Below, piece after piece: positions 1 through 64,000 of a stretch of 64,000 bases of DNA. The DNA is taken from positions 310,001 through 374,000 of the forward strand of contig CP051228.1 of assembly GCA_017792345.1 (NCBI GenBank), written 5' to 3'. The stretch is from Mesoflavibacter sp. GTDB lineage: Bacteria > Pseudomonadota > Alphaproteobacteria > UBA8366 > Aestuariispiraceae. The notes beneath the pieces are model-generated. The model was given only the letters and a program-made list of their open reading frames with translations. It ran no database searches and was not told where the DNA came from. A program made the translations under genes and the position numbers. Each line of letters opens with the position of its first letter. Positions within the stretch are counted from its first letter, which is position 1.

Positions 1-750
1 CCGCTGGCGCGCCGTGTCCAGCTTGGCTTGGGCCTCGGTCCAGCGCAGATGCAGCAGAATCGCCTCTTGCGCGCGCAGCTGCTCCGCGATCTTGCGATAG
101 CGATTCGCCTGCCGGGCCTGACGCTGCAGGCCGCCGAACTGGCTCTCCAGCGCGCCGATCACATCTTCCAGGCGCTCAAGGTTGCTTTCCGCCGCCTTCA
201 GGCGCAGTTCCGCCTCGTGACGCCGGGAATGCAGGCCGCGAATGCCCGCCGCCTCTTCCAATAGGGTCCGCCGGTCCTGCGGCTTCGCACCGATCAGCGC
301 CCCGACCCGGCCCTGGCTGACAATGGCGGTCGAATTCGCACCCGTCGCCAGATCGGCGAACAGCAATTGGACGTCCCGGGCGCGGACTTCCTTGCCGTTG
401 ATTCGATAGGTCGACCCCTGTCCCCGGTCGATCCGGCGCAGGATTTCCAATTCGTCCGCATCGTTGAAGGCGGCGGGGGCGCGGCGTTCGGTATTGTCCA
501 GATAGACCGTGACTTCGGCGCTATTCCGCTGCGGCCGTGTGGAGGACCCGCCGAAGATGACGTCGTCCATTTCGCCGCCGCGCATGCGCTTGGCCGACGC
601 TTCGCCCATGACCCAGCGCAGCGATTCGATGACATTGGACTTGCCGCAGCCGTTCGGACCCACGACTCCGGTGATGCCGGACGAGATCATCAGCTCGGCC
701 GGATCGACGAAGGATTTGAATCCGTGGACTTTCAGCTTCTTGAAATGCAC
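1..750 (-). CDS. smc: Chromosome segregation ATPase SMC, N-terminal part (runs off the left edge)
   Basis: This is the first 250 codons of the SMC ATPase, which forms the condensin complex with ScpA and ScpB and helps organise and segregate the chromosome. The start is a GTG at 750; an in-frame TAA lies 21 bases upstream with no other start between. The FKSF motif near residues 11-14 and a Walker A motif GPNGCGKS at residues 31-38 are visible. They are followed by the ATPase-head segment with the Q-loop region and then by the beginning of the first coiled coil, rich in Arg, Glu and Gln. The second ATPase half lies outside the window. The next gene to the right is a DsbA-like protein on the same strand. 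Identification rests on the Walker A context and head sequence and is firm. Confidence 0.95.
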
Positions 751-887
751 AGAGGCCCGGTCCGTAAAGCCTTAGACGACTACCCGTGCCGGACGCCGAA
801 TCGCGCCCAACAGGTAAGGCAATACGGATTCTCCGGGAAGAGTCGAGTCGTTCCCGGAGCCCCCTGGAATCGCGGAACGATTCGGCG

Positions 888-1568
888 TCAGTTCAGGGCG
901 CCGTCGATGATCTTCTGGAATTCTTCGAACGGCTGGGCGCCGGAAACCTTGGTACCGTTGACGATGAAGGTCGGCGTCGAGGTGATTTCATGCGTGCCGG
1001 CCCAGACCTGCCGTTGCTCGCGAATCGCCTTGAACAGCTCCTCGTTCTCGAAACAGGCCTGGATGGTCGCTTCCGGCATTCCGGCGAAACCGCCGAGCCG
1101 CGCCAGTTCGCCAACCAGGTTTTCGGAACGCGCCCAGCTGCGCTGTTGCAGGAACAGCAGATCGATCAGCGCGAAATAGCGGTCTTCCGGGGCGCAGCGG
1201 GCCAGCAACGCGCCCAGGGTGGCACCGTCGTCCAACGGGAAGTCGCGCAGTTCCAGCTTCACCTTGCCCGTGTCGATATAGGTTTCCTTCAGCTTGGGCA
1301 GCGTTTCGCGGTGGAAGGTCGCGCAGTGCGGGCAAGTCAGCGAGGAATATTCGATGATCGTGACCGGCGCATCGGCGGCGCCCAGAACGCGCGGTGTGAT
1401 CAGCGGGTTCGTCTCAGCCGAAGCGTCGCCGGAGACCGTCGAAGAGTCGACCTGGCTGGCAATCGGCGCATCCGGCGCGCGGTTCACATAGAAGACCAAA
1501 CCGCCAATGGCCGCGATCACGGCGACAACGACGACCGGAAGTGCGGCTTTGTGCTGGAACAGGCTCAT
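888..1568 (-). CDS. DsbA-family thiol-disulfide oxidoreductase, membrane-anchored
   Basis: The protein is a thioredoxin-fold disulfide oxidoreductase of the DsbA/BdbD type, acting in the periplasm. An N-terminal hydrophobic segment (about residues 9-27) is a signal anchor or uncleaved signal. The active site is C79-P-H-C82, the classical CPHC of DsbA-like enzymes, and a TPTF segment carries the expected cis-proline opposite the active site. The ATG at 1568 is chosen over the GTG at 1583 because the GTGAGG of the latter serves as the ribosome-binding site of the former. It lies between smc and a DUF721 gene on the same strand. Whether it oxidises or isomerises disulfides cannot be decided from sequence. 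Confidence 0.9.
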   Translation of the reverse strand: MSLFQHKAALPVVVVAVIAAIGGLVFYVNRAPDAPIASQVDSSTVSGDASAETNPLITPRVLGAADAPVTIIEYSSLTCPHCATFHRETLPKLKETYIDTGKVKLELRDFPLDDGATLGALLARCAPEDRYFALIDLLFLQQRSWARSENLVGELARLGGFAGMPEATIQACFENEELFKAIREQRQVWAGTHEITSTPTFIVNGTKVSGAQPFEEFQKIIDGALN

Positions 1569-1669
1569 GGACGCGATCCTCACCCTCGCTTTGAATCAAG
1601 TCCGGCTTACCTATGGGCTTCCCGCGCGGATGGCAACCCTCACCTGCCGCGACAGAACGGCCGCTGCGC

Positions 1670-2215
1670 CTAGGTTCGGGCGTTCCGGCGCAAGATCCCC
1701 TCCCCCAGACGGCGCAGAATGGCGCGCAGCTCCGGGTCCTCCACATCCTCCAGGCGGCGGTCCAGATCGGCCAATTGCCGGGGATCGGCGGGCGGGGCGG
1801 GGGGCTTGCGCGACTGCGCCTTGCGCGCATCGGCCGGTAGCCGCGTCGGCGGGGCCTGCAACAGCTTGATCCCGGCAACCGCACGATAACCAAAATGTGA
1901 ATTAATCCGGTCGACCAGGACCGGTTCCAGATGCTGCAACTCCGTCGCCATCGGTCCCATTGCGCGGATATGCAGGGTCCCGCCGTCCCGCCTGCCGCGC
2001 GGAAAGGTCAGCCGGTCCGGATGGGCATGCCGCGCCAGATCGGCCCCAACGATCAACGGCCATTCATTCAGGATGCGCGCGTCCATGAAACCGCGCTTGC
2101 CGACTGCCTTGCGCGCCAGGCGCGGCACGATCGCGGCCAGCGACTGGGTGCCGCCGTAACGCATATCGTCCTTTTTCTTCCGATTGCCCTTCGGCGGGCC
2201 GTCTTGGTCGGTCAT
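1670..2215 (-). CDS. DUF721/DciA-family protein
   Basis: This 181-residue basic protein carries the DUF721 fold in about residues 25-115. Known members of the family include DciA, the ancestral loader of the replicative helicase DnaB, so a role in replication initiation is plausible but is inferred here. The conserved hydrophobic and Trp/Gly pattern around ILNEWPLIVG and the following basic stretch match the family. The C-terminal third is rich in Arg, Pro and Asp and probably disordered. It is divergent from mutY (59 bases between the two starts) and shares its strand with the DsbA-like gene. The ATG at 2215 is the only well-placed start. Confidence 0.8.
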   Translation of the reverse strand: MTDQDGPPKGNRKKKDDMRYGGTQSLAAIVPRLARKAVGKRGFMDARILNEWPLIVGADLARHAHPDRLTFPRGRRDGGTLHIRAMGPMATELQHLEPVLVDRINSHFGYRAVAGIKLLQAPPTRLPADARKAQSRKPPAPPADPRQLADLDRRLEDVEDPELRAILRRLGEGILRRNART

Positions 2216-2274
2216 GCTTCTTTCCCGGGATCTCGGGGCTGGTTTCCACGCCGCCGACGACTACACTGTGGACC

Positions 2275-3324
2275 ATGGCGATCCATTCCGAAACCGATAT
2301 CGCGCCGGCCCTGTTGGCCTGGTACGACCGTCATGCCAGGACCCTGCCCTGGCGCGCGCCGCCCGGCCGGGTTGCGGATCCGTATCATGTCTGGCTATCC
2401 GAGGTCATGTTGCAGCAGACGACGGTCGCGACGGTCGGTGACTATTTCCGCCGCTTTCTGGCCCGCTGGCCGACGGTCGGCGATCTGGCGGCGGCGGAAC
2501 TGGACGACGTGCTGACCGAATGGGCGGGTCTGGGCTATTACGCGCGGGCTCGCAACCTGCACAAATGTGCGATCCAGGTCGCGACAGAATTTGATGGGCG
2601 CTTCCCCGACACGGAAGAGGCGTTGCGGGAACTGCCGGGCATCGGCCGCTATACAGCGGCGGCCATTGCGGCAATCGCCTTCGATCGGCCGGCGGCGGTC
2701 ATGGATGGGAATATCGAGCGGGTGACGACCCGGCTCTACAGCATCGAAACGCCGCTGCCCGATTCCAAATCGACCCTCTATGCCCATGTGGAGGCAATGA
2801 CCCCGGCGCGCCGGCCCGGCGACTTCGCCCAGGCGATGATGGATCTGGGCGCCACCGTCTGCACGCCCGGCCGGCCGAAATGCATGCTGTGTCCGCTGAC
2901 CGACTGCTGTGACGGCCGACCGATCGCCGAGACATTGCCGCGCAAGAAGCCGAAAAAGGCGAAGCCGACCCGTCGCGGCGCGGCCTTCTGGATCGAGCGC
3001 GGGGATGGGGCGATCCTGCTGCGCCGGCGTCCCGAAAGAGGCCTGCTGGGCGGCATGATGGAGTTCCCAGGCACGGACTGGACCGAAACCGGCAGCGACG
3101 CACTGGACGATACCGGCCTGCCCGCGATGGCGACGGTGACCGGCGCGGCCGGATCGATCCGCCACACATTCACGCATTTCCATCTGGAATTGCTTGTTTT
3201 CCGTGCGCGGGCGATTGACGAGGCCGCCCCCGACAATTGTACTTGGTGCCTGCCGGAGGCATTGGGCGACCGGGCTCTGCCGACCGTCATGCGCAAGGTC
3301 GCGAAGGCCGCATTGTCCGGCTGA
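2275..3324 (+). CDS. mutY: A/G-specific adenine DNA glycosylase MutY
   Basis: MutY removes adenine mispaired with 8-oxoguanine in base excision repair. The N-terminal endonuclease-III fold contains the catalytic Glu43 (LSEVMLQQT), a helix-hairpin-helix LPGIGRYTAAAI at residues 120-131 and the catalytic Asp144 (AVMDGN). The four [4Fe-4S] ligands are present with canonical spacing: C196-x6-C203-x2-C206-x5-C212. The C-terminal part (from about residue 225) is the NUDIX-like domain that recognises 8-oxoG. The length of 349 residues is normal. The gene is divergent from the DUF721 gene, and the downstream mscS gene begins 40 bases after its stop. Confidence 0.96.
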   Translation: MAIHSETDIAPALLAWYDRHARTLPWRAPPGRVADPYHVWLSEVMLQQTTVATVGDYFRRFLARWPTVGDLAAAELDDVLTEWAGLGYYARARNLHKCAIQVATEFDGRFPDTEEALRELPGIGRYTAAAIAAIAFDRPAAVMDGNIERVTTRLYSIETPLPDSKSTLYAHVEAMTPARRPGDFAQAMMDLGATVCTPGRPKCMLCPLTDCCDGRPIAETLPRKKPKKAKPTRRGAAFWIERGDGAILLRRRPERGLLGGMMEFPGTDWTETGSDALDDTGLPAMATVTGAAGSIRHTFTHFHLELLVFRARAIDEAAPDNCTWCLPEALGDRALPTVMRKVAKAALSG

Positions 3325-3364
3325 CTTTGAACCGAAGGCACCGTATTTCAGGAGTTCCCCGCCC

Positions 3365-4756
3365 GTGACCCGATCCAGTTCCGATCTTCTCGCGCAATCC
3401 GGTTCGGCCCCAGCGCCTGTCATCGATGCCGCCAAGGGCACAGTCAATCCGCCGGTCGGGGAGGTCGACCGTCTGGCTGGAATCGACAGCCTTGCCGAAT
3501 TCTGGGCCCTGGTGCGTGATGTCTGGACCTATGGTGTCGGCGGCATCAGTCTGGGGGATATTCTGATCGCCCTGACGATCCTGTTCGTCTTCCTGGTCTT
3601 CCGGCAATTCTTCAGCCGCTTCGTCCTGCGCCGTGTCGAGGTCCTGGCGGAACGCACCGACAATCGTCTGGACGATACGATCGCCACCGCGCTGGCGGCA
3701 CCGATCCGGATCGTCCCGGCCGTGATGGGCGTTTTCTTCGCGACGGAATACCTGTCCCTGACAGGCACGGCCCAGGACATCGCGACATCGCTGAACCGGT
3801 CGCTGATCGTCCTGGTCCTGTTCTGGGGCTTCTACCGGATGGTCGACCCGCTGTCCTTCCTGCTAAGCCGGGTTGAGCGGGTTTTCACCTCTGCCATGGT
3901 GGAATGGCTGATCAAGGCAATCAAACTGATCATTGCCATGATCGGCGTCGCGACCGTGTTGGAAATCTGGGGGATTCAGGTCGCACCGATCATCGCCGGT
4001 CTGGGCCTGTTCGGCGTCGCCGTCGCGCTGGGCGCCCAGGATCTGTTCAAGAACCTGATCGCCGGCATCCTGATTTTGACCGAAAAGCGCTTCTCCATCG
4101 GCGAATGGATTCGCGTCGACGGCGTGGTTGAAGGCACGGTCGAATCCATCGGCTTCCGGTCGACCTTCATCCGCCGTTTCGACAAGGCGCCGGTCTTCGT
4201 CCCCAATGCGCAACTTTCGGACAGCGCGGTCACCAATTTCAGCCGCATGACCCATCGCCGGATCTATTGGATGATCGGCGTCGAGTACCGCACGACGATT
4301 CCGCAATTGAAGGAAATCCGCGACGGGATCGAAGCCTATATCCTGTCGCAGCCCGATTTCGTGCCGCCCGAGCGCGCGACGATGTTCGTGCGGGTCGACA
4401 GCTTCAACGCCAGTTCCATCGATATCATGCTGTATTGCTTCACCCACACGACAGTCTGGGGCGAATGGCTGGGCATCAAGGAAAAGCTGGCCTACGCCAT
4501 CAAGGACATTGTCGAGGGTGCGGGCACCGGCTTCGCCTTCCCCAGCCAGTCGGTCTACATCGAAACCTTGCCGGGCGAGGCACCGGAGGCCTTCAGCCCG
4601 CCCGCTGCCCCAAAAGCCGTCGCAAAGAAGGCCGAACCGAAAAAGCTGGAAGCCAAGAAGGCCGGATCGAAACGGATCAGCGCCAAGCGCGCCGCCGCCC
4701 GCCGCGCCCAACGCAAGGTTCAGGACGGCCCGTCGGAGGACGGAGAAGACGTCTGA
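3365..4756 (+). CDS. Small-conductance mechanosensitive channel, MscS family
   Basis: This is a 463-residue MscS-type channel of the inner membrane, which opens under membrane tension to release solutes in hypo-osmotic shock. Several hydrophobic helices precede a pore-lining helix rich in Gly and Ala (about residues 205-230, AGLGLFGVAVALGAQDLF). The conserved beta domain follows, with the FSIGEWIRV and FVPNAQLSDSAVTNFSR signatures. The last roughly 60 residues are a Lys/Ala/Arg-rich tail that is not part of the channel core. The reading frame is open upstream into mutY, but the GTG at 3365 with GGAG ten bases upstream is the best start; the earlier ATG at 3194 would overlap mutY by 131 bases. 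Confidence 0.88.
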   Translation: MTRSSSDLLAQSGSAPAPVIDAAKGTVNPPVGEVDRLAGIDSLAEFWALVRDVWTYGVGGISLGDILIALTILFVFLVFRQFFSRFVLRRVEVLAERTDNRLDDTIATALAAPIRIVPAVMGVFFATEYLSLTGTAQDIATSLNRSLIVLVLFWGFYRMVDPLSFLLSRVERVFTSAMVEWLIKAIKLIIAMIGVATVLEIWGIQVAPIIAGLGLFGVAVALGAQDLFKNLIAGILILTEKRFSIGEWIRVDGVVEGTVESIGFRSTFIRRFDKAPVFVPNAQLSDSAVTNFSRMTHRRIYWMIGVEYRTTIPQLKEIRDGIEAYILSQPDFVPPERATMFVRVDSFNASSIDIMLYCFTHTTVWGEWLGIKEKLAYAIKDIVEGAGTGFAFPSQSVYIETLPGEAPEAFSPPAAPKAVAKKAEPKKLEAKKAGSKRISAKRAAARRAQRKVQDGPSEDGEDV

Positions 4757-4759
4757 TCG

Positions 4760-6370
4760 TCACAGCACCCCGTCATAGGATCGACGGTCGATCTCGCAGA
4801 CGATCAGCGTGAAGCTTTCGGACTGCAGCGCCGCCGTCACCGCGTCGGTCAGCGCGTCACGATCCCGGACAGTGGCGCAGGCCCCGCCGAAAGCCTTCGC
4901 CAGCGCCGCATAATCGTATCCGCCGGCAAAATCGACGCCGGCATTGCCCAATTGCATGCCGCGCTGTTTCAATTCGATCAGTGCCAGACTGCGGTCCGAG
5001 AACACGATGACCGGAACCGGCAGGCGATAATCCGCCAGGGTCGACAATTCGCCCAGAACCATCATCAGCCCGCCATCGCCGGTGAAGGCCACGACCGGCC
5101 GTTCCGGATCGGCGATCTTGGCCCCGATGGCGAGCGGCAGGGCGCAGCCCATCGTGCACAACCCCATGGATTGCAAAAGGCTTCGGGGTTCGAAACAGCG
5201 ATAGACCTGGGACAGGACGATTCGGTGCGCGCCCGAATCCACAGTCGCGATCGCGTCCCTGGGCAAGGCATCGCGCACTGCCGCCGCAATGGCGCCCGGT
5301 CCCCAGTCCGCCGCAGCGCCGTTGGATTGTCCGAGAACCTGGCGCACCGCCTCCGGTTCCCCGTCCGGCCAGGTCGCGGCCCCGGTCAGACCTTCCAAAA
5401 GCCGGTCCAGCGTGCCCCCTGTATCGGCGACGAAGCTGATCGACGCCTGATGCATGTACTGGTCGTTCGGACGGGCGGCGATTTCGATGACGTCGGTTTG
5501 CGTCGGATTCCATAGATTGCGCCAACCGACCCGCATTTCGATCGGATCGTATCCGGCCAGCAGGATCAGATCGGCCTGAGCGACCAGAGGCTTCACCACC
5601 GCGTCGGCGGAAGGCGACAGGGCCGCCGCGCCAACCACAAGCGCATGGTCTTCCGGCACGATCCCCTTGGCCTTATAGGTCGTGATCAGCGGCACGTTCA
5701 AACTCTCGCAGAACCGGCGGATGGCATCCCCGGCCCCGTCGCATACCGCATCGAACCCGGCGATCATCAAGGGCCGCCGCGCGGCGGTCAGCATGGCCCG
5801 CGCGCGGTCCAGATCCGGCCCGTCCGCCGGGACCGCCGGGGATGGTTTGGGGTGGCGCAGCGCATAGCCGTCGCCACATTCAGCCGCCGCGACCGAAATC
5901 GGCACATCGATGAAAACCGGCCCCGGGCGCGGCGACAGCGCCGCCTGCACCGCCTTGTCCGCCGCTTCGCCGGGGGCCTCGGCGGTCAGGGTGAAGACCG
6001 CCTTGCAGATCGGATCGAAGACTTTCGTATGGTCCAGAACCTGATGGGAATAGGTCAGCCTCTCCGCCGGATCGACGCAACCGGCAATCGCGATCAGCGG
6101 CACCCGGTCCTGCTCCGCATTGGCAACGACATTGACCGCGTTCAGGATGCCCGGCCCAACCGTCCCCAACAGAATCCCAGGCGCTCCGGTCCGGTGCCAT
6201 GCCGCCTCGGCCATGAAACCGGCGGCGTTTTCGTGCTTGGCCAGGACGAACCGGATACCGGCCTTCTCCAGCGCGTCCAGAAGCGTCAGGACCTCGCCCC
6301 CCGGCATGCCGAAGGCAAACCGGCAGCCGGCTTCGTACAGGCGTTTTGCGAGAATGTCGGCGGCACGCAT
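4760..6370 (-). CDS. Thiamine-diphosphate-dependent enzyme, acetolactate synthase-like
   Basis: This 536-residue protein has the three-domain architecture of the acetolactate synthase/benzoylformate decarboxylase superfamily. There is a Pyr domain with the catalytic-Glu segment AKHENAAGFMAEA, a central domain, and a C-terminal PP domain with the GDG cofactor motif. In the PP domain the Mg2+-binding Asn expected 27 residues after the GDG Asp is replaced by Asp (FSDRS). It is not in an ilv operon, and no small regulatory subunit is adjacent, so a catabolic decarboxylase or ligase role is as likely as valine biosynthesis. The ATG at 6370 follows a strong GGGAGG site; the longer open frame upstream (to 6655) is not supported. 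It is convergent with mscS (3 bases between stops). Confidence 0.75.
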   Translation of the reverse strand: MRAADILAKRLYEAGCRFAFGMPGGEVLTLLDALEKAGIRFVLAKHENAAGFMAEAAWHRTGAPGILLGTVGPGILNAVNVVANAEQDRVPLIAIAGCVDPAERLTYSHQVLDHTKVFDPICKAVFTLTAEAPGEAADKAVQAALSPRPGPVFIDVPISVAAAECGDGYALRHPKPSPAVPADGPDLDRARAMLTAARRPLMIAGFDAVCDGAGDAIRRFCESLNVPLITTYKAKGIVPEDHALVVGAAALSPSADAVVKPLVAQADLILLAGYDPIEMRVGWRNLWNPTQTDVIEIAARPNDQYMHQASISFVADTGGTLDRLLEGLTGAATWPDGEPEAVRQVLGQSNGAAADWGPGAIAAAVRDALPRDAIATVDSGAHRIVLSQVYRCFEPRSLLQSMGLCTMGCALPLAIGAKIADPERPVVAFTGDGGLMMVLGELSTLADYRLPVPVIVFSDRSLALIELKQRGMQLGNAGVDFAGGYDYAALAKAFGGACATVRDRDALTDAVTAALQSESFTLIVCEIDRRSYDGVL

Positions 6371-6468
6371 GGGACCTCCCTTTCGAACGGATACCGTTAC
6401 CTTTCCGGTCTCAGCAGGGTGGCGCAAGCCGCTTGACCACCGCCCCAGCCGCCGATAGCTTGAAGGCC

Positions 6469-6528
6469 ATGACGACCTTTGGCGGCATTCTGCTTCTATC
6501 GAAGCTACTAGGCCACGCTCACATCTGA
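6469..6528 (+). CDS. Leucine-rich leader peptide of leuA (19 residues)
   Basis: This short ORF encodes a 19-residue peptide whose core ILLLSKLLG contains five leucines. The codons used are CTG, CTT, CTA, CTA and CTA; CTA is a rare leucine codon in high-GC genomes. Ribosome stalling on scarce leucyl-tRNA would report leucine starvation to the RNA folding downstream, as in known leucine-operon attenuators of proteobacteria. The stop codon lies inside a 6-bp hairpin (6516-6531). GAAGG sits 2 bases before the ATG. The predicted promoter would start transcription at about 6468, so the message could be leaderless. The position upstream of leuA makes the function likely, though it is inferred. Confidence 0.75.
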   Translation: MTTFGGILLLSKLLGHAHI

Positions 6529-6531
6529 GCG
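6516..6531 (+). other. Hairpin over the leader-peptide stop codon
   Basis: CGCTCA (6516-6521) and TGAGCG (6526-6531) form a perfect 6-bp stem with a CATC loop. It contains the last sense codons and the stop codon of the leader peptide. A ribosome finishing the leader would melt it and one stalled at the Leu codons would leave it intact, which suits a role in attenuation. Confidence 0.45.
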
Positions 6532-6776
6532 CGGACAGGGCGGTATTGCCCTTCCTCCGACAGCCTGCCGCCCCTCTTCGGAAAGACACCGTCGTCATGA
6601 AACCGTATCCGCATCCCATTCCCGAAACGATCTGGCCCGAAACGATCCGCAGCATCCCCCTGCAGGCGCTATCGCGACTAACTCACGGTCGTTGGTCCGC
6701 GCGCGGCAGACCGATGGCCGTATCCCTGCCGCGAAATCCGTTTCAAACCATGGACACCGCGCCGCCCGACGCCTAG

Positions 6777-8495
<1,719 letters not shown>

Positions 8496-8509
8496 TCACG
8501 CCAGGAACG

Positions 8510-8549
8510 CGGCCCGCCCTTTCCAAAAGAAAGCGCGGGCCGTTTTTTT
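8510..8549 (+). terminator. Rho-independent terminator after leuA
   Basis: CGGCCCGC (8510-8517) pairs with GCGGGCCG (8535-8542), with CTTTC/GAAAG pairing inside the loop, and seven T residues follow immediately (8543-8549). It lies 15 bases after the leuA stop. Confidence 0.92.
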
Positions 8550-8551
8550 CA

Positions 8552-9292
8552 CTAATTCGGCAGCATCTGCCCGACCTGGCGTTCGACAGCTTTCGGGTCG
8601 GCCAACAGCCCGCTGTGCAGTTCGATCGCCTGGGCGTCCGGATAGATATCCTCGCTGCCGGTCGCGATGCCCTGCAGAACCGCGGCGACGATGTCTTCCG
8701 GCGAGGTCTTGTCGATATCCAGCGCCCGCGCCATGTCGGTGTCGACCGGACCCGGATAGACGCCGACGACCTTGGTGCCGGACTGACCCAGTTCCGCCCG
8801 GACCGCCTGGGTCAGGGAGTGAACCGCCGCCTTCGACGCGCTGTAGGAGCCGAGCAGCGGGAAGTTCACATGCGATGCGATCGACGCGATGTTGACGATC
8901 AACCCGCCGCCATTGCGGGCCAGGACTGGCGCGAAGGCCCGGACCATATTCAGCGTGCCGAAATAGTTGGTTTCCATATCGGCGCGCGCGGCCTCAACCG
9001 TGTCGGCCTGGATGAACCCGGCCAGCGCGGCCGTACCGGCATTGTTGATCAGGATATCGACATCGGCATGATCCGCCGCGGCGGCCGAAACCTGATCCGC
9101 ATCGGTGATGTCCAGTCGGACCGCCTTGACCCGGCCCGATCCGTTGGCGACCAGTTCGTTCAGGGTTTCCGGCTTGCGTGCGGCGGCCAGGATTTTGCCC
9201 GCGCCGGCCTTGAGCAGGGTTTCCACGAAGGCCCGGCCGATGCCGCGATTGGCGCCGGTGACCAGGATTGTCTTGCCATGGAAGGAATTCAT
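8552..9292 (-). CDS. SDR-family short-chain oxidoreductase
   Basis: This is a classical short-chain dehydrogenase/reductase of 246 residues. The cofactor-binding motif TGANRGIG lies near residues 12-19, the NNAG motif follows in the middle of the Rossmann fold, and the catalytic Ser (NIASIASH) and YxxxK (YSASK) are present. The substrate is unknown. The ATG at 9292 is preferred over the one at 9298 because the GGAGG site is then spaced nine rather than three bases away. It is divergent from a TetR-family gene, with two matching palindromes between them. The SDR is thus the likely target of that repressor, and a role in handling an aldehyde, quinone or other toxic electrophile is a reasonable guess. 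Confidence 0.88.
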   Translation of the reverse strand: MNSFHGKTILVTGANRGIGRAFVETLLKAGAGKILAAARKPETLNELVANGSGRVKAVRLDITDADQVSAAAADHADVDILINNAGTAALAGFIQADTVEAARADMETNYFGTLNMVRAFAPVLARNGGGLIVNIASIASHVNFPLLGSYSASKAAVHSLTQAVRAELGQSGTKVVGVYPGPVDTDMARALDIDKTSPEDIVAAVLQGIATGSEDIYPDAQAIELHSGLLADPKAVERQVGQMLPN

Positions 9293-9331
9293 TCTCATCT
9301 ACCTCCAAAGTCAGGGCGGCAGGACTTTTCC

Positions 9332-9343
9332 TACCGATCGGTA
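9332..9343. promoter_or_regulatory. TetR-type operator, proximal to the SDR gene
   Basis: TACCGATCGGTA is a perfect 12-bp palindrome 39 bases upstream of the SDR start. It shares both half sites (TACCG/CGGTA) with the palindrome at 9383-9396. Confidence 0.7.
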
Positions 9344-9382
9344 CATAAATAGGCGCTTGAACTTCCGGTTCAACGCTTCAAA

Positions 9383-9396
9383 ATACCGTTCGGTAT
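9383..9396. promoter_or_regulatory. TetR-type operator, proximal to the tetR gene
   Basis: ATACCGTTCGGTAT is a 14-bp inverted repeat ending 32 bases upstream of the TetR start. The same half sites as at 9332-9343 suggest one dimeric repressor controlling both divergent promoters, including its own. Confidence 0.7.
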
Positions 9397-9428
9397 AAAA
9401 TTTTTCCTTGACGGGATGAATTTGACGA

Positions 9429-10037
9429 ATGGCACGTGGAAGACCCAGAAAGACCGACCCGGACTGTGCCTTGGCCAGCGCGATAAAAGTGTTCTGGGCC
9501 AAGGGGTTCGAAGGAACGTCCCTGACCGACCTTGTCGAGGCGACGGGCATGGCGAAGCCCAGCCTTTACGCCACGTTCGGCGATAAGGAGGCCATCTACA
9601 CCAAGGCCCTGACGCGATATATGGAAGGTGTCGGGGACGACGTGCTGGATGCGCTGGGTCAGGATGGCAGGCCGATCCAGACCGTGATGCGCGGCTATCT
9701 GGAAGAGGTCGCCGATCGCGCGACCGACACGACCGGTCCCTGCGGCTGTTTCGTCGTCAACAGCATTGTCGATGCGGAAAACCTGCCTGAAGAAACCAAG
9801 CGCCTGATGGATCTGGCCAAGCGGAAGCGCGCGGAGATCCTTATTCGGGCCTTCGATGCCGCAAAGGCGCGCGGCGATCTGCCGGAAACCGCCAGTTCGG
9901 CGGCGCTGGCGGACTATTTCTGGGGCCAGACCCTGGCCATCGCGCTGATGGCACGATCGGGGGAAAGCCGCCAGGCCATCGGCCATTTCGTCGATCTGGC
10001 CCTGGCTGTCCTGGGGCCGGAACCGATCAGCGCCTGA
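9429..10037 (+). CDS. TetR/AcrR-family transcriptional repressor
   Basis: This 202-residue protein has an N-terminal TetR helix-turn-helix (about residues 10-55, with the KGFEGTSLTDLVEATGMAKPSLYATFG pattern split over the two helices) and a C-terminal ligand-binding and dimerisation domain of the kind seen in regulators of electrophile-responsive genes. It is divergent from the SDR gene and probably represses it and itself through the two TACCG-CGGTA palindromes between them. A Cys-Gly-Cys motif near residue 104-106 (GPCGCF) could sense thiol-reactive compounds, but this is speculative. The stop overlaps the convergent downstream gene by 11 bases. Confidence 0.9.
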   Translation: MARGRPRKTDPDCALASAIKVFWAKGFEGTSLTDLVEATGMAKPSLYATFGDKEAIYTKALTRYMEGVGDDVLDALGQDGRPIQTVMRGYLEEVADRATDTTGPCGCFVVNSIVDAENLPEETKRLMDLAKRKRAEILIRAFDAAKARGDLPETASSAALADYFWGQTLAIALMARSGESRQAIGHFVDLALAVLGPEPISA

Positions 10038-10749
10038 GAACGGTCACCGGATGGCCGAAGGACACGGCATCGCGGGAAATCAGATCGCTGACTCCGCGCC
10101 GGTATCCTTCATCGCGCACGAGTTCCAGAACGAATGCATCCGGGTCCCGGGGATCACCGACGCGCGCCCGGATCATCTCCAGGACCTCCCCCGTCGCCGA
10201 AGCGGCATCGGCGCGGCCCTCGGCGCGGACCGCCAGTAGCGGAATACTGCCGCCGCTCTGCGACCGCAAATGCCCGCGCGTCCCGACATAGCAAAAAGCG
10301 TGATCGACCGTACCGCCGCCCGACAGCGACAACGTTACATCGTCAAGCCGCGCATAGACATAGTTCGCGGCGCTCATCTCGCTGTCATGCATGATCGTCA
10401 GTTGGGCATCGTCCAGCCAGGTGACCGCGATTTCCACCGTCACCCCCGGGGCGCGCTGCAACATGGCCGGCACCGCACCGTAGGATGTGATATGGGCGGC
10501 ATAGACAACGTCGAAATCCGACAGCCGCGCCGCCTCCACCGGGATGCGGTGATCACCCAGATGCGCGAATTTCTGATGCAGTCGTTCCGGCGCGCGGTTC
10601 GATCCAAAGGCCAGAACCGGGCTTCGTCCCGCGCGGTCCGCCGGCACGAAATCCCGGATATCGCCGTGATGCCAGGTATAACTGCCTGACGGCGCTTCGT
10701 AGGGATAGGTCCGCGCGCGCCGAAGGATTTCGGCGGTCGCGTCGCTCAA
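10027..10749 (-). CDS. Uncharacterised protein, possible gamma-glutamylcyclotransferase-like fold
   Basis: I do not recognise this 240-residue protein with confidence. A segment LAFGSNRAPERL at about residues 46-57 recalls the YGSN substrate-loop motif of gamma-glutamylcyclotransferase/AIG2-like folds, which suggests a small-molecule transferase or cyclase fold; this is a weak inference. There is no signal peptide or membrane segment. The start is a TTG at 10749 that overlaps the stop of the upstream DUF4170 gene (TTGA), so translation is probably coupled. The 3' end overlaps the tetR gene on the opposite strand by 11 bases. Confidence 0.7.
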   Translation of the reverse strand: MSDATAEILRRARTYPYEAPSGSYTWHHGDIRDFVPADRAGRSPVLAFGSNRAPERLHQKFAHLGDHRIPVEAARLSDFDVVYAAHITSYGAVPAMLQRAPGVTVEIAVTWLDDAQLTIMHDSEMSAANYVYARLDDVTLSLSGGGTVDHAFCYVGTRGHLRSQSGGSIPLLAVRAEGRADAASATGEVLEMIRARVGDPRDPDAFVLELVRDEGYRRGVSDLISRDAVSFGHPVTVLRR

Positions 10750-11120
10750 AGCTTTTCGATCCGGAAACGGGCGTAGGCGTCGTCAATCGCGGCCATGGAT
10801 TGCGCCTTCCATTCCCGCTGAGCGTCGTCATAGGTCTCGAAGGGACCGAATTTCTTCTCCGCCCCGCCATCGGCCAGTTCATGGAAGTTGGTATCGGTGT
10901 AAACCCCACCGATCACCCAGAACTGATCGTGGCTTTCCTTTTCGATGGAATAGCGGGCATGGGCGTCGTCGACGGTTTCCATCGCCTTGGCGCGCCAGAC
11001 AGCCTTGGCCTGCGCATAATCGTCGAACGGCCCCAGCCGCGTTTCCTTGCCGCCGCTGGCGATATCCGTGAACCCCGTGTCGGCGTATACGCCGCCGACG
11101 ACCCAATAGCGTGCCGACAT
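10746..11120 (-). CDS. Tandem DUF4170 protein
   Basis: This 124-residue protein consists of two copies of a roughly 60-residue unit. Residues 5-61 begin YWVVGGVYADTGF and residues 67-124 begin FWVIGGVYTDTNF. Each contains a GPF segment, a conserved Trp and a final D-A-x-A-R-x-x-I-E-K. The unit corresponds to DUF4170, a small alphaproteobacterial domain of unknown function. The ATG at 11120 heads a two-gene operon with the 240-residue protein. There is no secretion signal, so it is presumably cytoplasmic. Confidence 0.8.
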   Translation of the reverse strand: MSARYWVVGGVYADTGFTDIASGGKETRLGPFDDYAQAKAVWRAKAMETVDDAHARYSIEKESHDQFWVIGGVYTDTNFHELADGGAEKKFGPFETYDDAQREWKAQSMAAIDDAYARFRIEKL

Positions 11121-11218
11121 ACTGGCCTCCCGGCTTTGACAGAAATCAAGCCCTATTTGGCACAGACGCCTGACGGGCTCAACCGCCCGTTCATTATTTC
11201 AACATGGATTCAGTGCGA

Positions 11219-12136
11219 TCAGTAGGCGCAGGTTTCCGTCTCGAAACATTGCCGGAAGTTTCGGTACATCACCATGTATCGAATCCTTCCGGCCGACGCT
11301 TTGGGATCCAACTGGATGCCTTGATCGGTCGCGACCCGACGTTCGCCTTCTGTCAAGAAGCGCCCCAGAACACCCGCCGCCGCCTCAAAGTAAGAGACCC
11401 TGACTTGATCGCGGCATTCCTTACGCGCCGAAGAGTCCGACGGATTCTGATCGCGGCAGCGGAAATGGGCCGCATGCCGAGCCCAGGCATAGGTCAAGCC
11501 GGATGTCGCCGCTATGTAAATCGGCCCACCATCCCCAACAGAAGATGCATTATTCGCGCGTGGTTGAACCGTCGACGACGCGTCTGCTCCGCAGAGAGCT
11601 CCGCTGTCTCCAACATCTAGAAGAGATTTGCACAGACTCTGCGCGACATCCTTCGCCTTCGCCTCCGTTTCAGCCGGGCTATTCGCTGCCGCGTTCGGGT
11701 TGGCGGCAATCCGCCCAGCATCGATCAAGCTCTGAAAATTCTCAGAGAAGAGCCGATCGCGGGCGACATATTCATCACCCGACCCTAGTTTCCCACCCGC
11801 CGAGACAACATCGTCCTTCATCAATTGAGCCGAAGACAGCATATTCTGTTGAACGTAAATCATACCTTCCAGCACGGTCAGATGGGCAATTTCGGTCGTC
11901 CGGCCCGGATGCTTCAATTGGAACTGACGAATTTTCTCCAGCGTCTCGGAAAAGCCGCGCTCGGCAGGCGTATTGCCGGCCTCTTTTGGGGCGGAGGGCA
12001 GAAATTGCTGCGCGAACTCGCGCCTATAGGCGTCATGTACGTCCTGAATGTCCGATGTGACCGGGGTGATCTGGATCGTGATACATCCGGCGACGAGGGC
12101 GGCGCCGGCAATTATGAGAATTCGATAGAACGGCAT
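11219..12136 (-). CDS. Putative lipoprotein of unknown function
   Basis: A signal peptide with lipobox LVAGC places a lipidated Cys at about residue 18, so the mature protein is anchored to a membrane on the periplasmic side. The remaining roughly 290 residues are helical-looking with several Cys residues near the C terminus (FRCRDQ, KECRDQ, QCFETETC) that may form disulfides. I recognise no family. The ATG at 12136 is preferred over a longer frame to 12160 because GGGGGAAAG precedes it and the signal peptide begins there. It starts 13 bases after the stop of the 917-residue gene, so the two form an operon. Confidence 0.75.
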   Translation of the reverse strand: MPFYRILIIAGAALVAGCITIQITPVTSDIQDVHDAYRREFAQQFLPSAPKEAGNTPAERGFSETLEKIRQFQLKHPGRTTEIAHLTVLEGMIYVQQNMLSSAQLMKDDVVSAGGKLGSGDEYVARDRLFSENFQSLIDAGRIAANPNAAANSPAETEAKAKDVAQSLCKSLLDVGDSGALCGADASSTVQPRANNASSVGDGGPIYIAATSGLTYAWARHAAHFRCRDQNPSDSSARKECRDQVRVSYFEAAAGVLGRFLTEGERRVATDQGIQLDPKASAGRIRYMVMYRNFRQCFETETCAY

Positions 12137-12149
12137 CGTCTTTCCCCCA

Positions 12150-14903
12150 TCAATTTGCAATATCGTTCAGGACATCCTGCGCGATATCCGATATCGCCGC
12201 GTCCGTAAGCGTGGCGTCGACAGCGACCGCATCCGGCAGGGCAATTGCCTCTTCTAGGGCGGCGGAAAAGACCCGCGCCATGAACAACGGCACTGTCTCG
12301 CGCCGTAAGGCGACGGCGGTTGCATCGTCCACCGCCACAAGGGCGCCGGACAAAATGCGGACTACCACTGGCTCCCCAACCTTTCCATCAATCCACAATT
12401 GGGCATGGGGAAGCCCGGCCCGGATCGCCCGGCGTACAGCATCGGCAGCATAGGGTCCCGTCAGCACACCGCGGGGATTCTCCGCGACGGCATGCACCAC
12501 GCCGCCATACAAGGGTTTCAGGATCTCCGCCGGTGCGTCACCAGCAAGTTGAGACATCGCCTGCCACATTGCCGGGTTGTCCCCCAGACTTCGCAGGAAA
12601 ACCAACGCAACCGCGCGCCGCTGATCCGGATCGTCCAGTGAGGACAATGAATCGAAGGTCAAAGCTTCCGCGAAGGCCTGCGCCACGGGGCGCAGCGTAT
12701 CCGGCATATCGATCAGTCCGGTATTTTCGCGGGCCGCGTCAAATCCTGCCCGCACGATCGCTGCCAAATCGGACTGAGAAATGCCGTCACCGACCAATGG
12801 CGCGGCGGTTTTCAGCGTCGCCGAAATCATCGCTTTCGCGAAAGCCTCCTTCACGCCCAGCACGTCCGGATTTGCGGCAACCGCGTTTAGGAAGCCTGTC
12901 AGCGCGCCCTGCAAAAGGCGGGGCAGCATATCCGCCCCGACACCCGGAGTGACCGCCACGATATCTCGCGCAGACTGCGTCAGGGCATGTCCCAGGGATT
13001 GAAGAACCGCCTCGTCCATCTTGCGGTCGATCAGCAAGTCCGCCTGGTTCAGGGCGACCCCGATAGAACGTTGAACGGCCTGCTGCATGATCGGCCCGGT
13101 CAGGACATCTCCGCCGCCCGCCGCTATTCCGGCGACCAAACCTTCCAACACCGGCTTGGCGACATCCGTCTGCCCGTGTCCGATGGCCTTGGATAGACGC
13201 TGCCAGGTCTTCGGATTGTCCGCCAAACTGACCAAGAACGCTTTGGCAACAGCGATCCGCTGATCGCGGGACCGCAGGTCCGCAATCGACCCCGCGGTCA
13301 GTGATGCAGCAAAGGCCTCCGCCAACGGCCGCAGATCGTCGGACATATCGACCATGTTCAGATTGGCCGCCGCGGCGCCAACCGCCGCATCGACGATCGA
13401 TGTGATCTCGTCCCCGGTCAGGCCGCCTGAAACCAACGGTGCTGCCGTCCGCAACGCGGCCTCCACCACTTTGGCGGCATAGCCGTTCTCGCCGGTCAGG
13501 ATATCGGCATGATTGGCGGTAACTGCCAGCGACTTCGCGACAATACGCTCCAGCAGTTTTGAAGACACCGCTTCCCCGAAAGGTTGATCCTGCAGGATCG
13601 GCAGCAGGCCGGTGACCATATCCTTGATGTAAGCACGGGTCGCGGCATCGTCACCGGCTGAATTGGCGATCAGATCGGGCCGGTCGGCGAAACCCTTCAG
13701 GACTGCTTCGTACAGGACTCCCAGGATCGAGCCATCCTTGATCTTCGCGGCCAGCGCCCCGCCGCCTGCCGCCGTCCCGATCTCGTCCAGCAAGATGGTC
13801 AGGACATAACCGCCGATCGAATAGGTCTTACCGCCGGTTTCGTAGCGAAGACGTTGCCGGGTCTCCAAATTTTCCGCCACCACCCCGACGGTCGCTTCGA
13901 CAATCTGTAACCCTTCTGCCCGGGTCAGCCCGTCCGGCAGAGCCTCGGCAACTTCTTTCAGAACGGTGCCGATCGTCTGGCGCAGCAGATTATCGGTCGC
14001 ACTGAAATGAGGATCGTTCGCCAAATTCGTCATGAATGAGGCCAATAGGCGTTCAAATCCGCCGCGAGTCAGCAGTCCCGCAACAAATTCATCCCCGTTA
14101 TAGGGCGCGCCAGTTGCCGGATTGGTCGGCGGGTTCTGACGCAGCTCGGACAAGGCCTCGACCAGCGCCTTCCCGGCCCGGTCGTCGGCAATAATATGTC
14201 GGTGGGTCTCCAGCGTGACCGATGCAGCCGTCAACAGCTTGCGAAAGATCATCCCGGCAGTGTCGTCGTCGAAATCGTGCTTGCCGGCGAATTCGTCGAT
14301 GGCTGTCTGAATAACACCCGCCGTCTTCGGATCCGAGACCAGCAGGCCCGCATTTTCGCCGGCGACTTCCAGTAAGACATCCGCTGTCGCAAGCAGCATC
14401 CGCGCGAAGGCGGGATTGTTGGACAATCGCGCGGAACCTACCACGTAATAGGCCAGTGCATCGTCGCCTTTCAGATCGCCGATAGAATCCTGAAAAACTT
14501 GCTGCCCGCCCGCCATACCTTTGATTTTAAGGTATGCGTCGGTAACCGTCGCGACCTCGGAATTGCTCAGCCCTGACAATTGGGGCCCGGTTCGCTTCGT
14601 CAAAGGCTCCGAAAGCCCGTCGGCTTCATAGACCAGCTCAAACACTTGGTGCAGTCGCACCTTTTGTGCGTCCGACCGGTCAGCATCTGACAATTGCCTC
14701 AGTGTATTGCCCGGCTGTGGGAAAAAGAATTCATCGACCACCTCTTCATCGACATCCGGGGTATGCGGTGTGGGAATCAACTGGAATGGCAATTCACCTG
14801 CAGTAGCCTTAACAGCCAGAATCCCGTCGACCCTGCCATGCAGGCGAATCAATCCCCTTACCACGGATAGCGCGATAGATATCCCCGCAACGGCCGCAAC
14901 CAT
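12150..14903 (-). CDS. Large repetitive alpha-helical protein of unknown function (917 residues)
   Basis: I do not recognise this protein. The N terminus (about residues 1-20) is hydrophobic and could be a membrane anchor. The rest is predicted to be mostly helical and contains two clear copies of a roughly 213-residue unit: TAAPLV at 486-491 recurs at 699-704. The copies are followed by matching segments, including DM-x-D-x-LRP-x-A-x-AFA, DQR-x-AVA, NP-x-x-W, VLTGP and a I-D-x-K/R motif. A more divergent earlier copy spans about 278-435. Such repeats resemble armadillo-like solenoids, but this is an inference. It forms an operon with the downstream lipoprotein. A run of nine C residues in the plus strand lies just upstream of its ATG. 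Confidence 0.75.
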   Translation of the reverse strand: MVAAVAGISIALSVVRGLIRLHGRVDGILAVKATAGELPFQLIPTPHTPDVDEEVVDEFFFPQPGNTLRQLSDADRSDAQKVRLHQVFELVYEADGLSEPLTKRTGPQLSGLSNSEVATVTDAYLKIKGMAGGQQVFQDSIGDLKGDDALAYYVVGSARLSNNPAFARMLLATADVLLEVAGENAGLLVSDPKTAGVIQTAIDEFAGKHDFDDDTAGMIFRKLLTAASVTLETHRHIIADDRAGKALVEALSELRQNPPTNPATGAPYNGDEFVAGLLTRGGFERLLASFMTNLANDPHFSATDNLLRQTIGTVLKEVAEALPDGLTRAEGLQIVEATVGVVAENLETRQRLRYETGGKTYSIGGYVLTILLDEIGTAAGGGALAAKIKDGSILGVLYEAVLKGFADRPDLIANSAGDDAATRAYIKDMVTGLLPILQDQPFGEAVSSKLLERIVAKSLAVTANHADILTGENGYAAKVVEAALRTAAPLVSGGLTGDEITSIVDAAVGAAAANLNMVDMSDDLRPLAEAFAASLTAGSIADLRSRDQRIAVAKAFLVSLADNPKTWQRLSKAIGHGQTDVAKPVLEGLVAGIAAGGGDVLTGPIMQQAVQRSIGVALNQADLLIDRKMDEAVLQSLGHALTQSARDIVAVTPGVGADMLPRLLQGALTGFLNAVAANPDVLGVKEAFAKAMISATLKTAAPLVGDGISQSDLAAIVRAGFDAARENTGLIDMPDTLRPVAQAFAEALTFDSLSSLDDPDQRRAVALVFLRSLGDNPAMWQAMSQLAGDAPAEILKPLYGGVVHAVAENPRGVLTGPYAADAVRRAIRAGLPHAQLWIDGKVGEPVVVRILSGALVAVDDATAVALRRETVPLFMARVFSAALEEAIALPDAVAVDATLTDAAISDIAQDVLNDIAN

Positions 14904-15077
14904 TTCGCCCCCCCCCTTCCACAGACTCCTAATCTCTATAATCTAATACTATCACAAACATGCATCTTTTGGGTGCAAATTCTCGAATATGCACTCCTTT
15001 AATCCAACCTTTCCCACCTCGACAGTGCGGTCGCATTCCGATACGAACGCTTTCGAGCGGTCATAAGGACACAGTTC

Positions 15078-16595
15078 ATGCCCTATTCTTCCCTCCGCGA
15101 TTTCATCGACTTGCTTGAACGCCAGGGTGCGTTGCGGCGTGTGTCGCAACCGGTTTCCACCGAATTGGAAATGACGGAAATTCAGACGCGCCTCCTAAAG
15201 GATCGCGGGCCGGCCGTACTGTTCGAGAATCCGACCGTGCCCGGCGGAAAACCGTCGGAAATGCCGGTGCTGGTCAATCTGTTCGGATCGGTGGAGCGGG
15301 TCGCGCTGGGCATGGACCGGACGCCGGAGGAATTGCGGGCGGTCGGCGAGACCTTGGCCTTTCTGCGCCAGCCGGAACCGCCGGGCGGTTTGAAAGACGC
15401 GATTGGCCTGCTGCCGCTGGTCAAACAGGTTCTGGCGATGAAACCCAAGACCGTGTCCCGCGCCCCGGTCCACGAGGTCGTTCTGCAGGGTGACGATATC
15501 GATCTGTCGCGCCTGCCGGTCCAGACCTGCTGGCCGGGCGAGCCTGCCCCGCTGATCACCTGGCCGCTGGTGGTGACGCAGGGGCCCAATCCCGGCGACG
15601 ACAAGACCGACGCGTTCAATCTGGGCATCTACCGCATGCAGGTGACCGGCCGCGACACGACCCTGATGCGCTGGCTGAAACATCGCGGCGGGGCACAGCA
15701 TTACGCCCGCTGGAAGAAGGAACGGCCGGAACCCCTGCCCGCCGCCGCCGTCATCGGCGCGGATCCGGGGACCATTCTGGCGGCGGTCACACCGGTCCCG
15801 GACACGCTGTCGGAATATCAGTTCGCCGGCCTGCTGCGGGGCAAGAAGGTTGAGCTGGTCGACTGTAAGACCGTGCCGCTGAAGGTACCTGCCGAGGCGG
15901 AGATCGTCCTGGAAGGCCATGTCATGCTGGACGAATACGGCGACGAAGGCCCCTATGGCGACCATACCGGCTATTACAATTCGGTGGAGCCCTTCCCGGT
16001 CTTCAAGGTCAGCGCCATCACCATGCGGCGCGACCCGATCTATCTGTCGACCTTCACCGGCCGGCCGCCGGACGAACCGTCGATCCTAGGCGAGGCGCTG
16101 AACGAGGTCTTCATCCCGCTGCTGCAGCAGCAATTCCCGGAGATCGTGGATTTCTGGCTGCCGCCGGAAGGCTGTTCCTACCGCATCGCCGTGATCTCGA
16201 TGAAGAAGGCCTATCCCGGTCACGCCAAGCGGGTGATGCTGGGTGCCTGGTCCTATCTGCGACAGTTCATGTACACGAAATGGCTGATCGTCGTGGACCA
16301 GAATGTCGATGCACGCGACTGGAAGGACGTGATGTGGGCGATTTCCACCAAGATGGACCCGGCCCGGGACGTCACGGTGATCGAGAACACACCGATCGAT
16401 TATCTGGATTTCGCGTCGCCGGAAAGCGGCCTGGGGTCCAAGATCGGTCTGGACGCGACCGACAAATGGCCGCCGGAAACCAAGCGCGAATGGGGCCAGG
16501 AAATCCGCATGGACCAGGCCGTGATCGATAAGATCGACCGCCTGTGGCCGGATCTGGGCCTGCCCGGCGACGGCGCCAGTATCTGGAAAAAATGA
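15078..16595 (+). CDS. ubiD: UbiD-family decarboxylase (3-octaprenyl-4-hydroxybenzoate decarboxylase)
   Basis: This 505-residue protein matches the prenylated-FMN-dependent UbiD decarboxylase, which acts in ubiquinone biosynthesis after UbiA. The [17 protein letters not shown] segment holds the conserved acidic residues of the active site, and the length is that of E. coli UbiD. An AAGGA site precedes the ATG. The partner flavin prenyltransferase UbiX is not in the window. UbiD-like enzymes acting on other aromatic acids exist, but the length and overall pattern favour the ubiquinone enzyme. An accessory factor of ubiquinone synthesis, UbiK, is encoded near 61.9 kb. Confidence 0.9.
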
Positions 16596-16715
16596 CGCGG
16601 CGCAGCAGATTTCGGATAATATTCCCTAATCCAAAGCATAAGTTATTTCGTCTTCTGTTCTCACTAGGCCCCTGCTAACTTTCCAAAGAAGATACTTTCG
16701 AAAGAGGGGGAGCCG

Positions 16716-17918
16716 ATGGCCGCCATTCAATCCGACGCCGCGCCGAGAGACCGGCTTCCCTATTGGTTCAGCGCGGGTCACCTGTGCATCGACTGGCCGT
16801 TCGGCGCGCTGTACATGATCGCGCCGGCCGCCGGTCTGTCTTTCGGCTGGTCCCCGGCGCAGGTCGGGCTTCTGCTGACCATTCAAAGCATCGGCGCATC
16901 CCTGGCTTATCTGCCGGCGGGCCTGCTGATGGACCGCGTCTCCAATCGCGGCCGAATTCTGATGTCGACCTTCTTCTGGGTCTCCTTCGGCTATATCCTG
17001 GCCAGCTATGCGCAAGGCTTCTGGCCGCTGGCGATTATGATGGCCGTGGCCAGCATGGGCGACGCCGCCTGGCACCCGATGGCGACCGGGATCCTGGTCA
17101 AGGCCGCACCGGGTCAGCGTGCACGGGTTCTGGGCATCCATGCCATCGGCGGGGCCATGGCCGGCGTCTTTGCACCGCTTTTCGCCAGCCATCTGTTGGA
17201 CCATGGCCTGTTCGGGATGGAGTTGGATTGGCGCGATACGCTGATCGTCGTGGTGTTGCCGACGGCGGTCATGGGCTTCCTGTTCCTGATCCATGTGTCG
17301 CGACAGGTCCCGCGGGTTGAACCGGGCACGGTCGCACGGCCGGATTTCTGTGGTTTGATCCGGGACTGGAGCACGCCCTTCGGCGCGGGCCTGGTCGCCA
17401 TGATGGTCCTCTACAACCTCGGTCTGATCGGGGCGACGGCGATGACACCGCTGTTCCTGCAGACAGACCAGGGCATGGATGTCTGGCAGGCCGGCCAGAT
17501 TTTTGCCGGGGTTCTGCTGGTCGGCGCGGTCTTGCAGCCACGCCTGGGCCGCCTGGCGGACGAGGTCGGCCGGCGCCCGCTGATCTTCGCCGCAGCCATC
17601 CTGTCCGCAATCGGCGGTGTGATCGTCTATCTGTCGACGGATACATACTGGATCGTCGGCGGGCTGGTGCTGTGCCTCGGTGCGTTGACCTCCGTCCGAT
17701 CGGTGGTGCTGGCCTGCGCCGTCGATCTATCCGGGCGCAGCGAAGCGACGACCCTGGGCATTGCCTTTGCCGTGCTGGACGGGGTCGGGGCATTCGGGGC
17801 GGTGCTGGCCGGGCTGATCGGCGAGACGGATCTCAGCCGCGCCTATCTGATGACGGCGGTCTGTGCCGGGGCGGCCGGGATTGTCGCGGTGATGCTGCCC
17901 CGACGCCAAAGCCGGTAA
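16716..17918 (+). CDS. Major facilitator superfamily transporter
   Basis: This 400-residue integral membrane protein has about twelve hydrophobic helices and the MFS loop signature after helix 2 (LLMDRVSNRGR), with a related GRLADEVGRRP loop in the second half. It transports an unknown small substrate. A GAGGGGGAG site lies directly upstream of the ATG. The neighbouring genes give no clue to the substrate. Confidence 0.9.
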   Translation: MAAIQSDAAPRDRLPYWFSAGHLCIDWPFGALYMIAPAAGLSFGWSPAQVGLLLTIQSIGASLAYLPAGLLMDRVSNRGRILMSTFFWVSFGYILASYAQGFWPLAIMMAVASMGDAAWHPMATGILVKAAPGQRARVLGIHAIGGAMAGVFAPLFASHLLDHGLFGMELDWRDTLIVVVLPTAVMGFLFLIHVSRQVPRVEPGTVARPDFCGLIRDWSTPFGAGLVAMMVLYNLGLIGATAMTPLFLQTDQGMDVWQAGQIFAGVLLVGAVLQPRLGRLADEVGRRPLIFAAAILSAIGGVIVYLSTDTYWIVGGLVLCLGALTSVRSVVLACAVDLSGRSEATTLGIAFAVLDGVGAFGAVLAGLIGETDLSRAYLMTAVCAGAAGIVAVMLPRRQSR

Positions 17919-18009
17919 TCCGGCCGCCGATAACGCTTGCCAGAATCCGGAAGCAGCGCCATATGAAGCGCCGCGGCGCGACCGGCGCCGCCTCTTCGGA
18001 TATCCGGAC

Positions 18010-18975
18010 ATGCAGGAAGACCGTTTGCGCGCCGAGCGCCGTTTGAATCTCGGCTTGGCCCTGGCGGATGAAGGCGATTTCGCTGCCGCCAGCGATGCCA
18101 TGACCGAGGCCTGTGCCCTGGCGCCCGACTGGGCCGACGCGCATTTCGCGCTGGGCGAAACCTTCGAGAAGCTGGGTCGGACCCGCGAGGCAGAAAAAGC
18201 CTATCGCGCCTGCCTGAAATCCGATCCGCAGGACCGGATGGGCGCGAAGATCCGCCTCGGCCTGATGGGCGCCGCCCCGGTTCCCAGCCGCCTGCCCGCC
18301 GCCTATGTCGAGGCCCTGTTCGACCAGGAAGCCCGGCGGTTCGACAAGAAGATGCTCGACGGCCTTCAGTATCGCGGGCCCGATCACATGGCGCGCGCGA
18401 TTGAACGCATCGCCCCGGATCTGGCGCCGCCCGTCCGCGCGCTGGATCTCGGCTGCGGCACCGGCCTGGGCGGCCGAGCCATGCGGCTGGTTGCGGCGGA
18501 ACTTCACGGCATGGACCTGTCCAGCGGCATGCTGGCCCAAGCGGCCGCGACAGGTCTTTACGACCGCGTCGTTCAGGCCGACCTGCTGACCGCCACCTGG
18601 ACGGAGCCGGACAAGGCCTATCACCTGATCGCGGCGACGGATGTGCTGAACTATATCGGCGATCTGGCGCCAGTGTTCCGGATGGCGGCGGAAGCGCTGG
18701 AGCCGGGCGGCTATTTCGTCTTTACGGTGGAGGCAGGCAACCGCCAAGACATCGATCTGGGCGAGGGCCATCGCTACCGCCACGCGCTGGCGCGGTTGCG
18801 CCCATGGATCGCGGCGGCCCTTTTGGACATCGTTGCCGTGGATCGCTGCGTCCTGCGTCAGGAAAAGGGTCGCCCTGTTCAGGGCATGGTCCTGACTTTG
18901 CGCAAGCCGGACCTTTTGAACGAGCGACCGGTCGCACCTGCCCGCAACCGGGGTGGGGCGCGCAACCCGGTCTGA
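18010..18975 (+). CDS. TPR-containing class I methyltransferase
   Basis: This 321-residue protein has an N-terminal pair of tetratricopeptide repeats (about residues 8-85; LNLGLALADEG and FALGETFEKLGR) followed by a Rossmann-type SAM methyltransferase domain with motif I LDLGCGTGLGG at about residues 145-155. The substrate is unknown; TPR-methyltransferase fusions often act on proteins or glycans. It stands alone between the MFS gene and msrA on the same strand. Confidence 0.85.
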   Translation: MQEDRLRAERRLNLGLALADEGDFAAASDAMTEACALAPDWADAHFALGETFEKLGRTREAEKAYRACLKSDPQDRMGAKIRLGLMGAAPVPSRLPAAYVEALFDQEARRFDKKMLDGLQYRGPDHMARAIERIAPDLAPPVRALDLGCGTGLGGRAMRLVAAELHGMDLSSGMLAQAAATGLYDRVVQADLLTATWTEPDKAYHLIAATDVLNYIGDLAPVFRMAAEALEPGGYFVFTVEAGNRQDIDLGEGHRYRHALARLRPWIAAALLDIVAVDRCVLRQEKGRPVQGMVLTLRKPDLLNERPVAPARNRGGARNPV

Positions 18976-19057
18976 CCGCCTTTCACCGTGTCTTGATTGG
19001 CGCATTCCCGGCGACCAACTCATATACTGAAGCCGAACGATCTTCAGGAGAGGCGCG

Positions 19058-19720
19058 ATGTTCTTTCAGTTCCGCAAAGACAAGTCCGAGATGCCCGACC
19101 CGCGTGACGCCCTGGCAGGGCGGGTCGACGCGATGCGGGTCAATCCGATCCATCACCATTTAGGAACAAGGATCGTCGCGCCCTTCCCGGACGGCACCGA
19201 AAAGGCACTGTTCGGCCTGGGATGCTTCTGGGGGGCGGAACGGGTGTTCTGGCGCACGCGCGGCGTCTATTCGACCGCGGTCGGATATGCCGGCGGCTAC
19301 ACCCCGAACCCGACCTATGAAGAGGTTTGCAGCGGCAAGACCGGCCATAACGAGGTCGTCCAGGTCGTCTACGATCCCGGTGCAATCCGCTATGCCGATC
19401 TGCTGAAAGTCTTCTTCGAAGCGCATGATCCGACGCAAGGCATGCGTCAGGGGAACGATGTCGGCACGCAATACAGGTCGGGCCTCTACGTCCACGACGC
19501 GGTGCAGCGCGCAGAGGCTGAGGCCGCGCGGGACGCCTATCAGGCGGAATTGATCCTCCGCGGGCGCGGCCCGATCACGACCGAAATCGTCGACGCGCCG
19601 GAATTCTTCTATGCCGAGGATTATCACCAGGGCTATCTGAGCAAGAATCCCGGCGGCTATTGCGGATTGGGCGGTACCGGAATCGCCTGCCCGATCATTC
19701 CGGATCAGGCGGCGCGATAG
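19058..19720 (+). CDS. msrA: Peptide methionine-S-sulfoxide reductase MsrA
   Basis: MsrA reduces the S epimer of methionine sulfoxide in oxidised proteins. The active-site motif GCFWG has the catalytic Cys at residue 56. The conserved GYAGG and the [18 protein letters not shown] segment are present, as is the C-terminal Cys that resolves the sulfenic acid. The length of 220 residues is typical for the MsrA-only form. AGGAGAGG lies ten bases before the ATG. The 3' end overlaps the convergent XRE gene by 26 bases. Confidence 0.96.
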
Positions 19721-19973
19721 TAGGGGTCTCCTCGGCCTCCGGCGCGGGATTGGTACGACCCCGGCCCTTGGGCGGGCCGTCATAGTCGCGAATGCCGGCG
19801 GCATAGGCCGCACAGGCCAGACGAATATAGAGCGGGATCTCGATCTTCTTCCCGTCCCGCTCGCCCTTCTCATAGTACTGAACGACGCGGCGCTTCAGCC
19901 CGAGCACATGTGCCGCATCTTTCTGCGAAAGGTCTAGACTTTTTCGCCAATTCTTAAAATCGTTCGGTTTCAA
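19695..19973 (-). CDS. Small XRE-family helix-turn-helix repressor
   Basis: This is a 92-residue (up to 105) Cro/CI-type DNA-binding protein. The helix-turn-helix lies around [21 protein letters not shown], followed by [17 protein letters not shown]. The C-terminal tail is rich in Pro, Glu and Thr and has no effector domain. The start is uncertain: the TTG at 19973 has AGGGG seven bases upstream, while the longer TTG at 20012 has no ribosome-binding site. Its own promoter (20035-20063) carries an operator in the spacer, so it is probably autorepressed. It is divergent from a 79-residue gene of unknown function and is the best candidate binder of the GCGCAC-N3-GTGCGC palindromes. Confidence 0.85.
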
Positions 19974-20034
19974 CAACTTGCCCCTGATTTTCTGACTTTC
20001 CCGCTGGTCCAACGGACGGAATAGTCATTTTTCT

Positions 20035-20063
20035 TACACAAAGCGCACTTTGTGCGCATTTAA
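20035..20063 (-). promoter_or_regulatory. Promoter of the XRE gene with embedded operator
   Basis: On the minus strand TTAAAT (20063-20058) and TGTGTA (20040-20035) are separated by 17 bases. The operator GCGCACAAAGTGCGC fills that spacer, abutting the -35 box. Transcription would start near 20028, giving a short leader before the XRE gene. Confidence 0.6.
20043..20057. promoter_or_regulatory. Operator O1 (GCGCAC-TTT-GTGCGC)
   Basis: A perfect 6+6 inverted repeat with a 3-base centre. It lies within the spacer of the leftward XRE promoter. It starts 31 bases from O2. Confidence 0.8.
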
Positions 20064-20066
20064 CGC

Positions 20067-20095
20067 TTGCACAGCGCACCTCGTGCGCCTATGTA
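20067..20095 (+). promoter_or_regulatory. Promoter of the 79-residue gene with embedded operator
   Basis: TTGCAC (20067-20072) and TATGTA (20090-20095) are separated by 17 bases that contain operator O2. Transcription would start near 20102, just before operator O3. Confidence 0.6.
20074..20088. promoter_or_regulatory. Operator O2 (GCGCAC-CTC-GTGCGC)
   Basis: A perfect 6+6 inverted repeat in the spacer of the rightward promoter, 31 bases from O1 and 32 from O3, about three helical turns, so all three lie on one face of the DNA. Confidence 0.8.
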
Positions 20096-20105
20096 GATAA
20101 CAGAG

Positions 20106-20120
20106 GCGCACGAGGTGCGC
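20106..20120. promoter_or_regulatory. Operator O3 (GCGCAC-GAG-GTGCGC)
   Basis: The third copy of the palindrome lies at about +5 to +19 of the predicted rightward transcript. It could add roadblock-type repression or cooperative binding with O2. Confidence 0.8.
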
Positions 20121-20197
20121 AACCTTTGACGAATTGGTCGGGTCAAAGTTCGGGAATTCCTCCCGGCCCTGCCCGGCCCAGAAAGGAGGGTAGTGTT

Positions 20198-20437
20198 ATG
20201 GCCACTCTGTATGTTGGTGAAAAGCACGCCTATCGTGACGAAGTTTCCGCAGCCCGTGCCGAATCCGCTCATATCGCGGTTCATGGTGCACGCGCCTTCA
20301 CTGTCGACTGGGACGCGAAGCTGGTATTCCGCGTCGATTTCGACGGCACCGCGCACTACACGACGGACGAAATCGAAGTCCGTAAGCTGGTCGAAAAGCA
20401 CCCGGACTGCCACGTACATGTGAGCACGGTCGCCTGA
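20198..20437 (+). CDS. Small protein of unknown function (79 residues), XRE-controlled
   Basis: I do not recognise this protein. It begins MATLYVGEKHAYRDEVSAA and contains two beta-rich segments (FTVDWDAKLVFRVDFDGTAHYTT), an acidic/basic helix (EIEVRKLVEKHP) and a short His/Val-rich end. It has no signal peptide or membrane helix, so it is probably a small cytoplasmic alpha/beta protein. An AAAGGAGGG site (20182-20190) is a very strong ribosome-binding site, and a strong terminator follows the gene, suggesting high expression when derepressed. Three operators lie in the gap to the divergent XRE repressor gene. Confidence 0.75.
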   Translation: MATLYVGEKHAYRDEVSAARAESAHIAVHGARAFTVDWDAKLVFRVDFDGTAHYTTDEIEVRKLVEKHPDCHVHVSTVA

Positions 20438-20498
20438 TCGGCGCCTAACGTCGCAACTGCCAGCGCAACGGCGCGACCGACAGGGCCGCGCCAAAGAA

Positions 20499-20534
20499 CC
20501 GCCCCCTTTTCCGAAAGGGGGCGGCGCGCTTTTT
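20499..20534 (+). terminator. Rho-independent terminator of the 79-residue gene
   Basis: CCGCCCCCTTT (20499-20509) and AAAGGGGGCGG (20514-20524) form an 11-bp stem with a TCCG loop, followed after a short GC stretch by five T residues (20530-20534). Confidence 0.85.
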
Positions 20535-20597
20535 GGGGCAAGAATCGTCGTCCGCGCCAGCAAAGCCGGCGCGGATCAAGCCAAGGTCAGATTGGAA

Positions 20598-20915
20598 TTA
20601 GGCCAGCAGATTGACGGCGGAACCGCGCGGCGGCGGCGTGTTGCCGGCGCGTTCGATCGCGGCCCGTGCCGCGCCCTGCGCATCCTGCGGCAGATCCTGC
20701 CGGGGCTGGGCCGACCGGCCGGACTCTTCACCGTCCACCGGCGCGACAGCCGCGCGCGTCTGCGGTGCTTCCGCCTCGCCCTGACGCGAGACCTGCTGCG
20801 TCTCGGCAGCGCGATCACGCTGTTGCGCGGCGGCGGAATCCTGCGCCGGCTGGCGCTGAACGGAGGCGGTTTGCGCCGCCAGAAGGGTATTTGCTTCGGT
20901 GCCTGTAACGATCAT
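20598..20915 (-). CDS. Low-complexity hypothetical protein (105 residues)
   Basis: This protein is rich in Ala, Gln, Arg, Glu and Pro and probably disordered. It begins MIVTGTEANTLLAAQTASVQ and ends with a short hydrophobic SAVNLLA. It has no signal peptide, membrane segment or recognisable domain. The N-terminal pattern resembles the short disordered proteins sometimes found near motility genes, but no such neighbour is present. An ATG start at 20915 and codon use like the surrounding genes support it as coding, with moderate confidence. Confidence 0.55.
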   Translation of the reverse strand: MIVTGTEANTLLAAQTASVQRQPAQDSAAAQQRDRAAETQQVSRQGEAEAPQTRAAVAPVDGEESGRSAQPRQDLPQDAQGAARAAIERAGNTPPPRGSAVNLLA

Positions 20916-20983
20916 GGCGTTTCATCCCATTGCGGTGGACTTCTGTCCATGGGGCCATTTCTAACGCCGATAAATTAAGAAAT

Positions 20984-21001
20984 CCCTAAGACCAATTAGG
21001 G
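20984..21001 (-). terminator. Small hairpin at the end of the sugar dehydrogenase gene
   Basis: CCCTAA and TTAGGG form a 6-bp stem with a 6-base loop that includes the stop codon of the leftward gene. The minus-strand tail (ATTTCTTAATTT) is U-rich but interrupted, while the plus strand has six T residues directly after the stem. It may act weakly or in both directions. Confidence 0.4.
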
Positions 21002-22237
21002 TTTTTTCGTTATACGCCAGACCGTTCCGCCGACCTCGTCACCGACATAGATCGCACCGTCCGGTCCGACCGCCACGCCCACAGGCCGTCCCCACACTTT
21101 TGCCGAACCCGGCCGGGCGGGGTCCGGCACATCGATCCGGAACCCGGTGGCGAAGTTGATGTAGCGCCCGGTTGGCCGGCCATCCTCGAACTCGATGCGG
21201 ACCACCTTATAGCCGGTCGGCTCCGCCGCATTCCAACTGCCACGCAGCGTGACCAGCGCGTCGTCGCGCCATTCCTCCGGGACATCGGCCTGGGTCAGGA
21301 AGGTCAGTCCAATCGGCGCGCTGTGGGATTGGATCAGGACATCCGGCACGGCGGTCTTGGCCACAAGGTCCGGCTGGCGATCACCATAGCCTGGCTGCGG
21401 ATTGGGCCCGATATAGGCATAGGGCCAGCCATAGAATGTGTCCGGCAGCACCTCGGTAAAATAGTCCGGGACCAGCCCATCCCCCAGACCGTCGCGTTCA
21501 TTGACGACGACAAAGACACGCCCATCGTCCGGCCGTACCGCGATGCCAACCGGGTTTCTTAGGCCCGCAGCATAAGTATGGGATTTGTCGATCGTGCCGT
21601 CATCGTCGACCTCAAAGCGCTGAATGCTGGCGCGCGGCAGGTCTTCCTCTGCGATGTTGCCGCGCGATCCGATTGCGGCATAGAGCTGTTTGCCGTTGGG
21701 GGAAAAGGCGATGTTGCGCGTCCAATGGCCGCCGGTCGATCCGAAGACCCCGTCCCGGCTCATCGCCTCGACCGTATCCGCCGGACCGCCGCCGGGCCGC
21801 CAAGGCACGCGATAGAGCCGATTCACATCTGCGATCCACAGAAAGCCGCCGTGAAGCGCCATGCCGTGCGGACGATTGAGTCCCTTTACGACATCGACGA
21901 TCTCGTCCGCGCGGCCATTTCCATCCTCGTCGGGAAGGACGCTGATCGCACCCGCGCTGCTGCGCGCAACGATCACCAGTCCGGCGGAATCGACCAGCAT
22001 CTTGCGTGGTCCGCCGACTTGTTGCGCGAACAACCGGATTTCGAAACCTTCCGGCACATCCGGTTCCCGCCCGCCCCGCGGGACGGTGTCGGAACTGTTG
22101 GAGACGGATTCGGTGGCGTAGGGCGCCGGCATGTCGCCCGGTGTCAGATGAAAAACCTGACCAGGCCTGTCCTGCGCCAGGGCCGGTGCCGCCACCGCCA
22201 GAACAATGCCGAAAGCCGCTGCCGCGCGCATTTTCAT
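20996..22237 (-). CDS. PQQ-type soluble sugar/sorbosone dehydrogenase, periplasmic
   Basis: A signal peptide (about residues 1-22, ending in APALA) directs this 413-residue protein to the periplasm. The rest is a six-bladed beta-propeller of the soluble aldose/L-sorbosone dehydrogenase type, with repeated DxDGNGxxDE, NRPHGMA and GLRNPVGIAV segments, the last typical of PQQ-dependent glucose/sorbosone dehydrogenases. It would oxidise a sugar or alcohol in the periplasm; the substrate and whether PQQ is actually bound are unknown. The ATG at 22237 follows GGAAGGATCGGGG; an in-frame upstream start at 22255 would spoil the signal peptide. Confidence 0.82.
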   Translation of the reverse strand: MKMRAAAAFGIVLAVAAPALAQDRPGQVFHLTPGDMPAPYATESVSNSSDTVPRGGREPDVPEGFEIRLFAQQVGGPRKMLVDSAGLVIVARSSAGAISVLPDEDGNGRADEIVDVVKGLNRPHGMALHGGFLWIADVNRLYRVPWRPGGGPADTVEAMSRDGVFGSTGGHWTRNIAFSPNGKQLYAAIGSRGNIAEEDLPRASIQRFEVDDDGTIDKSHTYAAGLRNPVGIAVRPDDGRVFVVVNERDGLGDGLVPDYFTEVLPDTFYGWPYAYIGPNPQPGYGDRQPDLVAKTAVPDVLIQSHSAPIGLTFLTQADVPEEWRDDALVTLRGSWNAAEPTGYKVVRIEFEDGRPTGRYINFATGFRIDVPDPARPGSAKVWGRPVGVAVGPDGAIYVGDEVGGTVWRITKKP

Positions 22238-22313
22238 CCCCGATCCTTCCGTCAAACATTGCCGGTAGGACTATAGGTAGGACGCGCGGGCCGGATTGCG
22301 ACCGTTTCCGAAA

Positions 22314-23501
22314 TCAGGCGCTGAGGGCCGCCACGCCGGGCAATTCGCGCCCTTCCATCCATTCCAGGAACGCGCCGCCTGCGGTCGAGACATAGGTGAA
22401 CTGCTCCGATACGCCCGCCGCGGCCAGGGCCGCAACCGTATCACCGCCGCCCGCAACGGAGGTCAGCGACCCCGCCTGGGTCAGCGCCGCCGCCTTCTTG
22501 GCCAGCGCCACCGTACCGGCGTCGAAAGGCGGGATCTCGAACGCGCCCATCGGACCGTTCCAGATCAAGGTGCGGCAGCTTTCCAGTTCCGCCGACAGGG
22601 CTTCGGCGGTCTGCGGGCCGATATCCAAGATCATCTTGTCGGCCTGGACCGCGTCCAGAGGTACGGAATCGCTCGGCGCACCCGCCGCAAACTCGGCCGC
22701 TACGGTCACGTCGCTGGGCAGGCCGATACGGCAGCCGGCGGCGTCGGCGCGGGCCAGGATCTGTCGCGCGGTATCCGCCAGATCCTTCTCGCACAGGCTC
22801 TTGCCGACATCCTTGCCCATGGCATGCAGGAAGGTATTCGCCATCCCGCCACCAATAATCAACAGATCGACCTTGTCGACCAGATGGTTCAGCACATCCA
22901 GCTTGGTGGAAACCTTGGCGCCCCCGACAACGGCGGCGACCGGACGGCGGGGTTCGCCCAGCGCCGCGTCCAGCGCTTCCAACTCGGCCTGCATATTGCG
23001 GCCTGCCAGGGCAGGCAGGCATTGGGCGATGGCATGGGTCGACGCATGGGCCCGGTGCGCGGCAGAGAACGCATCATTGACGTAAACGTCGCCCAACGCG
23101 GCCAGGGCTTTCGCGAAATCAGGGTCGTTACCTTCCTCCTCGGCGTGGAAGCGCAGGTTCTCCAGGACGACGATCCCGTCCATCGGCGCGGCGTCGATGG
23201 CGGCCTTGGCGGCATCCCCGACGCATTCCTCGGCGAAGGTCACCGGGCGGCCCAACACCGCCTCGACGGCCTTGGCGACCGGGGCCAGCGACATATCGGC
23301 GACGCGTTTGCCCTTCGGCCGGCCGAAATGGGACAACAGCACGACCTTCGCCCCGGCACCGATCAACGCATCGACCGTCGGACGCAGTCTTTCGATCCGG
23401 GTCGCGTCGCTGACGGCGCCGTCGCGCATCGGGACGTTCAAGTCGGCGCGCACCAGCGCCGTCTTACCGGAGAGATCGAAGTCGTCGAGGGTCTTGAACA
23501 T
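22314..23501 (-). CDS. pgk: Phosphoglycerate kinase
   Basis: Phosphoglycerate kinase interconverts 1,3-bisphosphoglycerate and 3-phosphoglycerate in glycolysis and gluconeogenesis. The N-terminal signature VRADLNVPM is at about residues 17-25. The substrate-binding segments ([10 protein letters not shown]) and the C-terminal nucleotide site with GGGDT are present. The length of 395 residues is normal. The ATG at 23501 is chosen because an upstream extension (to 23624) is low complexity and unlike the family. Glyceraldehyde-phosphate dehydrogenase and aldolase genes are not adjacent. Confidence 0.96.
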
Positions 23502-23683
23502 GAGAGGCCGCCCATTTCCGTTTGAAGGTTGAGACGGCTTCCCTCTACCGGATACGCCCGCGCCTGGAAAGCCCGTACCGCCCTTTGTTCCCGTCTTCCC
23601 TTTGATCCCGTTTGAAGCAATCAAGGGGCTGGTCCTGCAGCGACCGGATCACCATGTCCTTATCAGGACGAAAGGAGGCGGCG

Positions 23684-24721
23684 ATGTCCCTACTGGGTCG
23701 CGCCCTGTTCACCGCCGGTCAGGCGTCCCGGGCGCTATGGTTCGGGGCACAGTATTCCCTTGCCCAGCGCCTGGCACCGCCGCTGGACGGACCGGTGCCG
23801 CCCCCCGGCAGCATTCCGGGTTGGCCGGTAATCCTGAAGGATCTGCGTGCCCTGCAGCAACGGGACTGGTCCAATGTGGAGGCCGGCTATTATCCGCCCC
23901 CGGCCGACAGGTTCGCGCCGCCCGGCAAGATGCTGCGCAACGCCGCGCGGTTTCTGCGCGATGTTCCGGCGGTCAACTTGCGCCGACGCCTGAAAGAAAA
24001 CAGCGAGACGTACAGCGACGCGTACAAGGGCAAGCGGCCGCGCTATTACCTGCAGAATTTTCATTACCAGTCCGGCGGCTGGCTGACAGACGACAGTGCC
24101 GCGCTTTATGACCATCAGGTCGAGGTTCTGTTTACCGGAGGCGCCGACGCGATGCGCCGTCAGGGCCTGGTACCGATCGGTGACTGGATTCGCACTAATG
24201 GGGCGGAGGGAAAGCGGCTGTTGGATGTCGCCTGCGGCACGGCGCGGTTCCTGTTCGACGCCAAGCGTGCCCATCCGGACTTACAGATGGCAGGCGTCGA
24301 TTTGAGCGAAGCCTATCTCGCCCGCGCGCGGCACAATCTGAAGCGATGGCCGGGCTCATTTACGCCGGTCCTGGCGAAGGCGGAGGCTCTGCCTTTCCCA
24401 GACGACGATGGGGCTGACCTGATAACCTGCATTTTCCTGTTCCACGAACTGCCCCAGAAAATCCGGCGCGAGGTGCTGGGCGAAATCGCGCGTGTCTTGC
24501 GGCCGGGCGGGCGTGCGGTGATGGTGGATTCGATCCAGCTTGGCGACCATCCGCCCTATGACCGGCTGCTCGACCGGTTCCCCCTGGCCTTTCACGAGCC
24601 CTATTACGCCGACTATATCCGCGACGATCTGGAGGCGGCGGCGGCGGAGGCAGGGCTGACCCATGTTTCGACGCGCCGGGCGTTCTTCGCGCGGGTCATG
24701 TCTTTCGATAAGCCGCTCTAG
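23684..24721 (+). CDS. Class I SAM-dependent methyltransferase
   Basis: This 345-residue protein has a SAM-binding core in its C-terminal half, with motif I LLDVACGTARFLFDA at about residues 180-195 and later motifs VDLSEAYLARA and GGRAVMVDS. The N-terminal 150 residues are a basic extension without a recognised domain. The ATG at 23684 has AAAGGAGG six bases upstream, so the longer reading frame is rejected. The substrate is unknown. It is convergent with the DCC-family gene, overlapping it by four bases. Confidence 0.85.
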   Translation: MSLLGRALFTAGQASRALWFGAQYSLAQRLAPPLDGPVPPPGSIPGWPVILKDLRALQQRDWSNVEAGYYPPPADRFAPPGKMLRNAARFLRDVPAVNLRRRLKENSETYSDAYKGKRPRYYLQNFHYQSGGWLTDDSAALYDHQVEVLFTGGADAMRRQGLVPIGDWIRTNGAEGKRLLDVACGTARFLFDAKRAHPDLQMAGVDLSEAYLARARHNLKRWPGSFTPVLAKAEALPFPDDDGADLITCIFLFHELPQKIRREVLGEIARVLRPGGRAVMVDSIQLGDHPPYDRLLDRFPLAFHEPYYADYIRDDLEAAAAEAGLTHVSTRRAFFARVMSFDKPL

Positions 24722-25119
24722 CGACCCCGGCTTCGGTTCCAGGCATAGAGTGCCGGCGCAAGCAGGCGATCGTAAAGGAAAGTCGCGGCGTGATAGACAC
24801 CGGGACAGGCAACGATCCGGGCCAGCCAGTTATAGCGCGGCATCTGGCGCCAGAGGACCAGGAACGCATCGACGCCACGATGCACCCCGCCGTCGGAATC
24901 CAGGACCGTCATGCGGCGCTTCACATCCTCCCGGTCCAATCCGAGTTCCGCAAGAAAGGGCGCGTCGATGCCGTTTGAGATATCCGCCCATCCGATCGCC
25001 ACAGCCTCGCGGGCGCAGTATCCCTGATAGTGGGAAATCTCGGCACTGCAGACCGGGCAGGCCCCGTGATACAGGGCCGTTACGGATCCCGTCATCTGTT
25101 CCGTTGATCCGTCCTGCAT
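24718..25119 (-). CDS. DCC-family thiol-disulfide oxidoreductase-like protein (DUF393)
   Basis: This 133-residue protein has the DUF393 fold with a CPVC motif at residues 21-24 (HGACPVCSAEI). The family is named for the D-x-x-C-x-x-C pattern and is thought to be thioredoxin-like, but its reaction is unknown. The remaining conserved W-A-D and D-x-x-G-x-V-x-x-G-x-D-A segments are present. A shorter start at 25095 is possible. The gene is downstream of the PBP-MscS fusion gene on the same strand (36 bases). Confidence 0.85.
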   Translation of the reverse strand: MQDGSTEQMTGSVTALYHGACPVCSAEISHYQGYCAREAVAIGWADISNGIDAPFLAELGLDREDVKRRMTVLDSDGGVHRGVDAFLVLWRQMPRYNWLARIVACPGVYHAATFLYDRLLAPALYAWNRSRGR

Positions 25120-25155
25120 GACCCTTTCACCCCGTCGATTCCGGGATACGCGGCG

Positions 25156-28100
25156 TTACTCCGCCGCGCCTCCCGCCGGGATCGCCTTGCCGGCAACCGG
25201 TTTCGGCACGGATTTCCGTTTGCGGACCATGTCGATTTCCATCGGCGCCGGTCCCTGCTCGACACCGTCGTCACCGAATTGTTCGAATACTTCGATATAG
25301 ACCGTATCCCGGACGATTTCGAAATCGAAGTATTCGTCGATCCAGAAGTCGACACGGTAGCGGTGGAACAGGCCCAGTTCGAACACCTTCACGCCGTCAT
25401 AGCGCCAGGTGTAGTCGTCCAGGGCGTCGTCACGCCCCAACACTTCGACCAGACGCGCGCGGATTCGGGCTTCCGCCTTGCGGATCGATTCTTCGATGAA
25501 GCGGGGTTGATAACGTTCCGGCACAAAGAATTCGGCACTGAACCGGACCATCTCGCCGGTGGAGAAATTCTGGATCAGCGATTCCGAGACCTGCCCGTTC
25601 GGGATGCTGACATGATAGCCGTCGCGGGTCATCAGGCGCATGGTGCGCCAGGTGATATCGGTGACTTGGCCGATCATCTCATCGACCATGACCCAGTCCC
25701 CGACCTTGAACGGCCGTTCGATGTTCAGGACGATGCCGGAGAAGATGTTGGCGATGTTCGCCTGGATCGCCAGACCGATGATCATGGCTAACAAGCCGGA
25801 GGTCGCCAGAAGGCTGGTCAGTTTCTGGTCGAAGACGAAGGCCACGACCCCGAACACCGCCAGCAAGTACACGCTGCCCGACGCGAACAGGCGTACGACA
25901 TTGGGAATCCGCCGTCCGGAGCGTTCCTCGATCGGGACCCACAGGAACCGTTCCAGCGAGATCACCAACAGGCGGGCCGGGATCATCCACCACAGCGTAT
26001 CGAAGATCAGAACAAGCGTATCGGTAACCGCGTCCGGCAGGTTCTGGGCGGAATAGTCCAGAACCAGAGTGCCCAGCGATACCAGCAGGATCGGCCAACA
26101 GATCGCGCGGATACCCAAAGTCTGGAAACGCCAGAACTGCCCCCGGTCCTTGCGGTCCATGACGGCGGCAAAGAGCAAACCGACGACCCCGAAGATCAAC
26201 AGATAGACGAACCAGTTATAGGGAACCGCGTCGGCCGGATCGATCCCGGCCGGGCCCAGGATGACCCCCAGATCGATGCGGGTGAATTCCGGCGCCTGCT
26301 TGCCGAACCCGATAAAGGCCGGATCGCCCTCCCCGGTGCCCTCATAGACCTCCTGCGAGATCCAGCTTCGCTCGACCGCCCAGCTCGGCAGCGCGGCGAA
26401 AACCCGGCGCTCCCGCAATCCGTCCAAGAGCGGATCGCCGCTCGGCCCGTCACCGACGATCGATGCCAGATCAATATCGCCCAGGCCGAGCGTTTCGAGC
26501 CAGCCTTCCGCTTCGGCCACCTCTGCTTCGGTCGCGGGGCCGGCCGCGGACGGGGCGTCATTGCGGGACTTCACCAGCCCCATGCCGAGTACGTCCGTCA
26601 CATACATCAGGTTATTGCGGCTGAGCAGCCTGTGATGAAAGCCAAGCCCCGTCAGCAGCGTCCCATAGGCGTGCTTGATGTCCGAGAATTCCAACTTGAA
26701 CGTGCCGGACACGCGGTAGGATTCGTATTTCAGATCGCCGTCGACACCGGTCTTGTCGGGCTCGCTCAACGTGATCGGTTCCACCGCGTTCAGGAACACG
26801 ACATCCTGCGGCTGGAAATCGCCGCGATAGCGGAACCAGATCAGGAAATCGATCTTGAACCGGTCCTCGAGGACGACCGTGTCCTCGCCCTGCTGTTCCA
26901 GCACCTTCTCGACATTCAGCAATTGGACGCCGGTATAGACGACATTGGTGCGGTACATGAACCGGTCGTTCACATAGAGGACCTTGCCCTGCTGGACCAG
27001 GTCCAGGAAGCCGGTCACGCCGCGTTCCAGGATCGGCTGAAGCTGCGTCAGTGCCGAGATCATGCTGGCGCCGTTATAAAGGCCGATCTGGACGCTGGTC
27101 GTGTTCGCACCATTCGGTCCGAAATAGCGTTCGCCGCCGACGACCCGTTTGGCGCGTTCCGGATGGTCATATCCGGTCAGATAATCGCGAATGGCCTTGC
27201 GCAGGACATCGACGCCGACCAATTGCGCTTCCTCGTCGTCGGCGGTCGATTTCCCGATATCGGCGATGATTCCGTCGATCGCCAGACGCGCCGCGTCATA
27301 GGAGAAGGCGGCGGTCCAATCCGGCGCGATGCCATATTCGCCGATATGGTCGGTGCGGAAATTCTGCGCGACCTCCGTTGCCGTATCGAACAGCAGCGGC
27401 GTCGTCACGAAGATCCCATTGGTGACGGAAGCCGCCGGTTCCCCGGCCGGCAGCACGGCCTGAACCTCCGACACGAAGGCGCCGGTCGCCATGTCGGACA
27501 GCCCGACGATCCCGTTGCGTACGCGCCCCTGGCGCAGGGCCGTCACGATGCGGGCAGCCTGTGGCGCGCCGCCCTGAACGAAGACATGGCCCGTCAGCTT
27601 CTTGTCGCGCATTTCCTGGGCAATTGCCTCGGCGCGGCGGGTCAGGCCGTCCAGATCCGACGGATCATAGGCCCAGAAGTTCAGAACCTTGGTGCCGAAC
27701 CGGCGATAGGTTTTGTCGAACGCGTCGGCCAACGCGCGGCCGCGCTCGGTATTGGCATGAATGATCGAAACGGTTTCCTGTCCGATCACGTTGCGCAGAT
27801 AGTTGGCCAGAAAGCGGGTTTGCTCCAGATCGTCATAGACCGTGCGGAACTGCCATTCCGGAACGGCGCCCTCCGCGCGGGCCGAAGCCGGGGCGGTGGT
27901 CAGAAGCGGGACGCCCGCCGCCTCATAGATCGGTGCGGCGGCCGCCGTCGCTTCCGGCGACCAATGGCCGATGACGGCGGTGATCCCGTCGGTCTCGCTG
28001 ATCGTCTTGGCGGCGGCGATGGCGCCGTCGGCGGTGTTCGAATCGTCGAACCTCTCGACCACCACCGCGCGGCCGCGAATCCCGCCGCTGCCATTGGCCT

Positions 28101-28341
28101 GTTCAGCCGCCAGCTGCGCGCCGCGCAGCAGGGCCGCCCCCGTCTCGGCATCGGCGCCTTCCAGCGGGCCGACCACGGCGATCCGGACCGGATTGGAATA
28201 GTTGAGATCAAGGACCGTGACGCGGGTCAAAAGCGAGAATATGGCCGACGTTCCCGCCATCATCAGCAGGATGACTATGAACATATTCCGCTTGGTCATC
28301 GGCCAGTTGCCGAAAACCGTACGCCATATTCTTTGAAACAC
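25156..28341 (-). CDS. Fusion of a type-I periplasmic binding protein and an MscS mechanosensitive channel
   Basis: This 1061-residue protein joins two functions. After a single N-terminal membrane helix (about residues 20-40), residues 50-420 form a type-I periplasmic ligand-binding domain like those of branched-chain amino-acid transporters (RIAVVGPLEG, AGVPLLTTAPAS, GLSDMATGAFV). A long linker domain follows (about 420-700), then about four to five transmembrane helices (about 707-865). The MscS pore and beta domain carry the GLAIQANIANIFSGIVLNIE and FKVGDWVMV signatures. The start is GTG at 28341. It would be a ligand-modulated mechanosensitive channel facing the periplasm. It begins 58 bases after the stop of the giant surface protein, so co-transcription is possible. 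The last 50 residues are a charged tail. Confidence 0.88.
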   Translation of the reverse strand: MFQRIWRTVFGNWPMTKRNMFIVILLMMAGTSAIFSLLTRVTVLDLNYSNPVRIAVVGPLEGADAETGAALLRGAQLAAEQANGSGGIRGRAVVVERFDDSNTADGAIAAAKTISETDGITAVIGHWSPEATAAAAPIYEAAGVPLLTTAPASARAEGAVPEWQFRTVYDDLEQTRFLANYLRNVIGQETVSIIHANTERGRALADAFDKTYRRFGTKVLNFWAYDPSDLDGLTRRAEAIAQEMRDKKLTGHVFVQGGAPQAARIVTALRQGRVRNGIVGLSDMATGAFVSEVQAVLPAGEPAASVTNGIFVTTPLLFDTATEVAQNFRTDHIGEYGIAPDWTAAFSYDAARLAIDGIIADIGKSTADDEEAQLVGVDVLRKAIRDYLTGYDHPERAKRVVGGERYFGPNGANTTSVQIGLYNGASMISALTQLQPILERGVTGFLDLVQQGKVLYVNDRFMYRTNVVYTGVQLLNVEKVLEQQGEDTVVLEDRFKIDFLIWFRYRGDFQPQDVVFLNAVEPITLSEPDKTGVDGDLKYESYRVSGTFKLEFSDIKHAYGTLLTGLGFHHRLLSRNNLMYVTDVLGMGLVKSRNDAPSAAGPATEAEVAEAEGWLETLGLGDIDLASIVGDGPSGDPLLDGLRERRVFAALPSWAVERSWISQEVYEGTGEGDPAFIGFGKQAPEFTRIDLGVILGPAGIDPADAVPYNWFVYLLIFGVVGLLFAAVMDRKDRGQFWRFQTLGIRAICWPILLVSLGTLVLDYSAQNLPDAVTDTLVLIFDTLWWMIPARLLVISLERFLWVPIEERSGRRIPNVVRLFASGSVYLLAVFGVVAFVFDQKLTSLLATSGLLAMIIGLAIQANIANIFSGIVLNIERPFKVGDWVMVDEMIGQVTDITWRTMRLMTRDGYHVSIPNGQVSESLIQNFSTGEMVRFSAEFFVPERYQPRFIEESIRKAEARIRARLVEVLGRDDALDDYTWRYDGVKVFELGLFHRYRVDFWIDEYFDFEIVRDTVYIEVFEQFGDDGVEQGPAPMEIDMVRKRKSVPKPVAGKAIPAGGAAE

Positions 28342-28399
28342 GACCCGCCCCCAATTTTCTAGCCGCAGTCAGGGGCGCAGCGCAAAACGCGGAACGGCC

Positions 28400-31300
28400 T
28401 CAAACCACGGTAACGTCGATCTGTTCGGTTACTGTATCCGTTCCGTCGGAAATCTCCACCGTGAAGCTGTCGCTGAACCCGCTGCCGTCGTGATCGTAGA
28501 CGAAAGTATTCCCGTCGAAACTGACCGATCCATGCTGCGGCCCCGTCGAAATGCTGTAGGAAAGCGCATCGCCCTCCGCGTCGGAGCCCATCAGCAGCCC
28601 GCGATAGACCTCATTATTGCTGATCGACAGTTCGATCAGATTTTCGCGCGCGGCATTCGCGCTCATCGTCCCGTCATGGCCGTTGCCGGTCAAATCCGTC
28701 ACCGTGCTGCCAACCGATTCGTTGAAGGTCCAATAACCGGACAGACCGGCCTCATTGCCATTCAACTGCTGATGCATGGTCTGGTTGATCTCGACTTCCG
28801 TCCGGGCGGTATCCCAGATCCGGACTTCGTCCATCGGATGGGTGTAGCCGCTGCCTTGGGCGCTGGGCGAATAAGCCGGGTCGCCGATCATCAGCGCATC
28901 CGCCGCGGAGGAGATATCCCCCTTGGTCCAGACGTCGTCATAACCGCCGCCCGCGATCTGCCAGCCCGCCGTGCTGCCGTCCAGATAGGCGGTCAGCTGC
29001 CCGTCGGTCGGGTCGGAAGATTGATCGATCACCATGGCGACATGATGCCAGCCGGCGTCGATCCCGCTCATGTCGACTTCCAGCTCGCCCTGACCGGTGC
29101 CTGTAGACGTCCGCGCGACCAGGGTGTTGCCGTTCATGAACAGCGAATAACCGGGATCGGTGGAGCCGTCCGTATTGCCCTTCGACATCAGGAATTGCAG
29201 GCCCGACACGCCGCCGGCACCCGGCCAGTAGAACCACATTTCCGCCGTCATGTCCCCGGCACCGGGTTCCAGATCGCCGTGATGGTCGATTTCGACATAA
29301 TCGCTGGACCCCAGGCTGATCGCATTCTGGGTCCCGTTGATCGTGAAGCTGCGGCTGCCGGTGGCCGTGGCCCCTTCCGGGTCGACCACATCATAGGTGA
29401 CCGTGATCGTTTCGCTGCGTCCCGCGCCCAGATTGGCGAATTGAGCGGTATCGATGCTGAGCACCCCTGTCATCGCATCAACGGTGAAGGACACGGTGCG
29501 CGCGGCGTTGGAGGAGCTGAACGACACGTTCGACACGCTCAACGCATCGCCGTCCGGATCGCTGGCGTCGCTCAACAGGTTCGATTGCAAGACGCCGGAT
29601 CCCGCTTCGATCCCATCGACCGGAATTTCCGCCGAGATCGACAGGTTGTCGATGCCCCAGCTTTCATCCGTGATGCCCTGATCCAGGGTGGACGTGAAGC
29701 CAAGCTGCAGCATCGGATTGCCGTTGGCATCCACCGGCAGGGCCGCGATCTGTGCTTCGGACAGCGTCAGTTCGACCCGGAAGGAATAGTCGTTCCATCC
29801 CGCATTGACGATCGCACCGTGGTCAACGCCGTCGGAGAAGGTGACGGCAACCGTATCATCGATGCCACCGACCGGACTGGCCACACCGGTACTAAAGTTG
29901 AATGACCGCGCCGCGACGGTCTGACCGCCGATCTGGATCTGGAAGTTTTCGCCGTCCCAGGAATCCATCTTGTAGAAGTCGAAGCTGATGGTCGTCTCGT
30001 TCGCACCGGCCGGCAGCGTGAAGGTCTTCGACGTCGCGCCGCCATTGCCGAAGGAGCCCAGGAAGTCGGTCATGACGGTCCCGGTATAGGTCGTGGAATT
30101 GTTGCTCCACCCCGAGGCGCCGCCTTCGAAGTCCTCGGACGCCACCGCGACAGTGAAGGTTTCGTCGAATGTGCCCGTCGCATTGACGGAAACGGCGTCA
30201 TAGGTACCGGTCGCATCGGCGACCGCGCCACCGGCAGCGAACCCGTCGGTGAAGTTATACAGCGCGCGCAGCCCGTCTTCGGTACCGGTCAGGCGGGCCT
30301 GATAATTGTCCTCGATTTCCGTGCCGGACCGAACGTGATCCCAGATGCGGAATTCGGACATCTGGCCATCGAAATAGCGACCGCTACCGTCTCCCAGCCA
30401 CGCGCCGATGGACGTACCCGTAATCTGGCCGCCGGACGCACCGACAATGCCGAAATTCCCGGCCAGGCTGGCATCGTGCTGACCGTCGATATACAGATTG
30501 GCCTGCGAACCATTGAAGGTGATCGCGACATGGTGCCATTCGCCGGTCGGGATCGTCGAGTTGCTGGTCAGTAATCCGCTCTGGTTGGATCCCTGGAAGG
30601 TCACCTGACCGGGCGTGCCGTCGCCGATCCGGAAGATCGCCAGGCTGTTTACGCCATTGGCTTGCTGGGCGAAGACCGTTTCCTGGGTGTTCGTATCCAG
30701 ATAGACCCAAGTTTCGATCGTTCCCGCCGTCAGACCGTTCACCGTCGCGTCCGGCACGTCGATATAGGCGTTCGTGCCGTTGAAATCGGCGATTGCGGTG
30801 ACATTGGTATAGTCGCCGGAGACCGTCGGCGCCTGATTGGTCGACTGCACGGAGACTGGAACGGTCTGGGCCGTCACCGTCGTGCCGTCATTGACCGACA
30901 CGGTGACATCGACGAGCCCGTTCGTATCCGGCGCCGGGGTGAACATCAGGCTGCTCAGCGAGGCATTGACCGCGGCCGCGGTCCCGGTCAGGACCACGCT
31001 CGCCCCCGACACCGCACCGCCATTGGCGCTCAACGTGCCGTCCGGGACCGATACCGTCACTGTCAGGCTGTCGCCATCCGTGTCGGCCACCGTAATTCCG
31101 GAGATCGAGAAGGTCGAATTCTCGTCGCCGGACAGACCGCCGCCCTCGGCATCGCGCAGCGTTAAGCTCCAGCCGCTACCGTCCTGACCAAAGCTGTTCC
31201 AACCGGCAACATAGCCCCCATCCGGTGTCGGGATGATCTTCACGTTCCGCTGTTCGCCGGCAGTGAAGGTGTTGAGCTGCCGCTCGCCGCCCACGGCGGC

Positions 31301-34300
31301 ACCGTCGGCGTCATATTCCTGCGCGAAGACGCCATAGCTGCTGCCGTCGCCGACATCGCTGGTCCAGGCGATGACGTAATTGCCGCTCGTCAGAACCGCG
31401 ATTTCCGGGAAGAACTGGTTGCCGGCGGAGGTGGTGTTGACCGTGCTCTCCCCACCGACCGGGTTCATCGCGGCGTCATAGACTTGCTTGTGAATCTGCC
31501 ATGACGTCCCGTCGCTCATCTGGCTGGACCAGGTAAAGACGGTATCGCCGTTGTCCAGCACCGCGACCGACCCCGTATGCTGATCGTTCAACGTGCTGGT
31601 ATTGACCTGGAACTGGCCGCCGGACGGGGTACCCGCCGCGTCATAGCGCTGCGCCACCATGGCATAGCCTGATCCGTCGACATTCTGCGACGCCCAGGTG
31701 ATGACGTAGGACCCGTCGCCATAGACCGCCATGGGCGATCCATGTTCCGTCCAGACGTACTGTTCACCCGCCGTCGTGGTATTCACGCGCGTCGGCCCGG
31801 CCGTCAGCTCGTTCCCGTCGGCGTCATAGCGGCGCATCATCACCGCGCTGGCGCTGCCGTCGACATTGTAGGCGCTCCAGATGATCAGATCGCCGCCGTC
31901 CGGCATGGCCTGGATATGCGGATGCACCTGGGTGCCGATGGTAATGTCGGTATTCAGTTGGAATTCGGCCCCGTCCGGCGTGCCGTCGGCATTGAACCGT
32001 TGCGCCTGAACGCTCCAGTCGCTGCCGTCTTGGCCATGACTCGACCAAACGATCGTGAAACTGCCGTCGGCATGGGTGGCGATTTCAGAATTGATCTGAT
32101 CGCCTGCCGCATAAGTGCTGGCGCGCGTCTCCGTGCCGACCGGCGTACCGTCGGCCGCCATGAGCTGGAACATGATCGCATGGCCGCTGCCGTCGACATT
32201 CTGAGACGACCAGGTCACGACATAACCGCCGTCCGGGAACACGCCCATCGCCGGATAGGCCTGATCCCCCACGGTCGTCGTGTGAACGGTGAACTCCGCC
32301 CCCAGATTGGTCAGCGTCGACGGTGCCGTCACGATCGGCGCATCGTTCGCCCCGGTCATGGTGATCGACACGGTGTTCGGCGTCGTGGTCGTGCCGTCCG
32401 AGACATTATAGGTGAAGGTCAGCACCTCGCTGCCGCCAAGGGCCAGATCTTCGAACTGGCCGCCCGCGAAGACCAGATTGCCGTTCGCATCGATGCTGGC
32501 GCCGACATTCCGTCCGCCGGTCTGCGTCAGGGACACGGCCGACAACGCATCGCCGTCCACATCCGACTGTCCGGCCAGAAGACTGACCGACACCGCGCCG
32601 GAATCCTCGCCCGCACTCGTGGTAACCGCCGACACGTCAGGCGCGTCGTTGACCGCTGTCACATTGACCGTGAAGACCTGGGTCGCGACCCCGCCATTGC
32701 CGTCGGATACCTGGACCGTGAAACTGTCCGTACCGTTGAAATCCGGATCGGGCGTATAGGTATACGCGCCGTTCGCCTCTACATTCACCGTTCCGTTCGC
32801 GGCGTTGCCGGTCACCTGGAAGGTAAGCGCGTCCAGATCGGCATCGGCCGCCGTCAGCATGCCGGAAATCGTGCCGTCCTCGGCCAAGGTCATCTGCGTG
32901 CCCGACGTACCGGTGATCGCCGCCCCGGCAACCAGCGTCCCATCATGGCCATTGCCGGTCTGATCGGTGACGACCCCGCCCGGCGCGGCGTCGAAGGTCC
33001 AATGGGCCAGCAAGTTCGGCGTATTCGCCGAATTCAGGATAGCGCCGCCCAGATCGGCCGAATCCAACGCGCCGCTCCACAGGCGGACATCGTCGATCTG
33101 ACCGTCGAAATTCCGACCGGGCTGGCTGTCCTTGCCGATATTCCAGTTCGACGTATTGGCATTGCCCAGGGCGAAGGCCTGGGAAACGACTTCATTGCCA
33201 TCGACAAAGATGCGCATCGTCGTGCCGTCGAAACTGGTCGCGATATGCTGCCAGGCGCCCGCCTGGATGACCCCGGCCGGGCTATCGATCGGCGTGCCGC
33301 CGTTCCAGATCGAAATTCCACCATCCGCCGTCAAATGGACGCGGTAGGGAGAATAATCCCCAAGCGTCGTGTCCGACTTGTCGATGATCGTCTGGAACAC
33401 GCTGGTCGTGTCCGGATTGATCATCATTTCCATCGTGAAGGCCACGTTGGAATGCACGTCGATCGCCGCGTCATGGGCGATCTCGACCGCCCCGAAATTG
33501 CCGTCCAGGCTCAGGACCGGCGCCGCCGCCAGGCCCACCGGCGCATCGTTGACCGGCGCGACGCGGATCGCGATATCGGTGGTCACTGGCGCGGCGACCC
33601 CGTCGTCTACCGTGACGCCAACGCTGGCATCGCCATTGAAATTGGCATCGCCCGTGAAGACCGCCGTCTGCAGCGCCATCTGCACATCGACCGGATGGCC
33701 GGTAATGGTCACGGTGTGACCGACGATCTGAACCACGGCCGCGCCGCCGCCCTGATCCGCGGAAATGGTGCCGTTCGTCCCCTGCAGCGTGACCGTCAGC
33801 GGCGCATTGTCGATATCGAGAGCGACAAGCCCGGACAACGGGATGCCGGTATCTTCGTTCCCGGCCATATAGGCGTCGTCATTGACGATCACCGCGTTGT
33901 TCAGCGTCATTGTCGGGGCGCCCGGAACGCTGCTTTCCAGCGATCCGTCGAACCCGTAATCCGCAACCAGATCCGGATTTGCCACCGGATCCAGCGCCGT
34001 CGCCATGGTCGCCTGAATTTGCGCCTCGGACCGGACACCGTTCCAGACGCGCAATCCGTCGAATTCCGCATCGAGCGCCTGACTGGTTTCGAAGGACCCG
34101 CCGACGCTATCCTGATCCGAGCCCATCACCAGCGTCCCGCCGGATGCAAGCGCATTGGTCGAGCCAAGCGACATAACCGGGGCGCCATCGATATAAAGAA
34201 CCGTGTCGTTCGCCCCGTCACCGAAGCTCAGCGCCACATGGTGCCATTCGCCGTCGGTCAGGGCTCCGGCGTCAACCGAACCCTGATTGGAATTGTTCAG

Positions 34301-37300
34301 CCAGACCTGGATATTCCCGCCATTCAGCGTAATCCACAACTCGTTCGGAGAGCCGGGCACGGCATAGGAAATCAACGCGCCGCTGGTATCTGTGGTCTTA
34401 ACCCAGGTTTCGACCGTCCCCGCCTGCGTCGGGAAGGTGTCGAAGTTCGACGCCACGGCATAGGAGAAGCTGGCATCGTTGCCATTCGTCCCGGTACCCG
34501 TCGTCGACAATGCCCCCGGCCCGAACAGCATCGGCGCGTCGTTCGTGCCCGTGACGGTCAGCGTGACCGTGTTCTGGGTCGTGGCCGTGCCGTCCGACAC
34601 TCCATAGGTAAAGGTCAGGACTTCGCTTTGACCGGCGGCGAGATCTTCGAACTGGCCGCTGGCGAAGACCAGATTGCCGTTCGCGTCGATACTCGCGCCG
34701 ACAGTGCGTCCGCCGGTCTGAGTCAGCGACACCGCCGTCAAGGCTTCGACGTCGACATCGGATTGTCCGACCAAAAGATCGACCGAGAAACTCGCCGCGT
34801 CTTCGCCCAAGGTTTGGGTAACGGCGGCCACACTCGGCGCGTCGTTGGACCCGGTGATCGTCACCGATACCGTGTTCTGCGTTACCGTCGTGCCGTCGGA
34901 CACGTCATAAGTGAAGGTCAGAACTTCGCTTTCGCCGTCGTCCAGATCCTCGAACTGGCCACCGGCGAAGGTCAGATTGCCGTTTGCGTCGATGTTCGCG
35001 CTGACATTCCGTCCGCCGGTCTGCGCCAGCGATACCGCTGACAGCGTTTCCACATCGACATCCGTCTGACCGGCCAGAAGATCGACCGAAACCGCCCCGG
35101 AATCTTCGCCACGTGTCGTCGCGATGGCAGATACCGTCGGCGCGTCGTTGGACCCGGTGATCGTCACCGACACGGTGTTCTGCGTTACCGTCGTGCCGTC
35201 GGATACGTCATAAGTGAAGGTCAGGACTTCGCTTTCGCCGTCGTCCAGATTTTCAAACTGACCGCCGGCGAAGATCAGATTGCCGTTCGCGTCGATGCTC
35301 GCGCCGACACTGCGTCCGCCGGTCTGAGTCAGCGACACCGCGGACAGCGTTTCGACATCGACATCGGTCTGACCGGCCAGAAGATCGACCGAAACTGCCC
35401 CGGAATCTTCGCCATGTGTTGTCGCGATGGCCGATACCGTCGGCGCGTCGTTCGATCCGGTGATCGTCACCGACACGGTGTTCTGCGTTACAGTCGTGCC
35501 GTCGGACACGTCATAGGTGAAGGTCAGGACTTCGCTTTCGCCGTCGTCCAGATCCTCGAACTGACCGCCGGCGAAGATCAGATTGCCGTTCGCATCAATC
35601 GATGCGCCGACATTCCGTCCGCCGGTCTGTGCCAGCGACACCGCCGACAAGGCCTCGACATCGACATCGGTCTGACCGGCCAGCAGGTCGACCGTTACCG
35701 CCCCGGAATCCTCGCCACGCGTCGTCGCGACGGCAGAAACCGTCGGCGCGTCGTTGGACCCGGTGATCGTCACCGATATCGTGTTCTGCGTTACCGTCGT
35801 GCCGTCCGATACGTCATAGGTGAAGGTCAGGACTTCGCTTTCGCCGTCGTCCAGATCCTCGAACTGGCCGCCCGCGAAAATCAGATTGCCGTTCGCATCG
35901 ATCGACGCGCCGACATTCCGTCCGCCGGTCTGTGCCAGCGACACCGCCGACAAGGCCTCGACATCGACATCGGTCTGACCGGCCAGCAGATCGACCGTTA
36001 CCGCGCCGGAATCCTCGCCGCGCGTGGTCGCGATGGCTGAAACCGTCGGTGCGTCGTTGGACCCGGTGATCGTCACCGACACCGTGTTCGGGACGGCGGT
36101 CGTGCCATCCGACACATTATACGTGAAGGTCAGGACCTCGCTTTCGCCATCATCCAGATCGTCAAACTGGCCTCCCGCAAAGATCAGATTGCCGTTCGCG
36201 TCGATCGACGCGTCGACATCGCGGCCCGCCGTTTGAACCAAGGTTTCCGCCGTCAGCGGTTCACCGTCGACGTCGGTCTGACCGGCCAGAAGATCGACGC
36301 TCACCGCGCCGGAATCTTCGCCGCGCGTCGCCACAACGGCGCTCACGACCGGCGCGTCGTTGGACGCGGTCACCGTGATTCTGACCGTATTCTGCGTCGT
36401 CGTCGTGCCGTCGAAAACATCATAGGTGAAGGTCAGAATCTCGAACTCACCATCGTCCAGATCCTCGAACTGATCGCCATCGAAGACCAGGGCGCCATTC
36501 TCGATCCGGGCGCCGACGTCTCGGCCGCCGTCCTGCACCAAAGACTGTGCCGTCAGGACATCGGTGAAATCGATATCGAAGACTTCATTGCCCAGCAGAT
36601 CGACGCTGACGGCGCCGCCATCTTCCGTGGCGGTGCGGACGATACCCACTACCATCGGCGCGTCGTTGCGGCCTTCGATGGTTACGGTGGCCGTGTTTGC
36701 CACGACGCCACCATTGCCGTCGACGACATTGTAGGAAACCGTCAGGACGACATGTTCCCCGACGGCGAGATCGCCGAACTGGGCCGGGGCGATGGTCAGC
36801 GCGCCGGTTTCGTCGATGTTGTCGAAAAATACCGGACGCCCGTCGCTTGAGGTGACCACGACCGATTCCGTATCCAGGTCGTCTGATGTGTCGACATCGC
36901 TGGCGACGGACAGGAGGTCGATCTGGATCGGATTAAACGCGTCTTCGTCCGTCGTGCCGGCGTCGATCGCCTGCGATACGGTCGGCACGTCGTTCGTGCC
37001 GGTAACCCGGACCGTCAACGTTGCCGTCGACGTCGCGCCGCTGTTATCCGCAATGGTGTAGGAGATGTTGACGTCGCGGGTTTCATTGACCGCCAGGTCG
37101 TCGAAATCCGTACCCGGCTCAAAGGTGACGGATCCGCCGTTGAAGGTCACCGTCCCGGAATTCGTCTGCAGGATCCGCGCGGCGGTCACATTGATCGCAT
37201 CGTTGTCCGGATCGGAATCATTGCCGGTCACAGCGACGGTCAGGACGGAATTCTCCTGCGTCGTGCCGCGGTCATCGACCGCCACCGGGACGCTGTTGAT

Positions 37301-39646
37301 CGTCGTCGTTGTGTTGTCGACCACCGTGTTTGTGTCGCGGTCGCTGCCGCCGCCGCCCGTACTGCCGGTCGTCGTCGTCGTGGTCTGCGTCTGGGTCGTC
37401 TGCTGGGTATTGCCGCCACCCAGGCCGGAATTGCCGATGGTCGGGTTCAGCAACTGGTTGAAGCCCAGATTGGAAGACGGGCTGCCGGAAGAGTTGCCGC
37501 CGGCCGCCGTCGCGATGTCCTGCAGGGCCTCGATCTCTTCGTCGGTCGGTTGATCGCCGCCGCCGCCCTGCGCGATCGGGGTCTGCTGGGTTTCGGTGCC
37601 TTCGGCCGTGTCGTCGCCGGTCTGGCCGGTACCGGCATCCTGAGCCGCCTCGCCACTCGCGGTCTCGATCGCCTGGGTGACATCGTCATCGGTGGAAGCG
37701 TCCGTATCGTCGGGCGTCGTGTCGGCGGGTGCTTCCGCGACATCATCCACGGACTCGACGATTTCCTCGCCGGGGCCTTCCGTGGTCTGAGCCGTTTGCG
37801 TCGGCTCCTGCTCACTGCCCTGCTGCGCGGTCTCGGATTCCTGACCACCGGTTTCAGTCTGGGCCTGACCGGTCTGGCTCGGCTCGGTCTGAGCGGTCTG
37901 CGTTTCCGCCGGCTCCTGGGTTCCAGCCGGCTCCTGGGTTTCCTGGGCCGTCTGCTGCTGTTGCGTTTCGCCGCCGGACTGCGCCGGGGCGGGCTGGGTT
38001 TCGGCGGGCTGGGTTTCGGCGGACTGCGTTGCGGGCGCCTGAGGTTCCGACCCCGCGCCTTGCTGCGCCGGCTGTTCGCCCGTCCCGCCGGTGGTTTCAG
38101 CCGTTTGGGTCGGCGCGGTCGGTTCGCCGGACTGGGTCGATTGCGGTGCGGGTTCGCCGGTCGTGCCGGTCACATCCGCGACCGCATCCGCCATATCCTG
38201 ACCGGACGCGCCGCCGCCCTGCGCCAAAGCCTGCACGGCCGGATCGGCAGGGACTTCCTGCTGCGACGAGGTCGTATCGGCGGATTGCTGCGCGGCGCCG
38301 GCGGACGCCATGGACTGGTCCGGGGTCTCGCCCGCCGCCAGGGAGGCTTCCAGTTCCGACCCGAACGCGTCGCCGCCACCGGCGTTCTGCAACGCCTCAT
38401 CCACCTGCTGGCCCGAGGCGAGGGACGCCGCGAGCTGATCGGCCGGGGACAGAGGCACGGATTGCTGCTGTTGGGTTTCCTGCGCATTGGCGGAAGCCTG
38501 CTGCCCGGACTGCATCGCCGCGTCCGGCGCCGCGCCTTCGGCCAGGCTCTGCTCCAACGACGCCGCAAAGGTATCGTCGCCGCCTGCGGCCTGCATGGCC
38601 TGGTCGACATTCTCACCGGATGCCAGAGATGCCGCCAATTGATCGGCGGGAGACAGGGGAACGGATTGTTCCTGCGCCACCGCATCCTGACGCGCCTGGG
38701 CATCATCGGCTTGGGCCATGGCGTCGCCAGCGCCCGCGCCGTTCGCCAGGGCATCTTCCAGCGCGCTGGCAAAGGCATCGCCGCCACCGGTCTGTTCCAG
38801 CGCCTCGTCAACCTTCTGGCCCGACGCGAGCGCCGCCGCCAATTGGTCCGCTGCGCCCAACTCGACTTCGGAATCCTGGCGTGCCTGGGCGCTGTCCGCC
38901 GCGGCCTGCTGCGCATCGTTCATCGCCTGATTGGCATCAGCGCCGTCGGCCAGGGCGTTTTCCAGCCCGTCGATGAAGGCGTCGGCATCCCCGCCGGAGC
39001 GTTGCGCCGCATCGGCCAGGGCATCCCCGACATTCTCACCGCCGGCCAGGGCCGACAGCACGGGATTGTCGACCGGCACTTCGGCCTGCTTGAGAGAGTC
39101 CAGGCCGGTTTCGGCCGCCTGTGACGCCGCGGCGACCGCCGCGTCCGGGCTTTCGCCGCGCGACAGGGCTGCCTGCAACTCGTCCAGAAACACCCCTTCG
39201 ACGCGGTCGGAATCCGCCTCCGACATGTCGCCGCCCATTTCGGCAACCACGCGGCTGACGGCCTCTTCCACGCCATTGCCGGACGCGATGGCGGCCAGCA
39301 GCGCATCGGACGGCTCGACGGTCTGTGCCGCCGGATCGTAGGCGTCCATGGCGGTTCGCATCGCCTGATTGGCGTATTCCGCCGCGTCGGCCAGCGATCC
39401 GTTCTCTTCGAAGAGTTCGCTTCGGAACGTGTCGATGAAGGACGTCGCGGCATGATCCGCCGCGCCCTCGGAACCGCCGGCGTCCAAGATCGATTGGCGC
39501 ACCGTGGATTTCAGTTGACCCAGAGCCTCCTCGGCATCCGCCCCGCCCGCGAGGGCCGTCAGAACGCCTTCGAAAACCCCTTCGGGTAAACGCGGTTCGA
39601 CCGGCAATTCGGCGCCGGCCTGGTCCTGCTGAAGATCATCAGCCAT
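28400..39646 (-). CDS. Giant type I-secreted surface protein with cadherin/VCBS repeats, LamG domains and a predicted propeller
   Basis: This 3748-residue protein is probably an adhesin secreted by the type I system encoded just upstream. Residues 1-500 hold Ala-rich repeats of about 70 residues (DQLAASLASG and LE-x-x-LA-x-G). Residues 500-780 are a Gln/Thr/Glu-rich linker containing TAAG at 713-716. Cadherin-like units follow from about 786, then seven 101-102-residue repeats (993-1700). LamG/concanavalin-like domains lie near 1725-1885, 2045-2200, 2955-3125 and 3445-3640. Seven roughly 55-residue repeats at about 2446-2833 suggest a seven-bladed propeller. The last domain (3680-3748) is again cadherin-like. 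No RTX nonapeptide repeats are seen. The ATG at 39646 is preferred to the longer frame because GAGAGGG precedes it. Confidence 0.9.
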   Translation of the reverse strand: MADDLQQDQAGAELPVEPRLPEGVFEGVLTALAGGADAEEALGQLKSTVRQSILDAGGSEGAADHAATSFIDTFRSELFEENGSLADAAEYANQAMRTAMDAYDPAAQTVEPSDALLAAIASGNGVEEAVSRVVAEMGGDMSEADSDRVEGVFLDELQAALSRGESPDAAVAAASQAAETGLDSLKQAEVPVDNPVLSALAGGENVGDALADAAQRSGGDADAFIDGLENALADGADANQAMNDAQQAAADSAQARQDSEVELGAADQLAAALASGQKVDEALEQTGGGDAFASALEDALANGAGAGDAMAQADDAQARQDAVAQEQSVPLSPADQLAASLASGENVDQAMQAAGGDDTFAASLEQSLAEGAAPDAAMQSGQQASANAQETQQQQSVPLSPADQLAASLASGQQVDEALQNAGGGDAFGSELEASLAAGETPDQSMASAGAAQQSADTTSSQQEVPADPAVQALAQGGGASGQDMADAVADVTGTTGEPAPQSTQSGEPTAPTQTAETTGGTGEQPAQQGAGSEPQAPATQSAETQPAETQPAPAQSGGETQQQQTAQETQEPAGTQEPAETQTAQTEPSQTGQAQTETGGQESETAQQGSEQEPTQTAQTTEGPGEEIVESVDDVAEAPADTTPDDTDASTDDDVTQAIETASGEAAQDAGTGQTGDDTAEGTETQQTPIAQGGGGDQPTDEEIEALQDIATAAGGNSSGSPSSNLGFNQLLNPTIGNSGLGGGNTQQTTQTQTTTTTTGSTGGGGSDRDTNTVVDNTTTTINSVPVAVDDRGTTQENSVLTVAVTGNDSDPDNDAINVTAARILQTNSGTVTFNGGSVTFEPGTDFDDLAVNETRDVNISYTIADNSGATSTATLTVRVTGTNDVPTVSQAIDAGTTDEDAFNPIQIDLLSVASDVDTSDDLDTESVVVTSSDGRPVFFDNIDETGALTIAPAQFGDLAVGEHVVLTVSYNVVDGNGGVVANTATVTIEGRNDAPMVVGIVRTATEDGGAVSVDLLGNEVFDIDFTDVLTAQSLVQDGGRDVGARIENGALVFDGDQFEDLDDGEFEILTFTYDVFDGTTTTQNTVRITVTASNDAPVVSAVVATRGEDSGAVSVDLLAGQTDVDGEPLTAETLVQTAGRDVDASIDANGNLIFAGGQFDDLDDGESEVLTFTYNVSDGTTAVPNTVSVTITGSNDAPTVSAIATTRGEDSGAVTVDLLAGQTDVDVEALSAVSLAQTGGRNVGASIDANGNLIFAGGQFEDLDDGESEVLTFTYDVSDGTTVTQNTISVTITGSNDAPTVSAVATTRGEDSGAVTVDLLAGQTDVDVEALSAVSLAQTGGRNVGASIDANGNLIFAGGQFEDLDDGESEVLTFTYDVSDGTTVTQNTVSVTITGSNDAPTVSAIATTHGEDSGAVSVDLLAGQTDVDVETLSAVSLTQTGGRSVGASIDANGNLIFAGGQFENLDDGESEVLTFTYDVSDGTTVTQNTVSVTITGSNDAPTVSAIATTRGEDSGAVSVDLLAGQTDVDVETLSAVSLAQTGGRNVSANIDANGNLTFAGGQFEDLDDGESEVLTFTYDVSDGTTVTQNTVSVTITGSNDAPSVAAVTQTLGEDAASFSVDLLVGQSDVDVEALTAVSLTQTGGRTVGASIDANGNLVFASGQFEDLAAGQSEVLTFTYGVSDGTATTQNTVTLTVTGTNDAPMLFGPGALSTTGTGTNGNDASFSYAVASNFDTFPTQAGTVETWVKTTDTSGALISYAVPGSPNELWITLNGGNIQVWLNNSNQGSVDAGALTDGEWHHVALSFGDGANDTVLYIDGAPVMSLGSTNALASGGTLVMGSDQDSVGGSFETSQALDAEFDGLRVWNGVRSEAQIQATMATALDPVANPDLVADYGFDGSLESSVPGAPTMTLNNAVIVNDDAYMAGNEDTGIPLSGLVALDIDNAPLTVTLQGTNGTISADQGGGAAVVQIVGHTVTITGHPVDVQMALQTAVFTGDANFNGDASVGVTVDDGVAAPVTTDIAIRVAPVNDAPVGLAAAPVLSLDGNFGAVEIAHDAAIDVHSNVAFTMEMMINPDTTSVFQTIIDKSDTTLGDYSPYRVHLTADGGISIWNGGTPIDSPAGVIQAGAWQHIATSFDGTTMRIFVDGNEVVSQAFALGNANTSNWNIGKDSQPGRNFDGQIDDVRLWSGALDSADLGGAILNSANTPNLLAHWTFDAAPGGVVTDQTGNGHDGTLVAGAAITGTSGTQMTLAEDGTISGMLTAADADLDALTFQVTGNAANGTVNVEANGAYTYTPDPDFNGTDSFTVQVSDGNGGVATQVFTVNVTAVNDAPDVSAVTTSAGEDSGAVSVSLLAGQSDVDGDALSAVSLTQTGGRNVGASIDANGNLVFAGGQFEDLALGGSEVLTFTYNVSDGTTTTPNTVSITMTGANDAPIVTAPSTLTNLGAEFTVHTTTVGDQAYPAMGVFPDGGYVVTWSSQNVDGSGHAIMFQLMAADGTPVGTETRASTYAAGDQINSEIATHADGSFTIVWSSHGQDGSDWSVQAQRFNADGTPDGAEFQLNTDITIGTQVHPHIQAMPDGGDLIIWSAYNVDGSASAVMMRRYDADGNELTAGPTRVNTTTAGEQYVWTEHGSPMAVYGDGSYVITWASQNVDGSGYAMVAQRYDAAGTPSGGQFQVNTSTLNDQHTGSVAVLDNGDTVFTWSSQMSDGTSWQIHKQVYDAAMNPVGGESTVNTTSAGNQFFPEIAVLTSGNYVIAWTSDVGDGSSYGVFAQEYDADGAAVGGERQLNTFTAGEQRNVKIIPTPDGGYVAGWNSFGQDGSGWSLTLRDAEGGGLSGDENSTFSISGITVADTDGDSLTVTVSVPDGTLSANGGAVSGASVVLTGTAAAVNASLSSLMFTPAPDTNGLVDVTVSVNDGTTVTAQTVPVSVQSTNQAPTVSGDYTNVTAIADFNGTNAYIDVPDATVNGLTAGTIETWVYLDTNTQETVFAQQANGVNSLAIFRIGDGTPGQVTFQGSNQSGLLTSNSTIPTGEWHHVAITFNGSQANLYIDGQHDASLAGNFGIVGASGGQITGTSIGAWLGDGSGRYFDGQMSEFRIWDHVRSGTEIEDNYQARLTGTEDGLRALYNFTDGFAAGGAVADATGTYDAVSVNATGTFDETFTVAVASEDFEGGASGWSNNSTTYTGTVMTDFLGSFGNGGATSKTFTLPAGANETTISFDFYKMDSWDGENFQIQIGGQTVAARSFNFSTGVASPVGGIDDTVAVTFSDGVDHGAIVNAGWNDYSFRVELTLSEAQIAALPVDANGNPMLQLGFTSTLDQGITDESWGIDNLSISAEIPVDGIEAGSGVLQSNLLSDASDPDGDALSVSNVSFSSSNAARTVSFTVDAMTGVLSIDTAQFANLGAGRSETITVTYDVVDPEGATATGSRSFTINGTQNAISLGSSDYVEIDHHGDLEPGAGDMTAEMWFYWPGAGGVSGLQFLMSKGNTDGSTDPGYSLFMNGNTLVARTSTGTGQGELEVDMSGIDAGWHHVAMVIDQSSDPTDGQLTAYLDGSTAGWQIAGGGYDDVWTKGDISSAADALMIGDPAYSPSAQGSGYTHPMDEVRIWDTARTEVEINQTMHQQLNGNEAGLSGYWTFNESVGSTVTDLTGNGHDGTMSANAARENLIELSISNNEVYRGLLMGSDAEGDALSYSISTGPQHGSVSFDGNTFVYDHDGSGFSDSFTVEISDGTDTVTEQIDVTVV
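34547..36670 (-). repeat. Seven tandem 303-bp coding repeats (cadherin/VCBS-like)
   Basis: Six units of exactly 303 bp and one of 306 bp encode 101-102-residue domains starting S/R-N-D-A-P. The unit boundaries can be followed by the recurring GTCGTT at 34841, 35144, 35447, 35750, 36053 and 36356. Units starting near 35755 and 36058 are nearly identical, indicating recent duplication. An eighth, separate copy lies at about 32358-32660. Confidence 0.9.
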
Positions 39647-39891
39647 CGTTTTCCGTCCCTCTCCCCCGGGAGGCGTCACGACCCTGCCCTCGTCGCGTCC
39701 CCCGGAATCTCAGCAAATTTAGCCGAAAATCGATTAAATTGGCGACTCTTATGTAAGCCCAAAATTCCAATACGCCATATATTTTTTTCAAATTTCGCTA
39801 AAATTTTATTTATTTTTCCGAACAATTCAAACTCTTGTTTTGGCCGCGGGGCATAAATATGAGCAAATTCCGCTAGTTAACGGTTCGGTCT
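39647..39891 (-). promoter_or_regulatory. AT-rich promoter region of the giant surface protein
   Basis: This 245-base gap between hlyD and the giant gene is far more AT-rich than its surroundings; 48 of 60 bases in 39781-39840 are A or T. A tentative minus-strand promoter is TTGAAT (39830-39825), 16 bases, TAAAAT (39808-39803). The cargo gene thus probably has its own promoter in addition to read-through from the secretion genes, and the AT-rich stretch may bind a nucleoid protein. Confidence 0.45.
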
Positions 39892-41190
39892 CTAGCGCTC
39901 GCGCATTGCGGCGCGCATCGAGCTGACATAGGGATCGAGGATGTACTGGGCGATCCGGCGTTCGCCGATGACGATGGAACTGGCAACCCGCAGCCCCGGA
40001 TAGAGGCGATACTCCAGGTCGCCATCATTGAAGCCCTGGGCGTCCGGCTCAATGCGCACGGAGTAATAGGGCACGCCCTCATCGTCCAACAGCGCGTCCG
40101 GACTGACCCCCGCGACCGTGCCTTCCAGCTTACCAAACCGGGCGGCGTCGGCGGAGGTCAGGGTGATCTGTGCCCGCTGCCCGGTCCGCACGAAACCGAT
40201 GTCTTCCAGCGGCATGCGCGCGTCGATCACCAGCCGGTCGTCCAGGGGTACGATCTCAGCCAGTACGTCACCCGCGCGGATCACCCCGCCCACCGTCGAT
40301 ACCGCCACCGTCTTGACGATCCCGGCGACCGGGGAGCGGATGACCATGCGCGACTGACTGTCCTGAAACTTGCGAACCCGTTCCGTCAACTCGTCGAATT
40401 CGCGCCGGGCGGTGGTCAGTTCCGACCGGCCTTCCTCGGTGAAGCGTTCGGCAATTTCGGACAGTTTCGCCCTCGCCTCCTCCAGCGCCGCATGGGTCCG
40501 CTGCAGCAGGGCGCGGTCTTCCTTCACCTGCCCATCCAATGTCGCCAAATCCTTCAGCAGATTGATATGCGTCATCCGGTTGGTGATGTTCTGCTTCAGC
40601 AGCGTATCGGAAATCTTGATCTGTTCGTCCAGGAAGCCGCGTGTCGCCTCGGCCGTGTCCAGCCGTGCCGACACCTCGACGATTTCCTGCCTGCGCTGGG
40701 CAATCAACTGGCGCTGCACATTGAATTCCGCCGCCAGGCGTTTGCGGCGCGTTTCCATAAGCGCCCGCGCGGCCTCGATCTGGGTCGGGACGCGTTGAAC
40801 CAGATCGTCCGGATAGACGGCGGCATTGTTGCCCGCCAGTTCCGCCTCCAACCGCACGATGTCGATCCGCAGGCTGGTCAGTCGGGATTGCAGTTCTGCC
40901 ACTTCCGCGTCGATCTGCGTCGAATCCAGCGTCACCAGGATCTGCCCGGATTCGACAACCTCGCGCTCCTGAACCCGGATGTCGGAGACGATGCCGCCTT
41001 CCAGATGCTGAATCTGGCGCACCTTGCTGCCCGGAACCACCTCCCCGACCGTGGCACTGACGATGTCCAGCGTGCCGTACCAGGTCCAGGCCCCCAGAGC
41101 ACAGACGAACAGCGTCGCCAGCAGAATGAAGGAGACGGTGCCGCGACCGGCGTCGGCCATGGGGGCGATCAGATCGTCGTTCTTCGTCAT
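39892..41190 (-). CDS. HlyD-family type I secretion membrane-fusion protein
   Basis: This 432-residue periplasmic adaptor links the ABC exporter to the outer-membrane channel. It has one N-terminal transmembrane helix (about residues 22-40), a biotinyl/lipoyl-like half (KVRQIQHLEGGIVSDIRVQE), a long coiled-coil hairpin (about 90-290) and a C-terminal beta-barrel part ending near the conserved PYYSVRIEP and PGLRVASSIVIGERRI segments, typical of HlyD/PrtE. It begins 10 bases after the ABC exporter gene stop and precedes the giant cargo gene, completing a TolC–ABC–HlyD–cargo order. Confidence 0.93.
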   Translation of the reverse strand: MTKNDDLIAPMADAGRGTVSFILLATLFVCALGAWTWYGTLDIVSATVGEVVPGSKVRQIQHLEGGIVSDIRVQEREVVESGQILVTLDSTQIDAEVAELQSRLTSLRIDIVRLEAELAGNNAAVYPDDLVQRVPTQIEAARALMETRRKRLAAEFNVQRQLIAQRRQEIVEVSARLDTAEATRGFLDEQIKISDTLLKQNITNRMTHINLLKDLATLDGQVKEDRALLQRTHAALEEARAKLSEIAERFTEEGRSELTTARREFDELTERVRKFQDSQSRMVIRSPVAGIVKTVAVSTVGGVIRAGDVLAEIVPLDDRLVIDARMPLEDIGFVRTGQRAQITLTSADAARFGKLEGTVAGVSPDALLDDEGVPYYSVRIEPDAQGFNDGDLEYRLYPGLRVASSIVIGERRIAQYILDPYVSSMRAAMRER

Positions 41191-41200
41191 GCCGCCGCCC

Positions 41201-42928
41201 CTATTCCGCCGCCTTGGGTTTCACCGGCGGACCGCCGCGCGCACCCGCATTCCAGTTCTGCGACGTCGCGCCCGCGTCCTTCGACAGCATGCGGATTTCC
41301 GGCTTTGGCTTGGCGTCGAGATCGATCAGCATCTGGGCCCCGCGAATGATCTGCGGGTCGTGGGACGACACGATGATGGTCCGGCCGGCCCGGGCGAGCT
41401 GTACCAAGGTTTCATAGATCTGGCGCACGCCCTCTTCGTCCATGCCTTCGGTCGGTTCGTCGAACAGGACCAACCGCCCGCCGCTGGCCAGCGCCCGCGC
41501 CACGGCCAGCCGCCGCCTTTCGCCGCGCGCCATGTTGAGGCCGTTGTTCACGACCATCGTGTCCAGGCCCTTCTCCGTCTCGTGGACGAAGCGCGCCGCG
41601 CCGCTACGCTCCAGGATCGCCTCCAGCGCCTCGTCGGTCAGATCGGGATTGAGCAGTTTCAGATTGTCCCGGATCGTCGCATTGATGAAGGTCGGCTCCT
41701 GCGGCAGATAGACGATCTGACGCCGCCACCAGGCCGGCACGATCTGGCGCAGATCGACATCGTCGGCCAGGATCTGCCCGCGCGACGGCTCCACCAGACC
41801 GGCGATCAGACGCGCCATCGTCGTCTTGCCCGCCCCGTTCCGGCCGATCAGGGCGACGACCGAACCGGCCTCCAGAACGACGTTCAGGTCTTCGAACAAG
41901 GGCGCAGGCGCGCCGGGGGCCGTATAGGCCAGATCACGCAGTTCCAGCTTGCCGGAATAGGTCCGCAAGGCCGCGCCCTCGCCGGGTTCGACCGGCAGTT
42001 CGGCCAAAGATTTCGCCCGCTCCATCGCCTGACGCGATTTCACAAGCGCCTCGGACAATTGCGCGAAACGGGTGACCGGCTGCATCGCCCGCGCGGCCAG
42101 CAGGTTCGCGCCGATCATCATCCCGACATCCAATTCGCCGATGACGACCAGGGTCGCCCCGAAGGCGATAACGCCCGCGCTCATGATCCCCTGAATGCTC
42201 TGGGTCAGCGATTGCAGACCGCCCTGACGCCGGGCCAGCCGCCGCCGCAGCCCCTGTACCACCGACAGATTCTTGGCCCAATCGGTGATCAGCCGGTCGC
42301 CCGCGCCGAAGGCCCTGACGCTTTCCGCCGTGGAGGTCGTGGTTCCGATCAGGCCATGGCCGACCGCTTGATGTTCGGTCAGCTTGCGCGTCATCGGCCG
42401 CAGCGCGATCTGATTGACCAACCCCAACACCATGACCACGCATAGGGCGATCAGGACGATCAAGGCCAGCGGCGGGCTGAAAAGAAAGATCGCGCCCAGA
42501 TACAAAAGCGCGAAGGGCAGATCCATCATCGCCGTCAAATTCGGCGCGGAATAGGCGCTTTCCACCTGCTCCAGTCCGGATATCGCCTCCCGCCGGTCGC
42601 CGGAGGACATGCGTTCCAGCGCCCCCAGCTTCGCCGTTGTGAGGATGCCGAAGGCCCCGATACCCGCCCGGTGATCCGGCTCGCCCGACACGGCGGCGGC
42701 AAGGCGCATGCGGCTCCACCGGAAACCCAGCTCGAACAGGATCGCCAATCCGACACCGACGGTCAGGGTCAGCAGCGTCGCATCGACCCCGTGCGACACA
42801 TAGCGATTGAGGACCTGAATGACGTATAGCGAGGAGGCAAGGCCCAGAATATTGGCCAGGACCGATGCGATGAGCATCAAGGTCGTCTGCGCCGGCCGAC
42901 GCCGAAGCCTGGCCAAAAGCTCACCCAT
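41201..42928 (-). CDS. Type I secretion ABC exporter, PrtD-like, with altered signature motif
   Basis: This 575-residue protein joins six membrane helices (about residues 15-300) to a nucleotide-binding domain. Walker A GRNGAGKTT, Q-loop YLPQEP, Walker B RLVLFDEP and the H-loop SSHD are all present. The LSGGQ signature is replaced by NMARGE, which is unusual. There is no N-terminal C39-like peptidase domain, unlike LapB- or HlyB-type exporters, so it resembles the PrtD group. The C-terminal roughly 40 residues form a charged tail. It lies between tolC and hlyD on the same strand and would export the giant surface protein. Confidence 0.92.
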   Translation of the reverse strand: MGELLARLRRRPAQTTLMLIASVLANILGLASSLYVIQVLNRYVSHGVDATLLTLTVGVGLAILFELGFRWSRMRLAAAVSGEPDHRAGIGAFGILTTAKLGALERMSSGDRREAISGLEQVESAYSAPNLTAMMDLPFALLYLGAIFLFSPPLALIVLIALCVVMVLGLVNQIALRPMTRKLTEHQAVGHGLIGTTTSTAESVRAFGAGDRLITDWAKNLSVVQGLRRRLARRQGGLQSLTQSIQGIMSAGVIAFGATLVVIGELDVGMMIGANLLAARAMQPVTRFAQLSEALVKSRQAMERAKSLAELPVEPGEGAALRTYSGKLELRDLAYTAPGAPAPLFEDLNVVLEAGSVVALIGRNGAGKTTMARLIAGLVEPSRGQILADDVDLRQIVPAWWRRQIVYLPQEPTFINATIRDNLKLLNPDLTDEALEAILERSGAARFVHETEKGLDTMVVNNGLNMARGERRRLAVARALASGGRLVLFDEPTEGMDEEGVRQIYETLVQLARAGRTIIVSSHDPQIIRGAQMLIDLDAKPKPEIRMLSKDAGATSQNWNAGARGGPPVKPKAAE

Positions 42929-42967
42929 TGGGAATACGCCCCGTTCCTACCCCATTCCGCTTGGCGA

Positions 42968-44806
42968 CTATTGTGCCCAATCGAACAGTGGGTTGTCGAG
43001 TTCGCCGTCATCGCGCCGTGTGCCGGCAGGTGGGGAGGCGGGCGCCGGTTGGGATTCGGGGGCCGGGGCGGCCGCGCCGGACGTATCCTCCACCCCCTCG
43101 GCACGGGCCGGTTCGGACGGCGGTTCCGGATACGGCAAGGTGTCGAAACTCGGCGGCTCCTGCAACGAGTCCAGATAATTCGGCGTTTCGGGCGGCGTGG
43201 AATCTTCCTCCGGTGTAGGAGGTGGAGGTGTTTCAACAATCGGCGCGTCGGGCGTCAAGGTAGACAGAGGCGGTTCCAACGGCGCCTGCGGTTCCGACGG
43301 TACAAGGGGAGTCGTATCCAGGACCCTGTTGCCGTCGGGCGGCGGCGTGAAGACGCCATCGGACGGTGCCCCGCCGTCGATCAGCGCCGACGGGTCCAGC
43401 GAGTCGCCCAGGTCCCCGCCCGGGCTCAGCAATTGCATCGACGGGTCGGTCGTGTCGCCGAACAGACCTGCGATCGGCGCCAGCATTTCGCTGCGATCCG
43501 GGCGCGGGACGGTTTCAATCACCGAATAGTCCAGCGATCCCGACGCGGCCAAAAGCTCAATCAGCGCCAGTTGAACTTCCGCCTCCGCGGCGATGGCATC
43601 GCTTTGCGCGTTGATCAGCGAGGTTTCGCCGGACAGGACGTCGATCAGGGAGCGCTGCCCCAATTGCCGCTCCTGGATCGCGACCTCCAGGAAGGCCCGG
43701 GCGATACCCGCCTGGTCGAACAGATAGCCGGACCGCTGCCGGGCCGTCTCCAATTGCTTCCAGGCATTCCGAACCCGCTCTTCGACCTGGCGCTTCAAAT
43801 CGCCCATGGTCCGCGTGGCGGCAACGACATCCGACTGGGCAGCCCGCAGCGTGTTGATGGAGGTGAAACCCAGATTGAAGGGGAAATTCATTTCCAGCTT
43901 GATCGACGATTCTGTGCGCCGACCGATCGTTCCGCCGTCATTCTTGGTCATCGTACGCTCGCCGACCACTTCGAAGGTCGGAGCAAAGCTCTCGCTGCGC
44001 GCGCTGATCCGATCCTGCTGGGACAGTGACACGTCGATGGAGGTCAGCCGCAGATCCGGGTTGCCCTTGAAGGCCAGATCCAACGCATGCTCCAGCGTAT
44101 CCGGCAGATCGGAAGCGTCGACCTGCAAGCCCGGCAGCACCGCGATATCGGCGGGCACGTCGCCGAACACGGCGCGATAACGGTTCAGTGCCAATTCATA
44201 GCCGCCTTCCGCGTCGACCCGGCGGGCCTGGGCCCCGGCAAGCTGCGTCTTGGCCTGCAAAAGGTCCGTCGACAGGCCGGATCCAGCCTCGATCCGCGCC
44301 TCTTCCAGGCCGGTCTGGCGACGGATGTTCTCTTCCGACCGTCGGGCAAACAGGACAACCTCGGCACTGCGCAGAAGGTTGATATAGGCGGCCAGCGCCT
44401 CGGCGATCAGCGTCTGACGGGCGAGCACCAGCGATATCTCGGACTGAACCAATTGCAGGCGCGCGCGCTCCACCGTGGCATTGGCGCCGCCGAAATCCCA
44501 CAGCAATTGGGTAATCGTCGCGGTCAATTCCTGGGCAGGGGCAATGACCGTGTCCGTATTCGTGCGCTCCAGACGGTAGCGCTCGACATTCGCCGTTACG
44601 TCCAACGACGGATACCAGACACCCAAAGCTTCCTTCGAGCGCTGGCGGGCGGCGGTGACCTGTGCCTGACTGGCCAGCAGCCGGTCATGCGTCTCCACCG
44701 TCTCGGCGATCATCTCTTCCAGAGAGTTTGCGCGCACGTCAAAGGGCCCGCAGAAGCAGGCAACCGCGCATAGCGCGGCAACTCGCAGGAAGCGCGCTCT
44801 CTTCAT
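42968..44806 (-). CDS. TolC-family outer-membrane channel with long proline-rich tail
   Basis: A signal peptide (about residues 1-26) precedes the TolC fold: repeated long helices and beta-barrel strands over residues 27-430 (LWDFGGANATVERARL and the matching second-half repeat). From about residue 435 to 612 a proline-, aspartate- and glutamate-rich extension replaces the short tail of ordinary TolC proteins. It would form the outer-membrane exit duct of the type I system with the ABC and HlyD proteins. It is the first gene of the leftward cluster and is divergent from the TPR gene. Confidence 0.9.
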   Translation of the reverse strand: MKRARFLRVAALCAVACFCGPFDVRANSLEEMIAETVETHDRLLASQAQVTAARQRSKEALGVWYPSLDVTANVERYRLERTNTDTVIAPAQELTATITQLLWDFGGANATVERARLQLVQSEISLVLARQTLIAEALAAYINLLRSAEVVLFARRSEENIRRQTGLEEARIEAGSGLSTDLLQAKTQLAGAQARRVDAEGGYELALNRYRAVFGDVPADIAVLPGLQVDASDLPDTLEHALDLAFKGNPDLRLTSIDVSLSQQDRISARSESFAPTFEVVGERTMTKNDGGTIGRRTESSIKLEMNFPFNLGFTSINTLRAAQSDVVAATRTMGDLKRQVEERVRNAWKQLETARQRSGYLFDQAGIARAFLEVAIQERQLGQRSLIDVLSGETSLINAQSDAIAAEAEVQLALIELLAASGSLDYSVIETVPRPDRSEMLAPIAGLFGDTTDPSMQLLSPGGDLGDSLDPSALIDGGAPSDGVFTPPPDGNRVLDTTPLVPSEPQAPLEPPLSTLTPDAPIVETPPPPTPEEDSTPPETPNYLDSLQEPPSFDTLPYPEPPSEPARAEGVEDTSGAAAPAPESQPAPASPPAGTRRDDGELDNPLFDWAQ

Positions 44807-45073
44807 ACCCTACATTCCACGAGCATCCGCCCGCATGTCATCTGGGAAGCCCCCCGCCGTCCCCCGAACGGAAACGGTACCGGACCTGCCCACGTACAGG
44901 TTTAACCAAAGCCGCCTCTCCGTACTAGCCCCGGCTAGACCAATTCACTACGAGTCGGGTGGTTTGGCGAAGCCCTATTGTAAAAAAATCATTCCGGGCG
45001 GCGGTGGCGTCTCCCGAAGGAAGGCTCTATCTTTACTTCGTAACGTTCAATTTGAGACAGGCACGGTTTGACG

Positions 45074-46840
45074 ATGACGAGACAACAGCGAATCGGGACG
45101 CGGCACCGGACGGCGAAGTTCCTGGGGCGGACGGCTGCTGTGGCGCTTCTGGCCGCCTTACCGGCAACGTCGCCCTCCGCATGGGCGGATCGCGCCAGTG
45201 GCCAGGTCGAACTCGGCGAGGCGTCCCACCAAGACACGGTCTTCGGGGCCTATATGGCCGCCGGCCATGCCGAGGCGGTCCACGACTTCCAACATGCCGC
45301 CGATCTGCTGGACCGGGTATTGGAGGCTGAACCGGACGATCCGCTGCTGCAGCGCCGCGGCATGCTGGCCAATCTGCATGCCGGCCGCGTCGAGCGCGCC
45401 GCACAATTGGCCCGGCCACAGATCATCGTCTATCCCAGCGAAGTCGACATCGCGGCGCTGACCCTGGCGACCACGGGCATGCGTGATGACGATTGGGACC
45501 GGGCGGTGAAGATCCTGAAACCCGCGCGCCGCATTGCCCTCGCGCGCTTCTCCTCACCGATCCTGGCGGCCTGGGCGGAGTTCGGCCGCGGCAACACCGA
45601 TGCCGCAATCGAATCCTTGGAGGCACTGCGGACGGAGTCCCAGGCACAGGGGCTGCACGATTTCCATGCCGCCTTGATCTTCATGGCTGCCGGCCGGCAC
45701 GCGGAGGCGGTGGCACTGCTGGAAAGCCAGACGGCAAATCTGGAAGCGACCCCGATCGGCGTCGTGCGTGCCATGGCGCGTGCGAAGCTGGGCCTGGGCC
45801 AACGGGAGGCGGCGGACGATCTTCTGCGCGGCTATGACGCGCTGAACCCCGGCGTGACCTTCATCGAGGACGATATCGCTGACCTGTCCGACGACGGTGA
45901 ACTGACCCCGATCGTCCTGGGACCGAAGGAAGGGGCCGCGGAAGCATTCATTGATCTGGCCCGTCAAGTGCGCGACCAGGCGCCCTTGATTGCGTTGCGC
46001 TATGCCCGGCTGGGCGTCTTTCTGGATCCGGGCAACGATCTGGGCCGCATGGTGATCGCGGCGATACTGGAACGTCTGAACCGGCATGACGCGGCCATTG
46101 TCGCGCTGGGCGAGGTCGACCGGGAATCGGTCTTCGATTGGGAAGCCCGCATGCAGATCGCGGACAATCTGATCTCCATGAAACGGGACGAGGACGCGAT
46201 CCGCCAATTGGAAGCCATGGCCGATGAACGGCCGGAGGATATCGACGCGTTGGATCGGCTTGGCTACCTGATGCGCGCGCGGGAGCGATTCGCGGAGGGA
46301 ACCGAGTATTACGACCGCGCCGTCGACCGGCTGGACCAGGTCGGCGACCAGCATTGGCGGCTGTTCTATTTCCGCGGCATCACGCTGGAACGGACCAAGC
46401 GCTGGCCGGAGGCGGAGGCCGATTTCCGGAAGTCGCTGGAGCTGAAACCGGACGATCCCTATGTCCTGAACTATCTGGGATATAGCTGGATCGACCAGGG
46501 CATCAATATCGATGAAGGTATGGAGATGATCCGTACCGCCGTGTCCCAGCGCCAGAACGACGGCAATATCGTCGACAGCCTGGGCTGGGCACATTACCGC
46601 CTCGGGGATTTCGACGAGGCCGTGATCCAGCTGGAGCGTGCGGTACAGCTTCGCCCGTCGGAACCGGTGATCAACGACCACCTGGGCGATGCCTATTGGA
46701 AGGTCGGGCGGAAACTGGAAGCGACCTACCAATGGCGTCATGCCTTGAGCCTGGAGCCGGAGGACAGCCTGCGCGAAACCATACTGCGCAAGCTGGAGGA
46801 AGGCCTGGACGCGGTCGAAGCCGCGTCCGGCGCCAACTGA
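45074..46840 (+). CDS. Periplasmic TPR-repeat protein
   Basis: This 588-residue protein has a signal peptide (about residues 15-38, ending SAWA) and a long series of tetratricopeptide repeats, clearest in the C-terminal half (GYLMRARERFAEGTEYYDRA, YLGYSWIDQGINIDEGMEM, LGWAHYRLGDFDEAVIQLE). Such proteins are scaffolds for periplasmic or outer-membrane complexes; the partner is unknown. The ATG at 45074 is used, though a TTG at 45068 is possible. The following ispE gene starts 16 bases downstream, so the two form an operon with the ferredoxin-like gene. Confidence 0.85.
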   Translation: MTRQQRIGTRHRTAKFLGRTAAVALLAALPATSPSAWADRASGQVELGEASHQDTVFGAYMAAGHAEAVHDFQHAADLLDRVLEAEPDDPLLQRRGMLANLHAGRVERAAQLARPQIIVYPSEVDIAALTLATTGMRDDDWDRAVKILKPARRIALARFSSPILAAWAEFGRGNTDAAIESLEALRTESQAQGLHDFHAALIFMAAGRHAEAVALLESQTANLEATPIGVVRAMARAKLGLGQREAADDLLRGYDALNPGVTFIEDDIADLSDDGELTPIVLGPKEGAAEAFIDLARQVRDQAPLIALRYARLGVFLDPGNDLGRMVIAAILERLNRHDAAIVALGEVDRESVFDWEARMQIADNLISMKRDEDAIRQLEAMADERPEDIDALDRLGYLMRARERFAEGTEYYDRAVDRLDQVGDQHWRLFYFRGITLERTKRWPEAEADFRKSLELKPDDPYVLNYLGYSWIDQGINIDEGMEMIRTAVSQRQNDGNIVDSLGWAHYRLGDFDEAVIQLERAVQLRPSEPVINDHLGDAYWKVGRKLEATYQWRHALSLEPEDSLRETILRKLEEGLDAVEAASGAN

Positions 46841-46856
46841 CCCTTCCGGCACGCCC

Positions 46857-47714
46857 ATGGGGACGACCGTTCTTCAGGACCTCGCCCCGGCCAAGGTCAA
46901 CCTGTCTCTGCGGATCACCGGACGCCGCCCGGACGGCTATCACCTGCTGGACAGCATCGTCGCCTTCACCGATTTCGGCGATACCGTCACGGTCGAGCCG
47001 TCCGACGGCCTCTCGTTGGCGGTCGACGGTCCCCATGCGGACGGAATTCCAACGGATGACGGCAATCTGGTCCTTAGGGCCGCACAGGCATTGGCACGGG
47101 CAACCGGCACCGGGCGGGGCGCCGCCATCCGATTAGCGAAAAACCTGCCGGCGGCGGGAGGGATCGGCGGCGGATCGTCCGATGCCGCGACCACGCTGCG
47201 CCTCCTTTGCCGGCTGTGGGATGTATCGCTGCCGCCGAAGGAACTCGCCGCCCTCGCCCTGACCTTGGGGGCCGATGTGCCCGTCTGCCTGGAAGCCCGG
47301 CCGCGCCACATGTCGGGGATCGGCGAAAAGCTGGGCGTTCTCCCCCCCTTCCCGAAAGCCGGGATTGTTCTGGTCAATCCCGGAAGCCCCTGCCCCACGC
47401 CGGATGTCTTCCGTGCCCGAAGCGGGCCGTTCTCCACACCCGCGCTGCCGATGTTGCCGGGGCATTCGGCCCATGCCCTCGCCCGCGCCCTGACCCGGGA
47501 ACGCAACGATCTGACGGAAGCGGCGGTATCAATCTGCCCGGAGATCCGGGCCGTTCTGTCCGCGCTGCGGGACGCGCCGGGCACGCTGCTCTACCGCATG
47601 TCCGGCAGCGGGGCGACCTGCTTCGCGCTCTACGAAACGCCGGACAAGGCCCGGGCGGCCGCCGCGAAGATCGCGCGCAAGGATTGGTGGGTCGCGTCAG
47701 GCGGTTTGGCATGA
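46857..47714 (+). CDS. ispE: 4-diphosphocytidyl-2-C-methyl-D-erythritol kinase
   Basis: IspE phosphorylates the 2-hydroxyl of CDP-ME in the MEP isoprenoid pathway. This GHMP kinase of 285 residues has the N-terminal APAKVNLSLRI segment, the glycine-rich ATP-binding loop AAGGIGGGSSDAA near residues 96-108 and the C-terminal MSGSGAT loop. The stop overlaps the start of the next gene (ATGA), so translation is coupled to a [2Fe-2S] protein. Confidence 0.96.
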   Translation: MGTTVLQDLAPAKVNLSLRITGRRPDGYHLLDSIVAFTDFGDTVTVEPSDGLSLAVDGPHADGIPTDDGNLVLRAAQALARATGTGRGAAIRLAKNLPAAGGIGGGSSDAATTLRLLCRLWDVSLPPKELAALALTLGADVPVCLEARPRHMSGIGEKLGVLPPFPKAGIVLVNPGSPCPTPDVFRARSGPFSTPALPMLPGHSAHALARALTRERNDLTEAAVSICPEIRAVLSALRDAPGTLLYRMSGSGATCFALYETPDKARAAAAKIARKDWWVASGGLA

Positions 47715-48043
47715 CCCAAGGCGGTCTGCGGCTTCTGGTCTGCGTCAATCCGGTCGGCAGCAACAAACCGTCCTGCGGCGGGGACTGGGCGTCGGAAGCC
47801 CTGGCCGCCCGGCTGGAACAGGGGATCGCGGACCGCAATCTCGCCGTCACGGTGGAGCGCATCCATTGTCTGAACCGCTGTCTGCGCGGCCCGGCCATGC
47901 GGATCGCGCCCGGAGGGAAATTCTATCTGGAATACGGCGAGGCTGACATTCCGCGCATTCTGGACGAGCTGGCGGTCGAGGCAGGAACGGCCGAAGACTA
48001 TCCCGAAGAGTTCGACTTCGGCGGTTCCGCGCCGGGCAGTTGA
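47711..48043 (+). CDS. Thioredoxin-like [2Fe-2S] ferredoxin domain protein
   Basis: This 110-residue protein has the cysteine pattern C11-x10-C22 and C53-x3-C57 of thioredoxin-like [2Fe-2S] ferredoxins (HCLNRCLRGP). The fold consists of a central beta sheet flanked by helices, with the cluster near one end. It probably serves as a small electron carrier; its partner is unknown. It is translationally coupled to ispE (overlapping ATGA), which hints at a link to the MEP pathway, whose last two enzymes are iron-sulfur proteins, but no such enzyme is in the window. Confidence 0.82.
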   Translation: MTQGGLRLLVCVNPVGSNKPSCGGDWASEALAARLEQGIADRNLAVTVERIHCLNRCLRGPAMRIAPGGKFYLEYGEADIPRILDELAVEAGTAEDYPEEFDFGGSAPGS

Positions 48044-48065
48044 CGCATTGGCCGGAAATCGCGGG

Positions 48066-48755
48066 TCAGCGCATTCCGCCATCGTGGCGCAATTCACCCG
48101 GAACTTCGGTCGGTCCGATGTTCCAGGCGATCGAAATCCGCGGCCGCGTCCCGACATAAGGCGTAACCATATGCGTGATATGCGCCGGAAAAATCACCAT
48201 GTAATTCTTGACCGCTTTCGGCGGATGAAACGGGGTCGATACATAGCCCGGCCGCCCGATACAGCATCGCTCCAGCCGCGGATCGACAAAGGTCAGCAGG
48301 CCGTTCATCGGATCGCGGTCCCAGGCATCTTCGTCCCCGGATTCCAACGCATAGACCACGGACGCGACCGCGCGTTTATGCGAGTGAGGCATCGTGTATT
48401 CGCCACTGCGAAAAACATTCGCCCAACAATCGTCGACGATGGCGGCCTTGGCCCCGGTGACCTTCATAAACAGGGCCTTCGCACGGTTGTTCAAGGCATC
48501 GAAGACGGGGGAGCCGAGAGTATCGAGGTTGCGGATTTTCTGACCGCCTTCGGCCAGACTTGCCATCGAGCCCGACCCGCGCTGCTGTTCGTCCAGCCCG
48601 ATCAGTTGATCGACAAACGGCTTCTGAATCGCCGCGATATCGTGGTTCTCGATGAAACCGACATCCTTATCCATCGGAAAGATTTTGAAATCGGCCGGCA
48701 GTGCGGGGATACGAACCGCGCCAACCGTGGTTTCCGTCTGAACTTTTCCGACCAT
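48066..48755 (-). CDS. Putative 2OG-Fe(II) oxygenase
   Basis: This 229-residue protein looks like a 2-oxoglutarate/iron-dependent oxygenase of the family that includes TIGR02466-type enzymes. The motif MPHSHKRAVASVVYAL offers the first metal His. A second His lies in VIFPAHITHMV, and the Arg of GTRPRISIAWN would bind 2-oxoglutarate. The acidic ligand is likely an Asp or Glu of the ESGDEDAWDRD segment. The substrate is unknown. The ATG at 48755 is chosen; a GTG at 48806 would add 17 residues. It is on the same strand as dddP, 58 bases downstream of that gene's stop. Confidence 0.7.
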   Translation of the reverse strand: MVGKVQTETTVGAVRIPALPADFKIFPMDKDVGFIENHDIAAIQKPFVDQLIGLDEQQRGSGSMASLAEGGQKIRNLDTLGSPVFDALNNRAKALFMKVTGAKAAIVDDCWANVFRSGEYTMPHSHKRAVASVVYALESGDEDAWDRDPMNGLLTFVDPRLERCCIGRPGYVSTPFHPPKAVKNYMVIFPAHITHMVTPYVGTRPRISIAWNIGPTEVPGELRHDGGMR

Positions 48756-48864
48756 CTGTCCGCCATCCTGGATGCCACCACTAGGGTGGTCTGGATAAAC
48801 GGTCACCCCCGCCCCCGCAACAGTGGCGAGTACCCGGAATGCGTCACGGGCAGAATTGCGCCGG

Positions 48865-50208
48865 TTAGAGGAAGTCGGATTCGAACGGATACCGGGTCAG
48901 GTTTTCGTAACCGGTCTCTGTCACGACGACCTGATCTTCCAGCTTGATGCCGACGCCGCCGCCGACCTTCCCGGCATAGACTTCGACACACAGGCACATG
49001 CCGGGCTCGAGCTCACCGGCATAGCCGACGGCCTCCCAATCCTCGGGATAGAAGATCGCGGGATACTCGTCGCACAAGCCGACGCCGTGGAACTTCACCC
49101 CATAGCGCAGGTCCCGATAGGCCTCCGGCAGACGATGTCCGCCTTCCATCAACTCCTGGAAGCTGACACCCGGCTTGATCAGTTCCCGGTTCGTCGTGAT
49201 GTGCTCATAGCCGATCTGATAGGCTTCGCGTTCGTTGTCGGTGGGCTTTCCGCCGCCGATCTTGAAGGTTCGGGACAGATCGGCGCAGAATCCGTAGGGA
49301 CCGATCATATCGGTGTCATAGGCCAGGATATCGCCCTCCCGCATCACGCGCGGGCCGCATTCCTGGAACCACGGATTCGTGCGCGGGCCGGAGGACAAAA
49401 TGCGGGTTTCGATCCATTCGCCGCCACGGATATGGCTGGCGCGGTTCAGTTCCGCCCAGGCTTCGACTTCGGTCATGCCCGGCCGCACCATGTCCTGCAT
49501 GGACCGCATGGCCGACTCGCAGGACGCCACGGCGCAGCGCATGGCGTTCAATTCATCGACGCTTTTGACCTTGCGGGCATGTTCGGTCAGCTCCTGGCCC
49601 AGCTTCAATTCGAAGCCCCGTTCCTCCAGGGCCCAGATCATCGCCAGCTCCGCCTTGTCGACGGCGATACGCTTATTGTCGCCGGCATGGGTTTTGACCA
49701 GATCCTCGAACTCGGCAGCGAACTTCTTCGCGCGCTCTTCGCCGCGGTCGCCGGCATCGAAGTAGAAGACGTCGGCGCCGTGGCGCACCTCCTTCACCAG
49801 CGGCAGATGCGCCGACAGGTGATCGCAGGAATGGAAGTCCCACAGCACCATATAGCCGTCGGCCAGAACCAGACAGGCGCGGCACATGTTATGCGTCACC
49901 CAAAGCTGCATGTTCGTGGAATCGGTGGCATAGCGGATGTTCAACGGGTCGAACATCAGAACACCGGCATAGCCCCGCGCATTGACGTGGTCGACCAGCC
50001 GCTTCAGCCGGTATTCGCGCATCCGTGTCAGGTTCGGCAAGGTCAGGCCCAGCGCCGACCATTCCTCGAATGCCAGGTCCGTCGGTCCGATCTCTACCCG
50101 GTCGTTGTCGTTGGGGGAGCCGTCCGGCAGGAAGGCGGATTGGGAAACGCGACGGCGATAGGGGTCGATCTTGCGGTTGGACCCGACGACCAGAGGACTG
50201 TCCGGCAT
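48865..50208 (-). CDS. dddP: DMSP lyase DddP (M24 peptidase fold)
   Basis: DddP cleaves dimethylsulfoniopropionate to dimethyl sulfide and acrylate in marine bacteria. The 447-residue protein has a creatinase/M24 fold. Its metal-ligand candidates D298, D300, D310, H374, E409 and E424 each lie exactly three positions after the residues I recall for Ruegeria DddP (D295, D297, D307, H371, E406, E421). The catalytic Asp (CDEYP, D380) and Tyr369 are likewise offset by three. The N-terminal segments DGSPNDNDRVEIGPT and DPLNIRYATDSTNMQLW also match remembered DddP sequence. The homology is strong, but the activity is inferred. The recall of the numbering is from memory and should be checked. The gene is on the opposite strand to the flavoprotein gene beyond it. 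Confidence 0.85.
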   Translation of the reverse strand: MPDSPLVVGSNRKIDPYRRRVSQSAFLPDGSPNDNDRVEIGPTDLAFEEWSALGLTLPNLTRMREYRLKRLVDHVNARGYAGVLMFDPLNIRYATDSTNMQLWVTHNMCRACLVLADGYMVLWDFHSCDHLSAHLPLVKEVRHGADVFYFDAGDRGEERAKKFAAEFEDLVKTHAGDNKRIAVDKAELAMIWALEERGFELKLGQELTEHARKVKSVDELNAMRCAVASCESAMRSMQDMVRPGMTEVEAWAELNRASHIRGGEWIETRILSSGPRTNPWFQECGPRVMREGDILAYDTDMIGPYGFCADLSRTFKIGGGKPTDNEREAYQIGYEHITTNRELIKPGVSFQELMEGGHRLPEAYRDLRYGVKFHGVGLCDEYPAIFYPEDWEAVGYAGELEPGMCLCVEVYAGKVGGGVGIKLEDQVVVTETGYENLTRYPFESDFL

Positions 50209-50371
50209 GACTGCTCTTTCCGAAGGCCCCGCCTGCGGGGCGCGTTGCGCTCACGGAAAGAAGTTTGATGCCGACCCGTCGAAATCGACAATGCAGAAAG
50301 CGTCAAAATATCCCCGAAATTTCCCTATCGGCGACCGTTTTCGGCTTTCGGGTAACCGGCGCTTCGTTCAA

Positions 50372-50593
50372 TCAGCCCGCGCGCACCAGGGCGATCATTT
50401 CATCCACTGTCAAATTATCGGCGGCAAGTGCGGCCGCATCCAGGCACAGCGTCACGCGATAGGGATCATCCTTATAATAGTCGCGTGTCATCTCGCACTG
50501 ATATTCGGGAACATACTGATGGTACTGTTGGGCAGGCATAAATTCACCGACCCGGCTCACATCGATGAGAGCGACCAAAAGAACCATTTTCAT
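50372..50593 (-). CDS. Small protein of unknown function (73 residues), second member of the palindrome regulon
   Basis: I do not recognise this 73-residue protein. It begins MKMVLLVALIDVSRVGEF, contains a Tyr-rich middle (QYHQYVPEYQCEMTRDYYKDD split over two segments) with two Cys residues and ends with an alanine- and leucine-rich helix. The N terminus is not a convincing signal peptide. A GAGGTGAG site precedes the ATG at 50593. The promoter 35 bases upstream contains the same palindrome as the XRE locus 30 kb away, so the gene is probably under the same repressor. The longer frame to 50710 runs over this promoter and is rejected. Confidence 0.72.
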   Translation of the reverse strand: MKMVLLVALIDVSRVGEFMPAQQYHQYVPEYQCEMTRDYYKDDPYRVTLCLDAAALAADNLTVDEMIALVRAG

Positions 50594-50627
50594 TTGCTCA
50601 CCTCTTTTGTGACAGATTGATGAATTC

Positions 50628-50656
50628 ATAGTAAGGCGCACCTTGTGCGCATTCAA
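50628..50656 (-). promoter_or_regulatory. Promoter of the 73-residue gene with embedded operator
   Basis: On the minus strand TTGAAT (50656-50651), a 17-base spacer and TACTAT (50633-50628) form a good sigma-70 promoter. The operator lies exactly in the spacer, abutting the -35 box, as at the XRE promoter. Transcription would start near 50621. Confidence 0.65.
50636..50650. promoter_or_regulatory. Operator O4 (GCGCAC-CTT-GTGCGC)
   Basis: The same 6+6 palindrome as O1-O3 of the XRE locus, differing only in the 3-base centre. Confidence 0.8.
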
Positions 50657-50963
50657 TAAAAATATAATATTCAGACGCCGTTCTACGATTAGAATATTCC
50701 AATACCGCACTGAATATGATTGCCCATTGTCTGTATCCGCCAGAGATCCATAATAAACAAAAGGTCTATATGTTTCTAAAGTTCAAATGAAACTGGAACA
50801 GTTCGTTTCTAGAGTTTCCGTTGGATTGACTTTCCCGAAACCGACACCGCTGGCAAAATTGGGATAATTCGCGTCGCTGTCCGATGTTCGCGAGACACGG
50901 GTCTGCGGCATGTGTCGGAACAGGCCGAATCGCGGCCGCTCAATTCTGTCGGAAGGTACCTTC
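50657..50963 (+). promoter_or_regulatory. Upstream region of the flavoprotein gene
   Basis: This 307-base stretch holds no convincing gene. It contains a 12-base direct repeat GTTTCTARAGTT at 50772-50783 and 50805-50816, 33 bases apart, and an inverted repeat AACTG-GAA-CAGTT at 50791-50803 between them. These could be binding sites for a regulator of the downstream gene. GGAAGGTACC sits just before its ATG. Confidence 0.4.
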
Positions 50964-53399
50964 ATGAAATCGCATGCGCAGGCCGTCGTGATCGGCGGGG
51001 GTGTCGTCGGGTGTTCCGTTCTCTATCACCTGACGAAGATGGGCTGGAAGGACGTGGTCCTGATCGAACGGTCCGAACTGACCTCCGGCTCGACCTGGCA
51101 CGCCGCGGGCGGCTTCCACACGCTGAACGGCGACCCGCAGGTCGCAAAGCTGCAGAGCTACACGATCGAGCTCTATAAGGAGATCGAGGAGATCTCCGGC
51201 CAGTCGACCGGGTTCCACCTGACCGAGGGCGTCTTCCTGGCGGCGACGCCGGAGCGGCTGGAACTGCTGAAGGTCATGCAGTCGCAGGAAAAGCTGCTGG
51301 GCATCGAAACCCAGCTGATGACGCCGGAAGAGGCGGAGAAGATCCTGCCGATCATGGACCCGAAGGAATTCCTGGGCGCGCTGTGGACGCCGATGCACGG
51401 CCACCTGGACCCGTCGGGGACGACCCATGCCTATGCCAAGGCGGCGAAGGTTCAGGGCGCGGAGATCTATCTGCGCAACCGGGTGACAGACCTGCAGCAG
51501 AACCCGGACGGCACCTGGACCGTGGTCACCGAACAGGGAACGATCCAGGCCGACCACGTCGTCAATGCCGGCGGTCTGTGGGCCCGCGAAGTCGGCCGCA
51601 TGGTCGGGCTGGAACTGCCGGTCCTGGCGATGGAGCACATGTATCTGATTACCGAAGACATGCCCGAGGTCGAGGAAATCAACAAATCCACGGGCAAGGA
51701 AGTCCTGCATGTCGTCGACCCCGACGGCGAGATCTATATGCGCCAGGAGCGCAAGGGCATGCTGATGGGCACCTATGAGAAGGCCTGCGTGCCCTGGTCG
51801 CCAAAGGAAACGCCGTGGGATTTCGGCCACGAGCTGCTGCAGGAAGATATCGACCGGATCGCGCCGTCACTGGAAGTCGGCTTCCGTCACTTCCCGCCAT
51901 TCCAGCGCACCGGCATCAAACAGATCATCAACGGCCCGTTCACCTTCGCACCCGACGGCAACCCGCTGGTCGGCCCGGTGCGCGGCCTGAAGAACTATTG
52001 GTGCGCCTGCGGCGTCATGGCCGGGTTCAGTCAGGGCGGCGGCGTCGGTCTGGCGCTCGCCAACTGGATGACGTCCGGCGATCCGGGCTTCGACATCTGG
52101 GGCATGGACGTCTCGCGCTTCGGCGACTGGACGACCATGGCCTATACCAACGCCAAGGTCCGCGAGAACTATTCACGCCGCTTCAAGGTCCGCTTCCCGA
52201 ACGAGGAACTGACCGCCGCCCGCCCGCTGCGCACCACGCCGATCTACGAGCGTCAGAAGGCCGCCAATGCCGTCTTCGGCGTCGCCTATGGCATGGAACA
52301 GGCGCTGTGGTACGCCCCGGAAGGCATGGCTCCGGTCGAGAACATCACCTTCCTGCGATCCAACGCCTTCAATCCGATCAAGGCGGAGTGCAAGGCGGTA
52401 CGCGGCGGCGTCGGCCTGGCCGATATATCCTCCTTCGCAAAATACGAAGTGACCGGTCCCGGCGCGGAAAGCTGGCTGTCGCATGTCATGGCGAACAAGA
52501 TGCCGCGCGCCGGCCGCCTGACCCTGTCGCCGATGCTGAACGAAAAGGGCAAGGTCATCGGCGACTTCACCGTCGGCAAGCTGGCCGACGACCATTTCTA
52601 TATCTTCGGGTCGGGCGCAGGCGAAATGTATCACATGCGCTGGTTCGAGGCGCATTTGCCCCAGGACGGCAGCGTTACGATCAAAGCCCATGGCATGGGG
52701 CTGGTCGGCCTGACCATCGCCGGACCGAAATCCCGCGACGTACTGGCCACGCTGACCGACGCGGATGTCTCCGCCAGCGCCTTCAAGTTCCTGGATTTCC
52801 GCCGGATGGATCTGGGCATGGTTCCCGCCCTGGTCGGCCGGGTCAGCTTCACCGGCGATCTGGGTTATGAGATGTGGGTGAAGCCGGAATTCCACGGCCG
52901 CCTGTTCGACGACATCCTGAAAGCGGGTGCGGCGCATGGGATCAAACTGTTCGGCTCCCGCGCCATGCGCTCCATGAGCCTGGAGAAGGGCTTCGGGTCC
53001 TGGGCGACGGAATACCGCCCGATCTATGGCCCCTTCGCCGCGGGCATGGGCCGGTTCGTCGATCTGACCAAGAACGATTTCATCGGCCGCGAAGTCGCCG
53101 CGCAGGAGAAGGCCGACGGCCCGAAGAAACGCCTGGTGACCTTCGCCGTTGCCGCGAAAGAAATCGACGTGATGGGGAACGAACCGATCTATCGCGACGG
53201 CAAGATCGTCGGTTACGTCACGTCCGGCATGTATGCCCACCACGCCGACCGGTCCGTCGCCATGGGCTATGTCCCGGCGGATCAGGCCGACGATACCACC
53301 GACGGCACGTTCCGGATCGAGGTCTTCGGCGAGATGCTGCCTGCGACGATCCTGTCGGAGCCGCTGTTCGATCCGAAGGCGGAGCGCATGCGCGGCTAG
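50964..53399 (+). CDS. Dimethylglycine/sarcosine dehydrogenase-like FAD enzyme with GcvT domain
   Basis: This 811-residue protein combines an N-terminal FAD-binding amine-oxidase domain with a C-terminal GcvT (aminomethyltransferase, folate-binding) half, the architecture of dimethylglycine and sarcosine dehydrogenases. GGGVVG lies at residues 10-15. SGSTWHAAGG holds the His that covalently binds FAD in that family. The GcvT part (from about residue 425) includes ADISSFAKYEVTGPGA and GDLGYEMWV. It would demethylate an N-methyl amine and pass the methyl group to tetrahydrofolate. It is next to, but divergent from, the DMSP lyase locus, hinting at use of methylated osmolytes. The ATG at 50964 fits the FAD motif; the longer frame to 50910 lacks a ribosome-binding site. 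Confidence 0.88.
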   Translation: MKSHAQAVVIGGGVVGCSVLYHLTKMGWKDVVLIERSELTSGSTWHAAGGFHTLNGDPQVAKLQSYTIELYKEIEEISGQSTGFHLTEGVFLAATPERLELLKVMQSQEKLLGIETQLMTPEEAEKILPIMDPKEFLGALWTPMHGHLDPSGTTHAYAKAAKVQGAEIYLRNRVTDLQQNPDGTWTVVTEQGTIQADHVVNAGGLWAREVGRMVGLELPVLAMEHMYLITEDMPEVEEINKSTGKEVLHVVDPDGEIYMRQERKGMLMGTYEKACVPWSPKETPWDFGHELLQEDIDRIAPSLEVGFRHFPPFQRTGIKQIINGPFTFAPDGNPLVGPVRGLKNYWCACGVMAGFSQGGGVGLALANWMTSGDPGFDIWGMDVSRFGDWTTMAYTNAKVRENYSRRFKVRFPNEELTAARPLRTTPIYERQKAANAVFGVAYGMEQALWYAPEGMAPVENITFLRSNAFNPIKAECKAVRGGVGLADISSFAKYEVTGPGAESWLSHVMANKMPRAGRLTLSPMLNEKGKVIGDFTVGKLADDHFYIFGSGAGEMYHMRWFEAHLPQDGSVTIKAHGMGLVGLTIAGPKSRDVLATLTDADVSASAFKFLDFRRMDLGMVPALVGRVSFTGDLGYEMWVKPEFHGRLFDDILKAGAAHGIKLFGSRAMRSMSLEKGFGSWATEYRPIYGPFAAGMGRFVDLTKNDFIGREVAAQEKADGPKKRLVTFAVAAKEIDVMGNEPIYRDGKIVGYVTSGMYAHHADRSVAMGYVPADQADDTTDGTFRIEVFGEMLPATILSEPLFDPKAERMRG

Positions 53400-53438
53400 G
53401 ACCCGGCCCGCTTGGCACCGTGAACACGAGCGGATAAG

Positions 53439-53469
53439 ATCCGGCCACTCGCAAAAAGGGTGGCCGGAT
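53439..53469 (+). other. Hairpin covering the ribosome-binding site and start of the next gene
   Basis: ATCCGGCCAC (53439-53448) and GTGGCCGGAT (53460-53469) are a perfect 10-bp inverted repeat with an 11-base loop. The second arm includes the first two bases of the ATG at 53468 and overlaps the AAGGGTGG site. No T run follows, so it is less likely to be a terminator than a translational gate. Confidence 0.6.
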
Positions 53470-54196
53470 GACCCCGACAATCTTCGACAAACTACAGCCG
53501 TCGGACATCCGTTCAGACCCGTTTCCTCATGCGGTTCTGCAGGATGCCCTGCCGTCCGACCTTTGCGCGGCGCTGATCGCGAACCGTCCCGACAGCCGTC
53601 CTTCCAAGCGTCCGGCTACCCGAACGGTCATGCCTGCCTGGATGCTGCGGGACCTGGATTTCGTCCATCCGGTCTGGCGGGATTTCGCCCGGGCCCATTC
53701 CGATGCGTCCATCGCGCGGCGCGTCTGCGATCTGTTCGGCCCCTTCTGGCCGGATCACCTGCCCGCCCTGCCGGAAGACGACGCCGCCTATGGCCTGCAT
53801 GGCAAGCACGGGCATGACACGCATCCCGTCCTGTGCGATGCGCGGCTGGAGACGATTTCTCCCAATCCCGACGAGACCGCATCGCACCGGCGGCAGCATC
53901 TCGACAATGGCAACCGCCTGTTCTCCGCGCTGTTCTATCTCCGCGCGCCGGAGGACGATTCGGCAGACGGCGGGCTGACCCTGTTCCGGTTCCGGCGGAC
54001 GCCCGAGCAGCTGGACGTGTTCGAGTTTGACGACCGCGATGTCGAAGCCGTGGTGACGGTTCCTTACGCGGCCAATACCCTCGTCGTATTCCCGAACCGC
54101 CCGGACGCCATCCACGGCGCGCAGCCGCGCCGGCCGACCCGGCACGACCGCGCCTATGTCTTCGTGACGGCGGAGGTGGAGAAGACCCTCTTCTGA
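53468..54196 (+). CDS. 2OG-Fe(II) oxygenase family protein
   Basis: This 242-residue protein has the jelly-roll signature of 2-oxoglutarate-dependent oxygenases of the prolyl-hydroxylase type. RRQHLDNGNRLFSALFYL offers the H-x-D pair, GGLTLFR follows, a distal His sits in DAIHGAQP, and the Arg of RHDRAYVFV would bind 2-oxoglutarate. The target is unknown. Its start codon is folded into a 10-bp hairpin, so translation may depend on ribosomes finishing the upstream flavoprotein gene. It is convergent with the VOC gene with no gap between the stops. Confidence 0.8.
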   Translation: MTPTIFDKLQPSDIRSDPFPHAVLQDALPSDLCAALIANRPDSRPSKRPATRTVMPAWMLRDLDFVHPVWRDFARAHSDASIARRVCDLFGPFWPDHLPALPEDDAAYGLHGKHGHDTHPVLCDARLETISPNPDETASHRRQHLDNGNRLFSALFYLRAPEDDSADGGLTLFRFRRTPEQLDVFEFDDRDVEAVVTVPYAANTLVVFPNRPDAIHGAQPRRPTRHDRAYVFVTAEVEKTLF

Positions 54197-54616
54197 TCAA
54201 TCCTTAACCGGCACGCTGGGCACCCAGACGTACCAGTCGGGATCGAAGATATAGCATTCGCGCAGGCCGTGCGGCTTGTCGATCGTGCCCTCCAGGATCT
54301 GATAGCCCCATTCCCGCGCCCGCGCCTCGGCCTGATCCGGATCGACGCCGTAAAGCCGAAATTCCGCCCCGACACCGCGCCCTTGAACCGAGCGAACGAG
54401 ACCGGACAGCCGGTGGTCGCTGTAACTGTGATCGGCATGCAGAATCCAGGATGCGCCGCTGACCGGCTCCCGCAGGAAGGCGAAATCCTCGTCGTCATAG
54501 ACGCTTTCCGCGCCCAGGACATGCTTCGCGAACCCGACGGAGGCATCGACATGTTTCACCAGCAGATTGATGCCCAACCCTTTCGGCAGCGACTTGCCGA
54601 ATTTGGCGGCGTCCAT
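54197..54616 (-). CDS. VOC-superfamily (glyoxalase-like) protein
   Basis: This 139-residue protein has the two beta-alpha-beta-beta-beta units of the vicinal oxygen chelate fold (GINLLVKHVDASVGF and later ECYIFDPDWYVWV). The family includes glyoxalases, dioxygenases and antibiotic-binding proteins; the ligand here is not evident. The ATG at 54616 has AAGGA eight bases upstream; a start at 54646 would add ten residues. It is convergent with the 2OG oxygenase gene. Confidence 0.75.
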   Translation of the reverse strand: MDAAKFGKSLPKGLGINLLVKHVDASVGFAKHVLGAESVYDDEDFAFLREPVSGASWILHADHSYSDHRLSGLVRSVQGRGVGAEFRLYGVDPDQAEARAREWGYQILEGTIDKPHGLRECYIFDPDWYVWVPSVPVKD

Positions 54617-54747
54617 CCAGGGTTCCTTGGTACGTTTGGAGGTCATGGCGGCGGCTTTCGATCCAATATGGGTGCACGGACGGAACGACCCTGTCGGGCC
54701 GCGTCCTTGTTCACAAGGGCCGGTTTCCGCAAACCGCGCTGGCCATT

Positions 54748-55269
54748 TTACGACGCGGCGTTTGCCTGCAGCGGCGTCGCGGTGAAATAGAACTCGTGGG
54801 TCTGCGGATCCATCGCCTTATAGACATTCGGCCCCTGAAGCTGGGCGAAGAATCTCTGCTTTTCGGCAATATCGGTGATCTCTTTGAACGCCGCGCGCGA
54901 CCTGTGCAGGCTGACGCCGCCATCGTCCGTCGCGACGACTTCGAAGAGAACCTTCTGGCCGCCGCTGGCCGGCGCCTTCCAGTTCTTTTCCTGCAATTCC
55001 AACGCAACAGAACCCCAGGACCGCGCGGTGGCCTGGCCGTTCGCGCCGGCCTTTACGAACATGCCCGCGGATACATTGCCGAAGAAGACGTGATCCCCCT
55101 TCGCCGGGTGATAGCCGATATTGTCCGGGTTTTTATGGCGTTGGGTGAACCGGGTGATATGCCCGTCCGCGTCCTGAAAATAGACGGTCGGCTGGGAAGA
55201 GCCATCTGTTACGCCGATGATATGTGCCGCGGTCAGATTGCCCGGCACGTGCCGTTCGGTTTTCGCCAT
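54748..55269 (-). CDS. Hypothetical protein (173 residues)
   Basis: I recognise no family. The protein begins MAKTERHVPGNLTAAHIIGV, has beta-rich segments with Asp/Gly turns and conserved aromatic residues (TVYFQDADGHITRF, HVFFGNVSAGMFV), and a helical C-terminal third. There is no signal peptide. A strong GGAGG site immediately precedes the ATG at 55269. Codon use is like the neighbours, so it is probably a real cytoplasmic protein. Confidence 0.7.
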   Translation of the reverse strand: MAKTERHVPGNLTAAHIIGVTDGSSQPTVYFQDADGHITRFTQRHKNPDNIGYHPAKGDHVFFGNVSAGMFVKAGANGQATARSWGSVALELQEKNWKAPASGGQKVLFEVVATDDGGVSLHRSRAAFKEITDIAEKQRFFAQLQGPNVYKAMDPQTHEFYFTATPLQANAAS

Positions 55270-55352
55270 TGGACCTCCAAAGGATCGGTCCCACGCCCGT
55301 CACCATGACGAATCGATTCGGCGATGCTGTAAATGCCGGAAGGGTCCCGGGA

Positions 55353-55712
55353 TTACTGCCGCTCCATGGAGGAGGAAAGACTCCCATCCTGGAACCGGAA
55401 ATCGTATCCGCCTTCTCGGCGGTGAACATTCAGGCATTGCTCGAGCGCACTTCCGATGCGGCGGCACCATTGCCCGTCTTCGGTTATCCTGTATTTGCCC
55501 GAGATCTTTACGTTTCGATAGCTGCCGTAGAACGTTCCGCTATCGCTCACATCGATCCACAAGATATTGCCGTCTCCGGAACGTCCCCGAAACTCATGGC
55601 CGACGATCTCGGCTTCAATTTCAGGCTTTGTCAGGATTTCCGCCGCGCCCGCAGCGACGCATGCGGCGTTCGAAAGGATCACCGCCGCCGCGATACATGC
55701 CAAGACCTTCAC
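55353..55712 (-). CDS. Small secreted protein (119 residues), DUF995-like
   Basis: A GTG start at 55712 gives a signal peptide (about residues 1-24, ending AAGAAE). The mature part of about 95 residues is beta-rich, with two Cys residues (QWCRRIG, EQCLNVH) likely to form a disulfide. The pattern GHEFRGRSG and GKYRITEDGQWC resembles DUF995-type secreted proteins of alphaproteobacteria, whose function is unknown. It is not obviously in an operon. Confidence 0.7.
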   Translation of the reverse strand: MKVLACIAAAVILSNAACVAAGAAEILTKPEIEAEIVGHEFRGRSGDGNILWIDVSDSGTFYGSYRNVKISGKYRITEDGQWCRRIGSALEQCLNVHRREGGYDFRFQDGSLSSSMERQ

Positions 55713-55780
55713 TACGCTTCGCCCCCCGCCACCAAAATTGCATAACCAATAACAACATTCTCTATATGGTGGCAGAACTG

Positions 55781-56677
55781 TCAGTTCAAGGATGGCTCGG
55801 TAGCCTGGCGCTGGATGTCACGAATTTCGTCGATCCGATCCAAGATCTCCTGTACCGCCGCAACATTGGCCAGGGCTGCGTCATAGGCCGCCCCGCCCCA
55901 ACGTTGGTTCAACGAGCCCGCTGGGATGATGTTTTCCTGATCCAGCTTGCCCAGGACCGTGCCGTCGCCATCCATCAGCCACCACAGGATCTGAACCCGT
56001 TCTTGGCCGTCGTCCAGTGCCTCCAGCGTCACCGCACCGGCCAGCAGCAGCGCCGCGTCTTCCGGCGCGTCGGCCAGCGGCACGCCGGCGTCTTTCAGGA
56101 CGGCCGTCATGGCACGGGACAGGGCCCGGTTGCCGTCGCCCGGCGCGCCTTCGACACCGACTACGGCAACCCGGCGCGCGCCTTCCTGGATGACGGAAAC
56201 CGCGTATTCGGTACCCAGCGCCGTGCCCACCAGGGCGGCGCCGCGCTCTGCCAGGATCTTCACCAGGGCCGGATCGCCGTCCTGGAAGGCCTGCCGCGTC
56301 GACGCGGCATTGGCGGAGACGGCGGCGACTTCCTTGCCGTCGGGATCGGTCAGGACCCACTGGATGTCGGCCCGGCCGTCGCGCCATGCGGCGATGCCTT
56401 CCATCAGGATGCCATTGGTCAGCGCCGCACCCGACGATGCCGGTATGCCGACCTTCTGCAATTCCGCGACCATTGCTTCTGTCAGGGGGCCGGTCAGGGC
56501 CGCATCGGCGCCTTGTACCGGCGCAACGGTGACGCCCGCCCCATCGGGGATCGCCAGAAGAGGGTTCGCCTCCTTCGCGCCGGGCGCAGCCTGGAACGGC
56601 TTCGGGATGGGCCCGCAGGCCGCCAGCAGCGACAGGAACAGCCCGGCGATCAGGAAGCGGCGCAAAAGGTCAGACAA
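55781..56677 (-). CDS. Putative lipoprotein (298 residues)
   Basis: A signal peptide with lipobox LLAAC places the lipidated Cys near residue 21. The rest is alpha/beta-like, with segments such as GVTVAPVQGADAALTG and a conserved-looking LLLAGAVTLEAL. I recognise no family. The only in-frame start is a TTG at 56677, because a stop lies six codons upstream. That TTG overlaps the end of a 21-residue hydrophobic ORF (56670-56735), so translation may be coupled to it. Confidence 0.72.
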   Translation of the reverse strand: MSDLLRRFLIAGLFLSLLAACGPIPKPFQAAPGAKEANPLLAIPDGAGVTVAPVQGADAALTGPLTEAMVAELQKVGIPASSGAALTNGILMEGIAAWRDGRADIQWVLTDPDGKEVAAVSANAASTRQAFQDGDPALVKILAERGAALVGTALGTEYAVSVIQEGARRVAVVGVEGAPGDGNRALSRAMTAVLKDAGVPLADAPEDAALLLAGAVTLEALDDGQERVQILWWLMDGDGTVLGKLDQENIIPAGSLNQRWGGAAYDAALANVAAVQEILDRIDEIRDIQRQATEPSLN

Positions 56678-56735
56678 GGCAGAATGCCAGCATCAGCAGC
56701 ATGGTAATCGCCAGCATTTGGATCAGCCAGGGCAT
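56670..56735 (-). CDS. Possible 21-residue hydrophobic peptide upstream of the lipoprotein gene
   Basis: This ORF starts with ATG at 56735 and ends in TGA overlapping the TTG start of the next gene by eight bases. The peptide is almost entirely hydrophobic (Leu, Ile, Met, Ala, Phe) with one Trp, one Gln and one Cys, so it could be a single membrane helix. There is no strong ribosome-binding site. It is supported only by position and composition. Confidence 0.35.
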   Translation of the reverse strand: MPWLIQMLAITMLLMLAFCLV

Positions 56736-56805
56736 CGGCGCTCAATTCAGGCTCGTCGTCACAACCGCCGGACATATAGGGACTGCACGCCCCGCCGGAA
56801 AGACG

Positions 56806-57957
56806 TTACAGCACCACCATGTCCAATGGGGCGCGCGACACCGTCTCGGATCCGGACGCGGTGACGATCGACGACCGCCCCAGGCACATGGCCAGCCCCT
56901 TTTCCGAATTCATGATGATGATGTGGATGAAGAAGGACATGTCCGGCGCCAGTTCCACCGGGTTGCCTTCATAGAACATCGGCCAGTCCATCCAGCACGG
57001 CGTATAACGCGCGCCCATGCCATAGCCGCAGGCGTTCAGCCGGTGCGACCGCAGTCCATGCGCATCCAGCACCCGGGCATGGGCCTGGAAAACGTCGTCC
57101 ATCCGGTTGCCGGGCTTCAACGCCGCCTCGCAGGCCAGCAGTGCCTCTTTCGCGGCGGCGTGCATCGCCACATGTTCCGGCTCCGGTTCGCCGATGATGA
57201 AGGTATTCATCATGGCCGCGTGGTAATGCCGGTAGGCGCCGGCCCATTCCAGCGTCAGCTGATCCTTTGGCGACAGCACACGGCGGCCGGCCTTGTAGCG
57301 GCACAGCAGCGCATCACGCTCGGACCCGATGATGAATTCATTGCCGGCATAGTCGCCGCCGCCCTCGAAGATCGCGCCCTGCATGCGCGACAGGATCAGC
57401 CCCTCATCGACACCCGCCGCCGTGGTCTTCACCGCGGCATCGTAGGCATCGTCGGCCAGTTCCCCCGCGCGCCGGACAAAGGCCAGTTCGGCGGCGCTTT
57501 TCGACATGCGCAGACGGCCGATCAAATTGTTCGCCTCGACCAGCGTCGCAAAGCCGTCCAGTGCGGCTTCAAGCTGCTTACCGCGCTGGGCGGTCAAACC
57601 GGTCGCCTCGTATTCGACCCCCAGCCGCTTGCCTTTCGCGCCATAGCTGTCCAGCAGATCGCGAAGCTGTTCCGACGGATTGACGCCTTCGCGGTCGACC
57701 CAGATGTGAATGTCCTCGATCACGCTGGTATGCTGGGCCTGACGCAGGTCCGGCGCGCGGGTCAATAGGAAGAACTTCCCGTCCGCGCCGAGATAGAAGC
57801 ACTGATAAAAGCAGAAGCCGAAAGTGTCGTAACCGGTCAGCCAATACATGCTTTCCTGCAGAAAGATCAGCATGCCGTCCAGGTCGTTCTCCGCCATCGC
57901 GCGGCAAGCCTTGTCGCGCCGCTGCGCCAGTTCCTCGACCGAGAAGTGAATCGCCAT
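56806..57957 (-). CDS. M24-family protein without the metal site (creatinase-like)
   Basis: This 383-residue protein has the two-domain creatinase/prolidase fold. Every metal ligand of the catalytic domain seems lost: the Asp pair is E237 and an alanine (LTLEWAGAYRHYHAAMM), the His position lies in NACGYGMG, and both glutamates are replaced (SFFIHIIIM and CLGRSSIVT). Metal-free creatinases that hydrolyse amidine or small amide substrates have a comparable loss, so a non-peptidase hydrolase role is likelier than an aminopeptidase. The start at 57957 has AGGAG seven bases upstream. It follows pgeF on the same strand. Confidence 0.75.
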   Translation of the reverse strand: MAIHFSVEELAQRRDKACRAMAENDLDGMLIFLQESMYWLTGYDTFGFCFYQCFYLGADGKFFLLTRAPDLRQAQHTSVIEDIHIWVDREGVNPSEQLRDLLDSYGAKGKRLGVEYEATGLTAQRGKQLEAALDGFATLVEANNLIGRLRMSKSAAELAFVRRAGELADDAYDAAVKTTAAGVDEGLILSRMQGAIFEGGGDYAGNEFIIGSERDALLCRYKAGRRVLSPKDQLTLEWAGAYRHYHAAMMNTFIIGEPEPEHVAMHAAAKEALLACEAALKPGNRMDDVFQAHARVLDAHGLRSHRLNACGYGMGARYTPCWMDWPMFYEGNPVELAPDMSFFIHIIIMNSEKGLAMCLGRSSIVTASGSETVSRAPLDMVVL

Positions 57958-57966
57958 GATCGTCTC

Positions 57967-58767
57967 CTAATCCCGCAATGCGATGGTGGATAACAGTCGT
58001 CCGTAGTCAATCTTGCCGGCCGCGTTGCGCTCTTCCAGATGGGTCGCACGACGGTAGCTGTAGAACCGGGCCGGATCGGCATAGGTGTCTTCGAAAACAT
58101 GGCCGATGGCGGCGATCTCGGACGCCTCCATCCGGCCCAGAACGAAACCGGGCAGGTCGAACCGGAAATGACCGTCCCGCGACGACGGCACGAAGAAGCG
58201 CTCGAAATCGGACGACAGATCCAGGAAGGCTTGGCGGAATTCCGGCCCGACCTCATAGGATTGCTGATGGATACAGGGGCCCAAAACCGCGGCGATCCGC
58301 GCCCGGTCGGCACCCAGCTTCTCCATTGCCAGAACGGTCGTCTCAACCACGCCGCCCAGCGCGCCCTTCCAGCCCGCGTGACAGGCGCCGACGATGCCCG
58401 CGCCGGGGTCCGCGAACAGGACCGGCGCGCAATCCGCCGTCGCGATGCCCAGCGCCAGGCCGGGAACGGAGGTGACCATGCCGTCCGCCTTCGGCAGCGC
58501 ATCCGGATCCAGCGGCCGCGCGACCTCCACCACATCGGCGCTGTGCACCTGATAGAGCGTGTTCAGCGCGTCCGGTGTCAGGCCCAGCGCGACCATGGCG
58601 GCCGCGCGGTTGCGCCGGACCGATTCCGGATCGTCGGCCGACCCGATCCCGATATTCAGCCCTTCGAAAATGCCGGTGCTGACGCCGCCCGACCGGGTGA
58701 AAAATCCGTGGGCGACCCGGTCGGAAACCAACGCGGGATGTGTCAGGTAGAGCGGCTGATCCGGCAT
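57967..58767 (-). CDS. pgeF: PgeF/YfiH-family laccase-domain protein
   Basis: The 266-residue protein has the multicopper-oxidase-like YfiH fold; family members edit peptidoglycan precursors or act as purine nucleoside phosphorylases. The signature residues are present: ATADCAPVLFAD, ACHAGWKGALGG and GPCIHQQSYEVG hold the zinc-binding Cys and His residues. The ATG at 58767 shares one base with the stop of the upstream methyltransferase gene (TGATG). It is the third gene of the lgt cluster. Confidence 0.92.
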   Translation of the reverse strand: MPDQPLYLTHPALVSDRVAHGFFTRSGGVSTGIFEGLNIGIGSADDPESVRRNRAAAMVALGLTPDALNTLYQVHSADVVEVARPLDPDALPKADGMVTSVPGLALGIATADCAPVLFADPGAGIVGACHAGWKGALGGVVETTVLAMEKLGADRARIAAVLGPCIHQQSYEVGPEFRQAFLDLSSDFERFFVPSSRDGHFRFDLPGFVLGRMEASEIAAIGHVFEDTYADPARFYSYRRATHLEERNAAGKIDYGRLLSTIALRD

Positions 58768-59867
58768 CAGGCAGGGTCCAATCCTGGCAAGGGCGGCAGG
58801 TCGTTCGCGGCGAGACCGAGAACCTTGAACAAGGTGCCCATTCCGTCGGCCCCGATCAAGCGGTCGCGCGCCATGGCGATCTGTCGGCCTGTCGCCCCGG
58901 GCGCTGCCTTGACCAGGGATTGGGTCCGGACCTCGATCCCCAGGGCACGCAGAAAATCGCCCTGGGTCACGACCGGGCTGACACGGCAGCCCCCGGCAGA
59001 CGCCGCCCGCCCCAACGCGGTGAAGTCGACATGCGCCGTCAGATCCGCCTCGCCCGGCGTTTCGAAAATCGGACAGGGCTTGTGCGCTTTCACCGCCTGC
59101 AGCGTGTCGCCGGTCGCGGGCCCTTCATAGCCGTAGTCGATGGCCAGGGCGGCACCCCCCTGCGCCGAAAGGCGCGCGCCCATATCGCCGGCGATGCGCC
59201 AGGCCAGCGGCGCCAGTTCCACCACCCGGCCGACTTTCGTGCGCGCCGCCAGCGCCGGATCGATCAAGGCCGCGATCGGACCCGGTCCGGGCGCGATCGT
59301 CAGGGCCAGTTCATCCTTGCTGGGATCGATGGCGACCAGCCTCTCGCGCCAGCCTTCCCGCGTCTTCTGCACCTGGCGGATCGGCAAGGCATCGAAGAAC
59401 TCATTCGCGACGATCAACAGCGGCGCATCGTCCGGCAGGGTGGCAATATCGCTGTGCCACGCCGGGGCCATCGGCGCGCGTTCCAACGCCCGGGCCTGCG
59501 TCTGGCGCAGGATCGGGCTGGTCTCCACCAGATGCAGGCGAACCGCGTCCAGAAAACCCGGCATCCGTTTCGCCGCGCGCAACAGATCGGCCATCAGCGT
59601 CCCGCGCCCCGGTCCGAATTCGACCAGATGCACCTTGCCAGGCGATCCCATCTGGGCCCAGACCTCGGCACACCACAGGCCGATCAGTTCTCCGAACATC
59701 TGCGAGATTTCGGGCGCGGTGGTGAAATCCCCGGCGCGGCCGAACGGGTCGCGGGTTATGTAATAGCCTAGTTCCGGGTGGCCCAGCGCGTCGCCCATGA
59801 AGTCCGCCAGCGTCAGCGGCCCTTCGATGGCGATCCGCCGGCGCAGATGCGTTTCCAGCGGCGTCAC
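58767..59867 (-). CDS. MidA/NDUFAF7-type SAM-dependent methyltransferase
   Basis: This 366-residue protein matches the MidA family (DUF185), whose mitochondrial members methylate an arginine of a complex I subunit. Motif I VHLVEFGPGRGTLMADLL, the LGYYITRDPFGRAGDFTT segment and ALAIDYGYEGPA are typical. The start is a GTG at 59867 overlapping the lgt stop (GTGA), so translation is coupled. Its role in bacterial complex I assembly is an inference. Confidence 0.92.
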   Translation of the reverse strand: MTPLETHLRRRIAIEGPLTLADFMGDALGHPELGYYITRDPFGRAGDFTTAPEISQMFGELIGLWCAEVWAQMGSPGKVHLVEFGPGRGTLMADLLRAAKRMPGFLDAVRLHLVETSPILRQTQARALERAPMAPAWHSDIATLPDDAPLLIVANEFFDALPIRQVQKTREGWRERLVAIDPSKDELALTIAPGPGPIAALIDPALAARTKVGRVVELAPLAWRIAGDMGARLSAQGGAALAIDYGYEGPATGDTLQAVKAHKPCPIFETPGEADLTAHVDFTALGRAASAGGCRVSPVVTQGDFLRALGIEVRTQSLVKAAPGATGRQIAMARDRLIGADGMGTLFKVLGLAANDLPPLPGLDPA

Positions 59868-60703
59868 GCGGCGGTCTTCCCCTTACGGGTTTTGACCGGC
59901 TCGGCCTTGGGCCGGTGCAGCGCCCGATGGACCAGATAGGCACCGCCCAGAAGCATCGGCAGCGACAGCCATTGCCCCCAGGTCGTCCCGAAGGGCAGGA
60001 CGCTGGTCAGCACTTCCGGCTCGCGGAAGACCTCCCCCGTCGCGCGGGCGATGGCATAGCCCATCAGGAAGATACCGGTCGGCAGACCCGGACGCGACAG
60101 TCCGTTGAACCGCCGTACGACGACGAACATGATGATCAGCAGGATCGCGCCTTCCATCGCCGCTTCGTAAAGTTGGCTGGGATGACGCGGCAACAGGTCG
60201 CCGGACCGGGGGAAGGCCATGGCCCAGGAAACCTCGGTCAGGCGGCCCCAATGTTCGCCATTGATGAAATTGGCGATCCGTCCCAGCAGGATCCCGAACG
60301 GCGCCACGGTCGCGATGATGTCGGTCAGCGAGAAAAGCGGGATCTTGTTCATCCGGGCGAACAGCACCATCGCCGTGGTGACCCCCAGAATGCCGCCGTG
60401 GAAGGACATCCCGCCTTCCCAGACCTTGAAGACCTGCAGCGGCTGTTCGATCAGGATATGCGGCGCATAGAACAGGAATGCCCCCAACCGCCCGCCGACG
60501 ATGACGCCGATCACGGCCCAGGTCAGGAAACGGTCGACATGCTGGCGCGTGATTGCCAGCGGGCTGGTATCCGCCAGGCGCATGCCCCAGACCCAGCCAA
60601 CGACCAGGCCGAAAATATAGGCCAGCGCATACCATCGCAAATCGAACGGCCCGATCGAAATCAGGACCGGGTCCAGATCGTGCACCCACACGCCGTTTTC
60701 CAT
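59864..60703 (-). CDS. lgt: Prolipoprotein diacylglyceryl transferase
   Basis: Lgt attaches diacylglycerol to the lipobox Cys of prolipoproteins at the inner membrane; the lipoproteins encoded elsewhere in this window are its substrates. The 279-residue protein has seven membrane helices, the Lgt signature GRIANFINGEHWGR and the conserved HPSQLYEA and MSFHGGILG segments. The ATG at 60703 has AGGAG five bases upstream; a GTG at 60709 would be too close to it. It heads the lgt–methyltransferase–pgeF operon. Confidence 0.96.
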   Translation of the reverse strand: MENGVWVHDLDPVLISIGPFDLRWYALAYIFGLVVGWVWGMRLADTSPLAITRQHVDRFLTWAVIGVIVGGRLGAFLFYAPHILIEQPLQVFKVWEGGMSFHGGILGVTTAMVLFARMNKIPLFSLTDIIATVAPFGILLGRIANFINGEHWGRLTEVSWAMAFPRSGDLLPRHPSQLYEAAMEGAILLIIMFVVVRRFNGLSRPGLPTGIFLMGYAIARATGEVFREPEVLTSVLPFGTTWGQWLSLPMLLGGAYLVHRALHRPKAEPVKTRKGKTAA

Positions 60704-60742
60704 TGTCACTCCTGCGCGACGGCCCCCGTGACCGAAACCGGG

Positions 60743-61726
60743 TCAGCGATAAGGGTCGTCGGTTGCCAGATAGTCTTTGATATAGGTGGCGACACCGGTT
60801 TCCAGGGACGTCGCGGGGCTTTTGTATCCGGCCGCGACGATCCGGTCCATCCGGGCTTCCGTGAAATATTGATAATGCCGGCGGATTTCCATCGGCGTAT
60901 CGAGCCAATCTATGGATTCCGCCTTGCCCAGCGCCGCGAAGACCGCCCGCGCCAGATCCAGGAAGCTGCGTGCCTTGCCCGATCCGCAATTGAAGACGCC
61001 CGACACATGCGGATTGTCATAGAGCCACAGCATCATGTCGACACAGTCGCCGACCCAGACGAAATCGCGCATCTGGCCGCCATCCTCGTAATCGGAATGG
61101 TGGGACCGGAACAGCCGCGCCCGTCCAGTGTCCCGAACCTGCTCGAAAAGCTGATGCGCCACGGACCGCATACCGCCCTTATGGTACTCGTTCGGCCCAT
61201 AGACGTTGAAGAATTTCAGACCCGCCCATTGCAGCGGTGCCGCCCCCTGCCCAGCCAGCCGCGCGGCATTGCCGTCGAACAACTGCTTCGACCAGCCATA
61301 GGGGTTCAGCGGGCGCAGCGCGGCCAGGGCCTTCGGATCGTTGTCGTCGTCGAAACCCAGCGTGCCGTCGCCATAGGTCGCGGCGGACGAGGCATAGATC
61401 AGGCGGGCATCGTTTTCGGCGCACCAGTACCAAAGCCGCATGGACAGGGCGAGATTGGTCTCCAGGATCAAATCGACATCGGTTTCCGTCGTCGCCGAAA
61501 TCGCGCCCATATGGAAAACGCAATTCACCGAACTGCCGTTTTCGTCCAGCCAGGCCGGCAGATCTTCCGGCAGGACGGTCGCCACGATCGGATGTTTGGC
61601 CAGATTCTTCCACTTGGCGCCGTCGCCGAACCGGTCGCAGACCGCGATCGGGCCCAGCCCGCGCGCCGCGAGCCCCGCGATCAAATTGGAACCGATGAAC
61701 CCGGCGCCGCCGGTGACGAGGATCAT
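60743..61726 (-). CDS. hldD: ADP-L-glycero-D-manno-heptose 6-epimerase
   Basis: HldD makes the L-glycero heptose precursor of the lipopolysaccharide inner core, showing that the organism has heptose-containing LPS. The NAD-binding motif TGGAGFIGSN is at the N terminus. YASSAATYG and YGWSK carry the catalytic Ser and Tyr-x-x-x-Lys. The end segment matches the epimerase family, and the length of 327 residues is normal. It is 39 bases upstream of the lgt start on the same strand. Confidence 0.93.
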   Translation of the reverse strand: MILVTGGAGFIGSNLIAGLAARGLGPIAVCDRFGDGAKWKNLAKHPIVATVLPEDLPAWLDENGSSVNCVFHMGAISATTETDVDLILETNLALSMRLWYWCAENDARLIYASSAATYGDGTLGFDDDNDPKALAALRPLNPYGWSKQLFDGNAARLAGQGAAPLQWAGLKFFNVYGPNEYHKGGMRSVAHQLFEQVRDTGRARLFRSHHSDYEDGGQMRDFVWVGDCVDMMLWLYDNPHVSGVFNCGSGKARSFLDLARAVFAALGKAESIDWLDTPMEIRRHYQYFTEARMDRIVAAGYKSPATSLETGVATYIKDYLATDDPYR

Positions 61727-61856
61727 GGCCTGACCTTTCCTTAGCGTTGGCCGTGCCCCTTCTTAATCCCCGTGACCTAGGGTCGCAACCGTTGCCCCAC
61801 CCGCAAGGAAGGAATATTTAAGGGCAAGGCAAAGGCCATCAGACGGGAGCCGTATC

Positions 61857-62183
61857 ATGCAGACCACCGGCAAATTCTTCGACGATTTCGCTAAAATGGC
61901 GGGCGGCGCCATGGGTGCGCTGGGCGGCGTAAAGGAAGAGGCGGAAGCCGCGATCCGCCAGCGGCTGGAACGCATTCTGTCCGACATGGATGTTGTGCCG
62001 CGCGACGAATTCGACGCCATGGCCGACGTGGCCCGCCGCGCCCGCCAGGAACAGGAAACCCTGTCCGCGAAGGTGGCGGAGTTGGAATCCCGACTGGCCG
62101 CCCTGGAAGGCGGTGTCCAGAAAGCGTCGACCAAACGCGGGGCCGCCAAGAAAGCCGCGGCGCGGAAGCCCAAGGCCGGGTAA
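61857..62183 (+). CDS. ubiK: UbiK-family accessory factor (BMFP domain)
   Basis: This 108-residue protein resembles UbiK/YqiC, a trimeric coiled-coil membrane-associated factor that aids ubiquinone synthesis. The N-terminal amphipathic helix (FFDDFAKMAGGAMGALGG) and the coiled coil with LSAKVAELESRLAALE are the hallmarks; the tail is Lys/Ala-rich. A strong terminator follows the gene. The ubiD gene lies at 15 kb. Confidence 0.85.
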   Translation: MQTTGKFFDDFAKMAGGAMGALGGVKEEAEAAIRQRLERILSDMDVVPRDEFDAMADVARRARQEQETLSAKVAELESRLAALEGGVQKASTKRGAAKKAAARKPKAG

Positions 62184-62208
62184 CCGCACCCCCCGACGCG
62201 GCCGCGGT

Positions 62209-62235
62209 ATTTCACCCTTGTGTGAAATATTTTTT
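62209..62235 (+). terminator. Rho-independent terminator after ubiK
   Basis: ATTTCAC (62209-62215) and GTGAAAT (62222-62228) form a 7-bp stem with a 6-base loop, followed by A and six T residues. Confidence 0.8.
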
Positions 62236-62330
62236 CACAGATTACAGTCTGCGTGATATAAAATGACCATCAAATAACTGCGCCCACGTGGCGCGGCGTT
62301 CGCTCTGTCGTTCCGCAAGGGAGACCGATC

Positions 62331-63056
62331 ATGAGGCGATACGCATTGGCGGCGATTGCCGCGCTGGCCATTTCCGTTTCGGTCTTCGGAACGGCGGCCC
62401 GGTCCCAAGATGCTTCCAGAACCGTCGTCTTCGCGGTCGGTGAATGGCCGCCCTTCGTATCCGAAATCGAAAACGGCTACGGCGTTCATTCGCGCATGGT
62501 GACCAAGGTTTACGAAGAAGCGGGTTATCGCGTGGTCTATGAGTTCATGCCCTGGCAGCGCGCGGCCGCGTCGACCAAGGCCGGGCAGTATGTCGCGACC
62601 TTCCCCTGGCAGCGCAGCCCGGAACGTCTGGTCGATTACCAAATCTCTCAGCAATCACTGGGACCGAACCTGTCCGTCGCCTACTACGAGGCGTCTCGCT
62701 TCCCGGACGGAATCAAGGGGACCACCCTGCAGGAGATGGCCGAGGAGGGGTATTCCTTCGTGGGCGTGCGGTCCTATATCCACACCGTCGACCTGGCGAA
62801 GCACGGCGCGAACCTTCATATCGTCAGTAATTCCCGCCTGGCCTGGATGATGTTGGCGCGCGGGCGGATCGACATCTATGTCGACAACGAACTGGTCGGC
62901 GACACGGAAAGCGTCGAGTTCCTGGGGCCGGTTCGGGCACGGGATTTCGCGAAATCCGTCCCGGTCAGCGACGATCCGCTCTACATCCTGTTCAGCCGGA
63001 ACCATGACCAAGCGGAAGAATTGCGAGAGATCTGGGACAGCGCCATGACCCACTGA
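62331..63056 (+). CDS. Periplasmic solute-binding protein, family 3-like
   Basis: A signal peptide (about residues 1-25) and a bilobal binding fold (VVFAVGEWPPFV, GYRVVYEFMPWQRA, FVGVRSYIH) place this 241-residue protein among extracellular amino-acid/polar solute-binding proteins. No permease or ATPase gene is adjacent, so it may serve a distant transporter or act as a sensor. The ligand is unknown. Confidence 0.82.
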   Translation: MRRYALAAIAALAISVSVFGTAARSQDASRTVVFAVGEWPPFVSEIENGYGVHSRMVTKVYEEAGYRVVYEFMPWQRAAASTKAGQYVATFPWQRSPERLVDYQISQQSLGPNLSVAYYEASRFPDGIKGTTLQEMAEEGYSFVGVRSYIHTVDLAKHGANLHIVSNSRLAWMMLARGRIDIYVDNELVGDTESVEFLGPVRARDFAKSVPVSDDPLYILFSRNHDQAEELREIWDSAMTH

Positions 63057-63090
63057 GCGGTCGGCGGCGGGAGCCGACGCACGGCCGACC

Positions 63091-63771
63091 CTAGATCACC
63101 TCGTCCGACCGGTCGTCGGTCTCGCCATAGCGGCGCAGTGCCGGCGGTCGTGTCCCTTCATACAGCCGTTCCAGATTGGCCGCGATCTTGGCGTTCTCGC
63201 GTTCGAACAGGCTGTTTCCATCCAGATCCGATTCAACGATGAACGGGCCGAGCCGCGCGACCTCGAAGCACCAAAGCGCCTGCGCCAGCCCCAGTTCGTC
63301 GATCCAATCGACCGAACGCACCGAAGTCACCCCGCGACCCAGCAGCGCGCCGGTCCCATAGCCGACCGTCGTCAGGTAGATCGCGCCATTGGGCACGAAA
63401 TGGCGCTTGTAATCGGCGGAGCTCATACCGCCCTTGCCGATGACGATCTTGACTCCCGAGATCCGGAACCACGCATCCAACCATTTCGAGAAACGGAAGG
63501 ATGCCGTACCCGACAGGGCGCCGACCCGATAACCGCCTTCGCCATCCGGTGTCGCGGCGGGGGAACAGTGGAAGTTGACGTTGGACCGTGCCGTCAGGCC
63601 GTCCGGCAAGGCGTGCCCGTCCTCCAACACGCGCTTGTAGACACCTTCGCGGCCGGTAAAGACATGCCCGTCCAGAAAGACGATATCGCCCAGAGCCAGA
63701 CCGCGCAGATCCGCCGTTTCGACCGGCGTCTTCAGCGTGTGGCGCTTGAGCGTTCCTGTTCCAGCGGCCAT
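63091..63771 (-). CDS. Class I fumarase/L(+)-tartrate dehydratase beta subunit
   Basis: This 226-residue protein matches the beta (C-terminal swivelling) subunit of two-subunit class I hydro-lyases. Conserved GDIVFLDGHVFTGRE, SGVKIVIGKGGMSS and VGYGTGALLGRGV segments are present. The partner alpha subunit carries the [4Fe-4S] cluster. The ATG at 63771 overlaps the end of the alpha gene by 40 bases, so the two are translated together. Fumarate or tartrate as substrate cannot be distinguished. Confidence 0.85.
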   Translation of the reverse strand: MAAGTGTLKRHTLKTPVETADLRGLALGDIVFLDGHVFTGREGVYKRVLEDGHALPDGLTARSNVNFHCSPAATPDGEGGYRVGALSGTASFRFSKWLDAWFRISGVKIVIGKGGMSSADYKRHFVPNGAIYLTTVGYGTGALLGRGVTSVRSVDWIDELGLAQALWCFEVARLGPFIVESDLDGNSLFERENAKIAANLERLYEGTRPPALRRYGETDDRSDEVI

Positions 63772-64000
63772 CCGACCGTCTCCCGTCGCATATAGGGGGT
63801 GAACCATTCCGGGTCCGTGCGGTAGTCGATCCGCCCGTCCGGATGCACGCGCGCGCAGGCGCGTCGGGACGACAGGCAGAAGGCGTGGACGCTCATCGGC
63901 ATGCCGCCGGTATGGCAATAGCCGACCTCGATATGGCAATCGATGACCATGGATTTTCCGACGAAGCCCATCGCGCCCATGCCGATGGAATTGCCCAATT
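63732..64000 (-). CDS. Class I fumarase/L(+)-tartrate dehydratase alpha subunit, C-terminal end (partial)
   Basis: This is the last 89 codons of the iron-sulfur alpha subunit; the gene continues beyond the right edge. The NSIGMGAMGFVGKSMVIDCH segment and the following GYCHTGGMPMSVHAFC with a Cys typical of the cluster region are visible. It overlaps the beta-subunit gene by 40 bases. Confidence 0.8.
   Translation of the reverse strand, partial: LGNSIGMGAMGFVGKSMVIDCHIEVGYCHTGGMPMSVHAFCLSSRRACARVHPDGRIDYRTDPEWFTPYMRRETVGWPLEQERSSATR

Follow-up and report, generated by a model that had tools for sequence, protein, structure and literature searches.

The locus studied here raises the question of which protein reads an exact palindrome lying inside a promoter, and what its binding does there. 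In the window, by which we mean the whole analyzed stretch of 64,000 nucleotides, the sequence confirms what a preliminary description had reported, namely that the palindrome GCGCACCTTGTGCGC (GCGCAC-CTT-GTGCGC; operator O4) occupies the 17-nt spacer between TTGAAT and TACTAT, ahead of a 73-codon open reading frame, here called P73. Three further copies (O1 to O3), with starts 31 and 32 bp apart, lie between a gene for a predicted XRE-family repressor (hereafter XRE) and the divergent small gene P79 (Table 1). Our answer, which draws on sequence comparison, is that XRE is with high probability an autoregulated repressor of its own promoter and that of P79 and, in trans, of the P73 promoter 30 kb away.

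Table 1. Coordinates of the XRE/P79 divergent locus and of the P73 promoter region in the 64,000-nt window
Feature	Position	Strand	Basis or remark
XRE-family (HTH_3) repressor, predicted	19695..19973	-	92 aa; start most likely TTG at 19973
Operator O1, closest to the XRE gene	20043..20057	.	Sequence search
Putative P79 promoter -35 hexamer TTGCAC	20067..20072	+	Geometry in relatives
Operator O2, within the P79 promoter spacer	20074..20088	.	Sequence search
Putative P79 promoter -10 hexamer TATGTA	20090..20095	+	Geometry in relatives
Operator O3, just 3' of the P79 -10	20106..20120	.	O2 15-mer on the opposite strand
P79, divergent from XRE; orphan alpha/beta protein of 79 aa	20198..20437	+	Alignment, AlphaFold
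P73, 73-aa orphan protein	50372..50593	-	ATG at 50593; profile and alignment
Putative P73 promoter -10 hexamer TACTAT	50628..50633	-	17 nt from the -35; geometry in relatives
Operator O4	50636..50650	.	Exact palindrome; sequence search
Putative P73 promoter -35 hexamer TTGAAT	50651..50656	-	Geometry in relatives

The first issue is whether four copies could have arisen by chance, which had been thought improbable, and the counts agree with that judgment. The window contains four perfect copies of GCGCAC-N3-GTGCGC where 0.05 would be expected, a count that none of 100 shuffles reached. In the genome as a whole, a single contig of 4,907,657 bp, the scan returned five perfect sites against one for a reversed-pattern control, rather than many copies scattered through coding DNA. 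Sites with exactly one mismatch showed no excess genome-wide (22 versus 20 for the reversed control), so that in this genome the perfect class alone is conspicuous; with up to two mismatches allowed, the window holds eight sites, fewer than the shuffles (12.7). Perfect sites were searched for in 55 genomes, and the genome-wide one-mismatch search covered the window's own genome. The N3 spacer is TTT in O1, CTC/GAG in O2/O3, and CTT in O4, and the flanks of O1, O2/O3, and O4 also differ. A role as terminators was considered and rejected: the loops are 3 nt long, O4 was not called, and O1 and O3, although called terminator-like on the minus strand, belong to a region of divergent promoters. The fifth genomic site (C1:1066110-1066124) lies 192 bp upstream of a gene for a glycine-betaine-binding protein (OpuAC). 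Its counterpart in genome G012 is at the same distance with a different spacer, and G013 and G008 have none; since it lacks promoter-like flanks, we keep it as a candidate site only.

The arrangement of operator and promoter recurs in relatives. We lined up 22 operators, located in front of five P73 genes, 11 P79 genes, four genes of an Arg/Leu-rich family, and two Clp-protease-like genes. In this set, which we chose ourselves and whose members are partly related (P79), TTG starts 6 to 8 bp ahead of the operator in 18 promoters (shuffled flanks, mean 1.9 and maximum 8 in 5000) and TAnnnT starts 0 to 2 bp past it in 9 (shuffled, mean 1.5 and maximum 7), while the reverse orientation gave zero for both motifs. 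The typical element reads CTTGAAAT-GCGCAC-N3-GTGCGC-YTAnnnT, which places the operator between -35 and -10 with a 16- to 18-bp spacer; the exception is the P79 promoter of G012, whose best-scoring hexamer pair lies elsewhere. Among the P73 promoters, TTG is present in two of five (TTC in the other three) and TAnnnT in four of five, and the window's own hexamers, TTGAAT and TACTAT, agree with the sigma-70 consensus in 8 of their 12 bases. A strict consensus promoter scan of the window called neither the P73 nor the P79 promoter, and the claim of a promoter at both genes rests on the geometry conserved in relatives.

An operator placed within a promoter spacer looks like a steric repressor site, because a repressor bound between -35 and -10 and RNA polymerase would exclude each other. 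In the scheme that we infer, XRE would act as a small dimeric helix-turn-helix protein that binds GCGCAC-N3-GTGCGC and represses rather than activates the promoters whose hexamers are given in Table 1. On O1 to O3, in the XRE/P79 intergenic region, it would regulate itself and control P79, and on O4, in the P73 spacer, its binding and that of RNA polymerase would be mutually exclusive. Some signal would then relieve the repression, so that P79 and P73 would be made together. A spacer of 16 to 18 bp already suits sigma-70, and promoters activated by MerR-type regulators have longer spacers; the fit to sigma-70, unlike the MerR-type arrangement, favors repression over activation. It is improbable that XRE, once bound to these sites, activates transcription or switches it both ways, although several sites per intergenic region and a divergent layout also suit dual regulators: a dimer in such a spacer would block polymerase, and, according to the respective papers, the relatives Aca1 and Aca2 both repress, Aca1 by blocking the promoter or polymerase (PMC9410881) and Aca2 by blocking polymerase (PMC9410906).

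The repressor proposed here carries an HTH_3 domain (PF01381; 28.8 bits, cut-off 23) and would be 105 aa long if an upstream TTG (20012) served as its start. At 92 to 105 aa, it consists of the HTH and a short tail, with no Pfam domain of the LexA/CI type for C-terminal self-cleavage or oligomerization. In the family loci compared, XRE is a single gene between msrA and the divergent small gene. In the window, msrA (PF01625; 19058-19720, plus strand) is convergent with XRE and downstream of it, and its gene family lies near XRE in 10 of the 10 family loci compared. P79 adjoins XRE in 11 of 14 family genomes and at several more distant loci. AlphaFold, given 12 sequences, predicts for P79 a small alpha/beta fold (pLDDT 91), which matched nothing at E<=0.001 among PDB and viral models, and the Pfam, PHROG, and NCBIfam searches matched it to no family. 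A mobile origin of XRE was set aside, the plasmid and phage collections having yielded two weak matches each.

P73 is, as had been stated, of no recognized kind: it belongs to no Pfam, NCBIfam, or PADLOC family, and its one PHROG match is not significant (E 0.33). Its ATG is preceded by a good ribosome-binding site (GAGGTGAG), no match was found in the plasmid collection, and a structure predicted from the single sequence was unusable (pLDDT 54). Of 43 order genomes searched with a profile, five encode a member: the one that contains the window, two from genus g5, and two from g7. The gene is missing from all five genus mates of the window genome. The four relatives are 32 to 42% identical to the window's P73, and two cysteines are invariant in the five aligned members. 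The operator stands in front of all five genes, with one mismatch in G005, and a further near-copy lies about 30 bp upstream of it in G005, G007, and G008. When the five upstream regions are aligned, conservation centers on the operator, with a short T run ahead of it. Neighboring genes differ between genera, and the one shared gene occurs in the two g7 genomes; with the neighborhoods differing and the operator kept, gene and operator would travel together, or else the operator would have been gained anew.

The sites, their rarity, their positions, and the joint conservation of the XRE protein and its site were computed directly, the last in samples of 14 genomes from the window's family, 43 from its order, and 387 from its class. 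XRE is present in 12 of the 14 family genomes, P79 in 11, and P73 in 5; all three genes of the suggested co-occurrence are thus found in the family, but not always together. Directly upstream of XRE, the palindrome occurs in 11 of the 12 XRE-bearing family genomes, as groups of two to four copies spaced 30 to 34 bp (with one 65-bp step in G008) that include one-mismatch copies in G004, G005, and G006. N3 varies between most copies and species, and the palindrome is fixed. In the exception, G003, the XRE-like match is a divergent one (53% identity), and sites with up to one mismatch are absent. G002 has neither XRE nor any palindrome site, and G001 lacks an XRE match and has two sites, with spacers composed of G+C only.

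At wider taxonomic range, XRE was found in 16 of 43 order genomes (E<=1e-15) and, in a sample of 387 alphaproteobacterial genomes, in 24 (E<=1e-30). Among 25 order and class loci outside the family, several of whose source genomes are mutually related, 21 show one or more sites (up to one mismatch) in the 300 bp upstream of XRE, an interval that holds 36 of the 37 such sites in these loci of about 3 kb. In six of the 21 positive loci, the only site is one with a single mismatch (L207, L214, L227, L228, L233, and, counting within 300 bp, L234), and the remaining four loci (L224, L225, L230, and L231) have no site at this threshold. Outside the family, 7 of the 21 genomes with XRE lack a perfect site; five of these carry one-mismatch sites at XRE, and G118 and G219 have neither a perfect site nor a one-mismatch site there.

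Site counts follow the presence of the protein. Perfect sites outnumber reversed-control matches by 44 to 5 in 11 XRE-bearing family genomes. Of the 25 XRE-bearing genomes from beyond the family, 21 were counted (all but G141, G160, G228, and G241), with 40 to 6, which gives 84 versus 11 in all 32 XRE-bearing genomes when the clusters at XRE are counted. In 20 genomes with no XRE match at the search thresholds, which we picked for completeness, the corresponding figures are 20 versus 14, and all neighboring sites are at least 171 bp apart. Taken with the drift of N3, the operator in front of five of five P73 genes, and the conserved position in the promoter spacer, the co-occurrence of protein and site provides comparative support for the trans-acting regulon under XRE that had been proposed, and the small XRE regulon of the window's genome very likely includes P73.

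Furthermore, we searched 84,980 genomes for two palindromes 13 to 20 bp apart without using any protein. This blind scan gave 113 stretches, of which 23 are alphaproteobacterial by record title and 13 have titles that state no class (L078 and the SJ870 and REEB215 records). An XRE homolog is present in 15 of the 23 alphaproteobacterial stretches, a number that includes several contigs that are, judged by length, those of family genomes, and in 0 of the 90 others. Another stretch (L181) has P79 alone, three (L085, L144, and L184) have the paired sites before an Arg/Leu-rich small protein, and four (L087, L089, L132, and L160) fall into none of these groups. Many of the 90 stretches not titled as alphaproteobacterial come from Rhodanobacteraceae or Clostridia. 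Rhodanobacter, Dyella, Frateuria, and relatives (L079, L083, L093, L097, L125, and others) show the pairing in stretches that lack an XRE homolog, and these copies are probably an independent repeat or belong to another regulator. The same pairing without an XRE homolog in the stretch is found in uncultured Clostridia MAGs (L090, L107, L110, L138, and L154). Double sites in viral sequences (three stretches on two contigs) were rejected as repeats with identical spacers and no match to XRE, P79, or P73. One such IMG/VR contig (L190 1-120 and L192 11160-11333) carries, at both ends, an array of palindromes with a CCA spacer, mostly in 31-bp units, that is a plain tandem repeat.

These data bear on who reads the palindrome. 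A different, unlinked regulator that binds it and has XRE as one of its targets would suit the paired sites that have no XRE nearby, for example those in L087, L089, L132, and L160, but we regard this as very improbable: enrichment of sites accompanies XRE-bearing genomes and is hardly seen in XRE-negative ones, the sites cluster at XRE itself, the family genome without XRE (G002) is also without a site, and Aca1, to our knowledge the nearest solved relative of XRE with a described operator, reads the same core. The idea that the copies are a repeat element or a chance cluster of palindromes without regulatory role has next to no probability, for although the palindrome also occurs without XRE in Rhodanobacteraceae and Clostridia MAGs, forms tandem repeats in two viral contigs, and gives O2 and O3 as the same 15-mer on opposite strands, spacers and flanks differ among O1, O2/O3, and O4, there are five copies in 4.9 Mb, and the operator dominates the conserved sequence upstream of the five P73 genes.

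Repression by XRE itself remains the preferred reading, and its candidate targets extend beyond the window. The regulon had been pictured as one of tiny proteins, which holds for P79 and P73 but not for a Clp-protease-like protein of about 240 aa found behind the operator in two genera (G004, PF00574; the relative in G006 has no Pfam match of its own). An Arg/Leu-rich protein of 84 to 134 aa follows the operator in G378, G420, G359, and a Thalassobaculaceae MAG, each member being BLAST-matched to that of G420. A cysteine protein of 78 to 92 aa does so in G359 and G420; an hhalign comparison with P73 (E 0.62) did not establish it as a relative. On these comparisons, the best explanation is that some other lineages place the operator before other proteins. 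Single operators also lie upstream of a Na/Pi cotransporter-PhoU gene (L060, G012:C1:3121986) and of a periplasmic-binding-protein gene (L269, G035:C14:383939; PF12849), the product of which we take to be of the phosphate-binding type. A phosphate link or chance is possible for these two sites. The Na/Pi-PhoU (G012), PF12849 (G035), and glycine-betaine-binding (window genome and G012) targets may all be chance cases, and at least six single trans sites deep inside long open reading frames (L066, L253, L255, L261, L273, and L274) look like chance.

If the regulon is as proposed, an operator and a candidate set of targets can be assigned to a small repressor present in 24 of the 387 class genomes sampled, and the same repressor-site pair would seem to guard different small genes in other Alphaproteobacteria. 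This offers a functional handle on several families of orphan small proteins, which are probably kept off together until some signal arrives. It further connects a family of chromosomal regulators with the anti-CRISPR repressor Aca1 and bears on the origin of Aca proteins. Searches of an open-access library turned up no account of the regulator, of its operator, or of its targets, though one may exist elsewhere. A broader reading, which we hold to be doubtful, is that a class-wide, nonmobile Aca1-like branch runs an undescribed alphaproteobacterial switch in which P79 would be the signal partner (anti-repressor or co-repressor) and lineage-specific orphan small proteins (P73, the 84- to 134-aa Arg/Leu-rich proteins, and the 78- to 92-aa cysteine proteins) would share the operator, possibly in a phage or stress response. 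C56 in the HTH domain of XRE, invariant in 19 of 19 aligned homologs, is a possible redox sensor, and in such a switch the invariant cysteine and the neighboring msrA would fit an oxidative signal.

The proposed mechanism of repression is of an already known kind, and several described systems come close to it. XRE shares the HTH_3 domain with antitoxins of the MqsA, HipB, and HigA type but differs in that no partner toxin gene was seen in its operon, where the downstream neighbor is the convergent msrA and P79 is divergent; its match to the MqsA model is weak and below the cut-off. PADLOC also paired XRE weakly with RmrA, at its HTH end and over 48 of the 395 positions in the profile (E 2.1e-6), which we take to reflect the common HTH. 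Against solved structures, the XRE profile matched NE0471 best (2AUW, E 1.4e-6), followed by Aca1, and no Aca family model appeared among the Pfam, PHROG, NCBIfam, or PADLOC results. According to PMC9410881, V17, R30, Q33, Y34, and R39 are important for promoter recognition by Aca2; the XRE alignment keeps R31, Q34, Y35, and R41, a spacing similar but not identical to that of R30, Q33, Y34, and R39. Unlike the autoregulators Aca2, Aca10, and NE0471, XRE has no recognized acr gene among its candidate targets, and the Aca10 operator is a 19-bp palindrome of different sequence. According to PMC9410906, 386 of 2599 Aca-like homologs are acr associated, so an Aca-like regulator without acr is not surprising in itself, and each Aca family studied has one inverted repeat within the core promoter.

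Aca1 (PDB 7C0G/7FA3/7VJM) is a further parallel, as a small HTH protein with a distant profile match to XRE (E 1.5e-4 over 47 residues). In PMC9410881, its operators are inverted repeats, GGCAC-N3-GTGCC, and the operator oligonucleotide holds GGCACACTGTGCC and GGCACAATGTGCC, 25 bp apart. The core GCAC-N3-GTGC, set within the promoter core, is thus common to these operators and to the XRE palindrome, whereas the outer half-site is GC-GCAC at XRE sites and G-GCAC in Aca1. The two also differ in setting: no acr operon was seen at XRE, which is present in 12 of 14 family genomes and not in a mobile acr-aca operon, and, unlike Aca1, XRE seems to act in trans on a remote gene.
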